In this document: in pieces, positions 1-52,793 of the stretch
How the letters are laid out: each line of letters opens with the position of its first letter
How positions within the stretch are numbered: the first letter of the stretch is position 1
Source of the DNA: an uncultured Traorella sp.
Lineage (GTDB): Bacteria > Bacillota_I > Bacilli_A > Erysipelotrichales > Erysipelotrichaceae
DNA length: 52,793 bases
Direction: 5' to 3'
Assembly (NCBI RefSeq): GCF_944327115.1
Contig: NZ_CALVGS010000047.1
Location: forward strand, 1-52,793
Made by a program: the position numbers and the translations under genes
Notes under the pieces: model-generated
The model's input: only the letters and a program-made list of their open reading frames with translations
Database searches by the model: none
Told to the model about the DNA's origin: nothing

Positions 1-218
1 ACATAGCAGAAGAATGCTTCATATCAGAATCAACCGTCTTTAACATCATCAAACAAATCACTTTAAAATTTCAATCTGCAAATTTAAATATCATCAAAAA
101 AGGAGAAATCGTTCATATTGAAGGAAGCGAGTTATCTAAAAGGAAAATGCTTGCTCATTTCTTTTGTGCAGAAATAGATAATTTAGCAATCAGAATTAAA
201 AATTTTGATGAATATTAA
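1..218 (+). pseudogene. Truncated PRD/Mga-type regulator remnant (3' end)
   Basis: An open frame enters the window (codons in frame from base 3) and stops with TAA at 216-218, giving 71 visible residues. The visible part begins inside a helix-turn-helix (IAEECFISESTVFNIIKQI) and continues into the short strand pair (GEIVHIEGSE) that closes the second HTH in BglG/Mga/LicR-type regulators. It resembles residues about 110-190 of the PRD regulator at 5649-7523. Family members normally run 480-650 residues and continue into PRD domains, but this one stops about 20 residues after the HTH, so it probably keeps DNA binding at most. A 33-bp piece of the amidohydrolase gene lies 3 bp after the stop, consistent with truncation by rearrangement. 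The upstream part is outside the window. Confidence 0.6.
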
Positions 219-221
219 TAT

Positions 222-254
222 AAACAATTGATAAATCTGCTTTATTTCCCACCT
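222..254. repeat. 33-bp direct repeat, copy 1 (copy 2 at 4696-4728)
   Basis: These 33 bases are identical, in the same orientation, to 4696-4728, which lies inside the amidohydrolase coding sequence. Outside the 33 bases the two sites diverge at once. Copy 1 is non-coding and sits between the regulator remnant and the operon terminator, so it is a detached fragment of an amidohydrolase gene. Confidence 0.9.
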
Positions 255-285
255 TAATAAAATTCAATATAATCCTTATTTACTC

Positions 286-326
286 AAAAAGGTTCTTATC
301 AAGACTAAGCTTATAAAGAACCTTTT
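286..326 (-). terminator. Rho-independent terminator of the dga-type operon
   Basis: Perfect 11-bp arms AAAAGGTTCTT (287-297) and AAGAACCTTTT (316-326). On the minus strand the hairpin is followed by TTTTTGAGTA. It lies a few bases past the stop of the last gene of the operon (stop at 333). Confidence 0.85.
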
Positions 327-332
327 CTATGA

Positions 333-1061
333 TTAAATCATTTCTTTTATAATTTTCATCAGTTTTTTTACATCTTCAATTCGTGTCCGACCAGATTTTT
401 TATCAATAATAGAAGAATATACATGAGGTATCATTTTATCAACTCCTGCATTTAAAATGATTTGAATAATTTCTCTAAAATTATTCAAATTTATCCCGCC
501 TGTAGGTTCTAAAATAAAATCATACTTAGCACATGCTTGTGCTACCACCTTTAACTCCTCTTTGCATTTTAACCCATGCATAGGAAAAAACTTTAACGAG
601 TTACCTCCCATTTCTTTAATCATAGCTATTGCCGTTTCAACAGGAACATTAGCAGGAGGCATATCTTTACTTAAAGGGCCAGTGGATATTTTTACTTCTC
701 CAATTTTTCCACTTGGTGATACTAATGCATTGACATGAGCCTTATCATTTCCAATACAGGCCCTCGTATAACCTACAGCTGAAAAAATTTGATTGAAATG
801 ATTGGCATTAACTTCTCTAGAAATTTCTGCAACAGATTTACACTGATTAGGATTTCCTCCTCCTAAACCAACTGATAAATTCCCTTCCAGCTCATCATTG
901 TAAATTCTCATATCTTCGACAGCACTCTTTACATCTGGATAATTTGCTGACAATACACCAATTATCACATGTTTTTCACAAGCTTGATAAATTTCTTGGG
1001 CATTTTGATGGTCCCCTGCTAACACATTTAAGCATATTTTATTTTTATAATAATTAATCAT
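333..1061 (-). CDS. dgaF: KDGP aldolase family protein (DgaF-like)
   Basis: 242 residues, the usual size for this family. It matches the DgaF / EF_0839 family, which splits 2-keto-3-deoxy-6-phosphogluconate into pyruvate and glyceraldehyde 3-phosphate in D-glucosaminate catabolism. The segment NSLKFFPMHG (about residues 154-163) resembles the KFFP motif carrying the Schiff-base lysine of KDPG aldolases, and EPTGGINLNNF (about 185) resembles the phosphate-binding Gly-rich turn. It is the last gene of the operon, 1 bp after the DgaE gene and followed by a terminator. Cytoplasmic. The aldolase reaction is inferred from family; the true sugar acid is not shown by the sequence. Confidence 0.85.
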   Translation of the reverse strand: MINYYKNKICLNVLAGDHQNAQEIYQACEKHVIIGVLSANYPDVKSAVEDMRIYNDELEGNLSVGLGGGNPNQCKSVAEISREVNANHFNQIFSAVGYTRACIGNDKAHVNALVSPSGKIGEVKISTGPLSKDMPPANVPVETAIAMIKEMGGNSLKFFPMHGLKCKEELKVVAQACAKYDFILEPTGGINLNNFREIIQIILNAGVDKMIPHVYSSIIDKKSGRTRIEDVKKLMKIIKEMI

Positions 1062-1062
1062 A

Positions 1063-2154
1063 TTAAATACCTTCTATAATTTCTTTTACTCGCTTACATA
1101 CAATGATTTCATCACCATCACGCATAGGTCGTGGATCAAAAACAAGATTTAAATTAGAAACATCATACTTTCTAGTAAATATAACAGGATATCCATTTTT
1201 TAATTTTTGATCTAATTCATGTGCATCCATATTTGTTTTAATTGGATCAAGTGTTAGTTTCACTCGATATATATCGCGAACACTATCTTTTATAAGCGAA
1301 GCATTTATACCATTTATTTTATTAAATTCTTGCAACATATAATCTAATTTTGGCTGATAATCATACGATTTTGTATTATAATTTTCAATTGCCTTTATTA
1401 AGCCTGCAATATTTTCTTTTCCCACTTTCATAGGTCTAGCCACGCCTCCATACTGCTTACGGCACGCCTGTATCAAATTTTTTTTACCAACAACAAATCC
1501 CGATGTCGGTCCTCCTATTGCTTTTGCTCCACTATAGACTACTAAATCACAGCCGCAGCTTAAATATGTTTTTAAATCTTCCTCAGCAGCTGCATCAAGA
1601 ATGACAGGTAAATGATGTTTGTGAGCGATATTAACGACCTCTGCTAATGGAAGTTGTCCTGTTTGTGAAGCATGATGACTTTTCACATACAGAATAGCTG
1701 CTGTATTTTCATCAATGGCATTTTCATAATGATACTCTACTGTCTTGCATACTGTACCAACCTCTTTTACACGACCACCTCCTAATTGAATCATTTGATG
1801 AATCGTTGCCCCAAAATGTACTAAATGTCCACATGAAATAATAATATCTTTTTTATTAGTTTCTACAAATGGCACCTTTTCAACAAGATATGGATCTCCT
1901 TTCGTAATAATAGCGGCTACTGATAAAATGATACCTGCAGATGCTCCTGCACAAACACAAGCAGCTTCTCCTTGACATATTTCAGCTATCACTTCACCTG
2001 CTTTATCCATTAAATCATCCATTTTGACATAGGCAGCCGATGCCTGCTTCATACTTTCAGCAACATCTTTTTCTAAAATTGATGAACCATAGGGTGTCAT
2101 TTTGCCACTACAATTGATAATCTCATTAACCTGTAGATGCTCATAAATATTCAT
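1063..2154 (-). CDS. dgaE: DgaE family PLP-dependent ammonia lyase
   Basis: 363 residues from ATG at 2154, which has GGAG 8 bp upstream; a TTG 12 bp earlier is in frame but lies on top of that site. The fold is PLP type I: CAGASAGI (about residues 68-75) for the phosphate, LDAAAEEDL (about 187) for the pyridine-N aspartate and VYSGAKAIGGP (about 210) with the likely PLP lysine. DgaE of Salmonella converts D-glucosaminate 6-phosphate to KDGP and ammonia, which the neighbouring DgaF then cleaves, so the pair forms a two-step pathway. The start lies 1 bp after the stop of the DUF4310 gene, consistent with translational coupling. Related selenocysteine-synthase-like proteins are the main alternative, but the neighbourhood fits DgaE. 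Confidence 0.85.
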   Translation of the reverse strand: MNIYEHLQVNEIINCSGKMTPYGSSILEKDVAESMKQASAAYVKMDDLMDKAGEVIAEICQGEAACVCAGASAGIILSVAAIITKGDPYLVEKVPFVETNKKDIIISCGHLVHFGATIHQMIQLGGGRVKEVGTVCKTVEYHYENAIDENTAAILYVKSHHASQTGQLPLAEVVNIAHKHHLPVILDAAAEEDLKTYLSCGCDLVVYSGAKAIGGPTSGFVVGKKNLIQACRKQYGGVARPMKVGKENIAGLIKAIENYNTKSYDYQPKLDYMLQEFNKINGINASLIKDSVRDIYRVKLTLDPIKTNMDAHELDQKLKNGYPVIFTRKYDVSNLNLVFDPRPMRDGDEIIVCKRVKEIIEGI

Positions 2155-2155
2155 A

Positions 2156-2821
2156 TTAAACTCCAATTCCCAAAGTTGTCAGTCCTAATAAATAAGCTAC
2201 ATAGCCAACAATCATGGCACCAAGTGTAATACCACCAATGATAGGTGATTTTTTTCTATGACAGATAACAGCACCAAGCATTGCTCCTAAACCGGCATAT
2301 AAATCAAATGTGATTGCTGAAATCAGAAGCATTGGACCAAACCATGTACCAATAGTATTTCCGGCACCAACCATAATTTCAGTTCCCATTGTACCATATC
2401 CATTCGGCATCAATTTTCTAATAACTAAAATAATACAAGATAACACAATGCCAATCAGTGCACCAACAATTAATGAAACCCAAAAATTTTTAATAAGTAC
2501 ATCTAATCCCATAGAAAGAAAGAGTGCTGGCATACCTCCACCTACTCCAGTCATAACACCACCGCCGATGTCGAGAATACCTACTAACGGGCCTTCTAAA
2601 ATACGTGCAAACAGAAAGCCACCTGTATAACCGATCAAGGCTGTGTAAACACCTGTTTTTACGGCTTCTTCTAACATGACTGAAATTGAAACACCATTTA
2701 GAAAACCTACTCGATATTCAAGAAACAGACTTGAACCAGCAAATACACCTGAACAGATCATAGCCATCAATACGATAAACGCTGATTCACTCATAAAGAA
2801 TTTTTCTATCTTACTATTCAT
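2156..2821 (-). CDS. DUF4310 family membrane protein
   Basis: 221 residues from ATG 2821 behind a strong GGAGGTAAGT. It is very hydrophobic, with about six membrane segments separated by glycine-rich stretches (DIGGGVMTGVGGGMPALF at about residues 86-103; GAGNTIGTWFGP at about 150). This is one of two membrane proteins of the conserved EF_0829-EF_0839 cassette (DUF4310/DUF4311). Function is unproven; with DUF4311 it is the best candidate for the transport channel of the system, since the operon has no recognisable PTS IIC. It lies between the DUF4311 gene (18 bp gap) and dgaE. Confidence 0.8.
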   Translation of the reverse strand: MNSKIEKFFMSESAFIVLMAMICSGVFAGSSLFLEYRVGFLNGVSISVMLEEAVKTGVYTALIGYTGGFLFARILEGPLVGILDIGGGVMTGVGGGMPALFLSMGLDVLIKNFWVSLIVGALIGIVLSCIILVIRKLMPNGYGTMGTEIMVGAGNTIGTWFGPMLLISAITFDLYAGLGAMLGAVICHRKKSPIIGGITLGAMIVGYVAYLLGLTTLGIGV

Positions 2822-2839
2822 ACTTACCTCCATCATCAA

Positions 2840-3544
2840 TTAAAATGGCAACAAGCCTCTAAAATAAGCAATTATAAAGAACATAGCAGAAACGAAAAGC
2901 AACATTGATATACTTCTTTTGCTCTTCAATCCAGTATCCTGAACCGACTGCCCAATCAAAATACCTAAGATACATCCCGGTGCTGCATTTTCCATAACAA
3001 ACTGTGCGATGATTCCAAAAATCGTTGCATATGTACCATGTTCTTTTCCAGCACTCAATGCCGCCAACCAAAAAGCTACCGGTAATACTGGATTCAACAA
3101 AAGAGTAGCTGCCGGAGATACAACATTGCTCGCTATCTGTGCCATTGTTGTTGGTACAAAGCTAGCTAACGTATTTAAAAAAGTGACAACAACAGCTCCA
3201 ACAATAGCTCCCATAATTGTCATCTTGGCCGGATTTTTATATGCTTCGCCATCCTTAAATCCTAAAACACTAAAAGCTGCCGACCAGTTAGGAACAATAC
3301 GATGCAGTACATTTGAACTTAAGGCTCCCATTCCGACTACATCTCCTGCCGAACTAAAAATAAATCCCAATCCATAACTGAAATGTGAAATTGGATCACC
3401 GTTACAAGCATTCATTTCACCTAAAGTACGAAAGGACCCCATACCCTGAACTTCAGGTGCATGATACATACGTGCAGCTCCTCCTGCCGCTCCTGCTCCT
3501 GCTAAAGCACCAATAATCACTGATTTAAATACTAAGTCTATCAT
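2840..3544 (-). CDS. DUF4311 domain-containing membrane protein
   Basis: 234 residues. It opens with a membrane segment rich in Ala and Gly (IIGALAGAGAAGGAARMYHA, residues 10-29), then GEMNACNGDPISHFSYGLGF (residues 43-62) and about four to five further hydrophobic segments. It is the second membrane component of the EF_0829-EF_0839 cassette. The conserved polar patch ACNGDPISHF in an otherwise hydrophobic protein is a plausible substrate or partner site. Its gene is 13 bp downstream of the DUF4312 gene. Alternative reading: a scaffold rather than a permease. Confidence 0.8.
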   Translation of the reverse strand: MIDLVFKSVIIGALAGAGAAGGAARMYHAPEVQGMGSFRTLGEMNACNGDPISHFSYGLGFIFSSAGDVVGMGALSSNVLHRIVPNWSAAFSVLGFKDGEAYKNPAKMTIMGAIVGAVVVTFLNTLASFVPTTMAQIASNVVSPAATLLLNPVLPVAFWLAALSAGKEHGTYATIFGIIAQFVMENAAPGCILGILIGQSVQDTGLKSKRSISMLLFVSAMFFIIAYFRGLLPF

Positions 3545-3557
3545 AACCTCATCTCCT

Positions 3558-3839
3558 TTACTTTAGTATTTCCATCACATTGATTTGTAAAATCAATTCG
3601 ATATCCAAATGTGTATGTTCAACTGGCATAAATAATCCAAATAATTTTTTTATTTCTGTGTGTTCAGATTCCTTAACCAGTTTTATAGACTGTACGTGCA
3701 TTTCCACTAAATAACCTTCAATATAAGAATGAATATTTTTCCTTAAATTTTTAAAAGCATTCTGATAGGCTTCTTCCCTGCTTTCTCCACTTGTCTTCAT
3801 TTCAATTTCATATATTTTTTCTCTCAATAACTCTTTCAT
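3558..3839 (-). CDS. DUF4312 family protein
   Basis: 93 residues, soluble, no membrane segment and no cysteine. It has a basic, helical N-terminal half (EEAYQNAFKNLRKNIHSYIEG) and a strand-rich C-terminal half (LDIELILQINVMEILK). Proteins of this size are always found between the SFCGS protein and DUF4311 in the EF_0829-EF_0839 cassette. The role is unknown; size and position resemble a small cytoplasmic partner of the membrane proteins. The gene is 3 bp from the SFCGS stop and is probably coupled. Confidence 0.75.
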   Translation of the reverse strand: MKELLREKIYEIEMKTSGESREEAYQNAFKNLRKNIHSYIEGYLVEMHVQSIKLVKESEHTEIKKLFGLFMPVEHTHLDIELILQINVMEILK

Positions 3840-3842
3840 AAA

Positions 3843-4202
3843 TCACATCCTATATTTTTGATAGGCTTCCGTAAGTGCTTTTCCTAACTCTTCAGTATCC
3901 ATAAAGCCAAAGCCTAAAGCCTCATATCCATTTTTAATAGCAGAAACTCCTGCATTCACATCACGCATATCATAAATAGCTTTATATCCGTACTGGTTTT
4001 GAGCAGTCAATGCTCCGCCGCCACCACCACCACAAAAACTGATACCAAAATTAGCATTATTTTTTTTCATCACTTCACCTAGCTTCATATCAGCACCAAC
4101 TCCCGGAACCAAAATAGCTTCTCCGCCAGCCATTTCAACTCCTCTAGCAACATTTTGTCCCTTGCCCATTCTATGAGCGATCACAACTTTTACTTTTTCC
4201 AT
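3843..4202 (-). CDS. SFCGS glycine-rich family protein
   Basis: 119 residues starting at ATG 4202 behind GGAGGAG. The family signature is a single cysteine followed by glycines (ISFCGGGGGGALTAQ, about residues 55-69). Other features are an N-terminal strand VKVVIAHRMGKGQN and a VPGVGADMK turn. A small alpha/beta protein with one cysteine in a Gly loop next to a PRD protein and membrane proteins suggests a phosphoryl-accepting IIB-like partner; this is inference. It overlaps the PRD protein gene by 32 bp. The yhf-type operon has a parallel protein at 27563 with SCMTGGGGS. Confidence 0.85.
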   Translation of the reverse strand: MEKVKVVIAHRMGKGQNVARGVEMAGGEAILVPGVGADMKLGEVMKKNNANFGISFCGGGGGGALTAQNQYGYKAIYDMRDVNAGVSAIKNGYEALGFGFMDTEELGKALTEAYQKYRM

Positions 4203-4587
4203 TTTGCTCCTCCTTTATTCTTTCTATCATCGCGCCTAAATGTGTAGCGATGAGAAACACCTCGTCTGTTGACAAATCTTTCTTATAAATTTTTTCTATA
4301 ATATGAGCAATCTCTTTTGCCATGAACTGCAATTTTTCTTCTATCTGATTAGATAATTCCTCATCAATATCAACTTCTTCATGCGTAAAAAACAATCGAT
4401 AATACAAAGTCGTTAAATGTGTCACAAAAGTTATACCAGCACTCTCATCAAAGACAATTCCTTTATTTTTGCATATCTTTAAGACTTCAATACATGCTTG
4501 ATAAACCTTTTCATGATCCTCATTAGAAAAATCAGACCAATGTTCACTTCTCTCAGAGATAATAGAATCTATATCAATATAGTCCAT
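4171..4587 (-). CDS. PRD domain-containing protein (stand-alone)
   Basis: 138 residues from ATG 4587; a GTG 15 bp upstream is also in frame but has a poorer setting. The protein is a single PTS regulation domain with the two expected histidines (FVTHLTTLYYRL and IATHLGAMIER) and no DNA-binding part. PRDs are phosphorylated on these histidines by HPr or IIB proteins, so this may relay phosphorylation state to the SFCGS/membrane components or to the large PRD regulator at 5649. The 3' end overlaps the SFCGS gene, and the 5' end overlaps the end of the amidohydrolase gene by 14 bp. Confidence 0.75.
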   Translation of the reverse strand: MDYIDIDSIISERSEHWSDFSNEDHEKVYQACIEVLKICKNKGIVFDESAGITFVTHLTTLYYRLFFTHEEVDIDEELSNQIEEKLQFMAKEIAHIIEKIYKKDLSTDEVFLIATHLGAMIERIKEEQNGKSKSCDRS

Positions 4588-5683
4588 GATTCTCAACCTC
4601 ACTTCCCACTAATCTTTCAAAGACCACCTGCTTATCAAATATCCTTTCATTTCCTTCTGCATCTACATATCTTTTTTTATCTGTCTTGTTAAATGAAACA
4701 ATTGATAAATCTGCTTTATTTCCCACCTGAATCATATTATCAAGATGAAGGATCTTAGCTGGTCTAATCGATATGGCATCAAGGATCTGCCTTTCATTCA
4801 ATCCAAGATTGTAAATCTTCGTGACGATTTCTGCCAAGGAAGAAATTTTATCCGGATAATTATTTGCATGCAGATCTGAAGAGATTAAGTGTGGTATAAG
4901 TCCTAATTTAAAAGCTTTCTCAGCAACATCAAAGCTAAAACTTGCTGAACCGTGACCTACATCAAATAAAACACCTTTTTGATACTTCTTTATGGCTAAT
5001 TTATTCAATTCACCATTTTCAAGAAACAATCCACCTTTTTTTCCATGATAGATATGAGTAAGAATATCCCCTTTTTCTACTAATGATAATACTTCATCTA
5101 ATTTAGGAGGTTCATTACCCACATGGATCATGAGCGGCAAATGCAATCTATGTGCAAACTGAATCCCTGATCGTATGGGTTCTGTTCCTTTATCTTTCAC
5201 AACACTTTTGCTTGCTCTTAACTTCACTCCACATATCACATCAGGATATTTTTTTATAGCCTTCATTAATTTATCTTCATCTAACCAGCAGTTTTCTGAC
5301 AATTCACATGAATTTTTCGTCAATCCGATAGATGAATAATTTATAAATATTTTTACTCGAGTTTTCATCTCAGATAAATCATCCATGAAATCATCGATAT
5401 CATCTGCACCGCAGCTTCCGGCATCTACCAGATTTCTGACATTATTACATATCCCTATTTTATCTGCATACAATCCCAAATTTGTCCTTTTATGGAAACA
5501 ATGGACATGCATATCAGTCACTGATGGAACGATCCACTTATCACAACAATCCAATATCTCGTCTGCATCATATATAGCTTTTCCAATTGAATGAATGATT
5601 CCATTACAAATTGCTATATCTGCTTTTCTATTTTCACCACTTCTTGGGTCATATATTCTTCCATTTTTTAATAATATCTTCAT
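4574..5683 (-). CDS. Amidohydrolase/deacetylase family metallohydrolase
   Basis: 369 residues from ATG 5683 (AAAGGAGCAGT upstream), starting inside the 3' end of the regulator gene. The fold is dihydroorotase-like: VTDMHVHCF (about residues 57-65) gives the HxH metal pair, GVKLRAS (about 151) the likely carbamylated lysine, MIHVGNEPP and LTHIYHG the next histidines, and SSDLHA (about 276) the last aspartate. The EF_0837 family is related to N-acyl-D-amino acid and dihydroorotase-type deacetylases, so removal of an acyl group or ring opening of the imported substrate is likely. A 33-bp stretch near the 3' end (4696-4728) is duplicated at 222-254. Confidence 0.85.
   Translation of the reverse strand: MKILLKNGRIYDPRSGENRKADIAICNGIIHSIGKAIYDADEILDCCDKWIVPSVTDMHVHCFHKRTNLGLYADKIGICNNVRNLVDAGSCGADDIDDFMDDLSEMKTRVKIFINYSSIGLTKNSCELSENCWLDEDKLMKAIKKYPDVICGVKLRASKSVVKDKGTEPIRSGIQFAHRLHLPLMIHVGNEPPKLDEVLSLVEKGDILTHIYHGKKGGLFLENGELNKLAIKKYQKGVLFDVGHGSASFSFDVAEKAFKLGLIPHLISSDLHANNYPDKISSLAEIVTKIYNLGLNERQILDAISIRPAKILHLDNMIQVGNKADLSIVSFNKTDKKRYVDAEGNERIFDKQVVFERLVGSEVENHGLY
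4696..4728. repeat. 33-bp direct repeat, copy 2 (inside amidohydrolase gene)
   Basis: Exact copy of 222-254. Here it is coding sequence for the C-terminal part of the amidohydrolase, so this copy is the original and 222-254 the fragment. Confidence 0.9.
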
Positions 5684-7523
5684 ACTGCTCCTTTTCTCCC
5701 CCAATATACATTTGGATTGAACGTATATCATATTCCGATAAAACACGATTATATTTACTATAGAGGATATCCAAACTTTTAAATATGATTACCTCTTCTT
5801 TGCTTAAATGATTTAAATCTATTTTTTTTATATTTTCTGATTGATTAATTTGAAGCATTAAATGGATTAAAATACCTATATATACTGAATTTCTCAAATT
5901 TAATTGCAATTCAGAAATAATTTCATCCAGTGCATTAGCACAATCGCTGATCAGATACATCGTGTCCATAAAACTAAGATCATTTTTTGTAAAAGACTCT
6001 GATAGGTTAATATGAATATCCTCTGACTGAATTTTTAATTGTTTTCGTATTTTTATCAAATCTTCTTTTAATAGTAATGGACTAACCGTAATAACTGGTA
6101 TCTGTGTATCTGTAATTCGAGTAGTAGCAATGATTGCATCCGCCTGATCCTTTGTAATATGTGTGGCATTCATAATAGAAATTGTTCCTAAAACATTTAA
6201 GTCTGGAAGTTTATTTTTTAAATTAGCCAATAATAATTCGGCACTCCCCCTTCCACTCGTACAAACTGCATACACTCGACAACTCGACTGATTTAACCTT
6301 TCTACAGCCGCTGCAACATAAATAACGATATAGGCAATCTCATCATCCTCTAATTCTTTTTCGAAGAATAAAGTTTTATTTAATTCTTGTGCACATATTT
6401 CGAATATGCCCGGATATCTTTGCATCATCTCATCTTTCAACAAATTCACTTCAACAAGACCCATTTTCATTCTTTCTATCGTATTTAAAATATGCTCCCG
6501 TAATCCATCAATCAAAATTGAATCACGTATGAGCGGCATACCTAATCTTGCAGATATTTTTTCTACAAAATTCATTAATTGAGAATCAAAGTTAATTGTT
6601 AACTGATTGTTTTTTTGGCTTCTGCTCTGTGCGGTTATATAGTAGAAAGACAATGCTTGTGCTTCATCGCTGTTAACTTTAAAATATAGGTTCTGATTCA
6701 TCATTTCTTCGATTACTTTTTTTTCATAAATAGCTGGACAATTTATAAAACGATCATCCTTCTCAATTTCATGTTTTCGTTCTATTCTCCCTAAGCTAAC
6801 CATGAATATCCATATAAAAAATAGCTGTTCCTTATCTTGAATCAAATCATTACTATTTTTTTGTAAACGCTGAAGCACTAATAATGGTAATGAAAAAGAT
6901 ATTTTTTTGAAATAATTTTGAATCATTCTGTAAATCAGTATTTTTTCATCTTTAAATCGATGGATACTTTCCTTATGACTTAAAAGCATCCATAAATTAA
7001 ATTCATCAAAATTCTTTCTTATAAAAAGAACCATGGCTTCTCTTATTTTAGATTCTTTTCCAATCAGCAGTAATCCATTAGATTTAGTCATTTTAAGGCA
7101 TATATCAAACTTTGCGAACCAATATCGAACGTATTCCAAGTCTTTATAAAAAGTCGTACGACTAATACCAATAGTACTGCATAGTTCATTTAATGTAGGA
7201 GGTTCATTACCAAACATCACCATTGCAATTACAAAATTTGATCGACTTAGCTGATTAAGAGGAGTAGCAAAAGGAATGATATCCTGTAAAATATTTCCTA
7301 AGATATGACGACTTTTTTCATCAGCCAATACAAGCAATGAATCTGTTGTTGTAATGAGTTTAATCTCCGATTCATCAGCCCATTCTCTTATTTTAGCAAT
7401 ATCATTGTATACAGTACGTCTACTTATCTTAAATTTATCTATTAATTCTTCCAATTTAAGATCATTGCCTTTTAAAATTAGATCTACAAAATCCCGCTGT
7501 CTATTATTTAGCTGTATCATCAT
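5649..7523 (-). CDS. PRD-containing transcriptional regulator of the dga-type operon
   Basis: Up to 624 residues; two ATGs in a row (7523 and 7520), the second better spaced from AGGAGG. Domains in order: HTH 1 (about residues 8-60, LEELIDKFKISRRTVYND), HTH 2 (about 100-160, LNELCSTIGISRTTFYKD), two PRD-like regions (about 185-405), a IIB-like domain with the cysteine loop CTSGRGSAELL (about 422), then a C-terminal region with a third PRD-like histidine (IGILIHLML). No IIA domain is apparent. It resembles LicR/MtlR-type activators controlled by phosphorylation. It is the first gene of the operon it presumably controls and overlaps the amidohydrolase gene by 35 bp. The Salmonella dga genes instead use a sigma-54 activator, so regulation differs here. 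Confidence 0.85.
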   Translation of the reverse strand: MMIQLNNRQRDFVDLILKGNDLKLEELIDKFKISRRTVYNDIAKIREWADESEIKLITTTDSLLVLADEKSRHILGNILQDIIPFATPLNQLSRSNFVIAMVMFGNEPPTLNELCSTIGISRTTFYKDLEYVRYWFAKFDICLKMTKSNGLLLIGKESKIREAMVLFIRKNFDEFNLWMLLSHKESIHRFKDEKILIYRMIQNYFKKISFSLPLLVLQRLQKNSNDLIQDKEQLFFIWIFMVSLGRIERKHEIEKDDRFINCPAIYEKKVIEEMMNQNLYFKVNSDEAQALSFYYITAQSRSQKNNQLTINFDSQLMNFVEKISARLGMPLIRDSILIDGLREHILNTIERMKMGLVEVNLLKDEMMQRYPGIFEICAQELNKTLFFEKELEDDEIAYIVIYVAAAVERLNQSSCRVYAVCTSGRGSAELLLANLKNKLPDLNVLGTISIMNATHITKDQADAIIATTRITDTQIPVITVSPLLLKEDLIKIRKQLKIQSEDIHINLSESFTKNDLSFMDTMYLISDCANALDEIISELQLNLRNSVYIGILIHLMLQINQSENIKKIDLNHLSKEEVIIFKSLDILYSKYNRVLSEYDIRSIQMYIGGEKEQYEDIIKKWKNI

Positions 7524-7627
7524 TCTCCTCCTTACATTTTCATTTTAACAACATTTGCATATTTTATTTTTTATTTTCAATTCTATTTTTTACATTATTT
7601 TGTGCAATTCACTTTATTTTTATATTT

Positions 7628-7661
7628 AAAAACATCCGACATGATTAAAGTCCGATGTTTT
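7628..7661 (-). terminator. Terminator of the glycerol-dehydrogenase-like gene
   Basis: AAAACATC and GATGTTTT arms extended by GAC/GTC across one C-C mismatch, followed on the minus strand by a T-run. It lies about 20 bp after the stop at 7678 and separates this gene from the PRD operon promoter region (7524-7627, very AT-rich, with an extended -10-like TGTTAAAAT). Confidence 0.75.
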
Positions 7662-7677
7662 CTTTATATTCATATTT

Positions 7678-8631
7678 CTATTCAAACACATCCACCAAAC
7701 GAATTGCTTCAAGCAGATCATTTCTTTGAATGACCATTGGCATACGATTCATAGAATACTTCGTACTCATGCTCTCATCAATGATTTCCAATAATTCTTC
7801 ATCACTGATATCATCAAGACCGATCTCCTTCAAATGACATGGCAGACCCATAGCATGATAAAATTCTCTTAACTCATGAATGTTTTCATCATTTTCCAAA
7901 AAAAGCTGTACCAGCAAGGAAAAAGCGACCAGTTCACCATGCAAGCTTTTCTGACACTTTTTTGAGAAACCATAACTCAATGCATGAGCACCGCTGCCAC
8001 CGCTATTCGCAAAAGAGATCCCGCTCATATACAGAATCGCTTCATAACATCTTGACAATGCTTCTGACATAAGTCCTTCTTCAACATCATTTTTAGCCTG
8101 CATGCCGTAATTAAGTATCGTATCTTTGCAGCTGCGACATAACACTTCAACAGAAACCGGTACCTTGTAATGTTTTGCTTCATAATAGGTAGATAACGCA
8201 TCCCCTATGCCGCTAATGAAAAAACGTAAAGGCACTTGCGAAAGCACGCTTTCATCCACCAGGACCTTTTTCGGGCAACCACATTCAATGTATTCACCAT
8301 CAATAACAGCCACAGAAGTACATGGAGCATCTGTTGCGGGACTTGTCGGTACCAGGATACAATCAATATTCTGTCGATGAGCCGCAAGCTTTGCCTGATC
8401 CATGATCCTTCCACCGCCAATCCCTACGACAACATCACAATTTCCGATGTCCTGTATATCAAAAACAAAACGAACCCCCTCATCAAAACCATTTACGATC
8501 GTTTTACGATATTTTTCAAATACATGGCCATCAGCAAGAACCACTACCCTTTGATATTCACTGACATAATCTTTTAGATGAGATAAAAGACCATCTTTTT
8601 GAACATAGTAACCAACATTTTTAATTTCCAT
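7678..8631 (-). CDS. Glycerol dehydrogenase-like iron/zinc alcohol dehydrogenase
   Basis: 317 residues from ATG 8631 with GGAGTTATT before it. Family hallmarks: Gly-rich NAD loop IGGGRIMDQAK (about residues 71-81), PTSPATDAP, metal ligand aspartate in GIGDALSTYYEA (about 139), and metal histidines in SGAHALSYG (about 213) and SLHGELVAF (about 230). Glycerol dehydrogenases are about 365 residues, so this is a short member; polyol, hydroxyacetone or glycerol-1-phosphate type substrates are all possible. It is a single-gene unit with its own terminator and is divergent from the NUDIX gene. Confidence 0.7.
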   Translation of the reverse strand: MEIKNVGYYVQKDGLLSHLKDYVSEYQRVVVLADGHVFEKYRKTIVNGFDEGVRFVFDIQDIGNCDVVVGIGGGRIMDQAKLAAHRQNIDCILVPTSPATDAPCTSVAVIDGEYIECGCPKKVLVDESVLSQVPLRFFISGIGDALSTYYEAKHYKVPVSVEVLCRSCKDTILNYGMQAKNDVEEGLMSEALSRCYEAILYMSGISFANSGGSGAHALSYGFSKKCQKSLHGELVAFSLLVQLFLENDENIHELREFYHAMGLPCHLKEIGLDDISDEELLEIIDESMSTKYSMNRMPMVIQRNDLLEAIRLVDVFE

Positions 8632-8695
8632 AATAACTCCTTTTTTGAATAATATACCACTTTTACTTTTAAGATGATAGTGATAAAATACTCTC

Positions 8696-9178
8696 ATGAA
8701 ATATTGTGTTGAATGTGGTACAAAGCTGATTTATAAAGAACTTGAAAATGAAGGAATGATTCCTTATTGTGAAAAATGTCATGAATATCGTTTTCCTATT
8801 TTTTCAAGTGCTGTAAGCATGATCATCTTAAATCCTGATAAAAATAAAATACTGCTCATCAAGCAGTATGGCAAACCATCTTATATATTAGTCGCCGGCT
8901 ATATCAATAAAGGCGAAAATGCACTTGAAGCTGTCAAACGTGAAGTTTTTGAAGAAGTACATTTGCATGTGGATGAATTAACATTTAATTCCAGCGAATA
9001 TTTTGAACCGACAAATACTTGTATGTTTAATTTTTCATGTGTCAGTGACAGCGAGGACTTTTCATTAACCAATGAAGTAGATGAAGCAAAGTGGTTTTCT
9101 TTTGAAGAAGCACGTCAATATATCAAAGAAAACTCATTAGCTAAAAGATTTCTGATGCATTATCTTGATCACCAATAA
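8696..9178 (+). CDS. NUDIX hydrolase with N-terminal zinc ribbon
   Basis: 160 residues. An N-terminal zinc ribbon (CVECGT at residues 4-9, CEKC at about 25) is followed by the Nudix box INKGENALEAVKREVFEEV (about residues 75-93) with the REVFEE metal core. Zinc-ribbon NUDIX proteins include NADH pyrophosphatase-like enzymes; the substrate is not evident. The divergent promoter region with the upstream gene is only 64 bp. Its TAA stop (9176-9178) directly abuts the stop codon of the convergent acetyltransferase gene (9179), with no intergenic base. Confidence 0.85.
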   Translation: MKYCVECGTKLIYKELENEGMIPYCEKCHEYRFPIFSSAVSMIILNPDKNKILLIKQYGKPSYILVAGYINKGENALEAVKREVFEEVHLHVDELTFNSSEYFEPTNTCMFNFSCVSDSEDFSLTNEVDEAKWFSFEEARQYIKENSLAKRFLMHYLDHQ

Positions 9179-9730
9179 TTATTTATTCTCTCTTATGATC
9201 CTGCATGGATTGCCCGCAGCTATCACATTAGCCGGTATATTTTTGGTGACGACACTTCCGGCACCGATAATCGTATTATCACCAATTGTGATACCCGGAA
9301 GGATCGTACAATGTCCGCCGATCCAGACATTTCTGCCAATCGTCACCGGTTTTCCAAACTCTACATCCTGTTCCCTTTCTTTCGCATCTAAAGCATGTGC
9401 TGCGGTATAAATATGCGTACCGGGACCGATCAGCGTATGTTCACCTATTTTGATCGGACATACATCTAACAGTACACAGCCATAATTCATCATTACATTT
9501 TTTCCTAAATAAATGTTATAGCCATAATCACAGAAAAAAGGTGGTTTGATCCAAAAATTACCTTCTGTATGCAATAGCTTTCTCATCCGTCTTGATCGCA
9601 TATTGATTTCGTTCAAGGCTTTTTTATTATAACTACTACAAATGCGATTGGCCTTAAAACGTTCAAGAACTAATTGGGGATCAGCCGCATTATAGATTTC
9701 ACCACGTATCATCTTTTCTTTTTCACTCAT
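9179..9730 (-). CDS. Maltose/galactoside-type O-acetyltransferase
   Basis: 183 residues, the usual size of Maa/LacA/NodL enzymes, from ATG 9730 with GGAGAAGATATT upstream. The N-terminal maltose-acetyltransferase helix region ([18 protein letters not shown]) is followed by left-handed beta-helix hexapeptide repeats ([40 protein letters not shown]) with the catalytic histidine in TAAHALD (about residue 112). It transfers acetyl from acetyl-CoA to a sugar hydroxyl. An in-frame extension back to 9841 runs through a hairpin and the inverted repeat of the adjacent RNA element and is not counted. Confidence 0.9.
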
Positions 9731-9780
9731 AATATCTTCTCCTTTTGGCATCTCTATTATATACGATAAAATATCAAAAT

Positions 9781-9805
9781 GCTCATGTAAATCATCTACA
9801 TGAGC
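9781..9805 (-). terminator. Terminator-like hairpin ending the structured RNA
   Basis: 9-bp perfect arms GCTCATGTA and TACATGAGC. On the minus strand they are followed by ATTTTGATATTTT. The hairpin lies between the RNA element and the acetyltransferase gene. Confidence 0.55.
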
Positions 9806-9822
9806 AAATGAATGATCCTTGA

Positions 9823-9843
9823 TCTTTGACAAATGTATCATTG
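9823..9843. repeat. 21-bp inverted repeat, left arm
   Basis: Exact reverse complement of 10354-10374. It reads TCTTTGACAAATG then TATCATTG on the plus strand. It closes the structured block 9844-10353. Confidence 0.9.
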
Positions 9844-10353
9844 GTGTTCCTCACACTAAGCATTCGGTTAAGGGCGTTATTCTGTCAAGAGAACTGTGAT
9901 TCCTTGCAAGTGAGCGACACTTACGCGATCACAGCTAAGCGTTAGCTTCAAAGCTCTGAGTCCTCCTGGGACCAACGTTCAGGGACATAGGATTTCCATA
10001 TGCTGATATAACCTTTGTGCAGCTTTCCCCTACTTGTACGATCACCCTGACTTATAGAACATTACTGTTCATCAACTGCAAAGGGCTTATTTGGTATCTA
10101 TAGCTAGTCACTGGCTACCACCCCATTGACATTACTACCCTACACGTACACTGTACTGTCGGCGATGACCCCGTCTGGATGATCTACATTACGATAATAA
10201 CCGAACCCCACTTCAGACTTGTTTTTGAGTGTTATCACTCATTCAAAGACAGCATTACTGATGCCTCAACGATACCCTTTAAGAGCCTCCCCTTAAACTC
10301 ATCGATTCAAGCCTGATCCTTATAGGAGTGTCCCTCCTATCTTTCATAAGGTT

Positions 10354-10374
10354 CAATGATACATTTGTCAAAGA
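10354..10374. repeat. 21-bp inverted repeat, right arm
   Basis: Exact reverse complement of 9823-9843. Sequence identity ends at both edges of the 21 bp. Confidence 0.9.
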
Positions 10375-10400
10375 CCAGCAGGATTTCCTCCTGCATGATT

Positions 10401-10406
10401 ATTATA
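10401..10406 (-). promoter_or_regulatory. -10 element for the structured RNA
   Basis: A perfect TATAAT on the minus strand, placing transcription start near 10394, right at the base of the first hairpin. The matching -35 at 10424-10429 (TTTTAT) is weak. Confidence 0.4.
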
Positions 10407-10452
10407 ATTAAATTTCAATAAAAATAAAATGGTCAGATTCTTTTTATTAATG

Positions 10453-10517
10453 ACCCCTTTTTTTATTATATTTAAAGCACTTATTTATTATTTTATATTG
10501 AAATATAACCCCTTTTT
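10453..10517. repeat. Direct repeat ACCCCTTTTT in the WYL gene promoter
   Basis: Copies start at 10453 and 10508, 55 bp apart (about five helical turns). The second copy lies in the -35/-10 spacer. Candidate autoregulatory operator pair for the RHH-WYL protein. Confidence 0.4.
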
Positions 10518-10526
10518 AGGTATATT
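10498..10526 (+). promoter_or_regulatory. Promoter of the RHH-WYL gene (leaderless)
   Basis: TTGAAA (10498-10503), 17-bp spacer, TATATT (10521-10526), then only six bases before the ATG at 10533. There is no Shine-Dalgarno sequence at usable distance, so the transcript should start at or next to the start codon. Confidence 0.6.
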
Positions 10527-10532
10527 ATTACT

Positions 10533-11558
10533 ATGAGCGAAAAAATAAAAATATATCTTACAAATGAATTAAAAGAAACATTATTAAAGGATGCTTCAAA
10601 TTTCGGATTTTTAAAATCAAACGGTGATGTGAATATCAATAATTTCATCAATACGTTGATTGTCAATTACTATGAAGAACACCAGAATAAACAAAAATAT
10701 TTATATGCTTCGATTCAGAATATCCTCAGCCATTCCTCTCTTTCTGTTGAAGAAAGAAATCGTCTTTCAGAAGAAATTACTCATGAGCTTCAAACTATTA
10801 AAAATAATCAAGGATCAAAAAAAGCATCTGCTTCTATATCCTTCAAACCAACAAAAAACTCTGAAACTGCTGTTGAGTATATTGAAAGAGTCTTATTACA
10901 GAATCATAGCCTATCTTCTTATTATGCTTCCATGTTTGCCTCTTATGCATCTTTACCGCAAGATAAAAGAGAACTGATTCTTTTCAAAGATATCAATGAC
11001 ATCATTCAGAAAGTTATTGAAAGTAAACAAACGATCATCTTCACCATGAATCAGGGAAATGATAAATATATGGCAGCTCCTTATAAGATTGCCGCTTCAT
11101 ATGAGGAATTGCATAACTATGTACTGGCTACCATCCTCAGCTATAATGATGCTTTGACACAGCAGCCTTCAACCTTCCGGCTTTCTAAGATCGAACGTCT
11201 TAGTATCCATGAACAAAAATATGCGTTTCATGAAGAAGAAATAAATGTCTATACCAGAGCTTTACGTAATGGTGTCCAATTCATTTATCATTCTAATGAC
11301 CAGCCTATCAAGGTACATCTCAATGAACCTTATGGAAAAAGAATGTTTGAACGCTTTTATGTTCATCGCCCTCTCCCTACTAAAATCGAAGGAAATGATT
11401 ATTATTTTGACTGTTCCTATAACCAGCTGATCAATTATTTTGCACGCTTTGGAAGCAATGCAGTCATTGAATACCCAACAGATCTTGCCCAAAGAATGGC
11501 AAAGCTTCATTTCTGGGCATACAAAAAATATAATTATAAGCCTGAGCATCAGGAATAA
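10533..11558 (+). CDS. RHH-WYL domain transcriptional regulator
   Basis: 341 residues. The N-terminal 50 residues (IKIYLTNELKETLLKDASNF, then NNFINTLIVNYYEE) have the strand-helix-helix pattern of ribbon-helix-helix DNA-binding proteins. From about residue 180 the protein fits a WYL ligand-sensing domain: MAAPYKIAASYEELHNYVLA, then FRLSKIERLSI, and a C-terminal WCX-like part (FARFGSNAVIEYPTDLAQRM). WYL regulators sense ligands or nucleic acids and often control defence or mobile genes. RHH-WYL fusions are less common than HTH-WYL. It stands alone, next to the structured RNA element, on the opposite strand to its neighbours. What it regulates, apart perhaps from itself, cannot be read from the sequence. 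Confidence 0.7.
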   Translation: MSEKIKIYLTNELKETLLKDASNFGFLKSNGDVNINNFINTLIVNYYEEHQNKQKYLYASIQNILSHSSLSVEERNRLSEEITHELQTIKNNQGSKKASASISFKPTKNSETAVEYIERVLLQNHSLSSYYASMFASYASLPQDKRELILFKDINDIIQKVIESKQTIIFTMNQGNDKYMAAPYKIAASYEELHNYVLATILSYNDALTQQPSTFRLSKIERLSIHEQKYAFHEEEINVYTRALRNGVQFIYHSNDQPIKVHLNEPYGKRMFERFYVHRPLPTKIEGNDYYFDCSYNQLINYFARFGSNAVIEYPTDLAQRMAKLHFWAYKKYNYKPEHQE

Positions 11559-11562
11559 ACGA

Positions 11563-11606
11563 TAAAACAATAGATGGCTGATATCAATATCCGCCATCTG
11601 TTTTAA
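11563..11606. terminator. Bidirectional terminator between WYL and GH1 genes
   Basis: AGATGGC and GCCATCT arms with flanking A and T tracts, between convergent genes ending at 11558 and 11616. The inner part (TGATAT/ATATC) extends the stem. Confidence 0.7.
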
Positions 11607-11615
11607 TATCATCTA

Positions 11616-14982
<3,367 letters not shown>

Positions 14983-14986
<4 letters not shown>

Positions 14987-16917
14987 TTTACATTCACCCC
15001 CGCAAAATATCCGTCATTGACAGCTTCAATCACCGTTGCAACGCTCCGGCAATCGCCAATCATCGTTGTTTCCGGTGTCACGCCATATAAACCATAAGCT
15101 TCTTTTTTCTTTGAACGTAAGCCAACGCTAAGGAATACCTGATCTGCTTCGATAAAGCTCTTATTTCCTTCACGATCTTCCACAAATACACCTTGCTCTG
15201 TTATCTCAGTTACTTGTGAGTTCAAATGAACATGCAATTTTTCACACTTCTCCATATGATGACGCAAAGCGATACGATAAAGCTTATTTCCTTTAGCACA
15301 TAACGTATCACTCATCTCAATGATTGATACTTCTTTTCCCTGTTCCGCTAATTCAAGTGCTAACTCTGTACCAATCGTACCACCACCGATCACAACAGTC
15401 TTTCCACAGATATTTTCCAATCCATGCTCATAAGCCTCTACGGCCTGTCTTGCATACTCAACACCTTTGATCGGAGGCGTTATATAATCGGCACCGATTG
15501 CGATGATAACATCATCCGGCTGCAATGATTCCAAAAGTTTCTGATCAGCATTAGTAGAAAGCATGACTTTGACATGGCTTTTCTCAATATGATGAATCAG
15601 ATATTCTTTAAATTTACGTAAATCTTCTTTATAAACACCCTTATCCGCCACATTGAGCTGCCCGCCTAACACATCCGCTTTTTCAATCAGGGTCACATGA
15701 TGTCCTTTCGCATCTGCACTCAATGCCGCCTTCATGCCTGCAGGGCCACCGCCGACAACGACGACATTTCTTGGATGATCACTTTTTTCTTCCTTTAACG
15801 GAACTCGATTTTCTCTTCTAAATCTTGGATTGACCGAACACTGGACATTGGCATGTTCCGTAGCTATATGATAACAATTTAAACAGCGCAAACAAGGTAC
15901 GATCTCTTCATCCAAACCTTTCTCCGCCTTTAATGGCCAATAAGGATCAGCCACTAATTGTCTTCCCAGCATGACCGCATCAATTTTTCCTTCACCGATC
16001 AACTCATCACAAATTTTCGGATCTGAAACACCACCGACAAGACATACCATGGCCCCTGTTTCTTTCTTTACCCTTTGCGCAAAATCAAGATTGTAATACC
16101 GTGGTTCAAAAATCGTGGTATGCGTATATACATTGGCCTCATAATGATCAACATCCCCACCATAACAATCCATACCGGCAGAAATATTAAAGATATCAAC
16201 GATATCCTTCACAGAATCAATAAAATAAAGCATATCATCTTCACAATAAGTTTCAGGAATCACCAATTGACGAGAAACACGTACCATGATCGGATAGTCC
16301 TTACCTACTGTTTTTCTAACAGCAAGCAATGCTTCTCTGGCAAAACGCGTTCGATTTTCCACGCTGCCGCCATATTCATCACTGCGTTGATTCCATACAG
16401 GAGATAAAAAGATCGAGCATTGTGAATCATGACCAAAATGAAGCATGATCATACGGATTCCAAAATCCTTTGCCTTCTTGCATTCTGCACATAAAGCATC
16501 AATTTGGGCACGCATCTGTTCATGAGTCATCGCCTTAGCCTTCTCACCCGTATAAGCAATGCCATCACTAGGCGCTTGAATCGTACCATCCTCATTTTTC
16601 AGCGGATGAAAACTAAACTCCATGACTCCGACAGCTCCGCTTTCTTCGATCAATGACCAGGTTTCCCGTGTCACATCACGGGCATATTTATCAAAGGGAC
16701 TGGAACATTTCGCAATATCCGCTGTACCATAGCTTGAAACAACGATCGCACTGCTGCCGCCCTGTGCCTTATCCGGTAAAGAAATCCCACCATAGTAAGT
16801 CGAAGATAAAAGCATGGCTCTTGGTACCCCCATAGGAGCTGCTATCACTCGGTTTTTCAACATCACTCCATTTACCTGTAAAGGAGCAAACAGATTCGGA
16901 TATTTCATTTCTTTCAC
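14983..16917 (-). CDS. FadH/BaiH-type NADH:flavin oxidoreductase (OYE + FAD/NAD domains)
   Basis: 644 residues from GTG 16917 (AGAGGTG 5 bp upstream); ATG at 16908 is the alternative. Residues about 1-330 form the FMN-binding OYE barrel (APMGVPRA; HFGHDSQCSIFLSP; YGGSVENRTRF), followed by a 4Fe-4S site (CLRCLNCYHIATEHANVQC), then FAD (VVVGGGPAGMKAA) and NAD(P) (VVIGGGTIGTELA) Rossmann folds. The family reduces activated C=C bonds: 2,4-dienoyl-CoA, 2-enoates, bile-acid enones, cinnamates or flavonoids. Lying with GH1 enzymes, reduction of plant aglycones is plausible but unproven. It is the first gene of the unit that continues into the broken paralogue and GH1 copy 1. Confidence 0.85.
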
Positions 16918-16948
16918 ACTATCACCTCTGTTATCATTATTTCTAAAA

Positions 16949-16970
16949 TGAAGCTTTCTTTCAAGCTTCA
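16949..16970 (-). terminator. Weak hairpin between small ORF and oxidoreductase
   Basis: TGAAGCTT and AAGCTTCA arms followed on the minus strand by TTTT. It probably ends the short transcript from 17215 before the GTG at 16917. It is short, so efficiency is doubtful. Confidence 0.4.
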
Positions 16971-17008
16971 CTCTTGCACGAGGGTTATGCAACTTTAAAG
17001 AAAATTCA

Positions 17009-17215
17009 TCAGATCTGCCCCGTCACAGTGCAAAAAATATCTTCGATCTCCAATAAGAAAATGATTTTGTAACCAAAATCGTATGCACGATCGTAAAGAC
17101 ATTTATAGGCCTTATGAAGAACACGGTTATAGACTCTCAGATCATGAAGAATGCTGTTCTTCAGATCAGGGAATTCACGGTAATAGAAACGGTTGGAAAG
17201 AGAAAAGACTTTCAA
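17009..17215 (-). CDS. Short ORF, possible N-terminal remnant of a transposase-like gene
   Basis: 68 residues beginning at TTG 17215, six bases after a strong AAGGAG. The protein is basic and helical (VFSLSNRFYYREFPDLKNS then LHDLRVYNRVLHKAYKCLY). The pattern of an opening strand followed by an L-x-VYNRVLHKAY helix recalls the first 60 residues of IS605-type OrfB/TnpB proteins, which are 350-450 residues long, so it may be a 5' fragment. I do not recognise it with confidence. The rest of the 460-bp gap between the oxidoreductase and GH1 copy 2 holds AT-rich promoter-like sequence and the GH1 terminator. Confidence 0.35.
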   Translation of the reverse strand: MKVFSLSNRFYYREFPDLKNSILHDLRVYNRVLHKAYKCLYDRAYDFGYKIIFLLEIEDIFCTVTGQI

Positions 17216-17349
17216 GATGTCTCCTTGATAGAAAAAAGAGTATTCACACAGATATTAATGACACATAAAATCATAATATAAGTATACTTAACTTTTTTCA
17301 TTCTCTTTCATTATCTTCCTGTCCATCAAAATTGAAATTTCCTAATATA

Positions 17350-17377
17350 CAAAAAAAGGAACAACGATCATTGTTCC

Positions 17378-17379
<2 letters not shown>
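17350..17379 (-). terminator. Terminator of GH1 copy 2
   Basis: 9-bp arms AAGGAACAA and TTGTTCCTT (17356-17379) followed on the minus strand by an uninterrupted T-run. Directly after the GH1 stop. Confidence 0.9.
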
Positions 17380-18823
<1,444 letters not shown>

Positions 18824-18942
18824 TTAATTCCTCCTATTCTTTCTTAATTTATAACATTAAAATAAAAATAGGACAATCCTTCAATTTTATAAAATGATGA
18901 AAACATGCATCGTTCCAAAAAAGGTCATGCTTTTCTTCATGA

Positions 18943-18975
18943 AAATGCAGCCAAATGAATGGCTGCATTTTTACT
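18943..18975. terminator. Bidirectional terminator downstream of the AEC transporter
   Basis: AAATGCAGCCA and TGGCTGCATTT arms with A and T tracts on either side, located between the AEC transporter stop (19008) and the GH1 promoter region (18821-18940). Confidence 0.8.
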
Positions 18976-19007
18976 CATTATTTAATATTTAAACAACTAC
19001 TTGTGAT

Positions 19008-19922
19008 TTATGAAAAAAGAATGATCAGGATCGTAAGAGTAATGATACTTATGATCATGCTTAAGGAATTAACAGCTGCCGGTACAGGTGTTTTTGAATC
19101 GATCATGTAAGAATAAACAGGAGCTACTGATGAGATCGGTGCAAATAAGCTTAAAACGATCATCTGTTTTGCGGTAACTTCTACCGGCAAAAAAACAAAA
19201 ACAAAAATTGAGATCAAGATCATCAAGCCATATCTGCCGATCAAGATATCACGGATTTTTTTTACCTGTGATAAATCCAGCTTTATCTCCAATGATATAC
19301 CGATCATGAGCATGGCCAAAAAGGCATTTGCATTACCTGCAATACTTGCGACACTGATCAATTGTTCAGGAATCGTTATATTTAAAAACGAAAGGATGAA
19401 TAAAAGCACATAAGTACAAAACGGTACAGAAGAAAGCAGTCTTTTTATAAACTCAACTACGATCTTTATCCCTCTTGATCGTACGACCATCGAGCTGGCA
19501 ACCGAGTAAGTACCCCCTAAGCACATGATCGCATTTCCCGTATCAAACATTATGACATAGGCCAATAAGCTGGATGGGAAAAAACTTTGAACAAAAGGAA
19601 GCGTAAATGTTCCGATATTATACCCGGACATATTGATCATATATATTGCTTTTTCCATCAAAGATTCCTTTTTGACCATCATATATCCTACAACGATCGT
19701 AATGATATTTGACCCAAAACCAATCAGCAAGGCTAATAACAGTGATGATGAAACTTCAATATGACCGACTGAAGTAAACAGTGCACATGGCAAAGTAACA
19801 TTCATGATTACAAACGATAAAAATCGGGCATGTTCTTTTTGAAAGATTCCCTTTGATTTAAAAACATACCCCATAACGATAATTAAAATAAACCCTATTG
19901 CTTTGATCAAAATATCCAGCAT
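19008..19922 (-). CDS. AEC family transporter (auxin efflux carrier type)
   Basis: 304 residues with about ten hydrophobic segments in two inverted halves, as usual for AEC permeases (typical length 300-320). It opens with a membrane helix (IKAIGFILIIVMGYVFKSKG) and has conserved MNVTLPCALF and NMSGYNIGTFTLPFV stretches. Family members export or import organic acids such as malate or malonate. It follows the HAD gene after a terminator and a 77-bp gap on the same strand, so it may be an end-piece of the yhf-type region. Substrate unknown. Confidence 0.85.
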   Translation of the reverse strand: MLDILIKAIGFILIIVMGYVFKSKGIFQKEHARFLSFVIMNVTLPCALFTSVGHIEVSSSLLLALLIGFGSNIITIVVGYMMVKKESLMEKAIYMINMSGYNIGTFTLPFVQSFFPSSLLAYVIMFDTGNAIMCLGGTYSVASSMVVRSRGIKIVVEFIKRLLSSVPFCTYVLLFILSFLNITIPEQLISVASIAGNANAFLAMLMIGISLEIKLDLSQVKKIRDILIGRYGLMILISIFVFVFLPVEVTAKQMIVLSLFAPISSVAPVYSYMIDSKTPVPAAVNSLSMIISIITLTILIILFS

Positions 19923-19990
19923 ATCTTCACCCCATTTGAATACTGATTTATTTTACCACTTTCTTTTTCAAAATCAATGTTTCATATAAT

Positions 19991-20011
19991 AAAAAGCAAT
20001 CAAAGGATTGC
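19991..20011 (-). terminator. Terminator overlapping the HAD stop codon
   Basis: GCAATC and GATTGC arms around an AAAG loop, with TTTTTATT downstream on the minus strand. The TGA stop of the HAD gene (20002-20000) lies within the hairpin. Confidence 0.75.
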
Positions 20012-20806
20012 CTTGTCCATCAATTCCAGCAATTCTTTGATCACTCCCTGATTTTCATTTGAATCAATTATTTTATCCGCTGCTTTCTTTGCTTCCTCAC
20101 TTGCATTCGCTACTGCATAACCACAGCCTGCCATCGACAACATTTCCACATCATTACCGCCATCGCCAAACGCAATACATTCATCCGGGGATATACCAAA
20201 ATGATCACACAGCTTTAAAAGCGCATTTCCCTTATTCTGATTCTTGATGATCAGATCAATGCATCCCTGACCACCGCTTGTAGACACGATATCAGGAGGC
20301 AATGATAAACCTTCCATCAGCTCTTTTGTTTCATTTATCGGACACATCAAAGCAAATTTCAATATATGATCCCTGACGATGTATGCTTTGAAATCATCCA
20401 CCCGCTTCAGCTTATGATAATAGCGATGTATCTGTTCATAAAAAACAAGACCGTCTTTTTCTAATACATACGCTGAATTTTTTCCACATACGACAATCTT
20501 GATCTGTCTGTATTTCTGAAGCTCTTCTAAAACCATATTAACCGTTTTTGTTTCCATGATACCGCAGTAAAGCTCTTTCCCCTCGCTTATGATCCATGCG
20601 CCATTTTCTGCAATATAGCTGATCTTATCACCATATTCTTCAAAAAAGCTTTTCAATTGATAATATTGATTACCGCTAGCAACGACAAAATGACCGCCTT
20701 TCTGATAGAAATCATTAAAAAACTGATGAAAAGCTTCCCGGTCATATGTCTTATCATGGGTAAGGAAGGTCCCATCCATATCAACAGCTGCCAGCTTTAT
20801 GCTCAT
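20000..20806 (-). CDS. Cof-type HAD phosphatase
   Basis: 268 residues, the normal size for Cof/YbiV-type sugar phosphatases. Motif I VDMDGTFLT (residues 8-16), motif II VASGN (about 42), motif III lysine in LIIKNQNKGNAL (about 190), motif IV AFGDGGNDVEML (about 213). It dephosphorylates sugar phosphates or similar. It overlaps the M28 peptidase gene by 4 bp (ATGA), which makes it part of that transcript and suggests a role in removing phosphate from a pathway product. Confidence 0.9.
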   Translation of the reverse strand: MSIKLAAVDMDGTFLTHDKTYDREAFHQFFNDFYQKGGHFVVASGNQYYQLKSFFEEYGDKISYIAENGAWIISEGKELYCGIMETKTVNMVLEELQKYRQIKIVVCGKNSAYVLEKDGLVFYEQIHRYYHKLKRVDDFKAYIVRDHILKFALMCPINETKELMEGLSLPPDIVSTSGGQGCIDLIIKNQNKGNALLKLCDHFGISPDECIAFGDGGNDVEMLSMAGCGYAVANASEEAKKAADKIIDSNENQGVIKELLELMDKAIL

Positions 20807-22059
20807 GCTTTCTTTTCTTCCTCTTTCTTCTTTTTCAAATCTCTTCCATAATATTTTTCTATTTCTTCTTTCATATTATCCGGAATTTCTTTCGGTACCG
20901 GAATGACATACGCATTCGCCATTTTTTCCACAAAATCACAGATAAAAGAAGTATCCTGAACCAGCATCTGCTCAGATAAATGCTCGATTACATCATAGCG
21001 GGAATGAATTTCACCCGTACCTGATGTAGTGATACGTGCAAAAGAAACGGCCGGTACACCTTTATCAGCAAACGGTGTAGAATCACTGGAATAAACGCCC
21101 TGGGATACTTCGATCGGGAATCCCTTGATCTTTCCAAAATAATCAATGTAATGAACAAGTGACATATCACTTGTACACACGGCAATTCTACGTCCCATGA
21201 TCGATCCGATCATATCTACATTGACGCATAGCCCGATATGCTCCATCTCTTCCTGATGTGCTTCTACATATGCCTTTGAACCTAAAAGTCCCCGCTCCTC
21301 ACTGCCACACCAGATAAGCCGTATGCTGTGTCCTAATTTTTTATCCTTCAATTCTTTCGCAAGACCATACAGACAAACACTTCCTGTCGCATTATCATAA
21401 GCTCCCTTTGAATGCGGAACGGAATCATAGTGAGCGGTGCAAACAAGGATATCATCATTTTCACCTTTTATATCACAAACAAGATTATGGGAATGAACCT
21501 TTTCAATGGTTTGTTTTACAACGATACGGACTTCGCTGGCCCCTTTTGCCACCATTTCCATCGCATCATCTACACGAATATTAACTCCCGGAAGGTTGCC
21601 GAATTCCTGTAAGGTTTCTCTTAATTCTCTTGGATCAAGATCGTTTTCTTCTCTGTCAATGTTTCCATTATATGTGATAAAACCAATGGCTTTTGCTTCT
21701 GTAATGGCCTTGAATGTCTTCATTCCCAAATAACCATTTACCAAGGCAATCTTACCGCTGACCTGTTTCCTGCTGACGGCATTATCGCTTTCAAAATAAC
21801 AAAGATCTCCGGCAAGCCCTTCAGTATTGGTGCAGCCCATATAAGCTGTTGCCTCATATGTTTTCTGATAAGGCTGCAATACCTCCAGTGAAACTTTTGA
21901 TACATGATTGGTGACTACATCAAAAGCTTCGATATGACTTTCCAGACCAATCTTACTCAATTCATCCTGAATGATATGACAGGCTTCTAATTCTTGATCT
22001 GTCCCGCCTATTCTTTCAAAATATAATTTTTCTAATAATTCATATTCATTGCTTTTCAT
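20803..22059 (-). CDS. M28 family metallopeptidase
   Basis: 418 residues. It has a protease-associated insert at about residues 95-190, then the two-zinc M28 core with ligands in TAHYDS (about 215), AYDNATG (about 225), SEERGLLGS (about 257), VDMIG (about 285) and EIHSRYD (about 355). The C-terminus is a lysine-rich tail (about 20 residues). No signal peptide, so it should be cytoplasmic; aminopeptidase or amidohydrolase action on a peptide or N-acyl compound is likely. It lies behind a terminator-like hairpin and an extended -10 (TGCTAGAAT), so it can probably be transcribed partly on its own. Confidence 0.85.
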   Translation of the reverse strand: MKSNEYELLEKLYFERIGGTDQELEACHIIQDELSKIGLESHIEAFDVVTNHVSKVSLEVLQPYQKTYEATAYMGCTNTEGLAGDLCYFESDNAVSRKQVSGKIALVNGYLGMKTFKAITEAKAIGFITYNGNIDREENDLDPRELRETLQEFGNLPGVNIRVDDAMEMVAKGASEVRIVVKQTIEKVHSHNLVCDIKGENDDILVCTAHYDSVPHSKGAYDNATGSVCLYGLAKELKDKKLGHSIRLIWCGSEERGLLGSKAYVEAHQEEMEHIGLCVNVDMIGSIMGRRIAVCTSDMSLVHYIDYFGKIKGFPIEVSQGVYSSDSTPFADKGVPAVSFARITTSGTGEIHSRYDVIEHLSEQMLVQDTSFICDFVEKMANAYVIPVPKEIPDNMKEEIEKYYGRDLKKKKEEEKKA

Positions 22060-22092
22060 GATATTACCTCCATGTTTACTATTCTAGCACGT

Positions 22093-22114
22093 AAAAGGGC
22101 TGTATTACAGCCCT
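22093..22114 (-). terminator. Attenuator-like hairpin after yhfW
   Basis: AGGGCTGTA and TACAGCCCT arms one base apart, followed on the minus strand by TTTTACG. It includes the TAG stop of the yhfW-like gene. An extended -10-like TGCTAGAAT follows, before the M28 gene. Confidence 0.65.
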
Positions 22115-23324
22115 ATTTAAGTAAATTCATAAAGGATTGACCATTTTGCGGTGCACTGACTCCAAAGAAATCACATACGCTGGCACCAACATCTGAAAGT
22201 GTCTTACGAAGTCCGATGCTGACTCCCTCAACACCTGCTTTTTTAATTAACAGTGGTACATTTTCACGAGTATGACGGTTATGACCGATATTTGGATCAT
22301 TTCCATGATCCGCCATGACGACCAATACATCATCATCATGTATCAGATCCATGATGATACCGATCTTTTCATCCGCAATTTCCAAAAGATTCTTGTACCA
22401 CGTCGAATCCTGTGAATGACCGGCAAGATCCGTTTCTTGTACATTGGTACAGATAAAACCGTTTTTCATATCTTTGATTTCCTGAATCGTAAGATCCAGC
22501 ACTTCCGCCGTATCAACACATGATACTGACTTACCGGCATCATTGGCAACGATGTCGGCTACCTTCCCAAACAGTGATACCGGTATATGAGCATGACCTA
22601 AAATCGTCGGGGCCTGTACTTTTTCATCGACACCATAACCTAAATGACGACACTGATAGCCATGTTCATACGATTTTGATTTAACAGCATGAATACCGAT
22701 GAATCGATCCTCACGTGTTTCTTCTGCTGCCAGAATATCATCGATCGTAGTATTGGTGCCGCCAAATGGAATCACACGATTCACGGTGGCAACCTCACGT
22801 ACCAGACGGCCGATTTCCAATTCCTTATCAAAAGAGAGATAATCAAGCGGTGCCGTACAATTATAAGCCATACCTAGATCAGCATCGATATTATCTGCTA
22901 CCGTACAATAATCATCGACCAACAAATATCTTAAATGACCATTTTGACGTACTTCTACTTTATGACCATGCTTTTTTAAATGTTCTTTGATCTCATCAAC
23001 TTTTTCCTGAAATGGCTGGACCACCGGTTTTTTAGGAAGTGAACCCATGATTTCCTGATGCCCCATAAACGTATCTGCACCAAAATGCATCAATTCGCTT
23101 TTGCCCCAAACAGCCTTATCAGAGAATTTCATCTTCTCGCTTTCTTTTCCAAAGGCGTTCATAAGTCCTAAAGCTTCCAGATTCGGTAATTTTAAATCAG
23201 GATGATCATGGAGGATACTGCCCAAGGTAGAGCTTTTTTCATCACCCGGGCGAGCGATGGCAGCATCGGCCATCGCCTGCATACCAAATCCATCCAATAC
23301 GATTACGATAAACCTCTTATCCAT
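22113..23324 (-). CDS. yhfW: YhfW-like phosphopentomutase family protein
   Basis: 403 residues of the alkaline-phosphatase superfamily, close in plan to phosphopentomutase (DeoB). Metal-binding parts: VLDGFGM (about residues 9-15), FMGHQEIMGS (about 90, with the phosphate-accepting Thr just before in ADTFMGH), and MADHGNDPNIGHNRHTRENV (about 327). It probably moves phosphate between positions on a pentose or similar sugar. E. coli YhfW sits in the same operon type. It starts 2 bp after the YhfS-like gene. Confidence 0.85.
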   Translation of the reverse strand: MDKRFIVIVLDGFGMQAMADAAIARPGDEKSSTLGSILHDHPDLKLPNLEALGLMNAFGKESEKMKFSDKAVWGKSELMHFGADTFMGHQEIMGSLPKKPVVQPFQEKVDEIKEHLKKHGHKVEVRQNGHLRYLLVDDYCTVADNIDADLGMAYNCTAPLDYLSFDKELEIGRLVREVATVNRVIPFGGTNTTIDDILAAEETREDRFIGIHAVKSKSYEHGYQCRHLGYGVDEKVQAPTILGHAHIPVSLFGKVADIVANDAGKSVSCVDTAEVLDLTIQEIKDMKNGFICTNVQETDLAGHSQDSTWYKNLLEIADEKIGIIMDLIHDDDVLVVMADHGNDPNIGHNRHTRENVPLLIKKAGVEGVSIGLRKTLSDVGASVCDFFGVSAPQNGQSFMNLLK

Positions 23325-23326
23325 TT

Positions 23327-24427
23327 TTATTCCTCCAAAGCTTTTATAATGCTTTTTTCGAGAACCTCTAAAACAGTGTCTGCACCGCAGCGATTCGGAT
23401 TGATACGAATCATCGTGTCAGCAAAGGAAGGATCGCTCTTCAAAAAGGTTCCCGATACCCGATAAAACAATGGCGCAAATTCATATTTACTTTCAGCACC
23501 GACCGGATTCGGCAATGCTCCCAGCTTTTCAGCTTCTATCAACACCTTCTTTGCGATCGGTCTTTCAAATTCTATCAATAAGACCTTCGATTGAGCATTA
23601 GCCAGATAAGCATGTTTTACACCTTTAATACCTTGCTCATGGATTCTTTTTAAGATTTCTTCTCCCGTCTGCGCAGAAATGGCCAGCATCACCGGTGCAT
23701 TGATCAAGCCTCTAAGCACCTCCAAGGCTTCCCATCCCTGAACCTGACAGCCTCCTGAATAATGCATCTTGCGAATTTTTTCAATATATTGCTTCTTACC
23801 TACGACACAGCCGATGCCTTCCGGTCCCTGCAGCTTAAAACAAGAAAAGCAGGACATGTCGGCACCTAATTCACAGCTGATTCTGCTTACTTTTAAGACT
23901 GCATAATTATCATCACAAATGATAGGAATATCACGACAGTCTTGAATGGTCTTGATCACTTCTTCCATCGAATAACGGTCATCCGGTTTCTGTCGTGTAA
24001 ACTGGATCAAAGCACCCTTGATATCTGTATGTTCTTCCATGACATGACGCAGCTGGTCCAACGAGTTGAAATCTGCCTTTACGATTTCCAGTCCAAGCAT
24101 ATCTAAGCTGATCTGAGTTGTTGAATAAACGGCAGCATCATGGACCAAAATCTTATCTTTCGGTTTGAAAATCGAAGATAATCCATAACGTATGGCACCG
24201 GTACCGGCACCTCTGACTAAAATACAGTCTTCGGCATGAAAAAATTCCGCAATCGCTTTTTCAGCCTTATGGGTCGTCAATGGCTGATTTTCAGGCTGAT
24301 GGACTCCTAGATCACCACGTGTCAGAAATTCACTTCCCGTAAAATAATGCATGGCACATGCGCTCATACGAAACTGCTTCTGCATCGCTTCTTCGATATG
24401 AATACTTTCTAAAGGATATACTTTCAT
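23327..24427 (-). CDS. yhfS: YhfS-like PLP-dependent aminotransferase-fold enzyme
   Basis: 366 residues from ATG 24427 (GTGAGG upstream; a start 12 bp earlier is possible). PLP fold type I: RGAGTGAI (phosphate loop, about residue 74), CDDNYAVLK (Asp contacting the pyridine N, about 180) and SCFKLQGPEGIG with the likely PLP lysine (about 205). It resembles cystathionine gamma-synthase/class-V-like YhfS. The reaction is undetermined: lyase or transferase on an amino-acid-like compound. Translationally close to the amidase gene (8-bp gap). Confidence 0.85.
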   Translation of the reverse strand: MKVYPLESIHIEEAMQKQFRMSACAMHYFTGSEFLTRGDLGVHQPENQPLTTHKAEKAIAEFFHAEDCILVRGAGTGAIRYGLSSIFKPKDKILVHDAAVYSTTQISLDMLGLEIVKADFNSLDQLRHVMEEHTDIKGALIQFTRQKPDDRYSMEEVIKTIQDCRDIPIICDDNYAVLKVSRISCELGADMSCFSCFKLQGPEGIGCVVGKKQYIEKIRKMHYSGGCQVQGWEALEVLRGLINAPVMLAISAQTGEEILKRIHEQGIKGVKHAYLANAQSKVLLIEFERPIAKKVLIEAEKLGALPNPVGAESKYEFAPLFYRVSGTFLKSDPSFADTMIRINPNRCGADTVLEVLEKSIIKALEE

Positions 24428-24435
24428 AACTTGCC

Positions 24436-25407
24436 TCACTCTACCTGATAACCCTCATTAAAATAAGAGTCAATATCTAAAAAATATCGTTCGATCAATT
24501 CATCATGAACATGTTCGATCTTTTCACTTAGCTTCAATAAACGTGCGATCTTATCATTTCTGCTTTCACACATCAGCAAGGTCGCCATGCCCAATCCCTT
24601 TTGAGGAATGGCCAATGCTGTTGCCTCAGCGATATTGCACACACGTACATAACCTTTATTGGCTGCTTTTTGAATCTCTTGAGTCCGGCTATCAAAATGA
24701 CCAAATAAAGAATCACCAAAACCATATAAATCAACAGGACCTTCAGTAACCATCAATACATCACATTGTTTCAACACATCTTTTAAATAAGCGGTTAATT
24801 CATTTCTTGGCGCATGTGCTTCCATGACATCGATGATCGTTGAATCGATACCTTCATATTTCTGATCGCTGAAAACTTTGCCATATCCATCAGCTTTCGT
24901 TATCCCTGTCGCAACTTCAAAAGCTTTAAATAAGATCTCACGATCTCTAGCCATAAAGCCAATTGAATTACCGGCAACGATTCCATCCGTATTCGCTTTA
25001 AGCGAGATATTGCGATCTTTTTCGATCAGCTTTGAGATCATCCCATAGATATTGACACACATGGCCGGTGCCAGCACGCTTCCGCCCCCATCATTGCCAA
25101 TACCTAAATCATTGATACCGGCAAAAACATTCAAGGCAGTACCTGAGGATGAGCCTGACATATAATGTCCGGTGATCGGATTGATCAGCTGGGTATCTAC
25201 CGCTCTTCCCGCCAACTGTGATTTCTTATCGATCGTATGCAATCCAAAACCATGTGGCTCCAGCTTTTTCATAAGCGTATTAGGTATGGACGCTACATTT
25301 TTGATTCCTACAAGAATACTATCTTCATCGGGATCAAAAACACGAACGACCGATTGATATGGATTCAACAAGGCCAGACGATGCTGTTTTTCATACTTAT
25401 CCTTCAT
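24436..25407 (-). CDS. Amidase signature family protein (short)
   Basis: 323 residues from ATG 25407, which overlaps the end of the yhfX-like gene by 11 bp. The amidase signature triad is visible: Lys in GIKNVASIP (about residue 36), cis-Ser in MSGSSSGTALN (about 90) and nucleophile Ser in GIGNDGGGSVLAPA (about 115). Typical members have 430-500 residues, and this one lacks much of the C-terminal half that shapes the substrate pocket. It is absent from the E. coli yhf operon, so it is an added step, probably hydrolysing an amide of the substrate or an intermediate. Confidence 0.8.
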   Translation of the reverse strand: MKDKYEKQHRLALLNPYQSVVRVFDPDEDSILVGIKNVASIPNTLMKKLEPHGFGLHTIDKKSQLAGRAVDTQLINPITGHYMSGSSSGTALNVFAGINDLGIGNDGGGSVLAPAMCVNIYGMISKLIEKDRNISLKANTDGIVAGNSIGFMARDREILFKAFEVATGITKADGYGKVFSDQKYEGIDSTIIDVMEAHAPRNELTAYLKDVLKQCDVLMVTEGPVDLYGFGDSLFGHFDSRTQEIQKAANKGYVRVCNIAEATALAIPQKGLGMATLLMCESRNDKIARLLKLSEKIEHVHDELIERYFLDIDSYFNEGYQVE

Positions 25408-26575
25408 TTGTTTCACCTTTCTTAAGCATATGACCATAGGCATCATAGATTCCAAAAAGTTCAGGCCTATGATCTTTCAGTCCTTTTACAACTGCGATAT
25501 GACTGCGTGTCGTGAACATTTGTGCCCTAAAACACATCAGCACGGTATCACCTACATCAAATCTGCCATCCAGCTCAAAATGATAATCGATTGAATCATC
25601 ATGGACCGCATAGGCTTTTGTCAGCTTCAGATCATCTGCCGAGTGACCCACAAGTGCATATTTCAAATGTCCGCGACGATAATGTCCGCCGCCATAACAA
25701 TACGCTTTATCCAGATAATTATGTGAGATCTCACTTACATACACATAACCCGTTCTTTCATATCCGTCATTATTTTTATGGAAGGGTGTCGTTCCTGTAA
25801 GTCCATGACCCGGCTCTCCATTATTACCGCCAAGCTCATGAATGAGTGGGATAGATGCCATACAAGTGGCAGAAGGAAGATTGATCAATAAATCATGATA
25901 TCCTCTCTTTTCAAGCAATAAACGTCCACGCTTTAATGCATGATAATTCGCTGTCGGAGTAATCTCATTTTTGCTTTCATCATATAAAAGTGCAGGAAAG
26001 ATGGTCAGGCCACCGATTCTCACATGCTTAAGCATTTCGATGCGATCGATCAATGCCTCTAATTCATCCACCATGAAGCCGCCGACCTGGCCCGAATAGA
26101 ATTCTGAATCAGAATCACTGATGCGCAGCATGATCGGCTGGATCATATCCAGCTCTTGAGCTGCCTGATTGATTTCTAATATCTTTTCATAAGAATAAAC
26201 GGTCATGACCGTCGGTCGTGCTGCTACCACTTCTTTGATGCATGCTTTTGGTATCTGAACAAGATGACCTACATTGCCAAGCTTGATATGATTTTTTAAC
26301 ATGACCAGTGTTTCTTTAAAATCAACTGCCACAACACCATCAAAACCTAATTCTTGCAGACCTTTGGCAATTTCCGGATTACGTCCGAGCTGTTTCAGCA
26401 TGAAAAATAATTTAACTCCTAATGGATCGGCAATTTCTTTCATTTTCCTGCCATTTTCCATAATCGTATCATAATCCAATACATAGGTATCAGGTAAAAT
26501 AAGTCCCTTTTGATGAAGATGAAAGGCAAATTCAATTAAAGCACGATTATTCTCCTGTACTTTTTCTATAAACAT
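25397..26575 (-). CDS. yhfX: YhfX-like alanine racemase-fold PLP enzyme
   Basis: 392 residues. An alanine-racemase-like N-terminal barrel starts with YVLDYDTI (about residue 31) and the PLP lysine probable in LFFMLKQLGRNP (about 60), phosphate contact in GHGLTGTTPFH (about 270) and a C-terminal beta-domain. It is the YhfX family, whose members are thought to racemise or epimerise an amino acid; the exact substrate is not known. It sits between the phosphotriesterase homologue (15-bp gap) and the amidase. Confidence 0.85.
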   Translation of the reverse strand: MFIEKVQENNRALIEFAFHLHQKGLILPDTYVLDYDTIMENGRKMKEIADPLGVKLFFMLKQLGRNPEIAKGLQELGFDGVVAVDFKETLVMLKNHIKLGNVGHLVQIPKACIKEVVAARPTVMTVYSYEKILEINQAAQELDMIQPIMLRISDSDSEFYSGQVGGFMVDELEALIDRIEMLKHVRIGGLTIFPALLYDESKNEITPTANYHALKRGRLLLEKRGYHDLLINLPSATCMASIPLIHELGGNNGEPGHGLTGTTPFHKNNDGYERTGYVYVSEISHNYLDKAYCYGGGHYRRGHLKYALVGHSADDLKLTKAYAVHDDSIDYHFELDGRFDVGDTVLMCFRAQMFTTRSHIAVVKGLKDHRPELFGIYDAYGHMLKKGETNEG

Positions 26576-26590
26576 ACCCTTCCCTCCTCT

Positions 26591-27502
26591 TTATTTCCAT
26601 TCATTATCTAAAACTCTTGCAGGTGTCAGTGTCGTAATCTTATAAATATCTTCATCGGTTGCACCATATTCCTTCATCAAAGGCAAAACGGTCTTATATG
26701 CCGCAAGATAACCGACACCGCCATGGGCAACAAAATAGCTTCTTCTTGAAACATCATCGCTAACCATCAAATGATCTCCATATCCAGCTTCAATGATCCT
26801 AACGGCATTTCTTGCCCTTACTTCATCAGCCATATAGCTTACCTTTCCACAAGTATCAAAAGCTATATTGACACCTCTTTCCAATAAGCTTAAATGATAC
26901 TGTGAATCATTAATCAGATCCTGATGCCCGATAATGATCTTATCCGGATCCATTCCACAAGCCAGCAACGTATCAATCGTTTCCATTGCTGTATAGCGTG
27001 ATGTATGCGTACTGACAGCACAACCTACTTTTTTTGCTGCCATTCCCGCTGCTTCCAAGATCTTTTTCTCATTCTTTACAAATGAATTCGGACTTGATGC
27101 GATTTCCGCGATAATACCGGCTTTGATCCCTGTATCATCGATGCCCTCCATCAGTTCTTTGACATATATATCCGCAATCTCTTCAACACTGGCACCATCC
27201 ATCCAGTCGGGATGGTATTCAGACAGATAAAAACCTGTCGAGCATATAATATTCAAACCTGTCTGGAGCGCAATTTCTTTTAATTTCAATACATCTCTTG
27301 ATAAATCGATCGTTGAAACCTCAATGGCACTTTTGACACCAAGCTCCATCATCATCTTTATTTCCGGTACTACCTCTTCTACCGTTTCTATCTTCGAAAC
27401 ACCATCATGCCGCACCCGATCTAAATCAATAATAAAATGCTCATGGCACATCGTAGCACCTAATTCACTTTTTTCTATATCACCAAGTACTGTTCTAATC
27501 AT
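26591..27502 (-). CDS. php: Phosphotriesterase-homology protein (YhfV/Php-like)
   Basis: 303 residues. Metal sites of the PTE family: HEHF (residues 20-23), then AEIASS (about 132) where the carbamylated lysine of true phosphotriesterases is replaced by glutamate, as known for E. coli Php, then STHTSR (about 162), GHQD (about 193) and SDDVSR (about 250). It probably acts as lactonase or esterase on a sugar-acid-like compound. It occupies the same operon place as E. coli yhfV. The 60-bp gap upstream holds a strong hairpin (27526-27551). Confidence 0.85.
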   Translation of the reverse strand: MIRTVLGDIEKSELGATMCHEHFIIDLDRVRHDGVSKIETVEEVVPEIKMMMELGVKSAIEVSTIDLSRDVLKLKEIALQTGLNIICSTGFYLSEYHPDWMDGASVEEIADIYVKELMEGIDDTGIKAGIIAEIASSPNSFVKNEKKILEAAGMAAKKVGCAVSTHTSRYTAMETIDTLLACGMDPDKIIIGHQDLINDSQYHLSLLERGVNIAFDTCGKVSYMADEVRARNAVRIIEAGYGDHLMVSDDVSRRSYFVAHGGVGYLAAYKTVLPLMKEYGATDEDIYKITTLTPARVLDNEWK

Positions 27503-27525
27503 GTTAACTTACCTCATATAAATGA

Positions 27526-27551
27526 AGGGCATCAAGTTGACTTGATACCCT
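27526..27551 (-). promoter_or_regulatory. Intercistronic hairpin between yhfU-like and php-like genes
   Basis: 12-bp arms (27526-27537 and 27540-27551) with one wobble and a two-base loop, without a downstream T-run on the minus strand. More likely an mRNA processing or stability site than a terminator. Confidence 0.5.
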
Positions 27552-27562
27552 AATGAACGATT

Positions 27563-27943
27563 TTATTCAGGCTTGCCTTCCGTTTTATCAACCAGCGCTT
27601 TAACTAAAGCAGGAACAACAATATCCGTATGCGTCTTTACATAACCGAATGCCTTATGATTGCCACTATAAACCATGTGACGAATTTGCTTTTCATTAGG
27701 ACAATTGCCCTGTTTTGAAACTACTAAACAATTACCATATCCCAAAACCATGATCGCTGTCGCTAATGAACCACCGCCACCAGTCATGCAGCTGCCTAAA
27801 TAATAATCGATTTCTTTATTTTTTACTTTACGTGCAGCTATCATATCCGGATCCGTATAAGTTTCAACTTGATCAGCAAAATTTTTATCTATAATATCTT
27901 TTGTCTGGGTTGCCGTTAAACCGCAACATTCAATCTTAATCAC
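27563..27943 (-). CDS. yhfU: YhfU-like DUF2620 protein
   Basis: 126 residues, soluble. The conserved loop GSCMTGGGGSLATAI (about residues 51-65) has one cysteine and four glycines; a strand-like N-terminus (IKIECCGLTATQTK) has two more cysteines. The role is unknown. It lies between the YhfT permease gene and the php-like gene, and its size and Cys-Gly loop mirror the SFCGS protein of the other operon, suggesting a IIB-like or substrate-relay role (inference). Confidence 0.8.
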   Translation of the reverse strand: MIKIECCGLTATQTKDIIDKNFADQVETYTDPDMIAARKVKNKEIDYYLGSCMTGGGGSLATAIMVLGYGNCLVVSKQGNCPNEKQIRHMVYSGNHKAFGYVKTHTDIVVPALVKALVDKTEGKPE

Positions 27944-27970
27944 AGAAAGCCTCCTTTATTTATATAATCA

Positions 27971-29284
27971 TTATATAACGATAAATCCTAGTGCTACAAC
28001 AATATTGTAGATGATACCTACGGCAACTGCCGCAATAGGACCAACTGCACTCTTTGGTAATCTCTGACCCGTTACTTCATTTACAACATAGAATGCACCA
28101 ACAAGCATGATACCTACTTCACCCCAAGTTGCATTAGCAGCAAGGAAAGCACCAATCGTCAATGCCAAACCGATCGTAGAGATCATACCATCACGAATAT
28201 GATCGCCACATTTCGAGAGTTCCGGGAATTTCGATAACAATTTTCCTAAAAGACCGATCAACTGGATTTCAACAAATTCTGCTGCGAAGCCTAAGATCGG
28301 AGCCAGCCACCATGTCGGTGCCAAAACACCAAACAACATAACTGAACATAGACCAACTGCCTGATAAACACCGGTAGCCAGTGAAGTTGATACGATCAAC
28401 GGAATAAAGGCAATGATGACACCTACCATGGCAATGTAGAATGGCGTCATATCGTTTGATAAAACAGCTGCTGATAAGATATAAGGCTGATATGCCTGAG
28501 CTAAGATCTTGATACCTAAAGCATTCAATGCACCCTGAACGCAAAGATACTTCCAGTTTGATTTGATTCGATCTGCATTTTTAGAGAATAAGTTTTCTTC
28601 TTCTGCATCTGTTTCAACACTTTCTGAATTGCTGCTTCCTTTTGCGGCAAAGACGATCAGGCAGATCATACCTGCCAGCATTGCGAAAGTGTATGGATAT
28701 AAGCTGATGTTGATAGAGCCGATAGTTACGGTTCCAACAAGTGTACATAAGATATAAACGATTGCTTCAATGACACCTGTTCCGATACCTTTTCTTGCAC
28801 CAAACTGTCCGGCTATTGCTACTGCCGGGAACATACTGAAAATCGGCAATGTAGGGGTAGAAATGTTCGTCAGGTCATTTAAGAAATTATAAGGCAATGC
28901 CATGAAAGCCTGATTGATAACATTCGTACCAAAAGCACAAAGCAAACCATATCCAGCACCGATACCTAAGGCTACCCACTTATTTGGTGACCAAGCACCT
29001 AAACAGTCTGTCGCAATAAGCGTTAAGTGACATGCAATCAAGCCAGTACCGAGCCACTGACTGAAACCAGCAAGCACCCAACCAAAGCCCATACCTGTAA
29101 TAACAACAGCAAATTCTGCTCTTGACATTCTCTTTTCGATCAGTTCTGGGAACACCGGTCTAGCACCATCGTTAAAGTTAGAAATACATTTATGCGACAA
29201 TAAGCTTGCCCATGCACAAATCATTACTAATACAACGGTTCTGGCCAACATTGGAAATTCAAAGTTAGTAATAATTCCTTCCAT
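27971..29284 (-). CDS. yhfT: YhfT-like transporter
   Basis: 437 residues with about eleven or twelve hydrophobic segments. Landmarks are GMGFGWVLAGFSQWLGTGLI (about residues 64-83) and GAGYGLLCAFGTNVINQAF (about 110). A cytoplasmic acidic, Ser-rich loop (SNSESVETDAEEENLFSK) splits the protein near residue 220. YhfT is the presumed permease of the yhf operon. It follows the PRD gene by 23 bp. The mode of transport (PTS-like or secondary) is not known. Confidence 0.85.
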   Translation of the reverse strand: MEGIITNFEFPMLARTVVLVMICAWASLLSHKCISNFNDGARPVFPELIEKRMSRAEFAVVITGMGFGWVLAGFSQWLGTGLIACHLTLIATDCLGAWSPNKWVALGIGAGYGLLCAFGTNVINQAFMALPYNFLNDLTNISTPTLPIFSMFPAVAIAGQFGARKGIGTGVIEAIVYILCTLVGTVTIGSINISLYPYTFAMLAGMICLIVFAAKGSSNSESVETDAEEENLFSKNADRIKSNWKYLCVQGALNALGIKILAQAYQPYILSAAVLSNDMTPFYIAMVGVIIAFIPLIVSTSLATGVYQAVGLCSVMLFGVLAPTWWLAPILGFAAEFVEIQLIGLLGKLLSKFPELSKCGDHIRDGMISTIGLALTIGAFLAANATWGEVGIMLVGAFYVVNEVTGQRLPKSAVGPIAAVAVGIIYNIVVALGFIVI

Positions 29285-29307
29285 ATTTTATCTCCTTTTC
29301 TTTTCTC

Positions 29308-29685
29308 TTAATTCCACTCATCATTTGTTTGAAAGAATGAAATTAAGTTATTTATATGAAGCAAAAGATAACCCTGCTCGGTTGCATTCAACGGTATATC
29401 TGTTGCTTTCATAACCTTATCTAACACTTCTGTTGAGAGCGGATAAGTATCCAGAGAAGTTAATTCGTTCAATACTTCCTCAGGAAGTTCATCGATATCC
29501 TCCTCACTATGCAGACGTGCATACGCTGCACATAAATGAGCGATGAACGTATCAGCATTTTCTTCCTGTAACGTAACACCATATTCTTTTTCAAATAAAG
29601 ATATGACCTTATTCACATTTTCAACATCTTTTTCAGTAATCATACCGCCTTCCAGATAAAGCTGTAATCTTTCACTAAAATCCAT
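29308..29685 (-). CDS. yhfY: Small PRD domain-containing protein (YhfY-like)
   Basis: 125 residues, one PTS regulation domain without DNA-binding part. The two family histidines lie in TFIAHLCAAYARL (about residue 49) and LLLHINNL (about 111). Same type as the stand-alone PRD of the dga-type operon at 4171. It probably senses PTS phosphorylation and controls the neighbouring permease or regulator. It begins 8 bp after the zinc-ribbon membrane protein gene. Confidence 0.8.
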   Translation of the reverse strand: MDFSERLQLYLEGGMITEKDVENVNKVISLFEKEYGVTLQEENADTFIAHLCAAYARLHSEEDIDELPEEVLNELTSLDTYPLSTEVLDKVMKATDIPLNATEQGYLLLHINNLISFFQTNDEWN

Positions 29686-29693
29686 GATCCCAC

Positions 29694-30065
29694 CTACTTC
29701 CTTTTCTTCTTTACCGGCATCTTTCTTTTATCATCAGGATGATATTCAACATATTCTCCTTTTAAAAATTGATAAGAGATATATAAGCAAAGCTTATCTG
29801 CCCATAGAGATATCACGATTGCAAACATACATGTAACAATCAATAAAGCATAATTATTCATATTCTGTACCTGCATAAAACCAATCATCAAGAAAGCGAC
29901 TACGATCATCACAAACAGATAGCGAACCATCTTTAATTTTCTGATCGACCTGAGATCATATGTCATTTTCGCATGACAATGAGAACAGCTGATCGTTTGT
30001 CTTATATTTTTATAATTTAGCTCTATAGGCTGTCCGCATCGATAACATTTCACCGATCTTGTCAA
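29694..30065 (-). CDS. Zinc-ribbon protein with two membrane segments
   Basis: 123 residues beginning with TTG 30065 (AGGTGATATC upstream). An N-terminal zinc ribbon (CYRCGQ at residues 7-12, CSHCHA at about 27) is followed by a basic linker, two membrane helices (about residues 48-66 and 72-92) and a lysine-rich C-terminus. It is the first gene of the yhf-type operon. I know no counterpart in the E. coli yhf cluster. The function is unknown; a membrane-anchored redox or metal-binding partner of YhfT is one guess. Confidence 0.65.
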   Translation of the reverse strand: MTRSVKCYRCGQPIELNYKNIRQTISCSHCHAKMTYDLRSIRKLKMVRYLFVMIVVAFLMIGFMQVQNMNNYALLIVTCMFAIVISLWADKLCLYISYQFLKGEYVEYHPDDKRKMPVKKKRK

Positions 30066-30077
30066 GATATCACCTCG

Positions 30078-30091
30078 TACAAATTTTTGTA
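30078..30091. promoter_or_regulatory. Operator-like inverted repeat TACAAA-N2-TTTGTA
   Basis: A perfect 6-bp inverted repeat located between the expected transcription start and the start codon of the operon. Candidate repressor site for the YhfZ-like regulator encoded just upstream. Confidence 0.5.
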
Positions 30092-30104
30092 TATTTACAT
30101 TATT

Positions 30105-30133
30105 ATATTAAACTACTCGTTTGCTGATGTCAA
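30105..30133 (-). promoter_or_regulatory. Promoter of the yhf-type operon
   Basis: TTGACA (30133-30128), 17-bp spacer, TAATAT (30110-30105) on the minus strand, giving a leader of about 33 bases before the TTG at 30065. Confidence 0.75.
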
Positions 30134-30141
30134 TATTTTAT

Positions 30142-30157
30142 ATACATTTTTATGTAT
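30142..30157. promoter_or_regulatory. Operator-like inverted repeat ATACAT-N4-ATGTAT
   Basis: A perfect 6-bp inverted repeat 8 bp upstream of the -35 box of the yhf-type operon. The position suits an activator or an auxiliary operator. Confidence 0.45.
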
Positions 30158-30208
30158 TTTATAATCAAACAAACAAATATCCCTATAAAAAAGCAGACCT
30201 TGATTTTC

Positions 30209-31132
30209 TTAATAACTAGGTGTTATTTTTCCTTCTAAAACCAGCTTCTGAATGTTTGTCACTGTCTTGACATCAATGATCTCATCCAATAATGAGGCCA
30301 TTTCAGGTTCTTCTTTATTTACGACCAAAACTGCTTCATCCGCAAGAATATCCAGATTTTGAATTTCCACATAATTCACTTCGATCATCTTATCCAATAT
30401 CTCATCCTTGTTCCATACAGAGGCATCAATATCACCGGACATGACACGCTTTAAGCTCTGCGAATAATCAATATGAACAAATTCTACTTTTTTTCCTTTA
30501 CATATAGCTTCAGTCAAACGTTTTTGATCCACGGAATCATTATCGACACCGATTTTCATACCGTCCTCAACCGCATCATATTTATTGTTTTTAAAAATGA
30601 TGACATGCTCGCTCAGATAAGAATATCTTCCAAAGGACTTTACGATGATGATATTATTATATTTATCCAATATCTGTTCAGCCGCATCTCTGGAAATGAT
30701 GGCATAATCATAACGATTCGATTCCAGCATGCTGATTCGGTTCAAAGAGCCACGCATATACGCCATGGAAGCCGGAATATTATAATGATTTTCCATCGCT
30801 ACCAATAAACCGCTGGCCAATCCTTCATAACGTCGTGAATAAGGCAGAGGCATCACACCGACAATAGAGGTAATCCCCGCAAATTCAAGTAATACCTTCA
30901 TATTTTTCTTAATGAGATAAGAGCCTAGATGTCCCTTTGATTCAATTCTTATCGCATCATTGTTCTGAAGCGTTTTTAAAGCATTCTGCACCGTTCCGCG
31001 TGCAAGATTAAAACGATCACTGATCTCAGTTACCGTAGGAATTTTATCACCGACACTGTATTTTAAAAACTCCTTTGCGAGCGTCAGGGTCACATAACCA
31101 TTTTTACTCAATAAAATTTGCTTATAGTCCAT
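30209..31132 (-). CDS. yhfZ: YhfZ-like GntR-type transcriptional regulator
   Basis: 307 residues from ATG 31132 (GGAG 7 bp before); an ATG 12 bp earlier has no ribosome site. The N-terminal winged helix (about residues 25-65, VTEISDRFNLARGTVQNALK) is GntR-like. The C-terminal 220 residues resemble a periplasmic-binding-protein type ligand domain (GVMPLPYSRRYEGLASGL; YAIISRD), the YhfZ_C type, rather than UTRA or FCD. It is encoded 143 bp upstream of the operon on the same strand, the same place as in E. coli, and is the probable regulator. Confidence 0.85.
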   Translation of the reverse strand: MDYKQILLSKNGYVTLTLAKEFLKYSVGDKIPTVTEISDRFNLARGTVQNALKTLQNNDAIRIESKGHLGSYLIKKNMKVLLEFAGITSIVGVMPLPYSRRYEGLASGLLVAMENHYNIPASMAYMRGSLNRISMLESNRYDYAIISRDAAEQILDKYNNIIIVKSFGRYSYLSEHVIIFKNNKYDAVEDGMKIGVDNDSVDQKRLTEAICKGKKVEFVHIDYSQSLKRVMSGDIDASVWNKDEILDKMIEVNYVEIQNLDILADEAVLVVNKEEPEMASLLDEIIDVKTVTNIQKLVLEGKITPSY

Positions 31133-31186
31133 ATATTTCTCCATCTTTATTCTATCACAAAATAAAGATTTTTAACGATTTTTATA

Positions 31187-31211
31187 AAAAAAAGACGCAT
31201 TTCTGCGTCTT
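31187..31211 (-). terminator. Terminator of uvrB
   Basis: AAGACGCA and TGCGTCTT arms with a four-base loop, followed on the minus strand by eight Ts, about 50 bp after the uvrB stop. Confidence 0.9.
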
Positions 31212-31260
31212 AGGGAAATGAGTTTCTCCCTCATTCATAGTATGACATCAATTCTGATAT

Positions 31261-33228
31261 CTATTCATTTCTTAATTCAATTAACATATCTCTCAGTTCT
31301 GCTGCTCTTTCAAAATCAAGATCCTTGGCAGCCTGCTTCATTTCTTTTTCTAATGAAGATAAAAGCTTATCCTTTTCTTTCTTGCTCATCTTATTTTTCT
31401 TCTTCAGATAGTTAGCGCTCATCTGCTGGGTTTCTTTCGAATGCATGACCTCCTGCACCGGCTTTATGATCGTCTGTGGCGTAATATGATGCTCTTCATT
31501 AAATGTTTTTTGAATCGAACGACGACGATTCGTTTCTTCGATAGCCTTACGCATGCTGTCCGTCATCGTATCCGCATACATGATGACCTTACCTTGTGCA
31601 TTACGGGCAGCACGTCCGATGATCTGAATCAGAGAACGTTCACTTCTTAAAAAGCCTTCTTTATCAGCATCCAGAATCGCAATCAGCGATACTTCAGGAA
31701 TATCCAAGCCTTCTCTTAACAAGTTGATACCAATCAAGACATCAATTTTTCCTAAACGAAGATCTCGTATAATCTCACTTCGTTCGATCGTTTTGATTTC
31801 GTGGTGCAGCCACGCTACTTTCAAGTCCAGCTGTTTAAGATAATTCGTCAGTTCCTCAGCCATCCTTACTGTCAAAGCCGTAATCAATACACGCTCATTC
31901 CTTTGAATCCTTTCATTGATCTCATCTACCAGATCATCGATCTGATGCTGGGTCGGACGTACTTCTACGATCGGATCCAATAATCCCGTCGGACGGATGA
32001 TCTGTTCGATTACTTCACCATGCGTCTGTTCAAGCTCATAATCGCCCGGAGTCGCAGATACATAGATGACCTGATTGATTTTCTCTTGGAATTCTTCAAA
32101 ACGCATCGGACGATTATCTAAAGCACTCGGCAGACGGAAGCCATAATTTACAAGCGTTTCCTTGCGGGCCCGGTCACCATTATACATACCACGGATCTGC
32201 GGTAATGAAACATGGCTTTCATCAATGATCAGAAGATAATCATCAGGGAAATAATCCAGTAGCGTATAAGGACGCTCACCCGCCTTTCGGCCGTCGATAT
32301 GCCTTGAATAATTTTCAATTCCCGAACAGAAACCAAACTCTCGTAAGGCTTCTATATCATAGCGGGTACGCTGTTCCAGGCGCTGTTTCTCTAAAAGCTT
32401 GCCTTGTTTTTCAAGCTCATCCAACCTTTCTTCAAGCTCTTCTTCGATCGTATCGCAGGCATGGAGGATGATGCTTTTTTCAGTTGCATAACCGCTGGCC
32501 GGATAAACGACATATACGGTATAAGCATTAAGCACCTTACCGCTGACAGGCTCTATCTCACAGATTCGTTCGATCTCATCATCAAACAATTCAATGCGTA
32601 ATACGTAGCTGTCCGTATGTCCCGGAGCAATTTCGATAGAATCACCCCTTACACGAAAGCTGGCTCTTTCCAGATCCGTATCATTACGATGATATTGCCG
32701 ATCCACTAATTTTTTTAATAATTCTTTACGATCGATCGTTTCACCGACTCTGATCGTAAAAAACATATCCTTATATTGGGCAGGATTGCTGGCACCATAG
32801 ATACAAGCAACAGAAGCGACAATGATTGTATCCCTTCTTTCTAAAACGGCATTGGTCGCTGCCATCCTCAGCATATCCAGCTCCTGATTTGTCGTCGCTG
32901 TTTTATCAATGTACATATCACTGCTTGGGATATAGGCCTCCGGCTGATAGTAATCAAAATTGGAAACGAAATATTCGACACGATTATGAGGAAAAAATTC
33001 TTTTAATTCCGCATAAAGCTGACCTGCCAAGGTCTTATTATGAGCAAATACCAGGGTCGGTTTATTGACCGCCTGAATGACATTGCTGACCGTAAATGTC
33101 TTACCGGTTCCTGTCGCCCCTAAAAGAACCTGGCTTTTTTTACCGGATTTTATGCCCTCGATCAATTTTTCAATTGCCTGAGGCTGATCACCTTGAGGCT
33201 TGTAATTTGATACTAATTCAAAATCCAT
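31261..33228 (-). CDS. uvrB: Excinuclease ABC subunit B
   Basis: 655 residues, full length. Walker [10 protein letters not shown] (about residues 38-46), the beta-hairpin region [16 protein letters not shown] (about 88), Walker B with DESHVSLPQ (about 338), helicase motifs SATPGDYEL and QIIGRAARN, and the C-terminal UVR motif ([12 protein letters not shown]). It loads onto damaged DNA with UvrA and recruits UvrC. uvrA is not next to it here; the gene ends in its own terminator. GGAGCATTGT precedes the ATG. Confidence 0.97.
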
Positions 33229-33247
33229 ACAATGCTCCTTTCTGATG

Positions 33248-33277
33248 AATGAGGCATAGATACTATCTATGCCCTTT
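33248..33277. terminator. Hairpin between ctpA and uvrB
   Basis: GGCATAGATA and TATCTATGCC arms one base apart, followed by CTTTTTTTAT on the plus strand. On the minus strand, the direction of both genes, the T-run is before the hairpin, so it is a poor terminator there. Confidence 0.4.
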
Positions 33278-33279
33278 TT

Positions 33280-34746
33280 TTATCTATTAAATTCTTCAAT
33301 AGCTCGAAGCTTCTGAACATCCTTGCTCTCATCAACATGACTGACATAAATAACCTTCGACAAGATCACCGTCAAAAGTTCATCATCCAGTTCATCTTGG
33401 GCATCCAATCCATAATCCGATTCAAATTGGCGCAGTGCTTGTAACGTTTGTGTTGAAAAATAACCGTCCTGACGATCGATATCATAACCGAGATAATCCA
33501 AATAGATCTGCATCGTATGACAGGCAGATGAAACGCTGTCCACGCCCACCGTTTCGAAATCCTTCGGTGCCGGTGTCAATAAAGCGTTCGCCGTTTCTAC
33601 CAAAATATCCGGTGTAATTCCGACATTATTGATCGAATTACCATTTGGTGACAACCAAATGGCTTTCGTATATTTCAACATGCTTCCATCACTGAACGGA
33701 ATCGTCGTCTGAATCGTTCCCTTGCCATAAGAAACATCCCCGATGATCGTTGCATTCAGCGTTTCCTTTAAAGCAATCGCAAGAACCTCAGCAGCACTTG
33801 CCGTATCCTGATTGATCAAAACCTCGATCTGATCATATTCATAAGGCTGGATATTCGAATTGGTCCGATCCACGACAACATTTTTTTCCTTATCCTGCTC
33901 CTGAAGCACGATGCTTCCTTGAGGCAGAAAATAAGAAGCGATATCAACCACAGAAGTCAAATATCCACCGCCATTATCCCGTAAATCGATCAATATCTTT
34001 TTAATGCCCTGTTCTTCAAAATCAGCTAAGATATCTCCAACGACCGAAGCCGTATTATCAGCCACTGTCAAAATTTCCAAAACGCCCACATCACCATCGA
34101 TATAACCGTTTGCACTGGAATTCACATCCCCGCGAAGACATTCAAGATCCAACAGTTCCTTGCCCCGTTGCACGCTGATCATTACCCGGCTTCCTGCTTC
34201 ACCTTTTACCGCAGCCGAAATATCTTCGATATCTTCTACCGCAACGCCATCGACCTTGCGAATGATATCACCGACCCTCAATCCTGCTTTCTCCGCAGGA
34301 GAGTCCTTGAATACCCTTAGGATGATATAGTCTTGTGTGGCCGTCGAATACTGGACGCCAATTCCCACAAATGCACCCTCCATGCTTGAAATAAACTGCT
34401 TGGCATACTCACTGTCCATATATTGTGTATGAATATCTATTTCCTGTGAGGTAAGACCGTAAATGGCATCATCCAGCAAATGTGTGGGCAGATTCTCAAT
34501 TTCATTACCAAAATACCAGTACTCATTCATGATCTTAAGGATCGTATTCAATTTACTGCTTGAAATGCTCTTTGAATCCTGTGGCTCCGCCAAAAGGGTT
34601 CCTGCAGTCATCCCACAAAAAAATAAAACAACAGCTAATACGACACCCAGCGTCACCTTTATATATTTTCTATGTCTGGCACGTCTTTCATCCGGCCATT
34701 CATGCTTTACGAGTTTTACTCTTACTACCTTTTTTTCTTCGCTCAT
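33280..34746 (-). CDS. S41 family C-terminal processing peptidase
   Basis: 488 residues from ATG 34746 (AGGAGT 9 bp upstream). A basic cytoplasmic tail and one membrane helix (about residues 35-55, VTLGVVLAVVLFFCGMTAG) anchor it outside the cell. A PDZ domain (about 110-190) is followed by the S41 core with nucleophile Ser in DTASAAEVLA (about 320) and Lys in SYGKGTIQ (about 345), and a C-terminal peptidoglycan-binding-like domain (about 400-460, LDYLGYDIDRQDGYFSTQT). Typical CtpA/CtpB of Firmicutes. Confidence 0.93.
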   Translation of the reverse strand: MSEEKKVVRVKLVKHEWPDERRARHRKYIKVTLGVVLAVVLFFCGMTAGTLLAEPQDSKSISSSKLNTILKIMNEYWYFGNEIENLPTHLLDDAIYGLTSQEIDIHTQYMDSEYAKQFISSMEGAFVGIGVQYSTATQDYIILRVFKDSPAEKAGLRVGDIIRKVDGVAVEDIEDISAAVKGEAGSRVMISVQRGKELLDLECLRGDVNSSANGYIDGDVGVLEILTVADNTASVVGDILADFEEQGIKKILIDLRDNGGGYLTSVVDIASYFLPQGSIVLQEQDKEKNVVVDRTNSNIQPYEYDQIEVLINQDTASAAEVLAIALKETLNATIIGDVSYGKGTIQTTIPFSDGSMLKYTKAIWLSPNGNSINNVGITPDILVETANALLTPAPKDFETVGVDSVSSACHTMQIYLDYLGYDIDRQDGYFSTQTLQALRQFESDYGLDAQDELDDELLTVILSKVIYVSHVDESKDVQKLRAIEEFNR

Positions 34747-34769
34747 AATCATACTCCTGTGACTTTTGT

Positions 34770-34778
34770 ATTATACCA
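34770..34778 (-). promoter_or_regulatory. Extended -10 promoter of the ctpA-like gene
   Basis: TGGTATAAT on the minus strand, 24 bp upstream of the start codon. A canonical -35 is not evident, as usual with extended -10 promoters. Confidence 0.7.
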
Positions 34779-34813
34779 CGATTTATCTAATTATTACATC
34801 TTTCCACAACAAA

Positions 34814-34835
34814 AAGAATGTCACTCCACATTCTT
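34814..34835 (-). terminator. Terminator at the DUF1836 stop codon
   Basis: AAGAATGT and ACATTCTT arms around a six-base loop, with TTTTTGTTG after it on the minus strand. The TGA stop of the DUF1836 gene lies in the loop. Confidence 0.75.
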
Positions 34836-35318
34836 CTCTTTGACCTCTTTAATCAGACGCTGCACATTGAATTTATTGACCAATGATTCATTGACTGAAT
34901 GTAAGATCTTGGTCAACGGATCATCTGTATCTGCCTTTTGATGCTTAACCGGCTCCCCATTATAAATAGATAAGATACAAGCCTCGAGATCTTCGATATA
35001 ATAATTATAGGCCTGTTCGATCGGATACGCATGAACCTGAAGCCGTATCATCTGTGTGATCTCATTCATGGAATATACCTGTTTAAAAATACATACAACG
35101 ATCAAATACGCTATATGAGTGGTCGTATATCTTCTTTTTTTAGGTGCATCGACGATCCCATGCTTGACATAATTATTGATCATAGATTTTGTAATCAATT
35201 TTTCATCATTATGCGGTATGAAATCAAGCCATTCTTCAAGCAAAGTTACAACCTGATCGATATATAAGTCAATTACCGGAAGCTCCTCCCATCGCGGTAA
35301 ATGTATTGATGTTTCCAT
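34821..35318 (-). CDS. DUF1836 domain-containing protein
   Basis: 165 residues from ATG 35318 (AAGAAGGTG upstream). DUF1836 proteins have a MerR-like N-terminal helix-turn-helix (LITKSMINNYVKHGIVDAP, about residues 58-76, then the KKRRYTTTHIAYL turn) followed by a helical domain, and are thought to bind DNA. It is divergent from degV, with overlapping promoters that contain two palindromes, so it may control degV and itself. Confidence 0.85.
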   Translation of the reverse strand: METSIHLPRWEELPVIDLYIDQVVTLLEEWLDFIPHNDEKLITKSMINNYVKHGIVDAPKKRRYTTTHIAYLIVVCIFKQVYSMNEITQMIRLQVHAYPIEQAYNYYIEDLEACILSIYNGEPVKHQKADTDDPLTKILHSVNESLVNKFNVQRLIKEVKEKNVE

Positions 35319-35359
35319 ATTTTCACCTTCTTTTGATAATTTTATCATACACATTTTTA

Positions 35360-35376
35360 TTGTCAACTATTGACAA
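35360..35376. promoter_or_regulatory. Inverted repeat TTGTCAA-CTA-TTGACAA with back-to-back -35 boxes
   Basis: A perfect 7-bp inverted repeat with a 3-bp spacer. Each arm is the TTGACA box of one of two divergent promoters: degV on the plus strand and DUF1836 on the minus strand (TAAAAT 16 bp on). Confidence 0.7.
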
Positions 35377-35398
35377 TATAACATTTACAAGTTATTCT
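35370..35398 (+). promoter_or_regulatory. degV promoter
   Basis: TTGACA (35370-35375), 17-bp spacer, TATTCT (35393-35398). The 19-bp palindrome at 35396-35414 covers the -10 edge and start point. Confidence 0.7.
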
Positions 35399-35414
35399 AG
35401 TATTGAATACTAGA
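35396..35414. promoter_or_regulatory. 19-bp palindromic operator TCTAGTATT-G-AATACTAGA
   Basis: Perfect 9-bp arms around one base, placed over the start of transcription of degV. This is a classical repressor position; the binding protein is not known (DUF1836 neighbour or a TetR-type protein elsewhere). Confidence 0.7.
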
Positions 35415-35434
35415 TAGTATGGTAAGGAGAAACT

Positions 35435-36268
35435 ATGACACAAATTATCAGCGACACCTCAACTCTTTATAGCGTTGCCGAAGGCAAAGAAAAAGATTTG
35501 ATCATTCTGCCTTTACAGATTGCCATTGATCAGAAAACTTATTATGAGTATGAAGAAATCACATCAGAACAGCTTCTTGAAAAAATAAGAAACGGTGCGA
35601 TCCCCTCATCATCTCAGCCTTCTATCGGTGACGTATTAAATGCTTATGAATCAAATCCTGATCAGCCATTACTGAATATAACGATGGCGGATGGTTTAAG
35701 CGGTACCTATCAAAATGCAATCATGGCCCAGCAGCAATGTCCAAACCAAGACATTACCGTATTAAATTCAAAAACGCTGTGCGGACCTCACCGTTATCTT
35801 GTCAACAAAGCATTAAAATTAGCAAAAGAAGGAAAATCAAGCGCTGAAATCGTTACGGCACTCATGCCATCCATTGATAACAGCGTTTCATTCCTGATTC
35901 CTCAAAACTTTGAATTCTTAAAAAGAGGAGGCCGATGCTCAGCACTGTCAGCATCTGTTGGCGGTCTTTTGAGATTGACGATCGTCATGAAGCAATCAGA
36001 TGATGGCAAGGTCCTTGAGAAACATGCCGTTGCAAGAACTTATAAAAAAGCACTGGCAAGTATCGCTGAATCCTTTAAGGAAAAAGGTGTTGATGAAAAT
36101 TATATCATCACGATTTCACATGCGACAACTGAAAAACAAGTATTAGAAACAAAGGCTTATTTCCAAAATGAATTTCCAAATACAGAGATAGAGATTTATG
36201 ATTTAAGCCCGGTATTCATTACCCAAGGCGGCCCTGGTTGTCTTGCTGTACAGTGTATCATGAAATAA
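35435..36268 (+). CDS. DegV family protein (fatty-acid binding)
   Basis: 277 residues, standard size. N-terminal DegV pattern IISDTSTLYSV (the S/T-D-S/T start), PSSSQPSIGDVLNAYE (about residues 57-72), LSGTYQNAIMA (about 90), then the hydrophobic C-terminal domain with LKRGGRCSALSA (about 165) and a SHATTEKQ element. DegV/FakB proteins bind fatty acids and present them to the FakA kinase. It is monocistronic, with a bidirectional terminator after it. Confidence 0.9.
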   Translation: MTQIISDTSTLYSVAEGKEKDLIILPLQIAIDQKTYYEYEEITSEQLLEKIRNGAIPSSSQPSIGDVLNAYESNPDQPLLNITMADGLSGTYQNAIMAQQQCPNQDITVLNSKTLCGPHRYLVNKALKLAKEGKSSAEIVTALMPSIDNSVSFLIPQNFEFLKRGGRCSALSASVGGLLRLTIVMKQSDDGKVLEKHAVARTYKKALASIAESFKEKGVDENYIITISHATTEKQVLETKAYFQNEFPNTEIEIYDLSPVFITQGGPGCLAVQCIMK

Positions 36269-36297
36269 AGATTTCGCATCAAGCGAAATCTTTTTTT
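36267..36297. terminator. Bidirectional terminator between degV and the M23 gene
   Basis: 11-bp arms AAAGATTTCGC and GCGAAATCTTT around a five-base loop, with T-runs on both strands. Serves convergent genes ending at 36268 and 36296. Confidence 0.9.
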
Positions 36298-37645
36298 AAT
36301 ATGGAATATAATCTTCCGGTCTTTCACGGCATACAGGTGCTTTATTGCTGCATTCCCAGCCATAAGCATGATAACTCATACCAAATGTATAATTACCTGT
36401 ATTGCGAACATAGTTATATGCTTCCTCTACCGTCATCGAACCTAAATTATATAAATCGATATGTACGTGAGGTCCCGTGGAGTTTCCGGTCGAACCTCTG
36501 GCTGCCACAACCTGTCCCTGGGTCACGACCTGACCCGGTGATACCGTAATCGAATTATACTGCAGATGCAGCATATGGATCGCATATGTCGTTCCATTGA
36601 CCGTACCGATGATCATGACATTATTTCCCGTAGCAGGATTTTTTGTACCTTCTACCGATGTTATATTTTGAGCAATGGCAACGATTCCGTTAAACGCTGC
36701 ATATACCGGTGTTCCACGAGAACCAGCGATATCCATGCCGGAGTGTCTGGCACCTCCAAAACTGGCAGGATAGTACCATGTTCCTGCTGAACGGTAACCT
36801 GATACGACCATACCAAAGCCGGTAGTATCTGAAATATCACCATCTCCGACACTGAATGACGGCATGCTGTTACGTATAGAATTTACAGTAGATTCCAAAC
36901 GGCTATATTCATCCATCAAATCTGCTTCTTTTTCATGTTGTTCCGCAATCAACTGATTCTGATAACTTTCAAGAGCGGCAAGATCGTTTCTTTCACTATC
37001 CAAAACCGCCTTCTGTGCTTCAACGCCTTCTTTCTGTACTTCAAGCTGATTCTGATCCAGCTCAAGCTGGGCAATATCCGCACTTAACAATTCGATCTGC
37101 TCCTGTTCAGAAGCGGTGATCTGATTCATGATGCTGAATCTGCGAATCAAATCAACGAAATCCGTAGCACCCATCAGAAAATCAATAAAACCAAAGGTTC
37201 TTTTAAACGTCTGCGTTTCCACCATACGTTCTTTGATCTGACTATCACGCTGTTCGATATCCTGCTCTTTCGCAGCAATTTCTTCTTCTAAAATAGAAAT
37301 GTTTGTTTCCAGTTCACTTATTTGATTCTCAAGCGTTTGGATCTCACTGTCTTTTGCTTCGATCTGACTCTGAATATCATGCAGCACATCATATAATGCA
37401 TCAATATCGCCCTGAATAGCCGCTATCTGTTCATCAAGACTGTCCATGCTGTTTTCTACGTTATTTGCCTTTTGAATCAGATAGGCATTAAATCCCTGAC
37501 ATGAAGCAATCAGATCCTCAGAGATACGGCCGTTGCAGACACTGTACCAGTAATCTTCATCCCCGCTGTAATCGATCGCATACGCCGGCGAAATCGAATA
37601 TAACAGCATTGCGCAGATAACCAATATACTGACCTTCTTCTTCAT
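36296..37645 (-). CDS. Coiled-coil M23 family peptidoglycan hydrolase (PcsB/EnvC type)
   Basis: 449 residues from ATG 37645, overlapping ftsX by 4 bp (ATGA). A signal peptide (KKKVSILVICAMLLYSISP then AYA) is followed by a long coiled coil (about residues 50-250, repeated Glu/Gln/Ile heptads) and an M23 LytM domain with zinc ligands in RHSGMDIAGSRG (about 305) and STGPHVHIDLY (about 390). Position directly after ftsEX marks it as the hydrolase that FtsEX switches on during division, like PcsB in streptococci. Confidence 0.92.
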   Translation of the reverse strand: MKKKVSILVICAMLLYSISPAYAIDYSGDEDYWYSVCNGRISEDLIASCQGFNAYLIQKANNVENSMDSLDEQIAAIQGDIDALYDVLHDIQSQIEAKDSEIQTLENQISELETNISILEEEIAAKEQDIEQRDSQIKERMVETQTFKRTFGFIDFLMGATDFVDLIRRFSIMNQITASEQEQIELLSADIAQLELDQNQLEVQKEGVEAQKAVLDSERNDLAALESYQNQLIAEQHEKEADLMDEYSRLESTVNSIRNSMPSFSVGDGDISDTTGFGMVVSGYRSAGTWYYPASFGGARHSGMDIAGSRGTPVYAAFNGIVAIAQNITSVEGTKNPATGNNVMIIGTVNGTTYAIHMLHLQYNSITVSPGQVVTQGQVVAARGSTGNSTGPHVHIDLYNLGSMTVEEAYNYVRNTGNYTFGMSYHAYGWECSNKAPVCRERPEDYIPY

Positions 37646-38556
37646 CTCTTCCACCTCAGATACTTATTAACCGCAAAGAAGCTTCCCAGCATACCGACGA
37701 TCATGCCGGTCGCCAAAAGCGCTAAAGATACATATACCGCAAAAGGAATCACGGGCTGCATCCGAAACATAGGAATCAGCAGTACACCATTAAGCGCATT
37801 GTACACATAACTATAACCGAAGATCGTAAGCAATATCGGAAGGATCGCCCCGATAACTCCGATCATCATTCCCTCGATCATAAAAGGCATTTTGATAAAG
37901 CCGTTGGTAGCACCTACGTTACGCATGATCGAAATCTCACTGTTTCTTGAATAGATCGCACTCTTGATCGTATTAGAAATCAAAAATATAGCCAATACGC
38001 TAAGTGCCGCCACAAAGATACCGCCCGCAATACGAACGCCATCCATGGCTTTTACAAGCATGACAACGCTGTCACCACCATAAGCAGCATCATAGATTCC
38101 CTCAAGATCCTGCAGTTCCTTACTTACTGTTTCCAAATTATTTCCATTGTCAACTTCGATGACAAACGCATTCAACAAAGGATTTCCTTCACCCCGATAA
38201 GCAGCATATAACCTTTGCGAAGCTTCATCATCGTTATTGCCAATATAACTTTCTAATTCCTGTTCTTTATCTGAAAAAGTAACTTTGACCACATGATCCA
38301 TCGCTTCTATTTCTGATTGAAGAACAGTAATTTCTTCCTGTGTCAATGTATTTTCGATCGTTGCATATATCTGCAGCGATTCTTCGATACTATATGTAAA
38401 GCTTGATACATTACCCGCAAGCACCAAAAACACCATCAGCAATGTTAACGTTACACTGACAGCACTGGCACTTGAAAAAGTCAGAGCCAAATGACGGGCA
38501 ATGCTTTTAAACGCCGTTTTTGTATGATAGGGAATTGATTTAAAAAATTTAATCAT
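37642..38556 (-). CDS. ftsX: Cell division protein FtsX
   Basis: 304 residues, four membrane helices: one at about residues 22-50 before the large extracellular loop (about 50-170) and three near the C-terminus. The extracellular domain is the part that contacts the M23 hydrolase encoded next. It overlaps ftsE by 8 bp and the hydrolase gene by 4 bp. Ends with TGA, used here as a true stop. Confidence 0.93.
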   Translation of the reverse strand: MIKFFKSIPYHTKTAFKSIARHLALTFSSASAVSVTLTLLMVFLVLAGNVSSFTYSIEESLQIYATIENTLTQEEITVLQSEIEAMDHVVKVTFSDKEQELESYIGNNDDEASQRLYAAYRGEGNPLLNAFVIEVDNGNNLETVSKELQDLEGIYDAAYGGDSVVMLVKAMDGVRIAGGIFVAALSVLAIFLISNTIKSAIYSRNSEISIMRNVGATNGFIKMPFMIEGMMIGVIGAILPILLTIFGYSYVYNALNGVLLIPMFRMQPVIPFAVYVSLALLATGMIVGMLGSFFAVNKYLRWKR

Positions 38557-39238
38557 TCTTTAGATATCCTCCCTTCTTTATATCAGCCACGATATACCCC
38601 TCTTCAAGCGCAATCGTCCTTTTCTTGATATTATTGACGATCGTTGAATCATGAGTCACCATGACAATCGTTGTTTTCTCCTTTTCATTGATCTTCTCTA
38701 AAAGCTCCATGATCTCCTTGGACATTTCAGGATCAAGATTTCCCGTAGGCTCATCGGCAATCAGCACTTTTGGATGATTGGCAATCGCCCTTCCGATCGT
38801 AACACGCTGCTGCTGTCCGCCTGAAAGCTCATTAGGAAAAGATTTCGCCTTATCCTCCAGCGAAACTAATTCCAAAACCTCTCTTACACGTCTGCGGATC
38901 GATAGCTTATCTTGACCGATGCACTCCATCGCAAAAGCAATATTTTCAAATACGGTAAGGCTCGGCAATAAACGATAATCCTGAAATACGATTCCCAAAT
39001 TTCTTCTATATAATGGTACATGCTTATGTTTTAAGCTTCCTACATCTGTATCGGCTACAATGACCTTCCCCTCATCAGGAATTTCTTCACCATCCAAAAG
39101 CTTGATCAACGTCGATTTTCCGGATCCGGTAGGACCGATGATATAAACAAATTCACCTTCATCAATATATAATGAAATATTCTTAAGAGCATTCACACCG
39201 TTTTTATACGATTTAGAAACATTCTCTAATGATATCAC
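38549..39238 (-). CDS. ftsE: Cell division ATP-binding protein FtsE
   Basis: About 229 residues from GTG 39238 (MISLENVSKSY start), which is 11 bp after GGAGG; a GTG 9 bp earlier and TTG at 39256 are in frame but too close to or on top of the ribosome site. Walker A IGPTGSGKSTL (about residues 35-45), signature LSGGQQQR (about 139), Walker B VLIADEPTGNLD. The ABC ATPase of the FtsEX complex at the septum. An extended -10 (TGTTATAAT) lies just upstream. Confidence 0.93.
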   Translation of the reverse strand: MISLENVSKSYKNGVNALKNISLYIDEGEFVYIIGPTGSGKSTLIKLLDGEEIPDEGKVIVADTDVGSLKHKHVPLYRRNLGIVFQDYRLLPSLTVFENIAFAMECIGQDKLSIRRRVREVLELVSLEDKAKSFPNELSGGQQQRVTIGRAIANHPKVLIADEPTGNLDPEMSKEIMELLEKINEKEKTTIVMVTHDSTIVNNIKKRTIALEEGYIVADIKKGGYLKND

Positions 39239-39521
39239 TTTTATCACATCCTCCAAATTATTATAACATAGTTTCCGTTTTCATGAATTCCCAAAACGAC
39301 TTTTTTTCGTGGTAAATTGTGGGATATATTTGTGATAAATTACATCGATCATATCAAAACCAAACACATCCTTTTATATATTTGAAAAAGCTCTCTTTTC
39401 CATTTTATCCCGATAAAACTTAATTATTTAGCCTTTTCTATCACACTCTTTCATATCCGTCCATAAATATGATCTCAACATGATAACACATAAAATACCC
39501 CGGCATGTAAATTCCGGCTAT
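39239..39521. other. Intergenic region upstream of ftsE
   Basis: About 280 bp, AT-rich. It holds an extended -10-like TGTTATAAT close to ftsE and no open frame or clear RNA structure. I see nothing else that can be named. Confidence 0.5.
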
Positions 39522-39543
39522 GAAAAAGACATCCTTAGATGTC
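39522..39543 (-). terminator. Terminator of the yitT-like gene
   Basis: GGACATC and GATGTCT arms with a four-base loop, followed by TTTTC on the minus strand, 12 bp after the stop. Confidence 0.75.
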
Positions 39544-39554
39544 CATTCATATCA

Positions 39555-40442
39555 TTATCGTTCATTATGATTAGGAGCAATCTTTTCCAGCTCCTGATAA
39601 TATGTAAATCCATTGCCGGTAACCTCCTGTGCATCTTGGACAACCAGGAAGGCATTCGGATCGATCTCATTTATAAGCTTATTTAATTTAGGATATTGCT
39701 TATTGTCAATGACAACAAGGACCACCTCACGTTCCTCCCGTGTATAACCGCCCTGTGCATGCAGCAGGGTAGCACCGCGATCAATCTCCGCAATAATGGC
39801 CTTCAGCATCTCTTCATAACGATTTGAAATGATCATTACAGACTTTGTTTTCTGTCCGCCAAAGCTGATGGCCTTGTCAATCATAAACGAGCTGGCATAT
39901 ACAGAAATCAGACCGATCAATGCTGCTTCGATCGAATAGGTGCTGATACCTAAGACCACTGTCAGGCCATCAATGATCAGGCAAGCGGTTGACAGCGGTA
40001 TATGCAGATATTTTTCCATTAACAAAGCAGGAATATCCATTCCACCTGTGCTTGAACCCGTACGGAAAACGATACCGACACCTAATCCTATAAAGACACC
40101 GGAATATAAGGAAGCTAAGATAGGACTCTCTGTCAAAGGCCTGCCTTGAACCAGATAGGTAAGCCCGCTTAAGAAAATAGGATAACAAAGCGTACTAAGC
40201 AGCGTCTTGAGGAAAAATGATCTCCCCAGCAATACCGACCCCACCAAAAATAATCCTATCGTAATGGCATTGATCAACAAAGTGGTGTCGATAAAAGGTA
40301 AAATCGGATGCAGGGCAACTGCAACACCGGCAACACCTCCTGATAAGATTTCATTTGGAACAATGAAGCAGGAAACAGACAGTGCCACAAAAAAGTTACC
40401 AACTAAAATCAAAATAATATTTAAAACCGTATCTTTCTTCAT
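39555..40442 (-). CDS. YitT family membrane protein
   Basis: 295 residues from ATG 40442 (AGGAGGG 6 bp upstream). Five to six membrane helices in the N-terminal 200 residues (ISGGVAGVA-like LSGGVAGVAVALH; GLGVGIVFRTGSSTGGMDI) form two DUF161 units, followed by the soluble DUF2179 domain (about residues 220-280). Common in Firmicutes; the function is not established. It lies after the prfB terminator. Confidence 0.9.
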   Translation of the reverse strand: MKKDTVLNIILILVGNFFVALSVSCFIVPNEILSGGVAGVAVALHPILPFIDTTLLINAITIGLFLVGSVLLGRSFFLKTLLSTLCYPIFLSGLTYLVQGRPLTESPILASLYSGVFIGLGVGIVFRTGSSTGGMDIPALLMEKYLHIPLSTACLIIDGLTVVLGISTYSIEAALIGLISVYASSFMIDKAISFGGQKTKSVMIISNRYEEMLKAIIAEIDRGATLLHAQGGYTREEREVVLVVIDNKQYPKLNKLINEIDPNAFLVVQDAQEVTGNGFTYYQELEKIAPNHNER

Positions 40443-40458
40443 CGACATCCCTCCTTTA

Positions 40459-40475
40459 AAAAGAGTAGACACTGT

Positions 40476-40477
<2 letters not shown>
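40459..40477 (-). terminator. Terminator containing the prfB stop codon
   Basis: Perfect 9-bp arms GAGTAGACA and TGTCTACTC one base apart, then TTTTT on the minus strand. The TAG stop of prfB is part of the stem. Confidence 0.85.
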
Positions 40478-41575
<1,098 letters not shown>

Positions 41576-41576
<1 letters not shown>

Positions 41577-43921
41577 TATTTCTTATACTCTCTGTATCTT
41601 ACTTCAATCTTCATTCTGTTGGCAAAGAATACAACTTCACGGGCAATATTTTCCATCATTTCCTCAAACATTGCATAACCCTCTTCTACATAAGCCTGCA
41701 AAGGACGGTCCTGTGCATATGAACGAAGATAGATACCGCTTCTTAATTTATCCATCGTATCAATATGATCGATCCAGTTACGATCCATATTTTTCAAAAC
41801 GATCGTCTTTTCAAAAGGAAGATAATTTTCTTTCACATCCTCGATCTTATCATTGTAGAACTTCCAATCTCTTTCAAGACACAGATCCACAACGCTCTTG
41901 AGATCCTTACCGTCAATTTCCTCTAAAGTTACCATATCTTCCGGACATCCCAATACCTTTAAACCCGCCAACAGCTGTTCACCGTTGACCTTTGAAGATT
42001 TAGGATCCGAATTATTCGCAACGACCTGATTAAAGACCCTTGTAAACATTTCATATACAACTGAATGAACGTCATCATTATTCAATACATAATCTCTCTG
42101 TTCATACATGACCTCACGCTGTTGTCTTAAGACATCATCGTATTCCAACAAGGACTTACGAATATCATAGTTCTGTCCTTCAACACGCTTCTGAGCACTT
42201 GAAATAGCCTTTGTTACCATGCTGGACTCAATCTGGGTATCTCCCATCTTTTCAAATAAGCCTTCCAGTCTTTCACTGCCGAAACGAACCATCAGCTCAT
42301 CCTTTAATGAAACATAGAAGCGTGAGAATCCCGGATCCCCCTGACGTCCGCTTCGTCCACGCAGCTGGTTATCGATACGGCGGGATTCATGACGTTCACT
42401 TCCTAAAACAGCCAGGCCTCCCAATGCACGCACTTCATCATTAATCTTAATATCCGTACCACGTCCGGCCATATTGGTCGCAATCGTAACAGCGCCCTTC
42501 TCACCGGCATGCTTGATGATTTCTGCTTCACGGGCATGATTCTTCGCATTCAATACCTGATGCTTGATACCTTCTTTGGTAAACATCTCCGACAATCTTT
42601 CTGAAACCTCTACCGAAATCGTACCGATCAGAACCGGCTGACCTTTTTCATGCAGCTGCTTTGCCTCAGCCATCAATGCATCAAATTTAAGCTTTGGAGT
42701 ACGATAAACAACATCCGGATAATCGATACGCTGAACCGGACGGTTGGTAGGAACCACCAAAACACGCATATTGTAAGTATCTAAAAATTCTTCTTCTTCA
42801 GTCTTGGCCGTACCTGTCATACCGGCAAGCTTTTCATATAAACGGAAGAAATTCTGATATGTGATCGTAGCTAATGTTGCCGTTTCTTCCCGGATCTTAC
42901 ATCCTTCTTTGGCTTCCAAAGCCTGATGCAGACCATCAGAGAAAGCACGTCCTTTCATGATACGTCCCGTAAACTGGTCAACGATCACGATCTCACCATC
43001 ACTAACGACATATTCCACATCCTTCGTCATGATATAATTGGCTTTTAATGCCTGTGAGATATGATGTACCAGCTGGACATGCTGAAGATCATACAAATTA
43101 TTGATCTTAAACATCTTCTCTGCTCTATCCACACCGGAATCTGTTAAGTTGATCGCTTTTGACTGGACATCGATCACATAATCTTCCGGTGACAATGATT
43201 TAGCAAAGATATCTGCCTGACGATAATAATCAGCCGTCTGCTTCTTGCCTCCGGAAATGATCAGCGGTGTACGCGCCTCATCGATCAAAATAGAATCGAC
43301 CTCATCAATGATCGCAAAATGCAAGCCACGCATGACACGATCCTGTGGACGAGTGACCATATTATCACGAAGATAATCAAAACCTAATTCAGCATTCGTC
43401 GTATATGTAATATCGCACTTATACACATCCTGTTTCTGATAAATATTTAATTCTCTTTTATTTACACCGACCGTCATTCCTAAAAATTCATAGATCTGTC
43501 CCATCCATGCCGCATCACGTCCTGCCAGATAATCATTGACCGTAATGACATGAACGCCCTTGCCTTCAAGCGCATTCAGATATACGCACATGATAGATGT
43601 CAATGTCTTACCTTCACCTGTTTTCATCTCGGCAATATCTCCGCCATTGAGGATCAAGGCACCTAAGATCTGGACATAGAACGGAAATTCGCCTAAAACT
43701 CTTTTGGCAGCCTCACGAATCGTCGCAAAGGCCTCCGGGAGAATATCATCCTTGGTTTCTCCGTTTTTAAGCCTTTCCTTAAATTCATTTGTCTTAGCCT
43801 TCAGCTCATCATCGCTCAAGGCTGCCATCGTTGATTCATAAGCAACGACTTCATTGGCTTTTTTTTCGTATTGTTTCATTATACGTTTTTCTTCATTGAA
43901 TATATTGGTTAAAAATCCCAT
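41576..43921 (-). CDS. secA: Preprotein translocase ATPase SecA (short C-terminus)
   Basis: 781 residues from ATG 43921 (GGAGG 8 bp upstream). NBD1 Walker [12 protein letters not shown] (about residues 100-110), Walker [16 protein letters not shown] (about 205), preprotein cross-linking domain, NBD2 with [10 protein letters not shown] and [10 protein letters not shown] (about 485), [13 protein letters not shown]. Compared with the 840-900 residues of B. subtilis or E. coli it ends at EVRYREYKK, with no C-terminal linker or SEC-C zinc motif. Confidence 0.96.
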
Positions 43922-43963
43922 CTTCGTACCTCCATGTCTATATAGATATAGCATTACTAATTT

Positions 43964-43972
43964 ATTATATCA
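43964..43972 (-). promoter_or_regulatory. Extended -10 promoter of secA
   Basis: TGATATAAT on the minus strand, about 42 bp upstream of the start codon. Downstream of the csp terminator, so secA-prfB has its own promoter. Confidence 0.7.
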
Positions 43973-43993
43973 AAATAATCAAAGCAATTAAAC

Positions 43994-44021
43994 AAAAAAG
44001 TGAGGCAATGCCCACTTTTTT
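43994..44021 (-). terminator. Terminator of the first cold-shock gene
   Basis: AAAAGTG-GGC and GCC-CACTTTT arms with one bulged base, followed by T-runs on both strands. Confidence 0.85.
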
Positions 44022-44037
44022 CAGTTATTACATTTTT

Positions 44038-44235
44038 TTATAGTTTGACGATATTGTGAGCCTGCGGGCCACGATCTGTTTCAACCAGCTCAAATTCAAC
44101 GGCCGTATCATTTTCAATTGTCTTATATCCTTCCATCACAAGCTGTGAATAATGAAAAAATACATCCTTTCCGCCTTCGACCGTAATGAAACCATACCCC
44201 TTTTCCTGGTTAAACATCTTTACTTTTCCTTGCAT
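44038..44235 (-). CDS. Cold-shock domain protein (CspA family)
   Basis: 65 residues, one cold-shock OB fold. RNP1 KGYGFITVE and RNP2 DVFFHYSQL are present, so it should bind single-stranded RNA and DNA. It has its own promoter (TTGCAA, 17 bp, TATAAT at 44302-44274) with a leader of about 32 bases. Paralogue of the next gene upstream. Confidence 0.93.
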
Positions 44236-44273
44236 AATCTTATACCTTTCTATGAAGCAACTTCATACACATC

Positions 44274-44302
44274 ATTATAAATGTTTTTGATTCCTTTTGC
44301 AA
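44274..44302 (-). promoter_or_regulatory. Promoter of the csp gene at 44038
   Basis: TTGCAA (44302-44297), 17-bp spacer, TATAAT (44279-44274) on the minus strand. Confidence 0.7.
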
Positions 44303-44309
44303 ATAAAAT

Positions 44310-44522
44310 TCAGACAACGCTTACTTCTTTTTTTACTACATTTTTGGCCTGAAGCCCTTTTTCAATCTCGATCGGATCAAACTCTACCAAAGCACCCTCT
44401 TCAAGAGTCTTAAACCCTGTGATCTGAATTTGTGTATAATGTACAAAATATTCCTTATTGTCATCTCCTACAATAAATCCAAATCCTTTTTCCTGGTTGA
44501 ACCATTTCACTTTGCCTTGCAT
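44310..44522 (-). CDS. Cold-shock domain protein in the comF operon
   Basis: 70 residues from ATG 44522, with AAAGGAG just upstream. RNP1 KGFGFIVGD and RNP2 EYFVHYTQI are both intact. It starts 45 bp after the comFC stop with no terminator visible between them, so it is probably co-transcribed with comFA-comFC. In many Firmicutes this position holds hpf/raiA. An in-frame extension to 44567 has no ribosome site. Confidence 0.9.
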
Positions 44523-44567
44523 AATTACTCCTTTCCGCACTTTCAGTATAGGAAATTCCGTTTTCAC

Positions 44568-45194
44568 TTACAACTGTTGTTTATCGCACATTTCGACAAA
44601 ACGGGGATGCACGCTCAATGCATACGCCTCCATGATCTCATCTTTTTTTCTTAATAAAGCAGCTGCCGCAAGCAGCGTATGACCGCTTGTTACCACATCA
44701 TCAAACAGATAAAAATCTTTTGCCGGAAAAGAGGTCCGTTGAATGACCGAATGGATTTTTTCCCTGTTTTGTGCACGTTGTAAGCTTTGCTTGTAATTTT
44801 TAGTTTTGATGAAACAATCGCATACCTCAACCTCACAGCAAGCCAGCATTTTTTTCAGGTGATGGAAGCCTCTGCTTTTCAGCTTATCCTCACTGCTGGG
44901 CATGATCACACATTGGCGATGTCGAAATATGTCAACCATTTTTTTCCTGTATTTCCATAAAAAAACATTCTCTAAAGCCACATCACATCCTTCCTTAAAT
45001 TGATATAAAAGGCTCTCCAAAAAGTCATCATACCGATAAAATGCATGTACCCTCAGATATCCATATGTATAGATACAATCATTTTTTATAAAACGATGCC
45101 GGCAATTTCCACAAATGATATCCTCTTCAAAAAGGTACTCTTTCAAAGTAACTCCCTCATCCAGTGCATTCATGCAAATCAAACAGTGATTCAT
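44568..45194 (-). CDS. comFC: ComFC phosphoribosyltransferase-like competence protein
   Basis: 208 residues. An N-terminal zinc finger (CLICMN at 4-9, CGNC at about 33) and the PRPP loop FYLFDDVVTSGHTL near residue 170 are present, with the usual RGFHHLKKM and QRAQNREKI elements. ComFC works with ComFA in uptake of transforming DNA. The first ATG is used because a later one would lose the first zinc cysteine; it overlaps the end of comFA by 38 bp. Confidence 0.92.
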   Translation of the reverse strand: MNHCLICMNALDEGVTLKEYLFEEDIICGNCRHRFIKNDCIYTYGYLRVHAFYRYDDFLESLLYQFKEGCDVALENVFLWKYRKKMVDIFRHRQCVIMPSSEDKLKSRGFHHLKKMLACCEVEVCDCFIKTKNYKQSLQRAQNREKIHSVIQRTSFPAKDFYLFDDVVTSGHTLLAAAALLRKKDEIMEAYALSVHPRFVEMCDKQQL

Positions 45195-46320
45195 TCATTT
45201 TCTGCAGTGCATAGATACATCTTTTCATTGCGTGATTTTTCCTATCGGCATAAAGAAGCGCAAATCCTTTTGGCTCCTTTGGATCCCTTCCAACACGTCC
45301 CACGATCTGAATCAGACTGGCTTCATCAAATACCGGATGTGCACTTTGTAAGACAGCGACATGAACTCCCTTAAAGGTAACGCCTCTTTCAAGAATCGTG
45401 GAGGTAAATAGTACAGTCAGCTGATGCTCTTTAAATCGTCTTAGCACTTCCTCTTTACATATCGTCTTTGACGTGAATGAAGCACACGGCATAAAAACAG
45501 ACAACCATTTTCCATAAGCATCAGACATCGCAATCGCAGGTACAAAAACTAACCACTGACCACCATATTTTTTCATAAACCACAATAAATGTATCAATTG
45601 AAAATAATGCGGAAGAATGAAGCATTGGGGAACGATTAACGGATGACCATGCGGACGAGTGAATAACTCGATCATTGATAGCTTGCCACTTTCTGCTTTT
45701 CGAAGCAATTGCCGGGAGGGAGTGGCACTTAGCAGCACCTTGACACCTTTACAGGCATTCATCGCGATTGCTTCCAGCATTTCATTATCCTTGTAAGGAA
45801 ATGCATCAACCTCATCAAGAATAAGAAGATCAAACGTATGATGATAACGATAAAGCTGGTGCATCGTACAAACGATCAAATCCCCATCATCAACCTCGGT
45901 ATGACCTTGACAAACCGCAATGACCTTTAGCCGTGGATAGGCCTTTCGTAATCTTTCACAGATTTCTAACACCACCTGCCTTCTGGGAATCGCAAAGCCT
46001 ACTTTTTTTCCTGCGTTAAGAAAGGCAGTTATCGTTTCAAAGCAGATTTCTGTTTTCCCTGCCCCACAGCAGGCATACACCAAAGAATCAATACCTCCAA
46101 GTGCATTTTCTTTAAGCCTGACAGAAGCCCTCTTTTGCGCATCTGTCAATTCAAAATTTAAATGAGCTTTTACACGGTGTTTTCTACACTTGTATGGTTT
46201 CGGTTGAATGACATCGGTTATGTTCACTCTGCCAAACTGGATACACTTACGACAATAGATCTGTTCCCCATCCTGATAAAAATATTTAGGATCTTCATTC
46301 CCGCAGCGAGGACACTGCAT
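45157..46320 (-). CDS. comFA: ComFA DNA translocase ATPase
   Basis: 387 residues. An N-terminal four-cysteine zinc site (CPRC at 3-6, CRKC at about 22), Walker A CCGAGKTEI (about residue 83), DEAD-like box LDEVDAFPY (about 160), motif III SATPS and motif VI IVGRVGRDP (about 345). It is the cytoplasmic motor that pulls single-stranded DNA into competent cells. It heads the comFA-comFC-csp unit behind the unusual promoter at 46328-46376. Confidence 0.94.
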   Translation of the reverse strand: MQCPRCGNEDPKYFYQDGEQIYCRKCIQFGRVNITDVIQPKPYKCRKHRVKAHLNFELTDAQKRASVRLKENALGGIDSLVYACCGAGKTEICFETITAFLNAGKKVGFAIPRRQVVLEICERLRKAYPRLKVIAVCQGHTEVDDGDLIVCTMHQLYRYHHTFDLLILDEVDAFPYKDNEMLEAIAMNACKGVKVLLSATPSRQLLRKAESGKLSMIELFTRPHGHPLIVPQCFILPHYFQLIHLLWFMKKYGGQWLVFVPAIAMSDAYGKWLSVFMPCASFTSKTICKEEVLRRFKEHQLTVLFTSTILERGVTFKGVHVAVLQSAHPVFDEASLIQIVGRVGRDPKEPKGFALLYADRKNHAMKRCIYALQKMNESLFDLHECTG

Positions 46321-46327
46321 CTATTCA

Positions 46328-46376
46328 CCTCCTACTCTTATATATGCACTCCATCGTCATTTTTCCCACTTTTTTT
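46328..46376 (-). promoter_or_regulatory. Competence-type promoter region of comFA, shared with rpn
   Basis: On the minus strand: AAAAAAAGTGGGAA, three bases, TGACGAT, seven bases, ATATATAAGAGTAGGAGG. The same blocks at identical spacing occur at 52156-52204 before rpn (40 of 49 identical). TATAAG could serve as -10, but no TTGACA-like box is at the normal distance, so an alternative sigma factor or activator is likely. Confidence 0.8.
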
Positions 46377-46379
46377 ATA

Positions 46380-46565
46380 AATTTTTACAAAAAATTTTTT
46401 TCGCAATCAGATAAGCCCATAAACCGGTCATGAAGGATTCAGACAAAAACTTGGTTTTATTAATTTTCTACTTTTTATTATTAAAATGATCATTCATATA
46501 ATTTTTATCGATAATATATTCAGATAGTCATAAGCTTGAAATAAATTCCATATAATTCATTAGTT
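46380..46565. other. AT-rich intergenic region between comFA and mntP promoters
   Basis: No gene. An A/T-tract stretch (46371-46402) lies beside the com promoter. I see no further structure before the mntP promoter at 46570. Confidence 0.5.
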
Positions 46566-46569
46566 TCTA

Positions 46570-46598
46570 TTGACAAAGAGGTCCAAATTGGTTAAATT
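46570..46598 (+). promoter_or_regulatory. mntP promoter
   Basis: TTGACA (46570-46575), 17-bp spacer, TAAATT (46593-46598), upstream of the riboswitch. Confidence 0.7.
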
Positions 46599-46603
46599 TA
46601 TAC

Positions 46604-46727
46604 TATCCTTTGAGGGAGTAGTTGGCTATATAGCGGTAATATCAACATACTGATGAAAATCTGGTGTTATCTTAAACAACAAGACTCATGGACAATGGTT
46701 TTTTTCTATTGTCCATGAGTTTTATTT
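46604..46727 (+). promoter_or_regulatory. yybP-ykoY manganese riboswitch with terminator
   Basis: The conserved loop GAGGGAGTAG (46612-46621) and the second loop AACATACT (46643-46650) are the two metal-binding parts of the yybP-ykoY aptamer. The expression platform is a 13-bp terminator, ACTCATGGACAAT (46684-46696) with ATTGTCCATGAGT (46708-46720), then a T-run. High manganese should favour antitermination and MntP synthesis. Confidence 0.9.
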
Positions 46728-46739
46728 TGGGAGGTTTAC

Positions 46740-47306
46740 ATGGACACATTTACATTAATTACTTGTGCAATCGGTTTATCAATGGATGCCTTTGCAGTTG
46801 CAATTTGCAAAGGATTGGCACTAAAAAAAATCAATTTTAAAAAACAGGCATTCGTCGGATTATGGTTTGGCGGCTTCCAAGCCTTGATGCCTTTGCTTGG
46901 TTATCTTCTAGGCATTAATTTCAGAGATTACATCACTTCGATCGATCACTGGATCGCTTTTATTCTTCTAGGCTTTATCGGTCTGAACATGATCAAAGAA
47001 TCATTGGATAAAGATGAATGTGAGGAGTGTGAAGATGCTTCGTTATCTTTTAGAAGCATGCTGATCTTAGCGATTGCTACCAGTATCGATGCCTTAGCTG
47101 TGGGAATCACATTTGCTTTTTTAGATGTCAATATCGTTACAGCAGTTTCATCTATCGGTATCATTACCTTTGTACTTTCAGCAATTGGTGTAAAAATAGG
47201 TCATGTCTTCGGTTCACGTTTAAAATCAAAAGCTGAATTAGCCGGAGGCATCGTCTTGATTCTTTTGGGCATTAAGATATTACTGGAACATCTGGGTATA
47301 TTTTAA
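46740..47306 (+). CDS. mntP: Manganese efflux pump MntP
   Basis: 188 residues, six membrane helices in two repeats. Each half carries the conserved Asp motif: [14 protein letters not shown] (about residue 13) and [15 protein letters not shown] (about 115). Cytoplasmic loop [10 protein letters not shown] is acidic and Cys-rich. It exports Mn(II). The riboswitch and a terminator precede it (GGGAGG before the ATG), and a strong hairpin follows. Confidence 0.95.
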
Positions 47307-47337
47307 AAGCACAATGCAAATAATGCATTGTGCTTTT
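47305..47337 (+). terminator. Terminator of mntP
   Basis: Perfect 14-bp arms AAAAGCACAATGCA and TGCATTGTGCTTTT around AATAA, beginning within the stop codon. Confidence 0.9.
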
Positions 47338-47428
47338 AGCGTTTCAGATGTATTAAATATCTTTTTTAATCAAATACGATACATTTATGTATATTTATGT
47401 GAGGTCTTTCTATACAGGGGTTTGTTTT

Positions 47429-47440
47429 TGTATCGATACA
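47429..47440. promoter_or_regulatory. 12-bp palindrome TGTATCGATACA after the PTS operon
   Basis: A perfect palindrome just past the stop of the last SIS gene, with no T-run. A related half (ACGATACATTTATGTAT) lies 50 bp away. Purpose unclear. Confidence 0.35.
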
Positions 47441-47441
47441 T

Positions 47442-48167
47442 TTAATTTTTAAGATATTTTTTGTAGAATAAACGATATTTATATTTATCAAGAAGATGCT
47501 GATTATATTGCTCTCCGCCGTCAATGTTAACACTTCTCAGAACAGGCGGCTCATAACCGTTTTGTTTCAATTGTTTAATTGTTTCTACTACGATCCAGTC
47601 ATAGATAAAGGCTGTTATGATCGTAGAAGTCGGTCCTACTTTATCTGCAAGTCCTTCAACAGTTATCGTGGCATCTCCATAAACACAATGGTTATCAATG
47701 ACCAGATCGGCCAGTTCATATACCATCTTTCCTGATGAATGACGCGGTGTACATTTTTCCGCAAACTTCTTGGCATAGCAGGTAATGACCTTTACACCCA
47801 TATTCTTTGCATACTGGGCAATTTCTACGCTTATCGGATTACGGCTTGAATTAGAAGTAATCAAAACCAGATCATTTTCCTGCAGATCATAGTTCTGCAT
47901 AAATCTTGTTCCGACACCCTCTACCTGTTCATATAATCCTCTTCCCGCTTCATCCATTGCCTTGATCGGAACCAGTCCGCCCGCACGATGGCAAAGCTCG
48001 ATAGACAGGGTATGAGAATGACCGCTGCCAAACACATGAATCATTCCGCCTTTAGTGATCGTATCACAGAACATATCCACTGCTTTTTGGATATTCTCTT
48101 GTTCATTCTCCTTTACTTCCTTCAACTGATTGATCACATTATCATAATAATCAAAGCTTAAGCTCAT
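47442..48167 (-). CDS. SIS-domain sugar isomerase-like protein (copy 2)
   Basis: 241 residues from ATG 48167 (AGAGGTTG upstream). Sugar-phosphate-binding SIS loop HVFGSGHSHTLS (about residue 38) and ITSNSSRNPIS (about 105); TPRHSSGKMVYELADLVIDN is the conserved UPF0309-type block. It probably isomerises or deaminates the phosphosugar brought in by the PTS. It is a paralogue of the protein at 50328; the pair may bind each other. It starts 5 bp after the IID stop. Confidence 0.85.
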   Translation of the reverse strand: MSLSFDYYDNVINQLKEVKENEQENIQKAVDMFCDTITKGGMIHVFGSGHSHTLSIELCHRAGGLVPIKAMDEAGRGLYEQVEGVGTRFMQNYDLQENDLVLITSNSSRNPISVEIAQYAKNMGVKVITCYAKKFAEKCTPRHSSGKMVYELADLVIDNHCVYGDATITVEGLADKVGPTSTIITAFIYDWIVVETIKQLKQNGYEPPVLRSVNIDGGEQYNQHLLDKYKYRLFYKKYLKN

Positions 48168-48172
48168 TTTGA

Positions 48173-49033
48173 TCAACCTCTGGCAATAATTCCTAAAGCG
48201 CCTAAGATAAACATGGCAACCATGAGAATGAACGTGATCTTGATCGGCGTGATCTTTTTCTTCTGATACATCCAATAGACAACAGCCATCAATGCTACCG
48301 GCAGCAACTTAGGCATGAAAGAATTTAAAACATTTTGCAGTACGACAGCTCCTGCTGCGTCTTCAGGAACAGCACTGGTGATGACTTGAAGCGGTACACC
48401 TTGATAATCCAGCAAAAATGAGATTGGTGTAGAAACAGACAGCATGGAAGCAACCATACCACCAACGACTACCAGGCCTAAGACACCTGCACCAAAAGAT
48501 AATTTATCCATCAACTCCATTGACTGAGTCAGCTTCGATCCTTGTGAGAATCCGATATTCATCAATTTCCATTTTACAATAGATAATCCTATGATCAATA
48601 ACAGATCTATGATTGCCAACACCGCAATCGCAGACATGGCATTACCGCCAATAGCCATTGAAGCAGGAATTGAGAAGAAGATAGGCAAAATGATCGAAAA
48701 GTTCATGGTATCTCCGATACCTGCCATCGGGCCCATCAAAGAGGTCTTAATACCTTCGATAGTTTCCCCATCAGCCTTACCGAGCTCTAAGGCAGTAACC
48801 ATACCTAAAATAGGATAGGCTCCCCAAATCGTTGAGGTATTGAAGAAATGAGTATGACGCATCATGGCATTCTTTAATCCTTTTGGATCATCTTTATAAA
48901 CCTCTTCTAAAACAGGAGTAATTGAATTTAAGAAGCCAATGCCTTGCATACGCTCATATGACCATGAAAGCTGAAAGGTCAAAGCACGAATATAAACTTT
49001 CTTTAATAATTCTTTTGTTTCCTGCTTACTCAT
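48173..49033 (-). CDS. PTS mannose/fructose/sorbose family IID component
   Basis: 286 residues. N-terminal RALTFQLSWSYERMQGIGF (residues 14-32) and GLKNAMMRHTHFFNTS are typical of IID, followed by GTSL-type STIWGAYPILGMV and several membrane helices near the C-terminus. With IIC it forms the membrane channel. Its start shares a base with the IIC stop. Confidence 0.93.
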   Translation of the reverse strand: MSKQETKELLKKVYIRALTFQLSWSYERMQGIGFLNSITPVLEEVYKDDPKGLKNAMMRHTHFFNTSTIWGAYPILGMVTALELGKADGETIEGIKTSLMGPMAGIGDTMNFSIILPIFFSIPASMAIGGNAMSAIAVLAIIDLLLIIGLSIVKWKLMNIGFSQGSKLTQSMELMDKLSFGAGVLGLVVVGGMVASMLSVSTPISFLLDYQGVPLQVITSAVPEDAAGAVVLQNVLNSFMPKLLPVALMAVVYWMYQKKKITPIKITFILMVAMFILGALGIIARG

Positions 49034-49821
49034 TAGAATTCACCTCCAATTTGTTCAACTGCCTCATCTGTTTTATTTTCTTTATTTCTATACCATAATG
49101 TCGTATAAACGATTGCACAAACCAGGCCCAGCAAAGCAATGCCCAATGTCGGAACACCTAAATATGCACTTAATACAAATCCTAATACGACCCACCACCA
49201 TTGTTTTCTAAATGGCAGATATGTTAACAGGATTACAAATCCTAAAGCCGGCATCGCTGCACCGATTGCCTGGAAGCCACTTAATATAAAGCTGTTTTCA
49301 TTCAGCATCTCTACTACCTGGGCAGCAAAGGTATTTCCAAGCACACCTACGATCAATACAGGAATGATTCTTGATAATCCCCAAGGAATGACACCCAGAT
49401 AGTGGGATATATGGGCCTGCTTGATATTTCCTTCAGCAGCATATTTGTCAGCTCTTTGTGCACAGAAGGAATTGAGCGTACGTGCTAATACATCAGTATT
49501 CTGCGTAATGGCAGCCATAGCAACACCTGTCGTTAAACCAATATCAGAATTGTTTGTCAAGACACCTACCATGACACCGATAACTGCTCCTGTCGTATAA
49601 TCCGGAACAGCAGCTCCACCATAAGACCATACTCCCAAAGAAGTCATTTCCAGCATGGATCCTATTAAAACACCAAGCTCCACATTACCGGCAATAAGTC
49701 CGGCTGCCGTTCCTGCGATGATCGGACGATTCCAGAAACCTACACCTGTCGTAAGAACTTCCAGCTGGGCAATTGCTGCCCATATCGATAATATAATTAT
49801 TTGCAGTATTGATAATTCCAT
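49033..49821 (-). CDS. PTS mannose/fructose/sorbose family IIC component
   Basis: 262 residues, about seven membrane helices. FWNRPIIAGTAAGLIAGN (about residues 28-45) and EMTSLGVWSYGGAAVPDYT (about 58) are classic IIC motifs of the mannose family. One base separates it from the IIB gene. Confidence 0.94.
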   Translation of the reverse strand: MELSILQIIILSIWAAIAQLEVLTTGVGFWNRPIIAGTAAGLIAGNVELGVLIGSMLEMTSLGVWSYGGAAVPDYTTGAVIGVMVGVLTNNSDIGLTTGVAMAAITQNTDVLARTLNSFCAQRADKYAAEGNIKQAHISHYLGVIPWGLSRIIPVLIVGVLGNTFAAQVVEMLNENSFILSGFQAIGAAMPALGFVILLTYLPFRKQWWWVVLGFVLSAYLGVPTLGIALLGLVCAIVYTTLWYRNKENKTDEAVEQIGGEF

Positions 49822-49822
49822 T

Positions 49823-50311
49823 CTATACTCCTTTCATGATATCCTTAAAGCTTCTTTTCTGATCATTTGGCAACATTTGAAAATAAATATCAACATTGTT
49901 ATCAATAAACCATTGAATATCTTTGATTTCCTCATCAGTAGCAAAGATTTTTTCATTCAATTTCTTGGCTCCCTCTTTAAATGTCATATTGCCAATATTT
50001 AAACTATCATATTTATTCAGCAAAGCACCTTCAAACAATTTCCTTGCATCATGTATATTTTGTGTTAACAGAAATACATTTTCATTTGGTGCCAAGCCCC
50101 TATTTAAATAACCAATGACCTTTTCCACGCTTACCATAGACAGTCTTACCTGTTTAGGTGCAGCTATTTTCAAGATCTGTTGCTGTAAAGCATTTGATGC
50201 GACCGCATCATTTGCCAGAATGATATGATTTGGATTTACTGCTTTTGACCATGATATCGCTACCTGGCCATGGATCATCCGCTGATCAACACGAAAATGT
50301 ACAATTGGCAT
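49823..50311 (-). CDS. PTS mannose/fructose/sorbose family IIB component
   Basis: 162 residues from ATG 50311 (AGAGAGGTGAGAAG upstream). The phosphorylated histidine lies in VDQRMIHGQVAISW (about residue 15). It passes phosphate to the sugar at IIC/IID. No IIA domain is fused to it and none is encoded in the window, so IIA must come from elsewhere. Confidence 0.94.
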   Translation of the reverse strand: MPIVHFRVDQRMIHGQVAISWSKAVNPNHIILANDAVASNALQQQILKIAAPKQVRLSMVSVEKVIGYLNRGLAPNENVFLLTQNIHDARKLFEGALLNKYDSLNIGNMTFKEGAKKLNEKIFATDEEIKDIQWFIDNNVDIYFQMLPNDQKRSFKDIMKGV

Positions 50312-50327
50312 CTTCTCACCTCTCTTT

Positions 50328-51062
50328 TTACAGGCAATCAATAAGTGACTGATATTTTTTGATCTGTTTCTGGTTTGCTTCATCCCCATCATCTAAATTG
50401 GAGCTGACATATAGAGGCGGTTTATATCCGTTCTCAACACAAATTTCAACTGTTCTCGATGTGATGCAATCCATGACCAGCATTCCTAAAATGGTACTTG
50501 TTCCGGTAAATTTACCTTGAATCTCCGGCATTTCCAGACAAGCATCTCCTAATACACACTTGATATCAATAACTAAATCAGCAACATCACATAATTTCTT
50601 TCCACTGCTATGTCTGGAAGAAACGTGACTTGTGAATTCCTTTGATGTCAGTGCAATTACTTTCATTCCTATTCTCTTCGCCTCCAGTGCCATATCAACA
50701 ACACCCGCATTACGTCCTGATATAGAAACAATGATCATCGTATCTAAAGGACTTGTATTGACCTGTTGAAGATATTTATCACTAAAGCCTTCGATTCTCT
50801 CACCATAAGTACTCAGTTTTGCTTTTGGAAATAATGACAAATGCGGTATCAGTAACGCATTGACCGGGAGCAATCCCCCTGCTCTATAAAACACTTCCAT
50901 CGCAAACATTTGTGAATGTCCACATCCAAACACATGGACCAGCCTTTCATTTTGAATTGAGTTGGCACAGTATTCTGCTGCCTTATTGATGTTCTCTTTT
51001 TCTTCCTGAAACTGCCTTTCCATCTGTTCTTTCACAATTTCATAAAATTCTAAGTGCTTCAT
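50328..51062 (-). CDS. SIS-domain sugar isomerase-like protein (copy 1)
   Basis: About 244 residues from ATG 51062, aligned with the start of copy 2 (MKHLEFYEIVKEQMER against MSLSFDYYDNVINQLK). SIS loop HVFGCGHSQMFAM and VSISGRNAG; SSRHSSGKKLCDVADLVIDI matches the copy at 47442. It is the first gene of the PTS operon. GGTGGAGG sits very close to this ATG, so translation may depend on an upstream reading frame that runs from 51185 through the same frame. Confidence 0.8.
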   Translation of the reverse strand: MKHLEFYEIVKEQMERQFQEEKENINKAAEYCANSIQNERLVHVFGCGHSQMFAMEVFYRAGGLLPVNALLIPHLSLFPKAKLSTYGERIEGFSDKYLQQVNTSPLDTMIIVSISGRNAGVVDMALEAKRIGMKVIALTSKEFTSHVSSRHSSGKKLCDVADLVIDIKCVLGDACLEMPEIQGKFTGTSTILGMLVMDCITSRTVEICVENGYKPPLYVSSNLDDGDEANQKQIKKYQSLIDCL

Positions 51063-51315
51063 CCTCCACCCCAGGCCATAATATGTGTGACCTGATCCTT
51101 TCCTCTCATAGAACTGAGATCTCAATTCAAGATTGCAGCCGCCCTGCTCTGCCGGCAAAAGATCGAGCATGCACTTACAAGTCATGAATTGATTTATATC
51201 TATACATTTGCTTTTGACAAATGTTAGATTTAAGATTAAACATTACATCATCATAACGTTATAACCAGTAACTGTTTAAATGAATCTTTACCTGTCAAGT
51301 AAAGATCCTTTCAAA
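51063..51315 (-). promoter_or_regulatory. Leader and promoter region of the PTS operon
   Basis: It contains the GntR operator GTTATAACCAGT (51258-51269), a TATGAT -10-like box just downstream of it on the minus strand (51250-51255), and a hairpin ACATTTG/CAAATGT. The GntR gene terminator-like hairpin (ATCTTTAC/GTAAAGAT) lies at the other end, 51285-51307. Confidence 0.55.
51258..51269. promoter_or_regulatory. GntR operator upstream of the PTS operon
   Basis: GTTATAACCAGT, identical to the site inside the promoter of the GntR gene at 52062-52073. Confidence 0.65.
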
Positions 51316-52044
51316 CTAATTTTCCAGACTTACTGTAAACTTAAAGCTGTTTCCCTTTGACACCATGGTCGAATAGCTGATGATCCGATCATTAAAATAA
51401 GAAATTCTTTTTACCAGTAAGCCATACATCGGCGATTTACATTCCAGCAACTGACATTCATGAACATTAAGCTCACAACCGCTAATCGTTTCAACGACGT
51501 GATTGATGAAAATTCCCGCCTTTGTTTCCAATGTTTTATATAACGAATATTTCTCGAAATCAAGATTTAACAGAAATTCAAATCCTTCATAAGGAAAATA
51601 CGCCTTCTCTACAATAATCGCTGTCGTATCATCACATCGTAATCTCTCGATATAGATTACTTTATCTTGAATAGATAATCCGAGCTTCTGTGCAACTGCA
51701 GGTGTACATTCCATAACTTCGCGCCGGACCAGCTTGGTTTTTGATATCTTTCCTTGCTTCTCCATTTCCGAAGTAAAGCTATATACACGATTTGTTAAAT
51801 TTTGAGTAACCCCTTTCCCAACAACGTAAGTCCCTTTTCCTTGCACCTTCCTCAATTTACCTTGATTTTCTAATTTTGAAATTGCATTTCGAACGGTGAT
51901 TCGCGACATTCCATATATTTCACAAAGTTCTCTTTCAGAAGGTATGCATTCACCCGGCTGCCATTCGTTATTCTCAATTTTCTCTTCGATCTTATCAATC
52001 AGCTGATAATATAAAGGTATTCTATCTTCATATTCCTTCTTCAT
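51316..52044 (-). CDS. GntR/HutC family regulator with UTRA domain
   Basis: 242 residues. Winged-helix N-terminus (about residues 10-75: LIDKIEEKIENNEWQPG, then SERELCEIYGMSRITVRNAI) and a UTRA ligand domain (about 95-235, IYIERLRCDDTTAIIVEKAYF). UTRA regulators sense phosphosugars and repress PTS or amino-sugar genes. It is encoded directly upstream of the PTS operon. The ATG lies six bases after the -10 box, so the mRNA is probably leaderless, and an operator fills the promoter spacer, pointing to autoregulation. Confidence 0.92.
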   Translation of the reverse strand: MKKEYEDRIPLYYQLIDKIEEKIENNEWQPGECIPSERELCEIYGMSRITVRNAISKLENQGKLRKVQGKGTYVVGKGVTQNLTNRVYSFTSEMEKQGKISKTKLVRREVMECTPAVAQKLGLSIQDKVIYIERLRCDDTTAIIVEKAYFPYEGFEFLLNLDFEKYSLYKTLETKAGIFINHVVETISGCELNVHECQLLECKSPMYGLLVKRISYFNDRIISYSTMVSKGNSFKFTVSLEN

Positions 52045-52050
52045 AATTGC

Positions 52051-52079
52051 ATTATAAACTTGTTATAACCAGTTGTCAA
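52051..52079 (-). promoter_or_regulatory. Consensus leaderless promoter of the GntR gene
   Basis: TTGACA (52079-52074), 17-bp spacer, TATAAT (52056-52051), then six bases to the ATG at 52044. Confidence 0.85.
52062..52073. promoter_or_regulatory. GntR operator in its own promoter spacer
   Basis: GTTATAACCAGT, same as 51258-51269, filling most of the spacer between -35 and -10. Confidence 0.7.
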
Positions 52080-52097
52080 TACATCAATTATATTTTT

Positions 52098-52108
52098 GTA
52101 ACCGGTTG
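52098..52108. promoter_or_regulatory. Third, related operator-like site
   Basis: GTAACCGGTTG shares TAACC-N-GTTG with the site 25 bp away and has a palindromic core AACCGGTT. Confidence 0.5.
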
Positions 52109-52155
52109 CATTTTTATATGGTAATGTTAATAAACAAAAATAATAAACAAATTTC

Positions 52156-52204
52156 AAAAAAAGTGGGAATTTTGACGATTTGACGGATATATAAGAGTAG
52201 GAGG
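52156..52204 (+). promoter_or_regulatory. Competence-type promoter region of rpn, shared with comFA
   Basis: Same blocks and spacing as 46328-46376: AAAAAAAGTGGGAA, TTT, TGACGAT, seven bases, ATATATAAGAGTAGGAGG. The GGAGG at its end is the ribosome site for the ATG at 52210. Confidence 0.8.
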
Positions 52205-52209
52205 AATTT

Positions 52210-52793
52210 ATGAACAATATCAATTATCAGTATGATACGTTTTGTAAACAGGTCCTTGCTCGTCCTATCTTCCTCGCACATATCCTCAAACAATGTGTCA
52301 GCGAGTTTAAACAAGTCGATATTTCTGTCATTGCTAAGGACTGTATCCGTGATATCTATGTCAATCAGAAAAATATTCATCGCTTCTCCCCTTTTCTTTC
52401 CCAGTTTGAAGATGATTCCCTAAAAGAAGGTAGAGCTGTCTTCGACATCTTCTTTGTGGCACGTCTTCCGGACAGCAGCCATGATATCGATTTCTATATC
52501 AATATCGAAATTCAGGATGACTTCTATCCCGGCTATCCCTTATCATCAAGGGGTGTCTATTATGGTGGAAGAATGCTTTCCATGCAGTATGAAGATCAGA
52601 TCAGACATTCCAATTATGGCAACCTAAAAAAAGTCTATTCGATCTGGATCTGTTTGAATGCGCCAAAGGAAGAAAGAGGGAGCATTACGGAAATCTCACT
52701 GGACAAAAAGGTACATGTCGGATACAATAGGATTAGAAAAGAAGACTACGACAAACTATCCGTGATCCTGCTTTATCTGGGAAAAGAAAGCGA
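52210..52793 (+). CDS. Rpn family recombination-promoting nuclease/putative transposase (5' part)
   Basis: Starts with ATG 52210 behind GGAGG and runs out of the window; 194 residues are visible. N-terminal YDTFCKQVLARPIFLAHIL resembles the Rpn/PDDEXK-transposase start. The nuclease core is visible: VFDIFFVARLP with the catalytic Asp (about residue 78) and FYINIEIQDDFYPGYPL with the ExQ pair (about 97), then RGVYYGGRMLSMQ. Rpn proteins are RecA-independent recombination nucleases in E. coli. The promoter matches that of comFA. Confidence 0.85.
   Translation, partial: MNNINYQYDTFCKQVLARPIFLAHILKQCVSEFKQVDISVIAKDCIRDIYVNQKNIHRFSPFLSQFEDDSLKEGRAVFDIFFVARLPDSSHDIDFYINIEIQDDFYPGYPLSSRGVYYGGRMLSMQYEDQIRHSNYGNLKKVYSIWICLNAPKEERGSITEISLDKKVHVGYNRIRKEDYDKLSVILLYLGKES

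Follow-up and report, generated by a model that had tools for sequence, protein, structure and literature searches.

ROOL RNAs (Rfam family RF03087) form hollow RNA-only cages that exceed the ribosome in size; octameric structures of these cages have been solved, the env-120 nanocage is among the known members, the RNAs are often found in phages and prophages, and as of May 2025 neither a function nor a protein partner had been reported (PMC12286853). The ROOL lncRNA of L. salivarius is abundant and non-essential, and the HTH regulator gene downstream of it constitutes a separate transcription unit (PMC5643018). Regulators of the WYL type are represented by RspWYL1, which binds ssRNA with high affinity and prefers it over dsDNA through two arginines (PMC6547453), while the bacterial RNA-repair operon rsr-yrlBA-rtcBA is preceded by a divergent gene for RtcR, a sigma-54 regulator with a CARF domain (PMC7790460).

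Here we analyse a contig of an uncultured Traorella sp. (NZ_CALVGS010000047.1; the window, by which we mean the whole stretch of 52,793 nucleotides), in which a chromosomal ROOL gene is, in our estimation, quite likely paired with its own divergent transcription regulator of the RHH-WYL-WCX (WYL1-type) class. Its RNA resembles known ROOLs (RF03087, the L. salivarius lncRNA, env-120) in the full-length covariance-model match and the P1 closing stem. It differs from the described copies (PMC12286853, PMC5643018) in its chromosomal location without a tRNA island or phage genes, surroundings that many ROOLs have but that do not define them, and further in its divergent RHH-WYL-WCX gene and a promoter shared with RNA-repair operons, a context absent from the literature that we searched.

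A full-length ROOL RNA on the minus strand

An earlier note, made from the letters of the DNA, had described the 800-bp gap between the acetyltransferase and the WYL gene as devoid of protein, with a large minus-strand RNA at 9781-10406 built on the plan of ROOL, GOLLD or OLE. No credible protein-coding ORF crosses this gap; the acetyltransferase ORF enters it via an upstream start only, M at 9730 being the start that aligns with relatives. The RNA itself proved to be a ROOL, with the following features:

9825..10375, minus strand: ROOL RNA (RF03087), model positions 1-574 (cmscan 180.8 bits, E 8.7e-41, cut-off 99.1)
10401..10406, minus strand: TATAAT, the -10 of the ROOL promoter (from sequence; conserved in L005/L128)
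10378..10394, minus strand: hairpin where the transcript is expected to begin (fold against shuffles; several other loci have a hairpin at the same place after the -10)
10354..10377, minus strand: 5' arm of closing helix P1 (inverted repeat; covariation across ROOLs)
9820..9843, minus strand: 3' arm of closing helix P1 (inverted repeat; G-C pair replaced by A-U in the sister species)
9780..9806, minus strand: terminator hairpin, then T-rich tail (z -4.5; stem kept through compensating changes in the sister species)

The listed score comes from a sensitive search; a default search of the window gave 136.8 bits, and both values exceed 99.1 bits, the curated Rfam cut-off for ROOL. No other Rfam family rose above its own cut-off in the window, and GOLLD, OLE and other Rfam classes, the first two of which the earlier note had named for such a search, were rejected as only ROOL reached its threshold. 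The predicted fold of the 617-nt transcript (-212.5 kcal/mol) is considerably more stable than those of 20 shuffled sequences (-171 +/- 6.6 kcal/mol; z -6.2) and contains many internal helices, of which the note had counted at least six. The other parts that it had picked out were recovered as well: the minus-strand TATAAT, the 5' hairpin (-10 kcal/mol, with 2 of 200 shuffles folding as well), the 21-bp closing stem, which extends over 24 nt with 96% complementarity and corresponds to ROOL P1, the terminator-like hairpin with its T-rich tail, and the GNRA loop, which reads GUAA where the Rfam consensus has GUGA. Loop L18 keeps the conserved GUCGCUC. Where the B4 kissing loop would lie, we find the complementary pair UGGUA/UACCA, for UGGCA/UGCCA in the Rfam consensus, with a search pattern that fitted few other ROOLs. 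By its sequence, the minus-strand RNA is a genuine ROOL, with the full-length architecture closed by P1.

The locus is single-copy and conserved in a second species

The homologues and covariation that the earlier note had asked for were both found. Across ROOLs, mostly of one bacterial family, the 5' and 3' arms of P1 from the same RNA typically pair with -20 to -51 kcal/mol, compared to a mean of about -10 kcal/mol with the arms of others. Exceptions are a few weak cases and L188, L189, L193 and L194, which are among the most divergent loci and whose RNA ends may also be misplaced. Traorella massiliensis (G001) carries the same RNA at the equivalent position, flanked as in the window by the acetyltransferase and the divergent gene, with compensating base pairs relative to the window in both P1 and the terminator hairpin.

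The same note had offered a MITE-like element as a further reading, and a 24-nt terminal inverted repeat around 510 nt is what such an element might look like. We reject this explanation, which we regard as hardly credible, because P1 covaries, the locus is orthologous and syntenic in T. massiliensis, and the element is single-copy: no second copy of the inverted repeat exists in the 2.23-Mb genome, and the repeat is the ROOL P1, whose sequence is completely changed in most ROOL relatives with pairing retained.

Since ROOLs often reside in phages and prophages (PMC12286853), the RNA could also be an ordinary prophage-derived relic, silent or decaying in the chromosome, and a score of 180.8 bits is low within the family, in which values of up to 339 occur. 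However, the 52.8-kb window contains no tRNA genes and no recognisable phage genes, the surroundings being housekeeping and metabolic genes; a second species has kept the RNA together with its promoter and terminator, with compensatory changes; and a scan of IMG/VR viral contigs, which relied on short peptide patterns, returned no homologue of the regulator. A relic of this kind is therefore highly improbable. A phage origin was rejected on the last of these results together with a search of phage and plasmid records, which returned nothing similar to this DNA.

The divergent gene encodes a WYL1-type regulator

The gene facing the ROOL is the following:

10533..11558, plus strand: RHH-WYL-WCX regulator gene, 341 aa (homology to WYL1, 6OAW; AlphaFold pLDDT 90.9; Foldseek)

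Searched alone, the window's protein had no significant match in Pfam, WCX appearing only weakly, while among 22 members of its family, at E values up to 1, WYL was detected in 20 and WCX in 15. The family profile matched WYL1 of Type VI-D CRISPR (6OAW) with E about 1e-25 to 1e-28. The AlphaFold model has the domain order tandem RHH, WYL, C-terminal domain, and Foldseek placed 6OAW first (E 1.4e-15), followed by DriD and PafBC, and also CapW and BrxR, with DriD-ssDNA structures among the matches; the nearest folds after WYL1 thus include WYL transcription activators. To judge from these comparisons, the window's protein is a member of the RHH-WYL-WCX (WYL1-type) regulators.

DriD and PafBC, which bind single-stranded DNA, act as WYL activators in DNA-damage responses, and in both of them, as in CapW and BrxR, the N-terminal DNA-binding part is a (winged) helix-turn-helix. 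The regulator described here shares the WYL-WCX fold with these DNA-damage or defence regulators, but its N-terminal DNA-binding part is a ribbon-helix-helix. With RspWYL1 (6OAW, PMC6547453) it has in common the order of tandem RHH, WYL and C-terminal domain and the profile match (E about 1e-25), but it is not located beside Cas13d, its DNA operator is conserved, and the two RNA-binding arginines of RHH2 align with T/S in its family and with S/S in the window. As the residues that favour RNA in RspWYL1 are thus replaced by small polar ones, DNA binding by the regulator is plausible; an RNA-binding role is possible by analogy, because RspWYL1 prefers ssRNA to dsDNA (PMC6547453).

ROOL and regulator are recurrent partners

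An alignment search for homologues of the regulator in named genomes yielded 67 loci; a single-sequence search yielded none. In 13 of the loci examined (the window, L126, L128, L139, L154, L156, L183, L185, L188, L189, L192, L193 and L194) a divergent ROOL lies 110-245 bp from the regulator gene, and the regulators of these loci go down to 23-26% identity to that of the window. Within the bacterial family that includes the window, which is the scope of the adjacency rate, 7 of 23 ROOL loci have a divergent regulator no further than about 245 bp away, and in an eighth the two share an operon region. If positions are taken as uniform and common descent is disregarded, seven adjacent cases among about 22 family loci would arise with a probability in the order of 1e-25. 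The ROOL label, given to the 13 adjacent loci and to L148 (where both lie in one operon region), requires 7 changes on the tree built from 51 regulators, at least five of them forced by supported branches. The other three Traorella genomes possess neither ROOL nor regulator, their best acetyltransferases being about 50% identical or less; in the genus, the two genes are both present or both absent. The neighbouring WYL gene is part of the ROOL story, beyond what could be seen from the single stretch of DNA.

The remaining 15 of the 23 ROOL loci in the family have no such regulator within view, some of them lying in tRNA-rich or mobile contexts. Upstream of ROOLs without a WYL partner (L030, L031, L037, L038, L039, L040) we noted a palindrome such as ATTAAACnnnnnGTTTAAT, which suggests another regulator. 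Other ROOLs stand in or near tRNA clusters (L032 with 22 tRNA genes, L041 with 19); in L041 the gene next to the ROOL, from reading its sequence, resembles a VirB4-type conjugation ATPase. Tandem ROOL copies about 30 nt apart occur in L035/L028 (G040) and L036/L027 (G047).

A common promoter architecture with a two-box operator

Between the two divergent genes the following elements are found:

10426..10437, minus strand: TCTGAnnATTTT at the -35 position (22/64 loci have it with a GGKGTC box located 15-17 nt upstream; shuffle mean 0.03, maximum 1)
10452..10457, plus strand: predicted operator box 1 (GACCCC), one of a pair 55 bp apart
10507..10512, plus strand: predicted operator box 2 (AACCCC), located within the promoter of the regulator gene; the only such pair in this genome
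10498..10526, plus strand: regulator promoter TTGAAA-17-TATATT (10/12 consensus match)

Upstream of the regulator genes, GACCCCT is the most enriched 7-mer (about 47-fold), and pairs of RACCMC boxes 54-56 bp apart occur in 27 of 64 loci, with 0 in 500 shuffles and 0 on the reverse strand. Six ROOL loci have a pair at this distance, and L183 and L185 have two boxes that are closer together. No RACCMC boxes were found in the most divergent regulator loci (L188, L189, L193, L194), where either the operator has changed or the link differs, nor in the sequence shown for L126. In the window's own genome, a pattern search for the tight form of the operator retrieved exactly one, at this site.

In the direction of the ROOL or the repair operon, box 1 is followed 15-17 nt on by TCTGAnnATTTT (22/64 loci) and then by the -10; on the minus strand of the window, the order is box (10457-10452), TCTGAnnATTTT (10437-10426), -10 (10406-10401) and hairpin (10394-10378). 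Repair operons and many ROOLs thus have one promoter architecture in common, composed of two RACCMC boxes, TCTGAnnATTTT and a -10. Box 2 (10507-10512), for its part, lies between the -35 and the -10 of the regulator's promoter. The TATATT of this promoter ends 6 nt before the ATG and no ribosome-binding site is present (10521-10535 in the window), as is also the case in L128, so that the regulator mRNA is probably leaderless.

All boxes near the WYL gene also sit at its own promoter, and they might accordingly serve only its autoregulation, the ROOL being a passive neighbour that landed beside them. This is very unlikely. In L048, where 3.6 kb separate the ROOL from the regulator gene, the ROOL has its own promoter with two boxes 55 bp apart and TGAGAATTTT, indicating that the operator goes with the ROOL and not just with the regulator gene; this separate copy is the strongest single observation for the tie between operator and ROOL. 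Moreover, the order and spacing of box, TCTGA and -10 are fixed in the ROOL direction, and the linkage of ROOL and regulator is recurrent.

Relatives of the regulator face RNA-repair operons

Relatives of the regulator usually face RNA-repair operons, with RtcB ligase, Ro60/DUF2828-like proteins and Y-RNA-like arrays: RtcB in 33 of 67 loci, DUF2828/DUF7788 in 21 of 67 and TROVE (Ro60-type) proteins in two. An rtcB gene is found downstream of the ROOL, on the same strand, in L043, L045, L046 and L048. The first three (equal to L154, L192 and L156) have the regulator and then, on the other strand, ROOL and rtcB, with rtcB starting 34 nt after the ROOL in two of them; in L048 (equal to L148), the order is regulator, DUF2828 gene, ROOL, rtcB. 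RtcB was not found in the window's own genome, and the window contains no RtcB or Ro60-type gene; the RNA-repair link therefore comes via relatives rather than from this strain, in which the ROOL must work without RtcB.

The arrangement resembles that of rsr-yrlBA-rtcBA (PMC7790460) in that a divergent ligand-sensing regulator precedes an operon with a noncoding RNA, a Ro-type protein and RtcB. It differs in that the regulator is RHH-WYL-WCX instead of RtcR, that the noncoding RNA is a ROOL in 14 loci, and that the genome of the window lacks RtcB.

The leaders of DUF2828-RtcB operons (L130, L133, L134, L137, L140, L143, L146, L148 and L149) contain tandem RNA modules, 32 in number against a shuffle mean of 0.17, which lie about 380-580 nt upstream of the DUF2828 gene and follow the pattern stem-(1-3 nt)-CAGCAA...stem-TTG. 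Some have a tRNA-like T-arm, Rfam matched only tRNA, and together the modules have the appearance of a Y-RNA-like array that is not annotated. In L134, L137, L143 and L149, between 3 and 10 tRNA genes are arrayed tail-to-tail with the WYL regulator gene. An uncharacterised protein of about 160-186 aa without a Pfam match adjoins the WYL gene in clostridial loci (L171, L136, L145, L150, L158, L160 and L188), often encoded between it and RtcB, and in L188 after the ROOL.

These neighbourhoods also bear on the question of whether the WYL protein could be the protein partner of the ROOL, and not mainly a transcription regulator, binding the RNA as RspWYL1 does and joining or loading the cage. The high affinity of WYL1 for ssRNA (PMC6547453), the profile and fold match to 6OAW and the persistent pairing of the genes would fit such a role; yet the family also accompanies rtcB, DUF2828 and TROVE operons in which a ROOL is missing, many of them sharing the DNA operator, and the T/S (S/S in the window) in place of the RHH2 arginines is the usual DNA-reading kind of residue. 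We therefore regard a protein partner as unlikely.

Discussion

Sequence comparison establishes the regulator gene as a recurrent partner of ROOL, along with the identity of the RNA, the pairing, the operator and the promoter architecture, and a regulatory link between the two is strongly supported. In the mechanism that we propose, the regulator would repress its own gene by binding box 2 inside its promoter, and would also bind box 1, some 57-62 bp ahead of the ROOL start. A sign of nucleic-acid damage, sensed by the WYL/WCX part, would cause the regulator to switch on the ROOL from a promoter with a good -10 and no normal -35. The transcript would start near 10395 with the hairpin, fold with P1 closed and stop at the terminator at 9806-9780, and it presumably forms an octameric cage as other ROOLs do. 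That the regulator activates rather than represses we infer from the geometry only; by analogy with DriD and PafBC, activation of the ROOL upon signal binding is most likely. The ligand, the formation of a cage by this particular ROOL and the role in RNA damage are likewise what we infer.

With these reservations, the ROOL looks like the regulated output of an RNA-damage-type circuit, as its presumed cellular role. It may fill the slot of the Y-RNA-like RNAs in the related RNA-repair operons and act when RNA is damaged, for instance through sequestration or protection of RNA, a proposal that we put forward tentatively. In a wider reading, held with somewhat less than even confidence, the ROOL could be the effector RNA of a bacterial RNA-damage response. 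A regulator of the WYL1 type would detect RNA damage or fragments of nucleic acid and induce ROOL from the promoter type of the RtcB/Ro60/Y-RNA operons, and the cage would replace Y RNAs, so that damaged or vulnerable RNA, tRNA for instance, is handled, shielded or sequestered by it.

The ROOL family and its octameric structures were already known (PMC12286853); what is new is the pairing with a regulator, the operator and the promoter of RNA-repair type. Full-text searches of openly available papers retrieved no literature linking ROOL with WYL or RtcB, and the accessible part of the L. salivarius ROOL paper (PMC5643018) makes no mention of either; priority for the link is not proven.

With the regulator conserved, the operator defined and the linkage to rtcB recurring, ROOL function is given a first genetic handle, and through a start signal and a control gene in common with RNA-repair operons, ROOL gains its first testable link to RNA damage. 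Its inducing signal, regulon and deletion phenotype are now open to testing, and the named strain Traorella massiliensis Marseille-P3110T carries the same locus. If the proposed role is true, the location of phage ROOLs in tRNA islands would be a second face of the same function in RNA damage.

Follow-up and report, generated by a model that had tools for sequence, protein, structure and literature searches.

A probable SigH/ComX-type promoter upstream of comFA in a Traorella-like genome, probably part of a genome-wide competence regulon read by a diverged SigH

The conserved block upstream of comFA in an uncultured Traorella sp. is very probably a SigH/ComX-type promoter, part of a genome-wide competence regulon that is read by a diverged SigH. 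The block is one copy of a 38 bp element, TTGGGAAWWWT-N10-TGCATATNNAANAGTAG, which occurs 27 times in this Traorella-like genome (G000). The features of the window, by which we mean the whole analysed stretch of 52,793 nucleotides (contig C47), are collected in Table 1.

Table 1. Positions in the window of the comFA locus, its promoter element and the second element copy.
Feature	Position	Strand	Remarks
comFA	45157..46320	-	387 aa, DEAD/helicase; 87% identity to the Traorella massiliensis locus
comFC	44568..45194	-	208 aa; second gene of the comFA operon; TIGR00201 E 1.1e-14, below cut-off
Shine-Dalgarno AGGAGG of comFA	46328..46333	-	read from the sequence; ATG at 46320
comFA promoter element GTGGGAAAAAT-N10-TGCATATATAAGAGTAG	46332..46369	-	1 of 27 genome copies; 49.1 bits (matrix built without the two comFA sites)
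-35-like half GTGGGAAAAAT	46359..46369	-	positions 4-6 (near-)invariant in 57 distinct sites
-10-like half TGCATATA	46341..46348	-	fixed 10 bp past the -35-like half; probably related to cin-box TMCGAATA
KAGTAG block	46332..46337	-	conserved; predicted transcription start 46333-46336; runs into the ribosome site
Second element copy	52163..52200	+	51.1 bits (site included in the matrix); 3 mismatches to the pattern
Rpn-like nuclease gene	52210..52791	+	cut by the contig end; TIGR01784 E 0.094 (fragment); relative L136 E 1.4e-4

The minus-strand sequence upstream of comFA reads GTGGGAAAAATGACGATGGAGTGCATATATAAGAGTAGGAGGTGAATAG and is followed by the start codon. The closest comFA loci belong to T. 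massiliensis and to Traorella MAGs, which marks the window as DNA of a Traorella-like member of Erysipelotrichaceae. The 49 bases before the start are identical at 45 positions between the window and T. massiliensis; further upstream the two agree in 41 of 60 and in 47 of 100 columns of the alignment, gaps being counted as differences. An earlier note on this DNA had described TATAAG near the ribosome site of comFA, with no TTGACA-like box 16-18 bp upstream of it, and both points are borne out by the sequence (TATAAG at 46342-46337). It had also named GTGGGAA as the conserved block at that distance; the block is present (46369-46363), 20 bp away and not 16-18 bp. The conserved downstream element TGCATATA is found 15 bp past GTGGGA. 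A consensus scan of 46250-46800 gave no sigma-70-type promoter on the minus strand and two on the plus strand, while shuffles expect 3.7 on both strands together. A standard sigma-A promoter at comFA, with TTGACA-like and TATAAT-like boxes 16-18 bp apart, is thus rejected for the minus strand of this interval, including the region further upstream where such a promoter, according to the earlier note, would have spoken against a dedicated factor.

The element was found to recur across the genome. A first pattern derived from the comFA upstream regions, GTGGGA-N15-TGCATA with 1 mismatch, gave 16 matches against 5 for the reversed pattern, and 12 of the 16 turned out to be part of a longer common block that ends in AGTAG close to a gene start. 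The refined pattern, run with at most 3 mismatches on 60 genomes, gave in addition to the 27 copies of G000 31 copies in T. massiliensis (G004), followed by 3 in G001, 1 in G002 and 0 in G003. Single matches were found in 3 of the 55 remaining genomes, that of G042 lying about 1 kb before dprA. The reversed controls were 0 except for 1 in G004. Fifty-eight matches correspond to 57 distinct sites, since two identical G000 copies were merged, and the matrix of these sites holds 47.4 bits. Besides the two true sites, all scores in the window are -5.8 or lower, and the ceiling over 40 simulated windows was -5.7. Chance or mere conservation of the ribosome site as the cause of the element is ruled out by the reversed-pattern and simulated-window controls.

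Conservation at the positions fixed by the pattern arises partly by construction of the search. Positions left free by the pattern are also fixed among the 57 distinct sites, namely T17 (54), T18 (53) and A29 (54). The AGT of the KAGTAG block is invariant (57/57), and its final A and G are kept in 54 and 56 sites. Spacer positions 13-16 and 20 are barely conserved (0.09-0.46 bits) and no dyad is seen by eye. The -10-like box reads TGCATATA or TGGATATA among the sites, with neither the exact cin-box TMCGAATA nor the GAAT of SigH. At the -35 the dprA copy keeps TTAGGAAAAAT, while most copies have GGGAA instead of AGGA.

In G000 the element precedes comFA, the comGA operon, comEA-comEC, dprA, recA and the radC operon. 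Two blocks at fixed spacing, as in a SigH/ComX-type com promoter, lie before each of comFA, comGA, comEA-comEC and dprA, and most coding sequences start 8-14 nt past the block, including those of recA, dprA and comGA. The comEA-comEC, recA and radC members were recovered via the motif itself. Motif-independent searches returned comGA and tadA (PF00437, T2SSE) and dprA (PF02481) as three matches over the cut-off, and all three carry the element before their operon. Seven G000 genes under the element form one or two Rpn-like families, with TIGR01784 matches up to E 9e-5 that stay below the cut-off; some of these genes are truncated where a contig ends, and their assignment was made by eye. Other targets of the element are short structured RNAs, a YhcG/DUF1016 nuclease and an AbiEi-like gene, together with genes of no assigned identity (186 aa, 180 aa, 74 aa and an Ig-like secreted protein of 494 aa). 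The element sites read included no recognisable sporulation gene, and the spoIIA/sigF region and the other sigma loci carry no element (best score -19.6 bits or lower).

The comEC gene of the regulon (L114:1015-2886, minus strand) sits after comEA in an operon under the element. Its product has 9 hydrophobic segments and a TIGR00361 match in the C-terminal domain (1.8e-33, below cut-off). The Pfam Competence domain PF03772 returned no ComEC in the one genome searched, because of the divergence of this ComEC. A survey reports ComEC-type proteins as lost across Erysipelotrichaceae (PMC6299819). ComEC survives within the regulon despite this reported loss, and such reports for the family may need rechecking.

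A search for sigma region 2 in G000 identified eight genes, RpoD, SigE, SigG, SigK, SigF and three ECFs, of which RpoD, SigE and SigG were named by inspection. With a laxer model an additional sigma-like protein of 201 aa was found in all five genus genomes. It matches PRK08295.1-4 essentially over its full length (positions 8-197 of 201, E 4.1e-10) and TIGR02859 with E 2.6e-6. A search of the PDB with its profile ranks 3mzy, 'RNA polymerase sigma-H factor', first (E 1.3e-16). It stays under all curated SigH cut-offs (39.6 bits vs 212; 27.0 vs 294.8), and Pfam region 2 was not detected in the protein of G000 itself. The genome thus encodes a probable diverged form of the ComX/SigH-like factor for which the earlier note had advised to look. 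That note was also right that no candidate is encoded in the window: the eight sigma-factor genes and the sigH-like gene are all located off contig C47.

The sigH-like gene lies between rlmB and nusG, and its neighbours cysS, rlmB, nusG and rplK are confirmed by NCBIfam models; a 127-aa gene between cysS and rlmB has no model match. Among relatives, an RlmB-like end is seen by eye just upstream of the sigH-like gene in 23 of 30 loci. The rlmB-nusG interval is the classical sigH position, and a cysS-nusG locus is described in L. sakei (PMC3364868). Low similarity, termed a 'similarity gulf', is usual in the SigH family (PMC3486894). Activation of com genes by SigH-family factors has been reported for S. 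aureus (PMC3486894), for L. sakei (PMC3364868) and for Listeria (PMC4754846). No element was seen at the sigH gene itself (best score -33.7). Within the genus, the identity of SigH to that of G000 is 78, 53, 50 and 38% in G004, G001, G002 and G003, against 31, 3, 1 and 0 element sites, a trend over four genomes that is confounded with phylogeny and includes two genomes of only 79-83% completeness.

Other readers of the element have to be weighed. MerR-type promoters have spacers of a length near the 19-20 bp that separate TTGGGA from TATAAG or TATAAA in many copies of the element. The element could be a housekeeping sigma-A promoter (TTGGGA, long spacer, TATAAA/G) that works only with a dedicated activator on TTGGGAAWWWT, in the manner of ComK or MerR-type regulators; a dedicated activator was the other option named in the earlier note. 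We consider this unlikely: the spacer positions where an operator is expected are the barely conserved ones without a dyad, conservation is concentrated in the start region and in two blocks a constant distance apart, as expected of a sigma factor target, and the scan of the comFA minus strand gave no sigma-70-like promoter. It is still less probable that one of the three ECF sigma factors encoded in the genome reads the element. The GGGAA core does generally fit an ECF -35, as ECF -35 boxes also carry GGAA. However, a co-oriented gene lies after each of the three ECF genes; two of these partners carry RsgI_M or DUF4179 and the third has no Pfam match, an arrangement like that of stress ECF/anti-sigma pairs. 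Furthermore, the L014 ECF retains 81% and 76% identity in G001 and G002, two genomes in which the motif is almost gone (3 and 1 sites), and in other genera the drifted com element is similar to the ComX and SigH boxes.

Some copies precede multi-copy genes or lie near contig ends, as would a mobile short repeat, or a chance A/T run joined to a ribosome site, that has no promoter function. This explanation is barely credible, given reversed-pattern controls of 0 and 1 and copies 8-14 nt before the start codons of recA, dprA and comGA. The 38-bp block has a variable spacer, so it is not a copied repeat. An alternative sigma factor, as the earlier note had suggested, remains the best explanation for an element that recurs before other com operons.

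We infer that SigH reads the element, as well as the start site, the induction and the transformation that would follow from it. RNA polymerase with the diverged SigH orthologue would bind the -35-like TTGGGAAWWWT and the -10-like TGCATATA, and transcription would begin in the conserved AGTAG, at the ribosome site, some 13-16 nt ahead of the start codon of comFA. The predicted start (Table 1) is placed by analogy from the pneumococcal spacing between motif and TSS. Such a leader is short but not absurd, because for Listeria the sigma-H promoters of comGA and comEA are listed at distances of 19 and 22 nt to the nearest gene (PMC4754846). Production of SigH would jointly switch on the uptake machinery (comG, comE, comF and the Tad pilus) and also the recombination genes dprA, recA and radC, the nucleases and the toxin-like elements.

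A sister family shows the same layout before its comGA and dprA genes, in the form AAGAAAAAT-N10-TGCGTATATA. Of the 18 genomes searched, four of the sister family (G040, G043, G045 and G048) have 12-16 sites of this pattern each (reverse 1-2). G038 and G044 have 6 each, against 1 and 3 for the reverse, and the remaining 12 genomes have 0-4. An earlier 39-base version with a fixed distance to the ribosome site had given 5 sites in 2 of 16 genomes. The drifted element fits 5 of 23 comGA/dprA upstream regions of the sister family, where 0.01 are expected. The -10 reads TGCGTATA in the sister family, and GCGAATA at four sites of two genomes (three in G042, one in G047). CG(T/A)ATA occurs in 5/22 and 7/23 comGA/dprA upstream regions outside the genus (45 in total) against about 1 expected. 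The classical SigH -35, AGGAWWW, is not enriched in these upstream regions, either in other genera of the family (7/22 vs 5.4 in shuffles) or in the sister family (5/23 vs 5.7), and therefore no family-wide AGGA box is claimed. Absences in G020 were left out of the inference, as this genome has no first-look candidate and its sequence may be unreadable. From their sequences, GCGAATA, TGCGTATA and TGCATATA can be read as one promoter class that drifts by lineage. The earlier note had called the comFA promoter unlike the cin-box. This appears overstated, because stepwise intermediates in relatives of the order lead to the pneumococcal TMCGAATA, and the comFA element is, judged by these motifs, a drifted relative of the cin-box.

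In PMC6560143, the late-competence promoter of pneumococcal ComX (sigma-X) is given as TTTTTNHNNNYTHTTMCGAATADWNWRRD followed by the TSS, with the consensus TMCGAATA and a T-rich lead. The Traorella element has a similar T-rich stretch before an 8-bp -10 and a predicted start few bases after it. It differs from the ComX promoter in its -10, TGCATATA, in the sharply conserved -35-like TTGGGAAWWWT and in the location of the sigma gene in the rlmB-nusG cassette. Compared with the Bacillus SigH promoter, quoted in PMC8510167 as RNAGGAWWW and RNNGAATWW, it shares GGA and an A/T run as -35, a related -10 core and a similar spacing, while AGGA is changed to GGGAA in most copies and GAAT to CATAT. The regulons described for L. 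sakei, S. aureus and Listeria (PMC3364868, PMC3486894, PMC4754846) likewise have a diverged SigH in a conserved neighbourhood with com operons as main targets, and those of Listeria have short leaders (PMC4754846). Unlike them, Traorella adds a Tad pilus operon, several Rpn-like genes and structured toxin-like RNAs, and its genome also has genes for sigma F, E, G and K.

The pneumococcal ComX regulon is reported to include duplicated 'recombination-promoting nuclease' genes (PMC6560143). Among 10 proteins scanned, which include 2 of Traorella, 3 exceed the Pfam cut-off, and PF04754 and PF12784 are found under sister-family sites. As Traorella, the sister family and pneumococcus (PMC6560143) all show the link, competence control of Rpn genes would extend over three lineages. 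More tentatively, this order of gut Firmicutes, in which one family reportedly lacks the DNA-uptake channel, may keep a functional competence programme, with a sigma factor and a promoter alphabet that have changed in step until standard annotation no longer recognises them, and with a regulon that recruits many copies of Rpn nucleases as well as type-I-like toxin RNAs. If so, competence would repeatedly involve Rpn nucleases, as in pneumococcus. That these little-understood enzymes have a role is suggested by their recurring link to competence promoters, in two families here and in pneumococcus (PMC6560143). The series GCGAATA, TGCGTATA and TGCATATA would document in nature, inside a single order, how a sigma factor and its promoters change together. 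If SigH reads the element, overexpression of one gene could test DNA uptake by these gut bacteria. A literature search of partial coverage found no publication on a competence regulon in Erysipelotrichales.

Several minor observations were made along the way. A Tad/Flp-pilus-like operon with a CpaB-like RcpC and TadA lies under the element at L119 (G000:C82:2000-8000), and two pilus systems, Tad/Flp-like and comG, are thus found in one competence regulon. In both species the element precedes an ORF for a 27-aa peptide (MIIMPVFLI...) upstream of murF-ddl (L111 and L129; murF and ddl named by eye). Multi-copy short transcripts with small ORFs are found under the element in G000 (L105:761-1030, L106, L107 and L109) and in T. 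massiliensis (L062, L064, L127, L138 and L139). Five of these short transcripts were folded, and in 4 of them the ribosome site is base-paired to a CTCCCTCC-type stretch close to the 3' hairpin; the L105 transcript folds with z -8.5. In these features the transcripts resemble type I toxin mRNAs. L113, L131 and L134 share a different short transcript, also conserved and under the element, with an ORF for a peptide of about 32 aa; Rfam gave no match at the transcript site itself. In the window, a gene for an mntP-type manganese pump (46740-47306, plus strand) runs divergently from comFA and has a separate sigma-70-like box (46570-46598); the Rfam scan gave no riboswitch above threshold at this gene. 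An intergenic ROOL RNA (RF03087), a large ornate non-coding RNA, is located at 9824-10339 on the minus strand, with 136.8 bits against a cut-off of 99.1.
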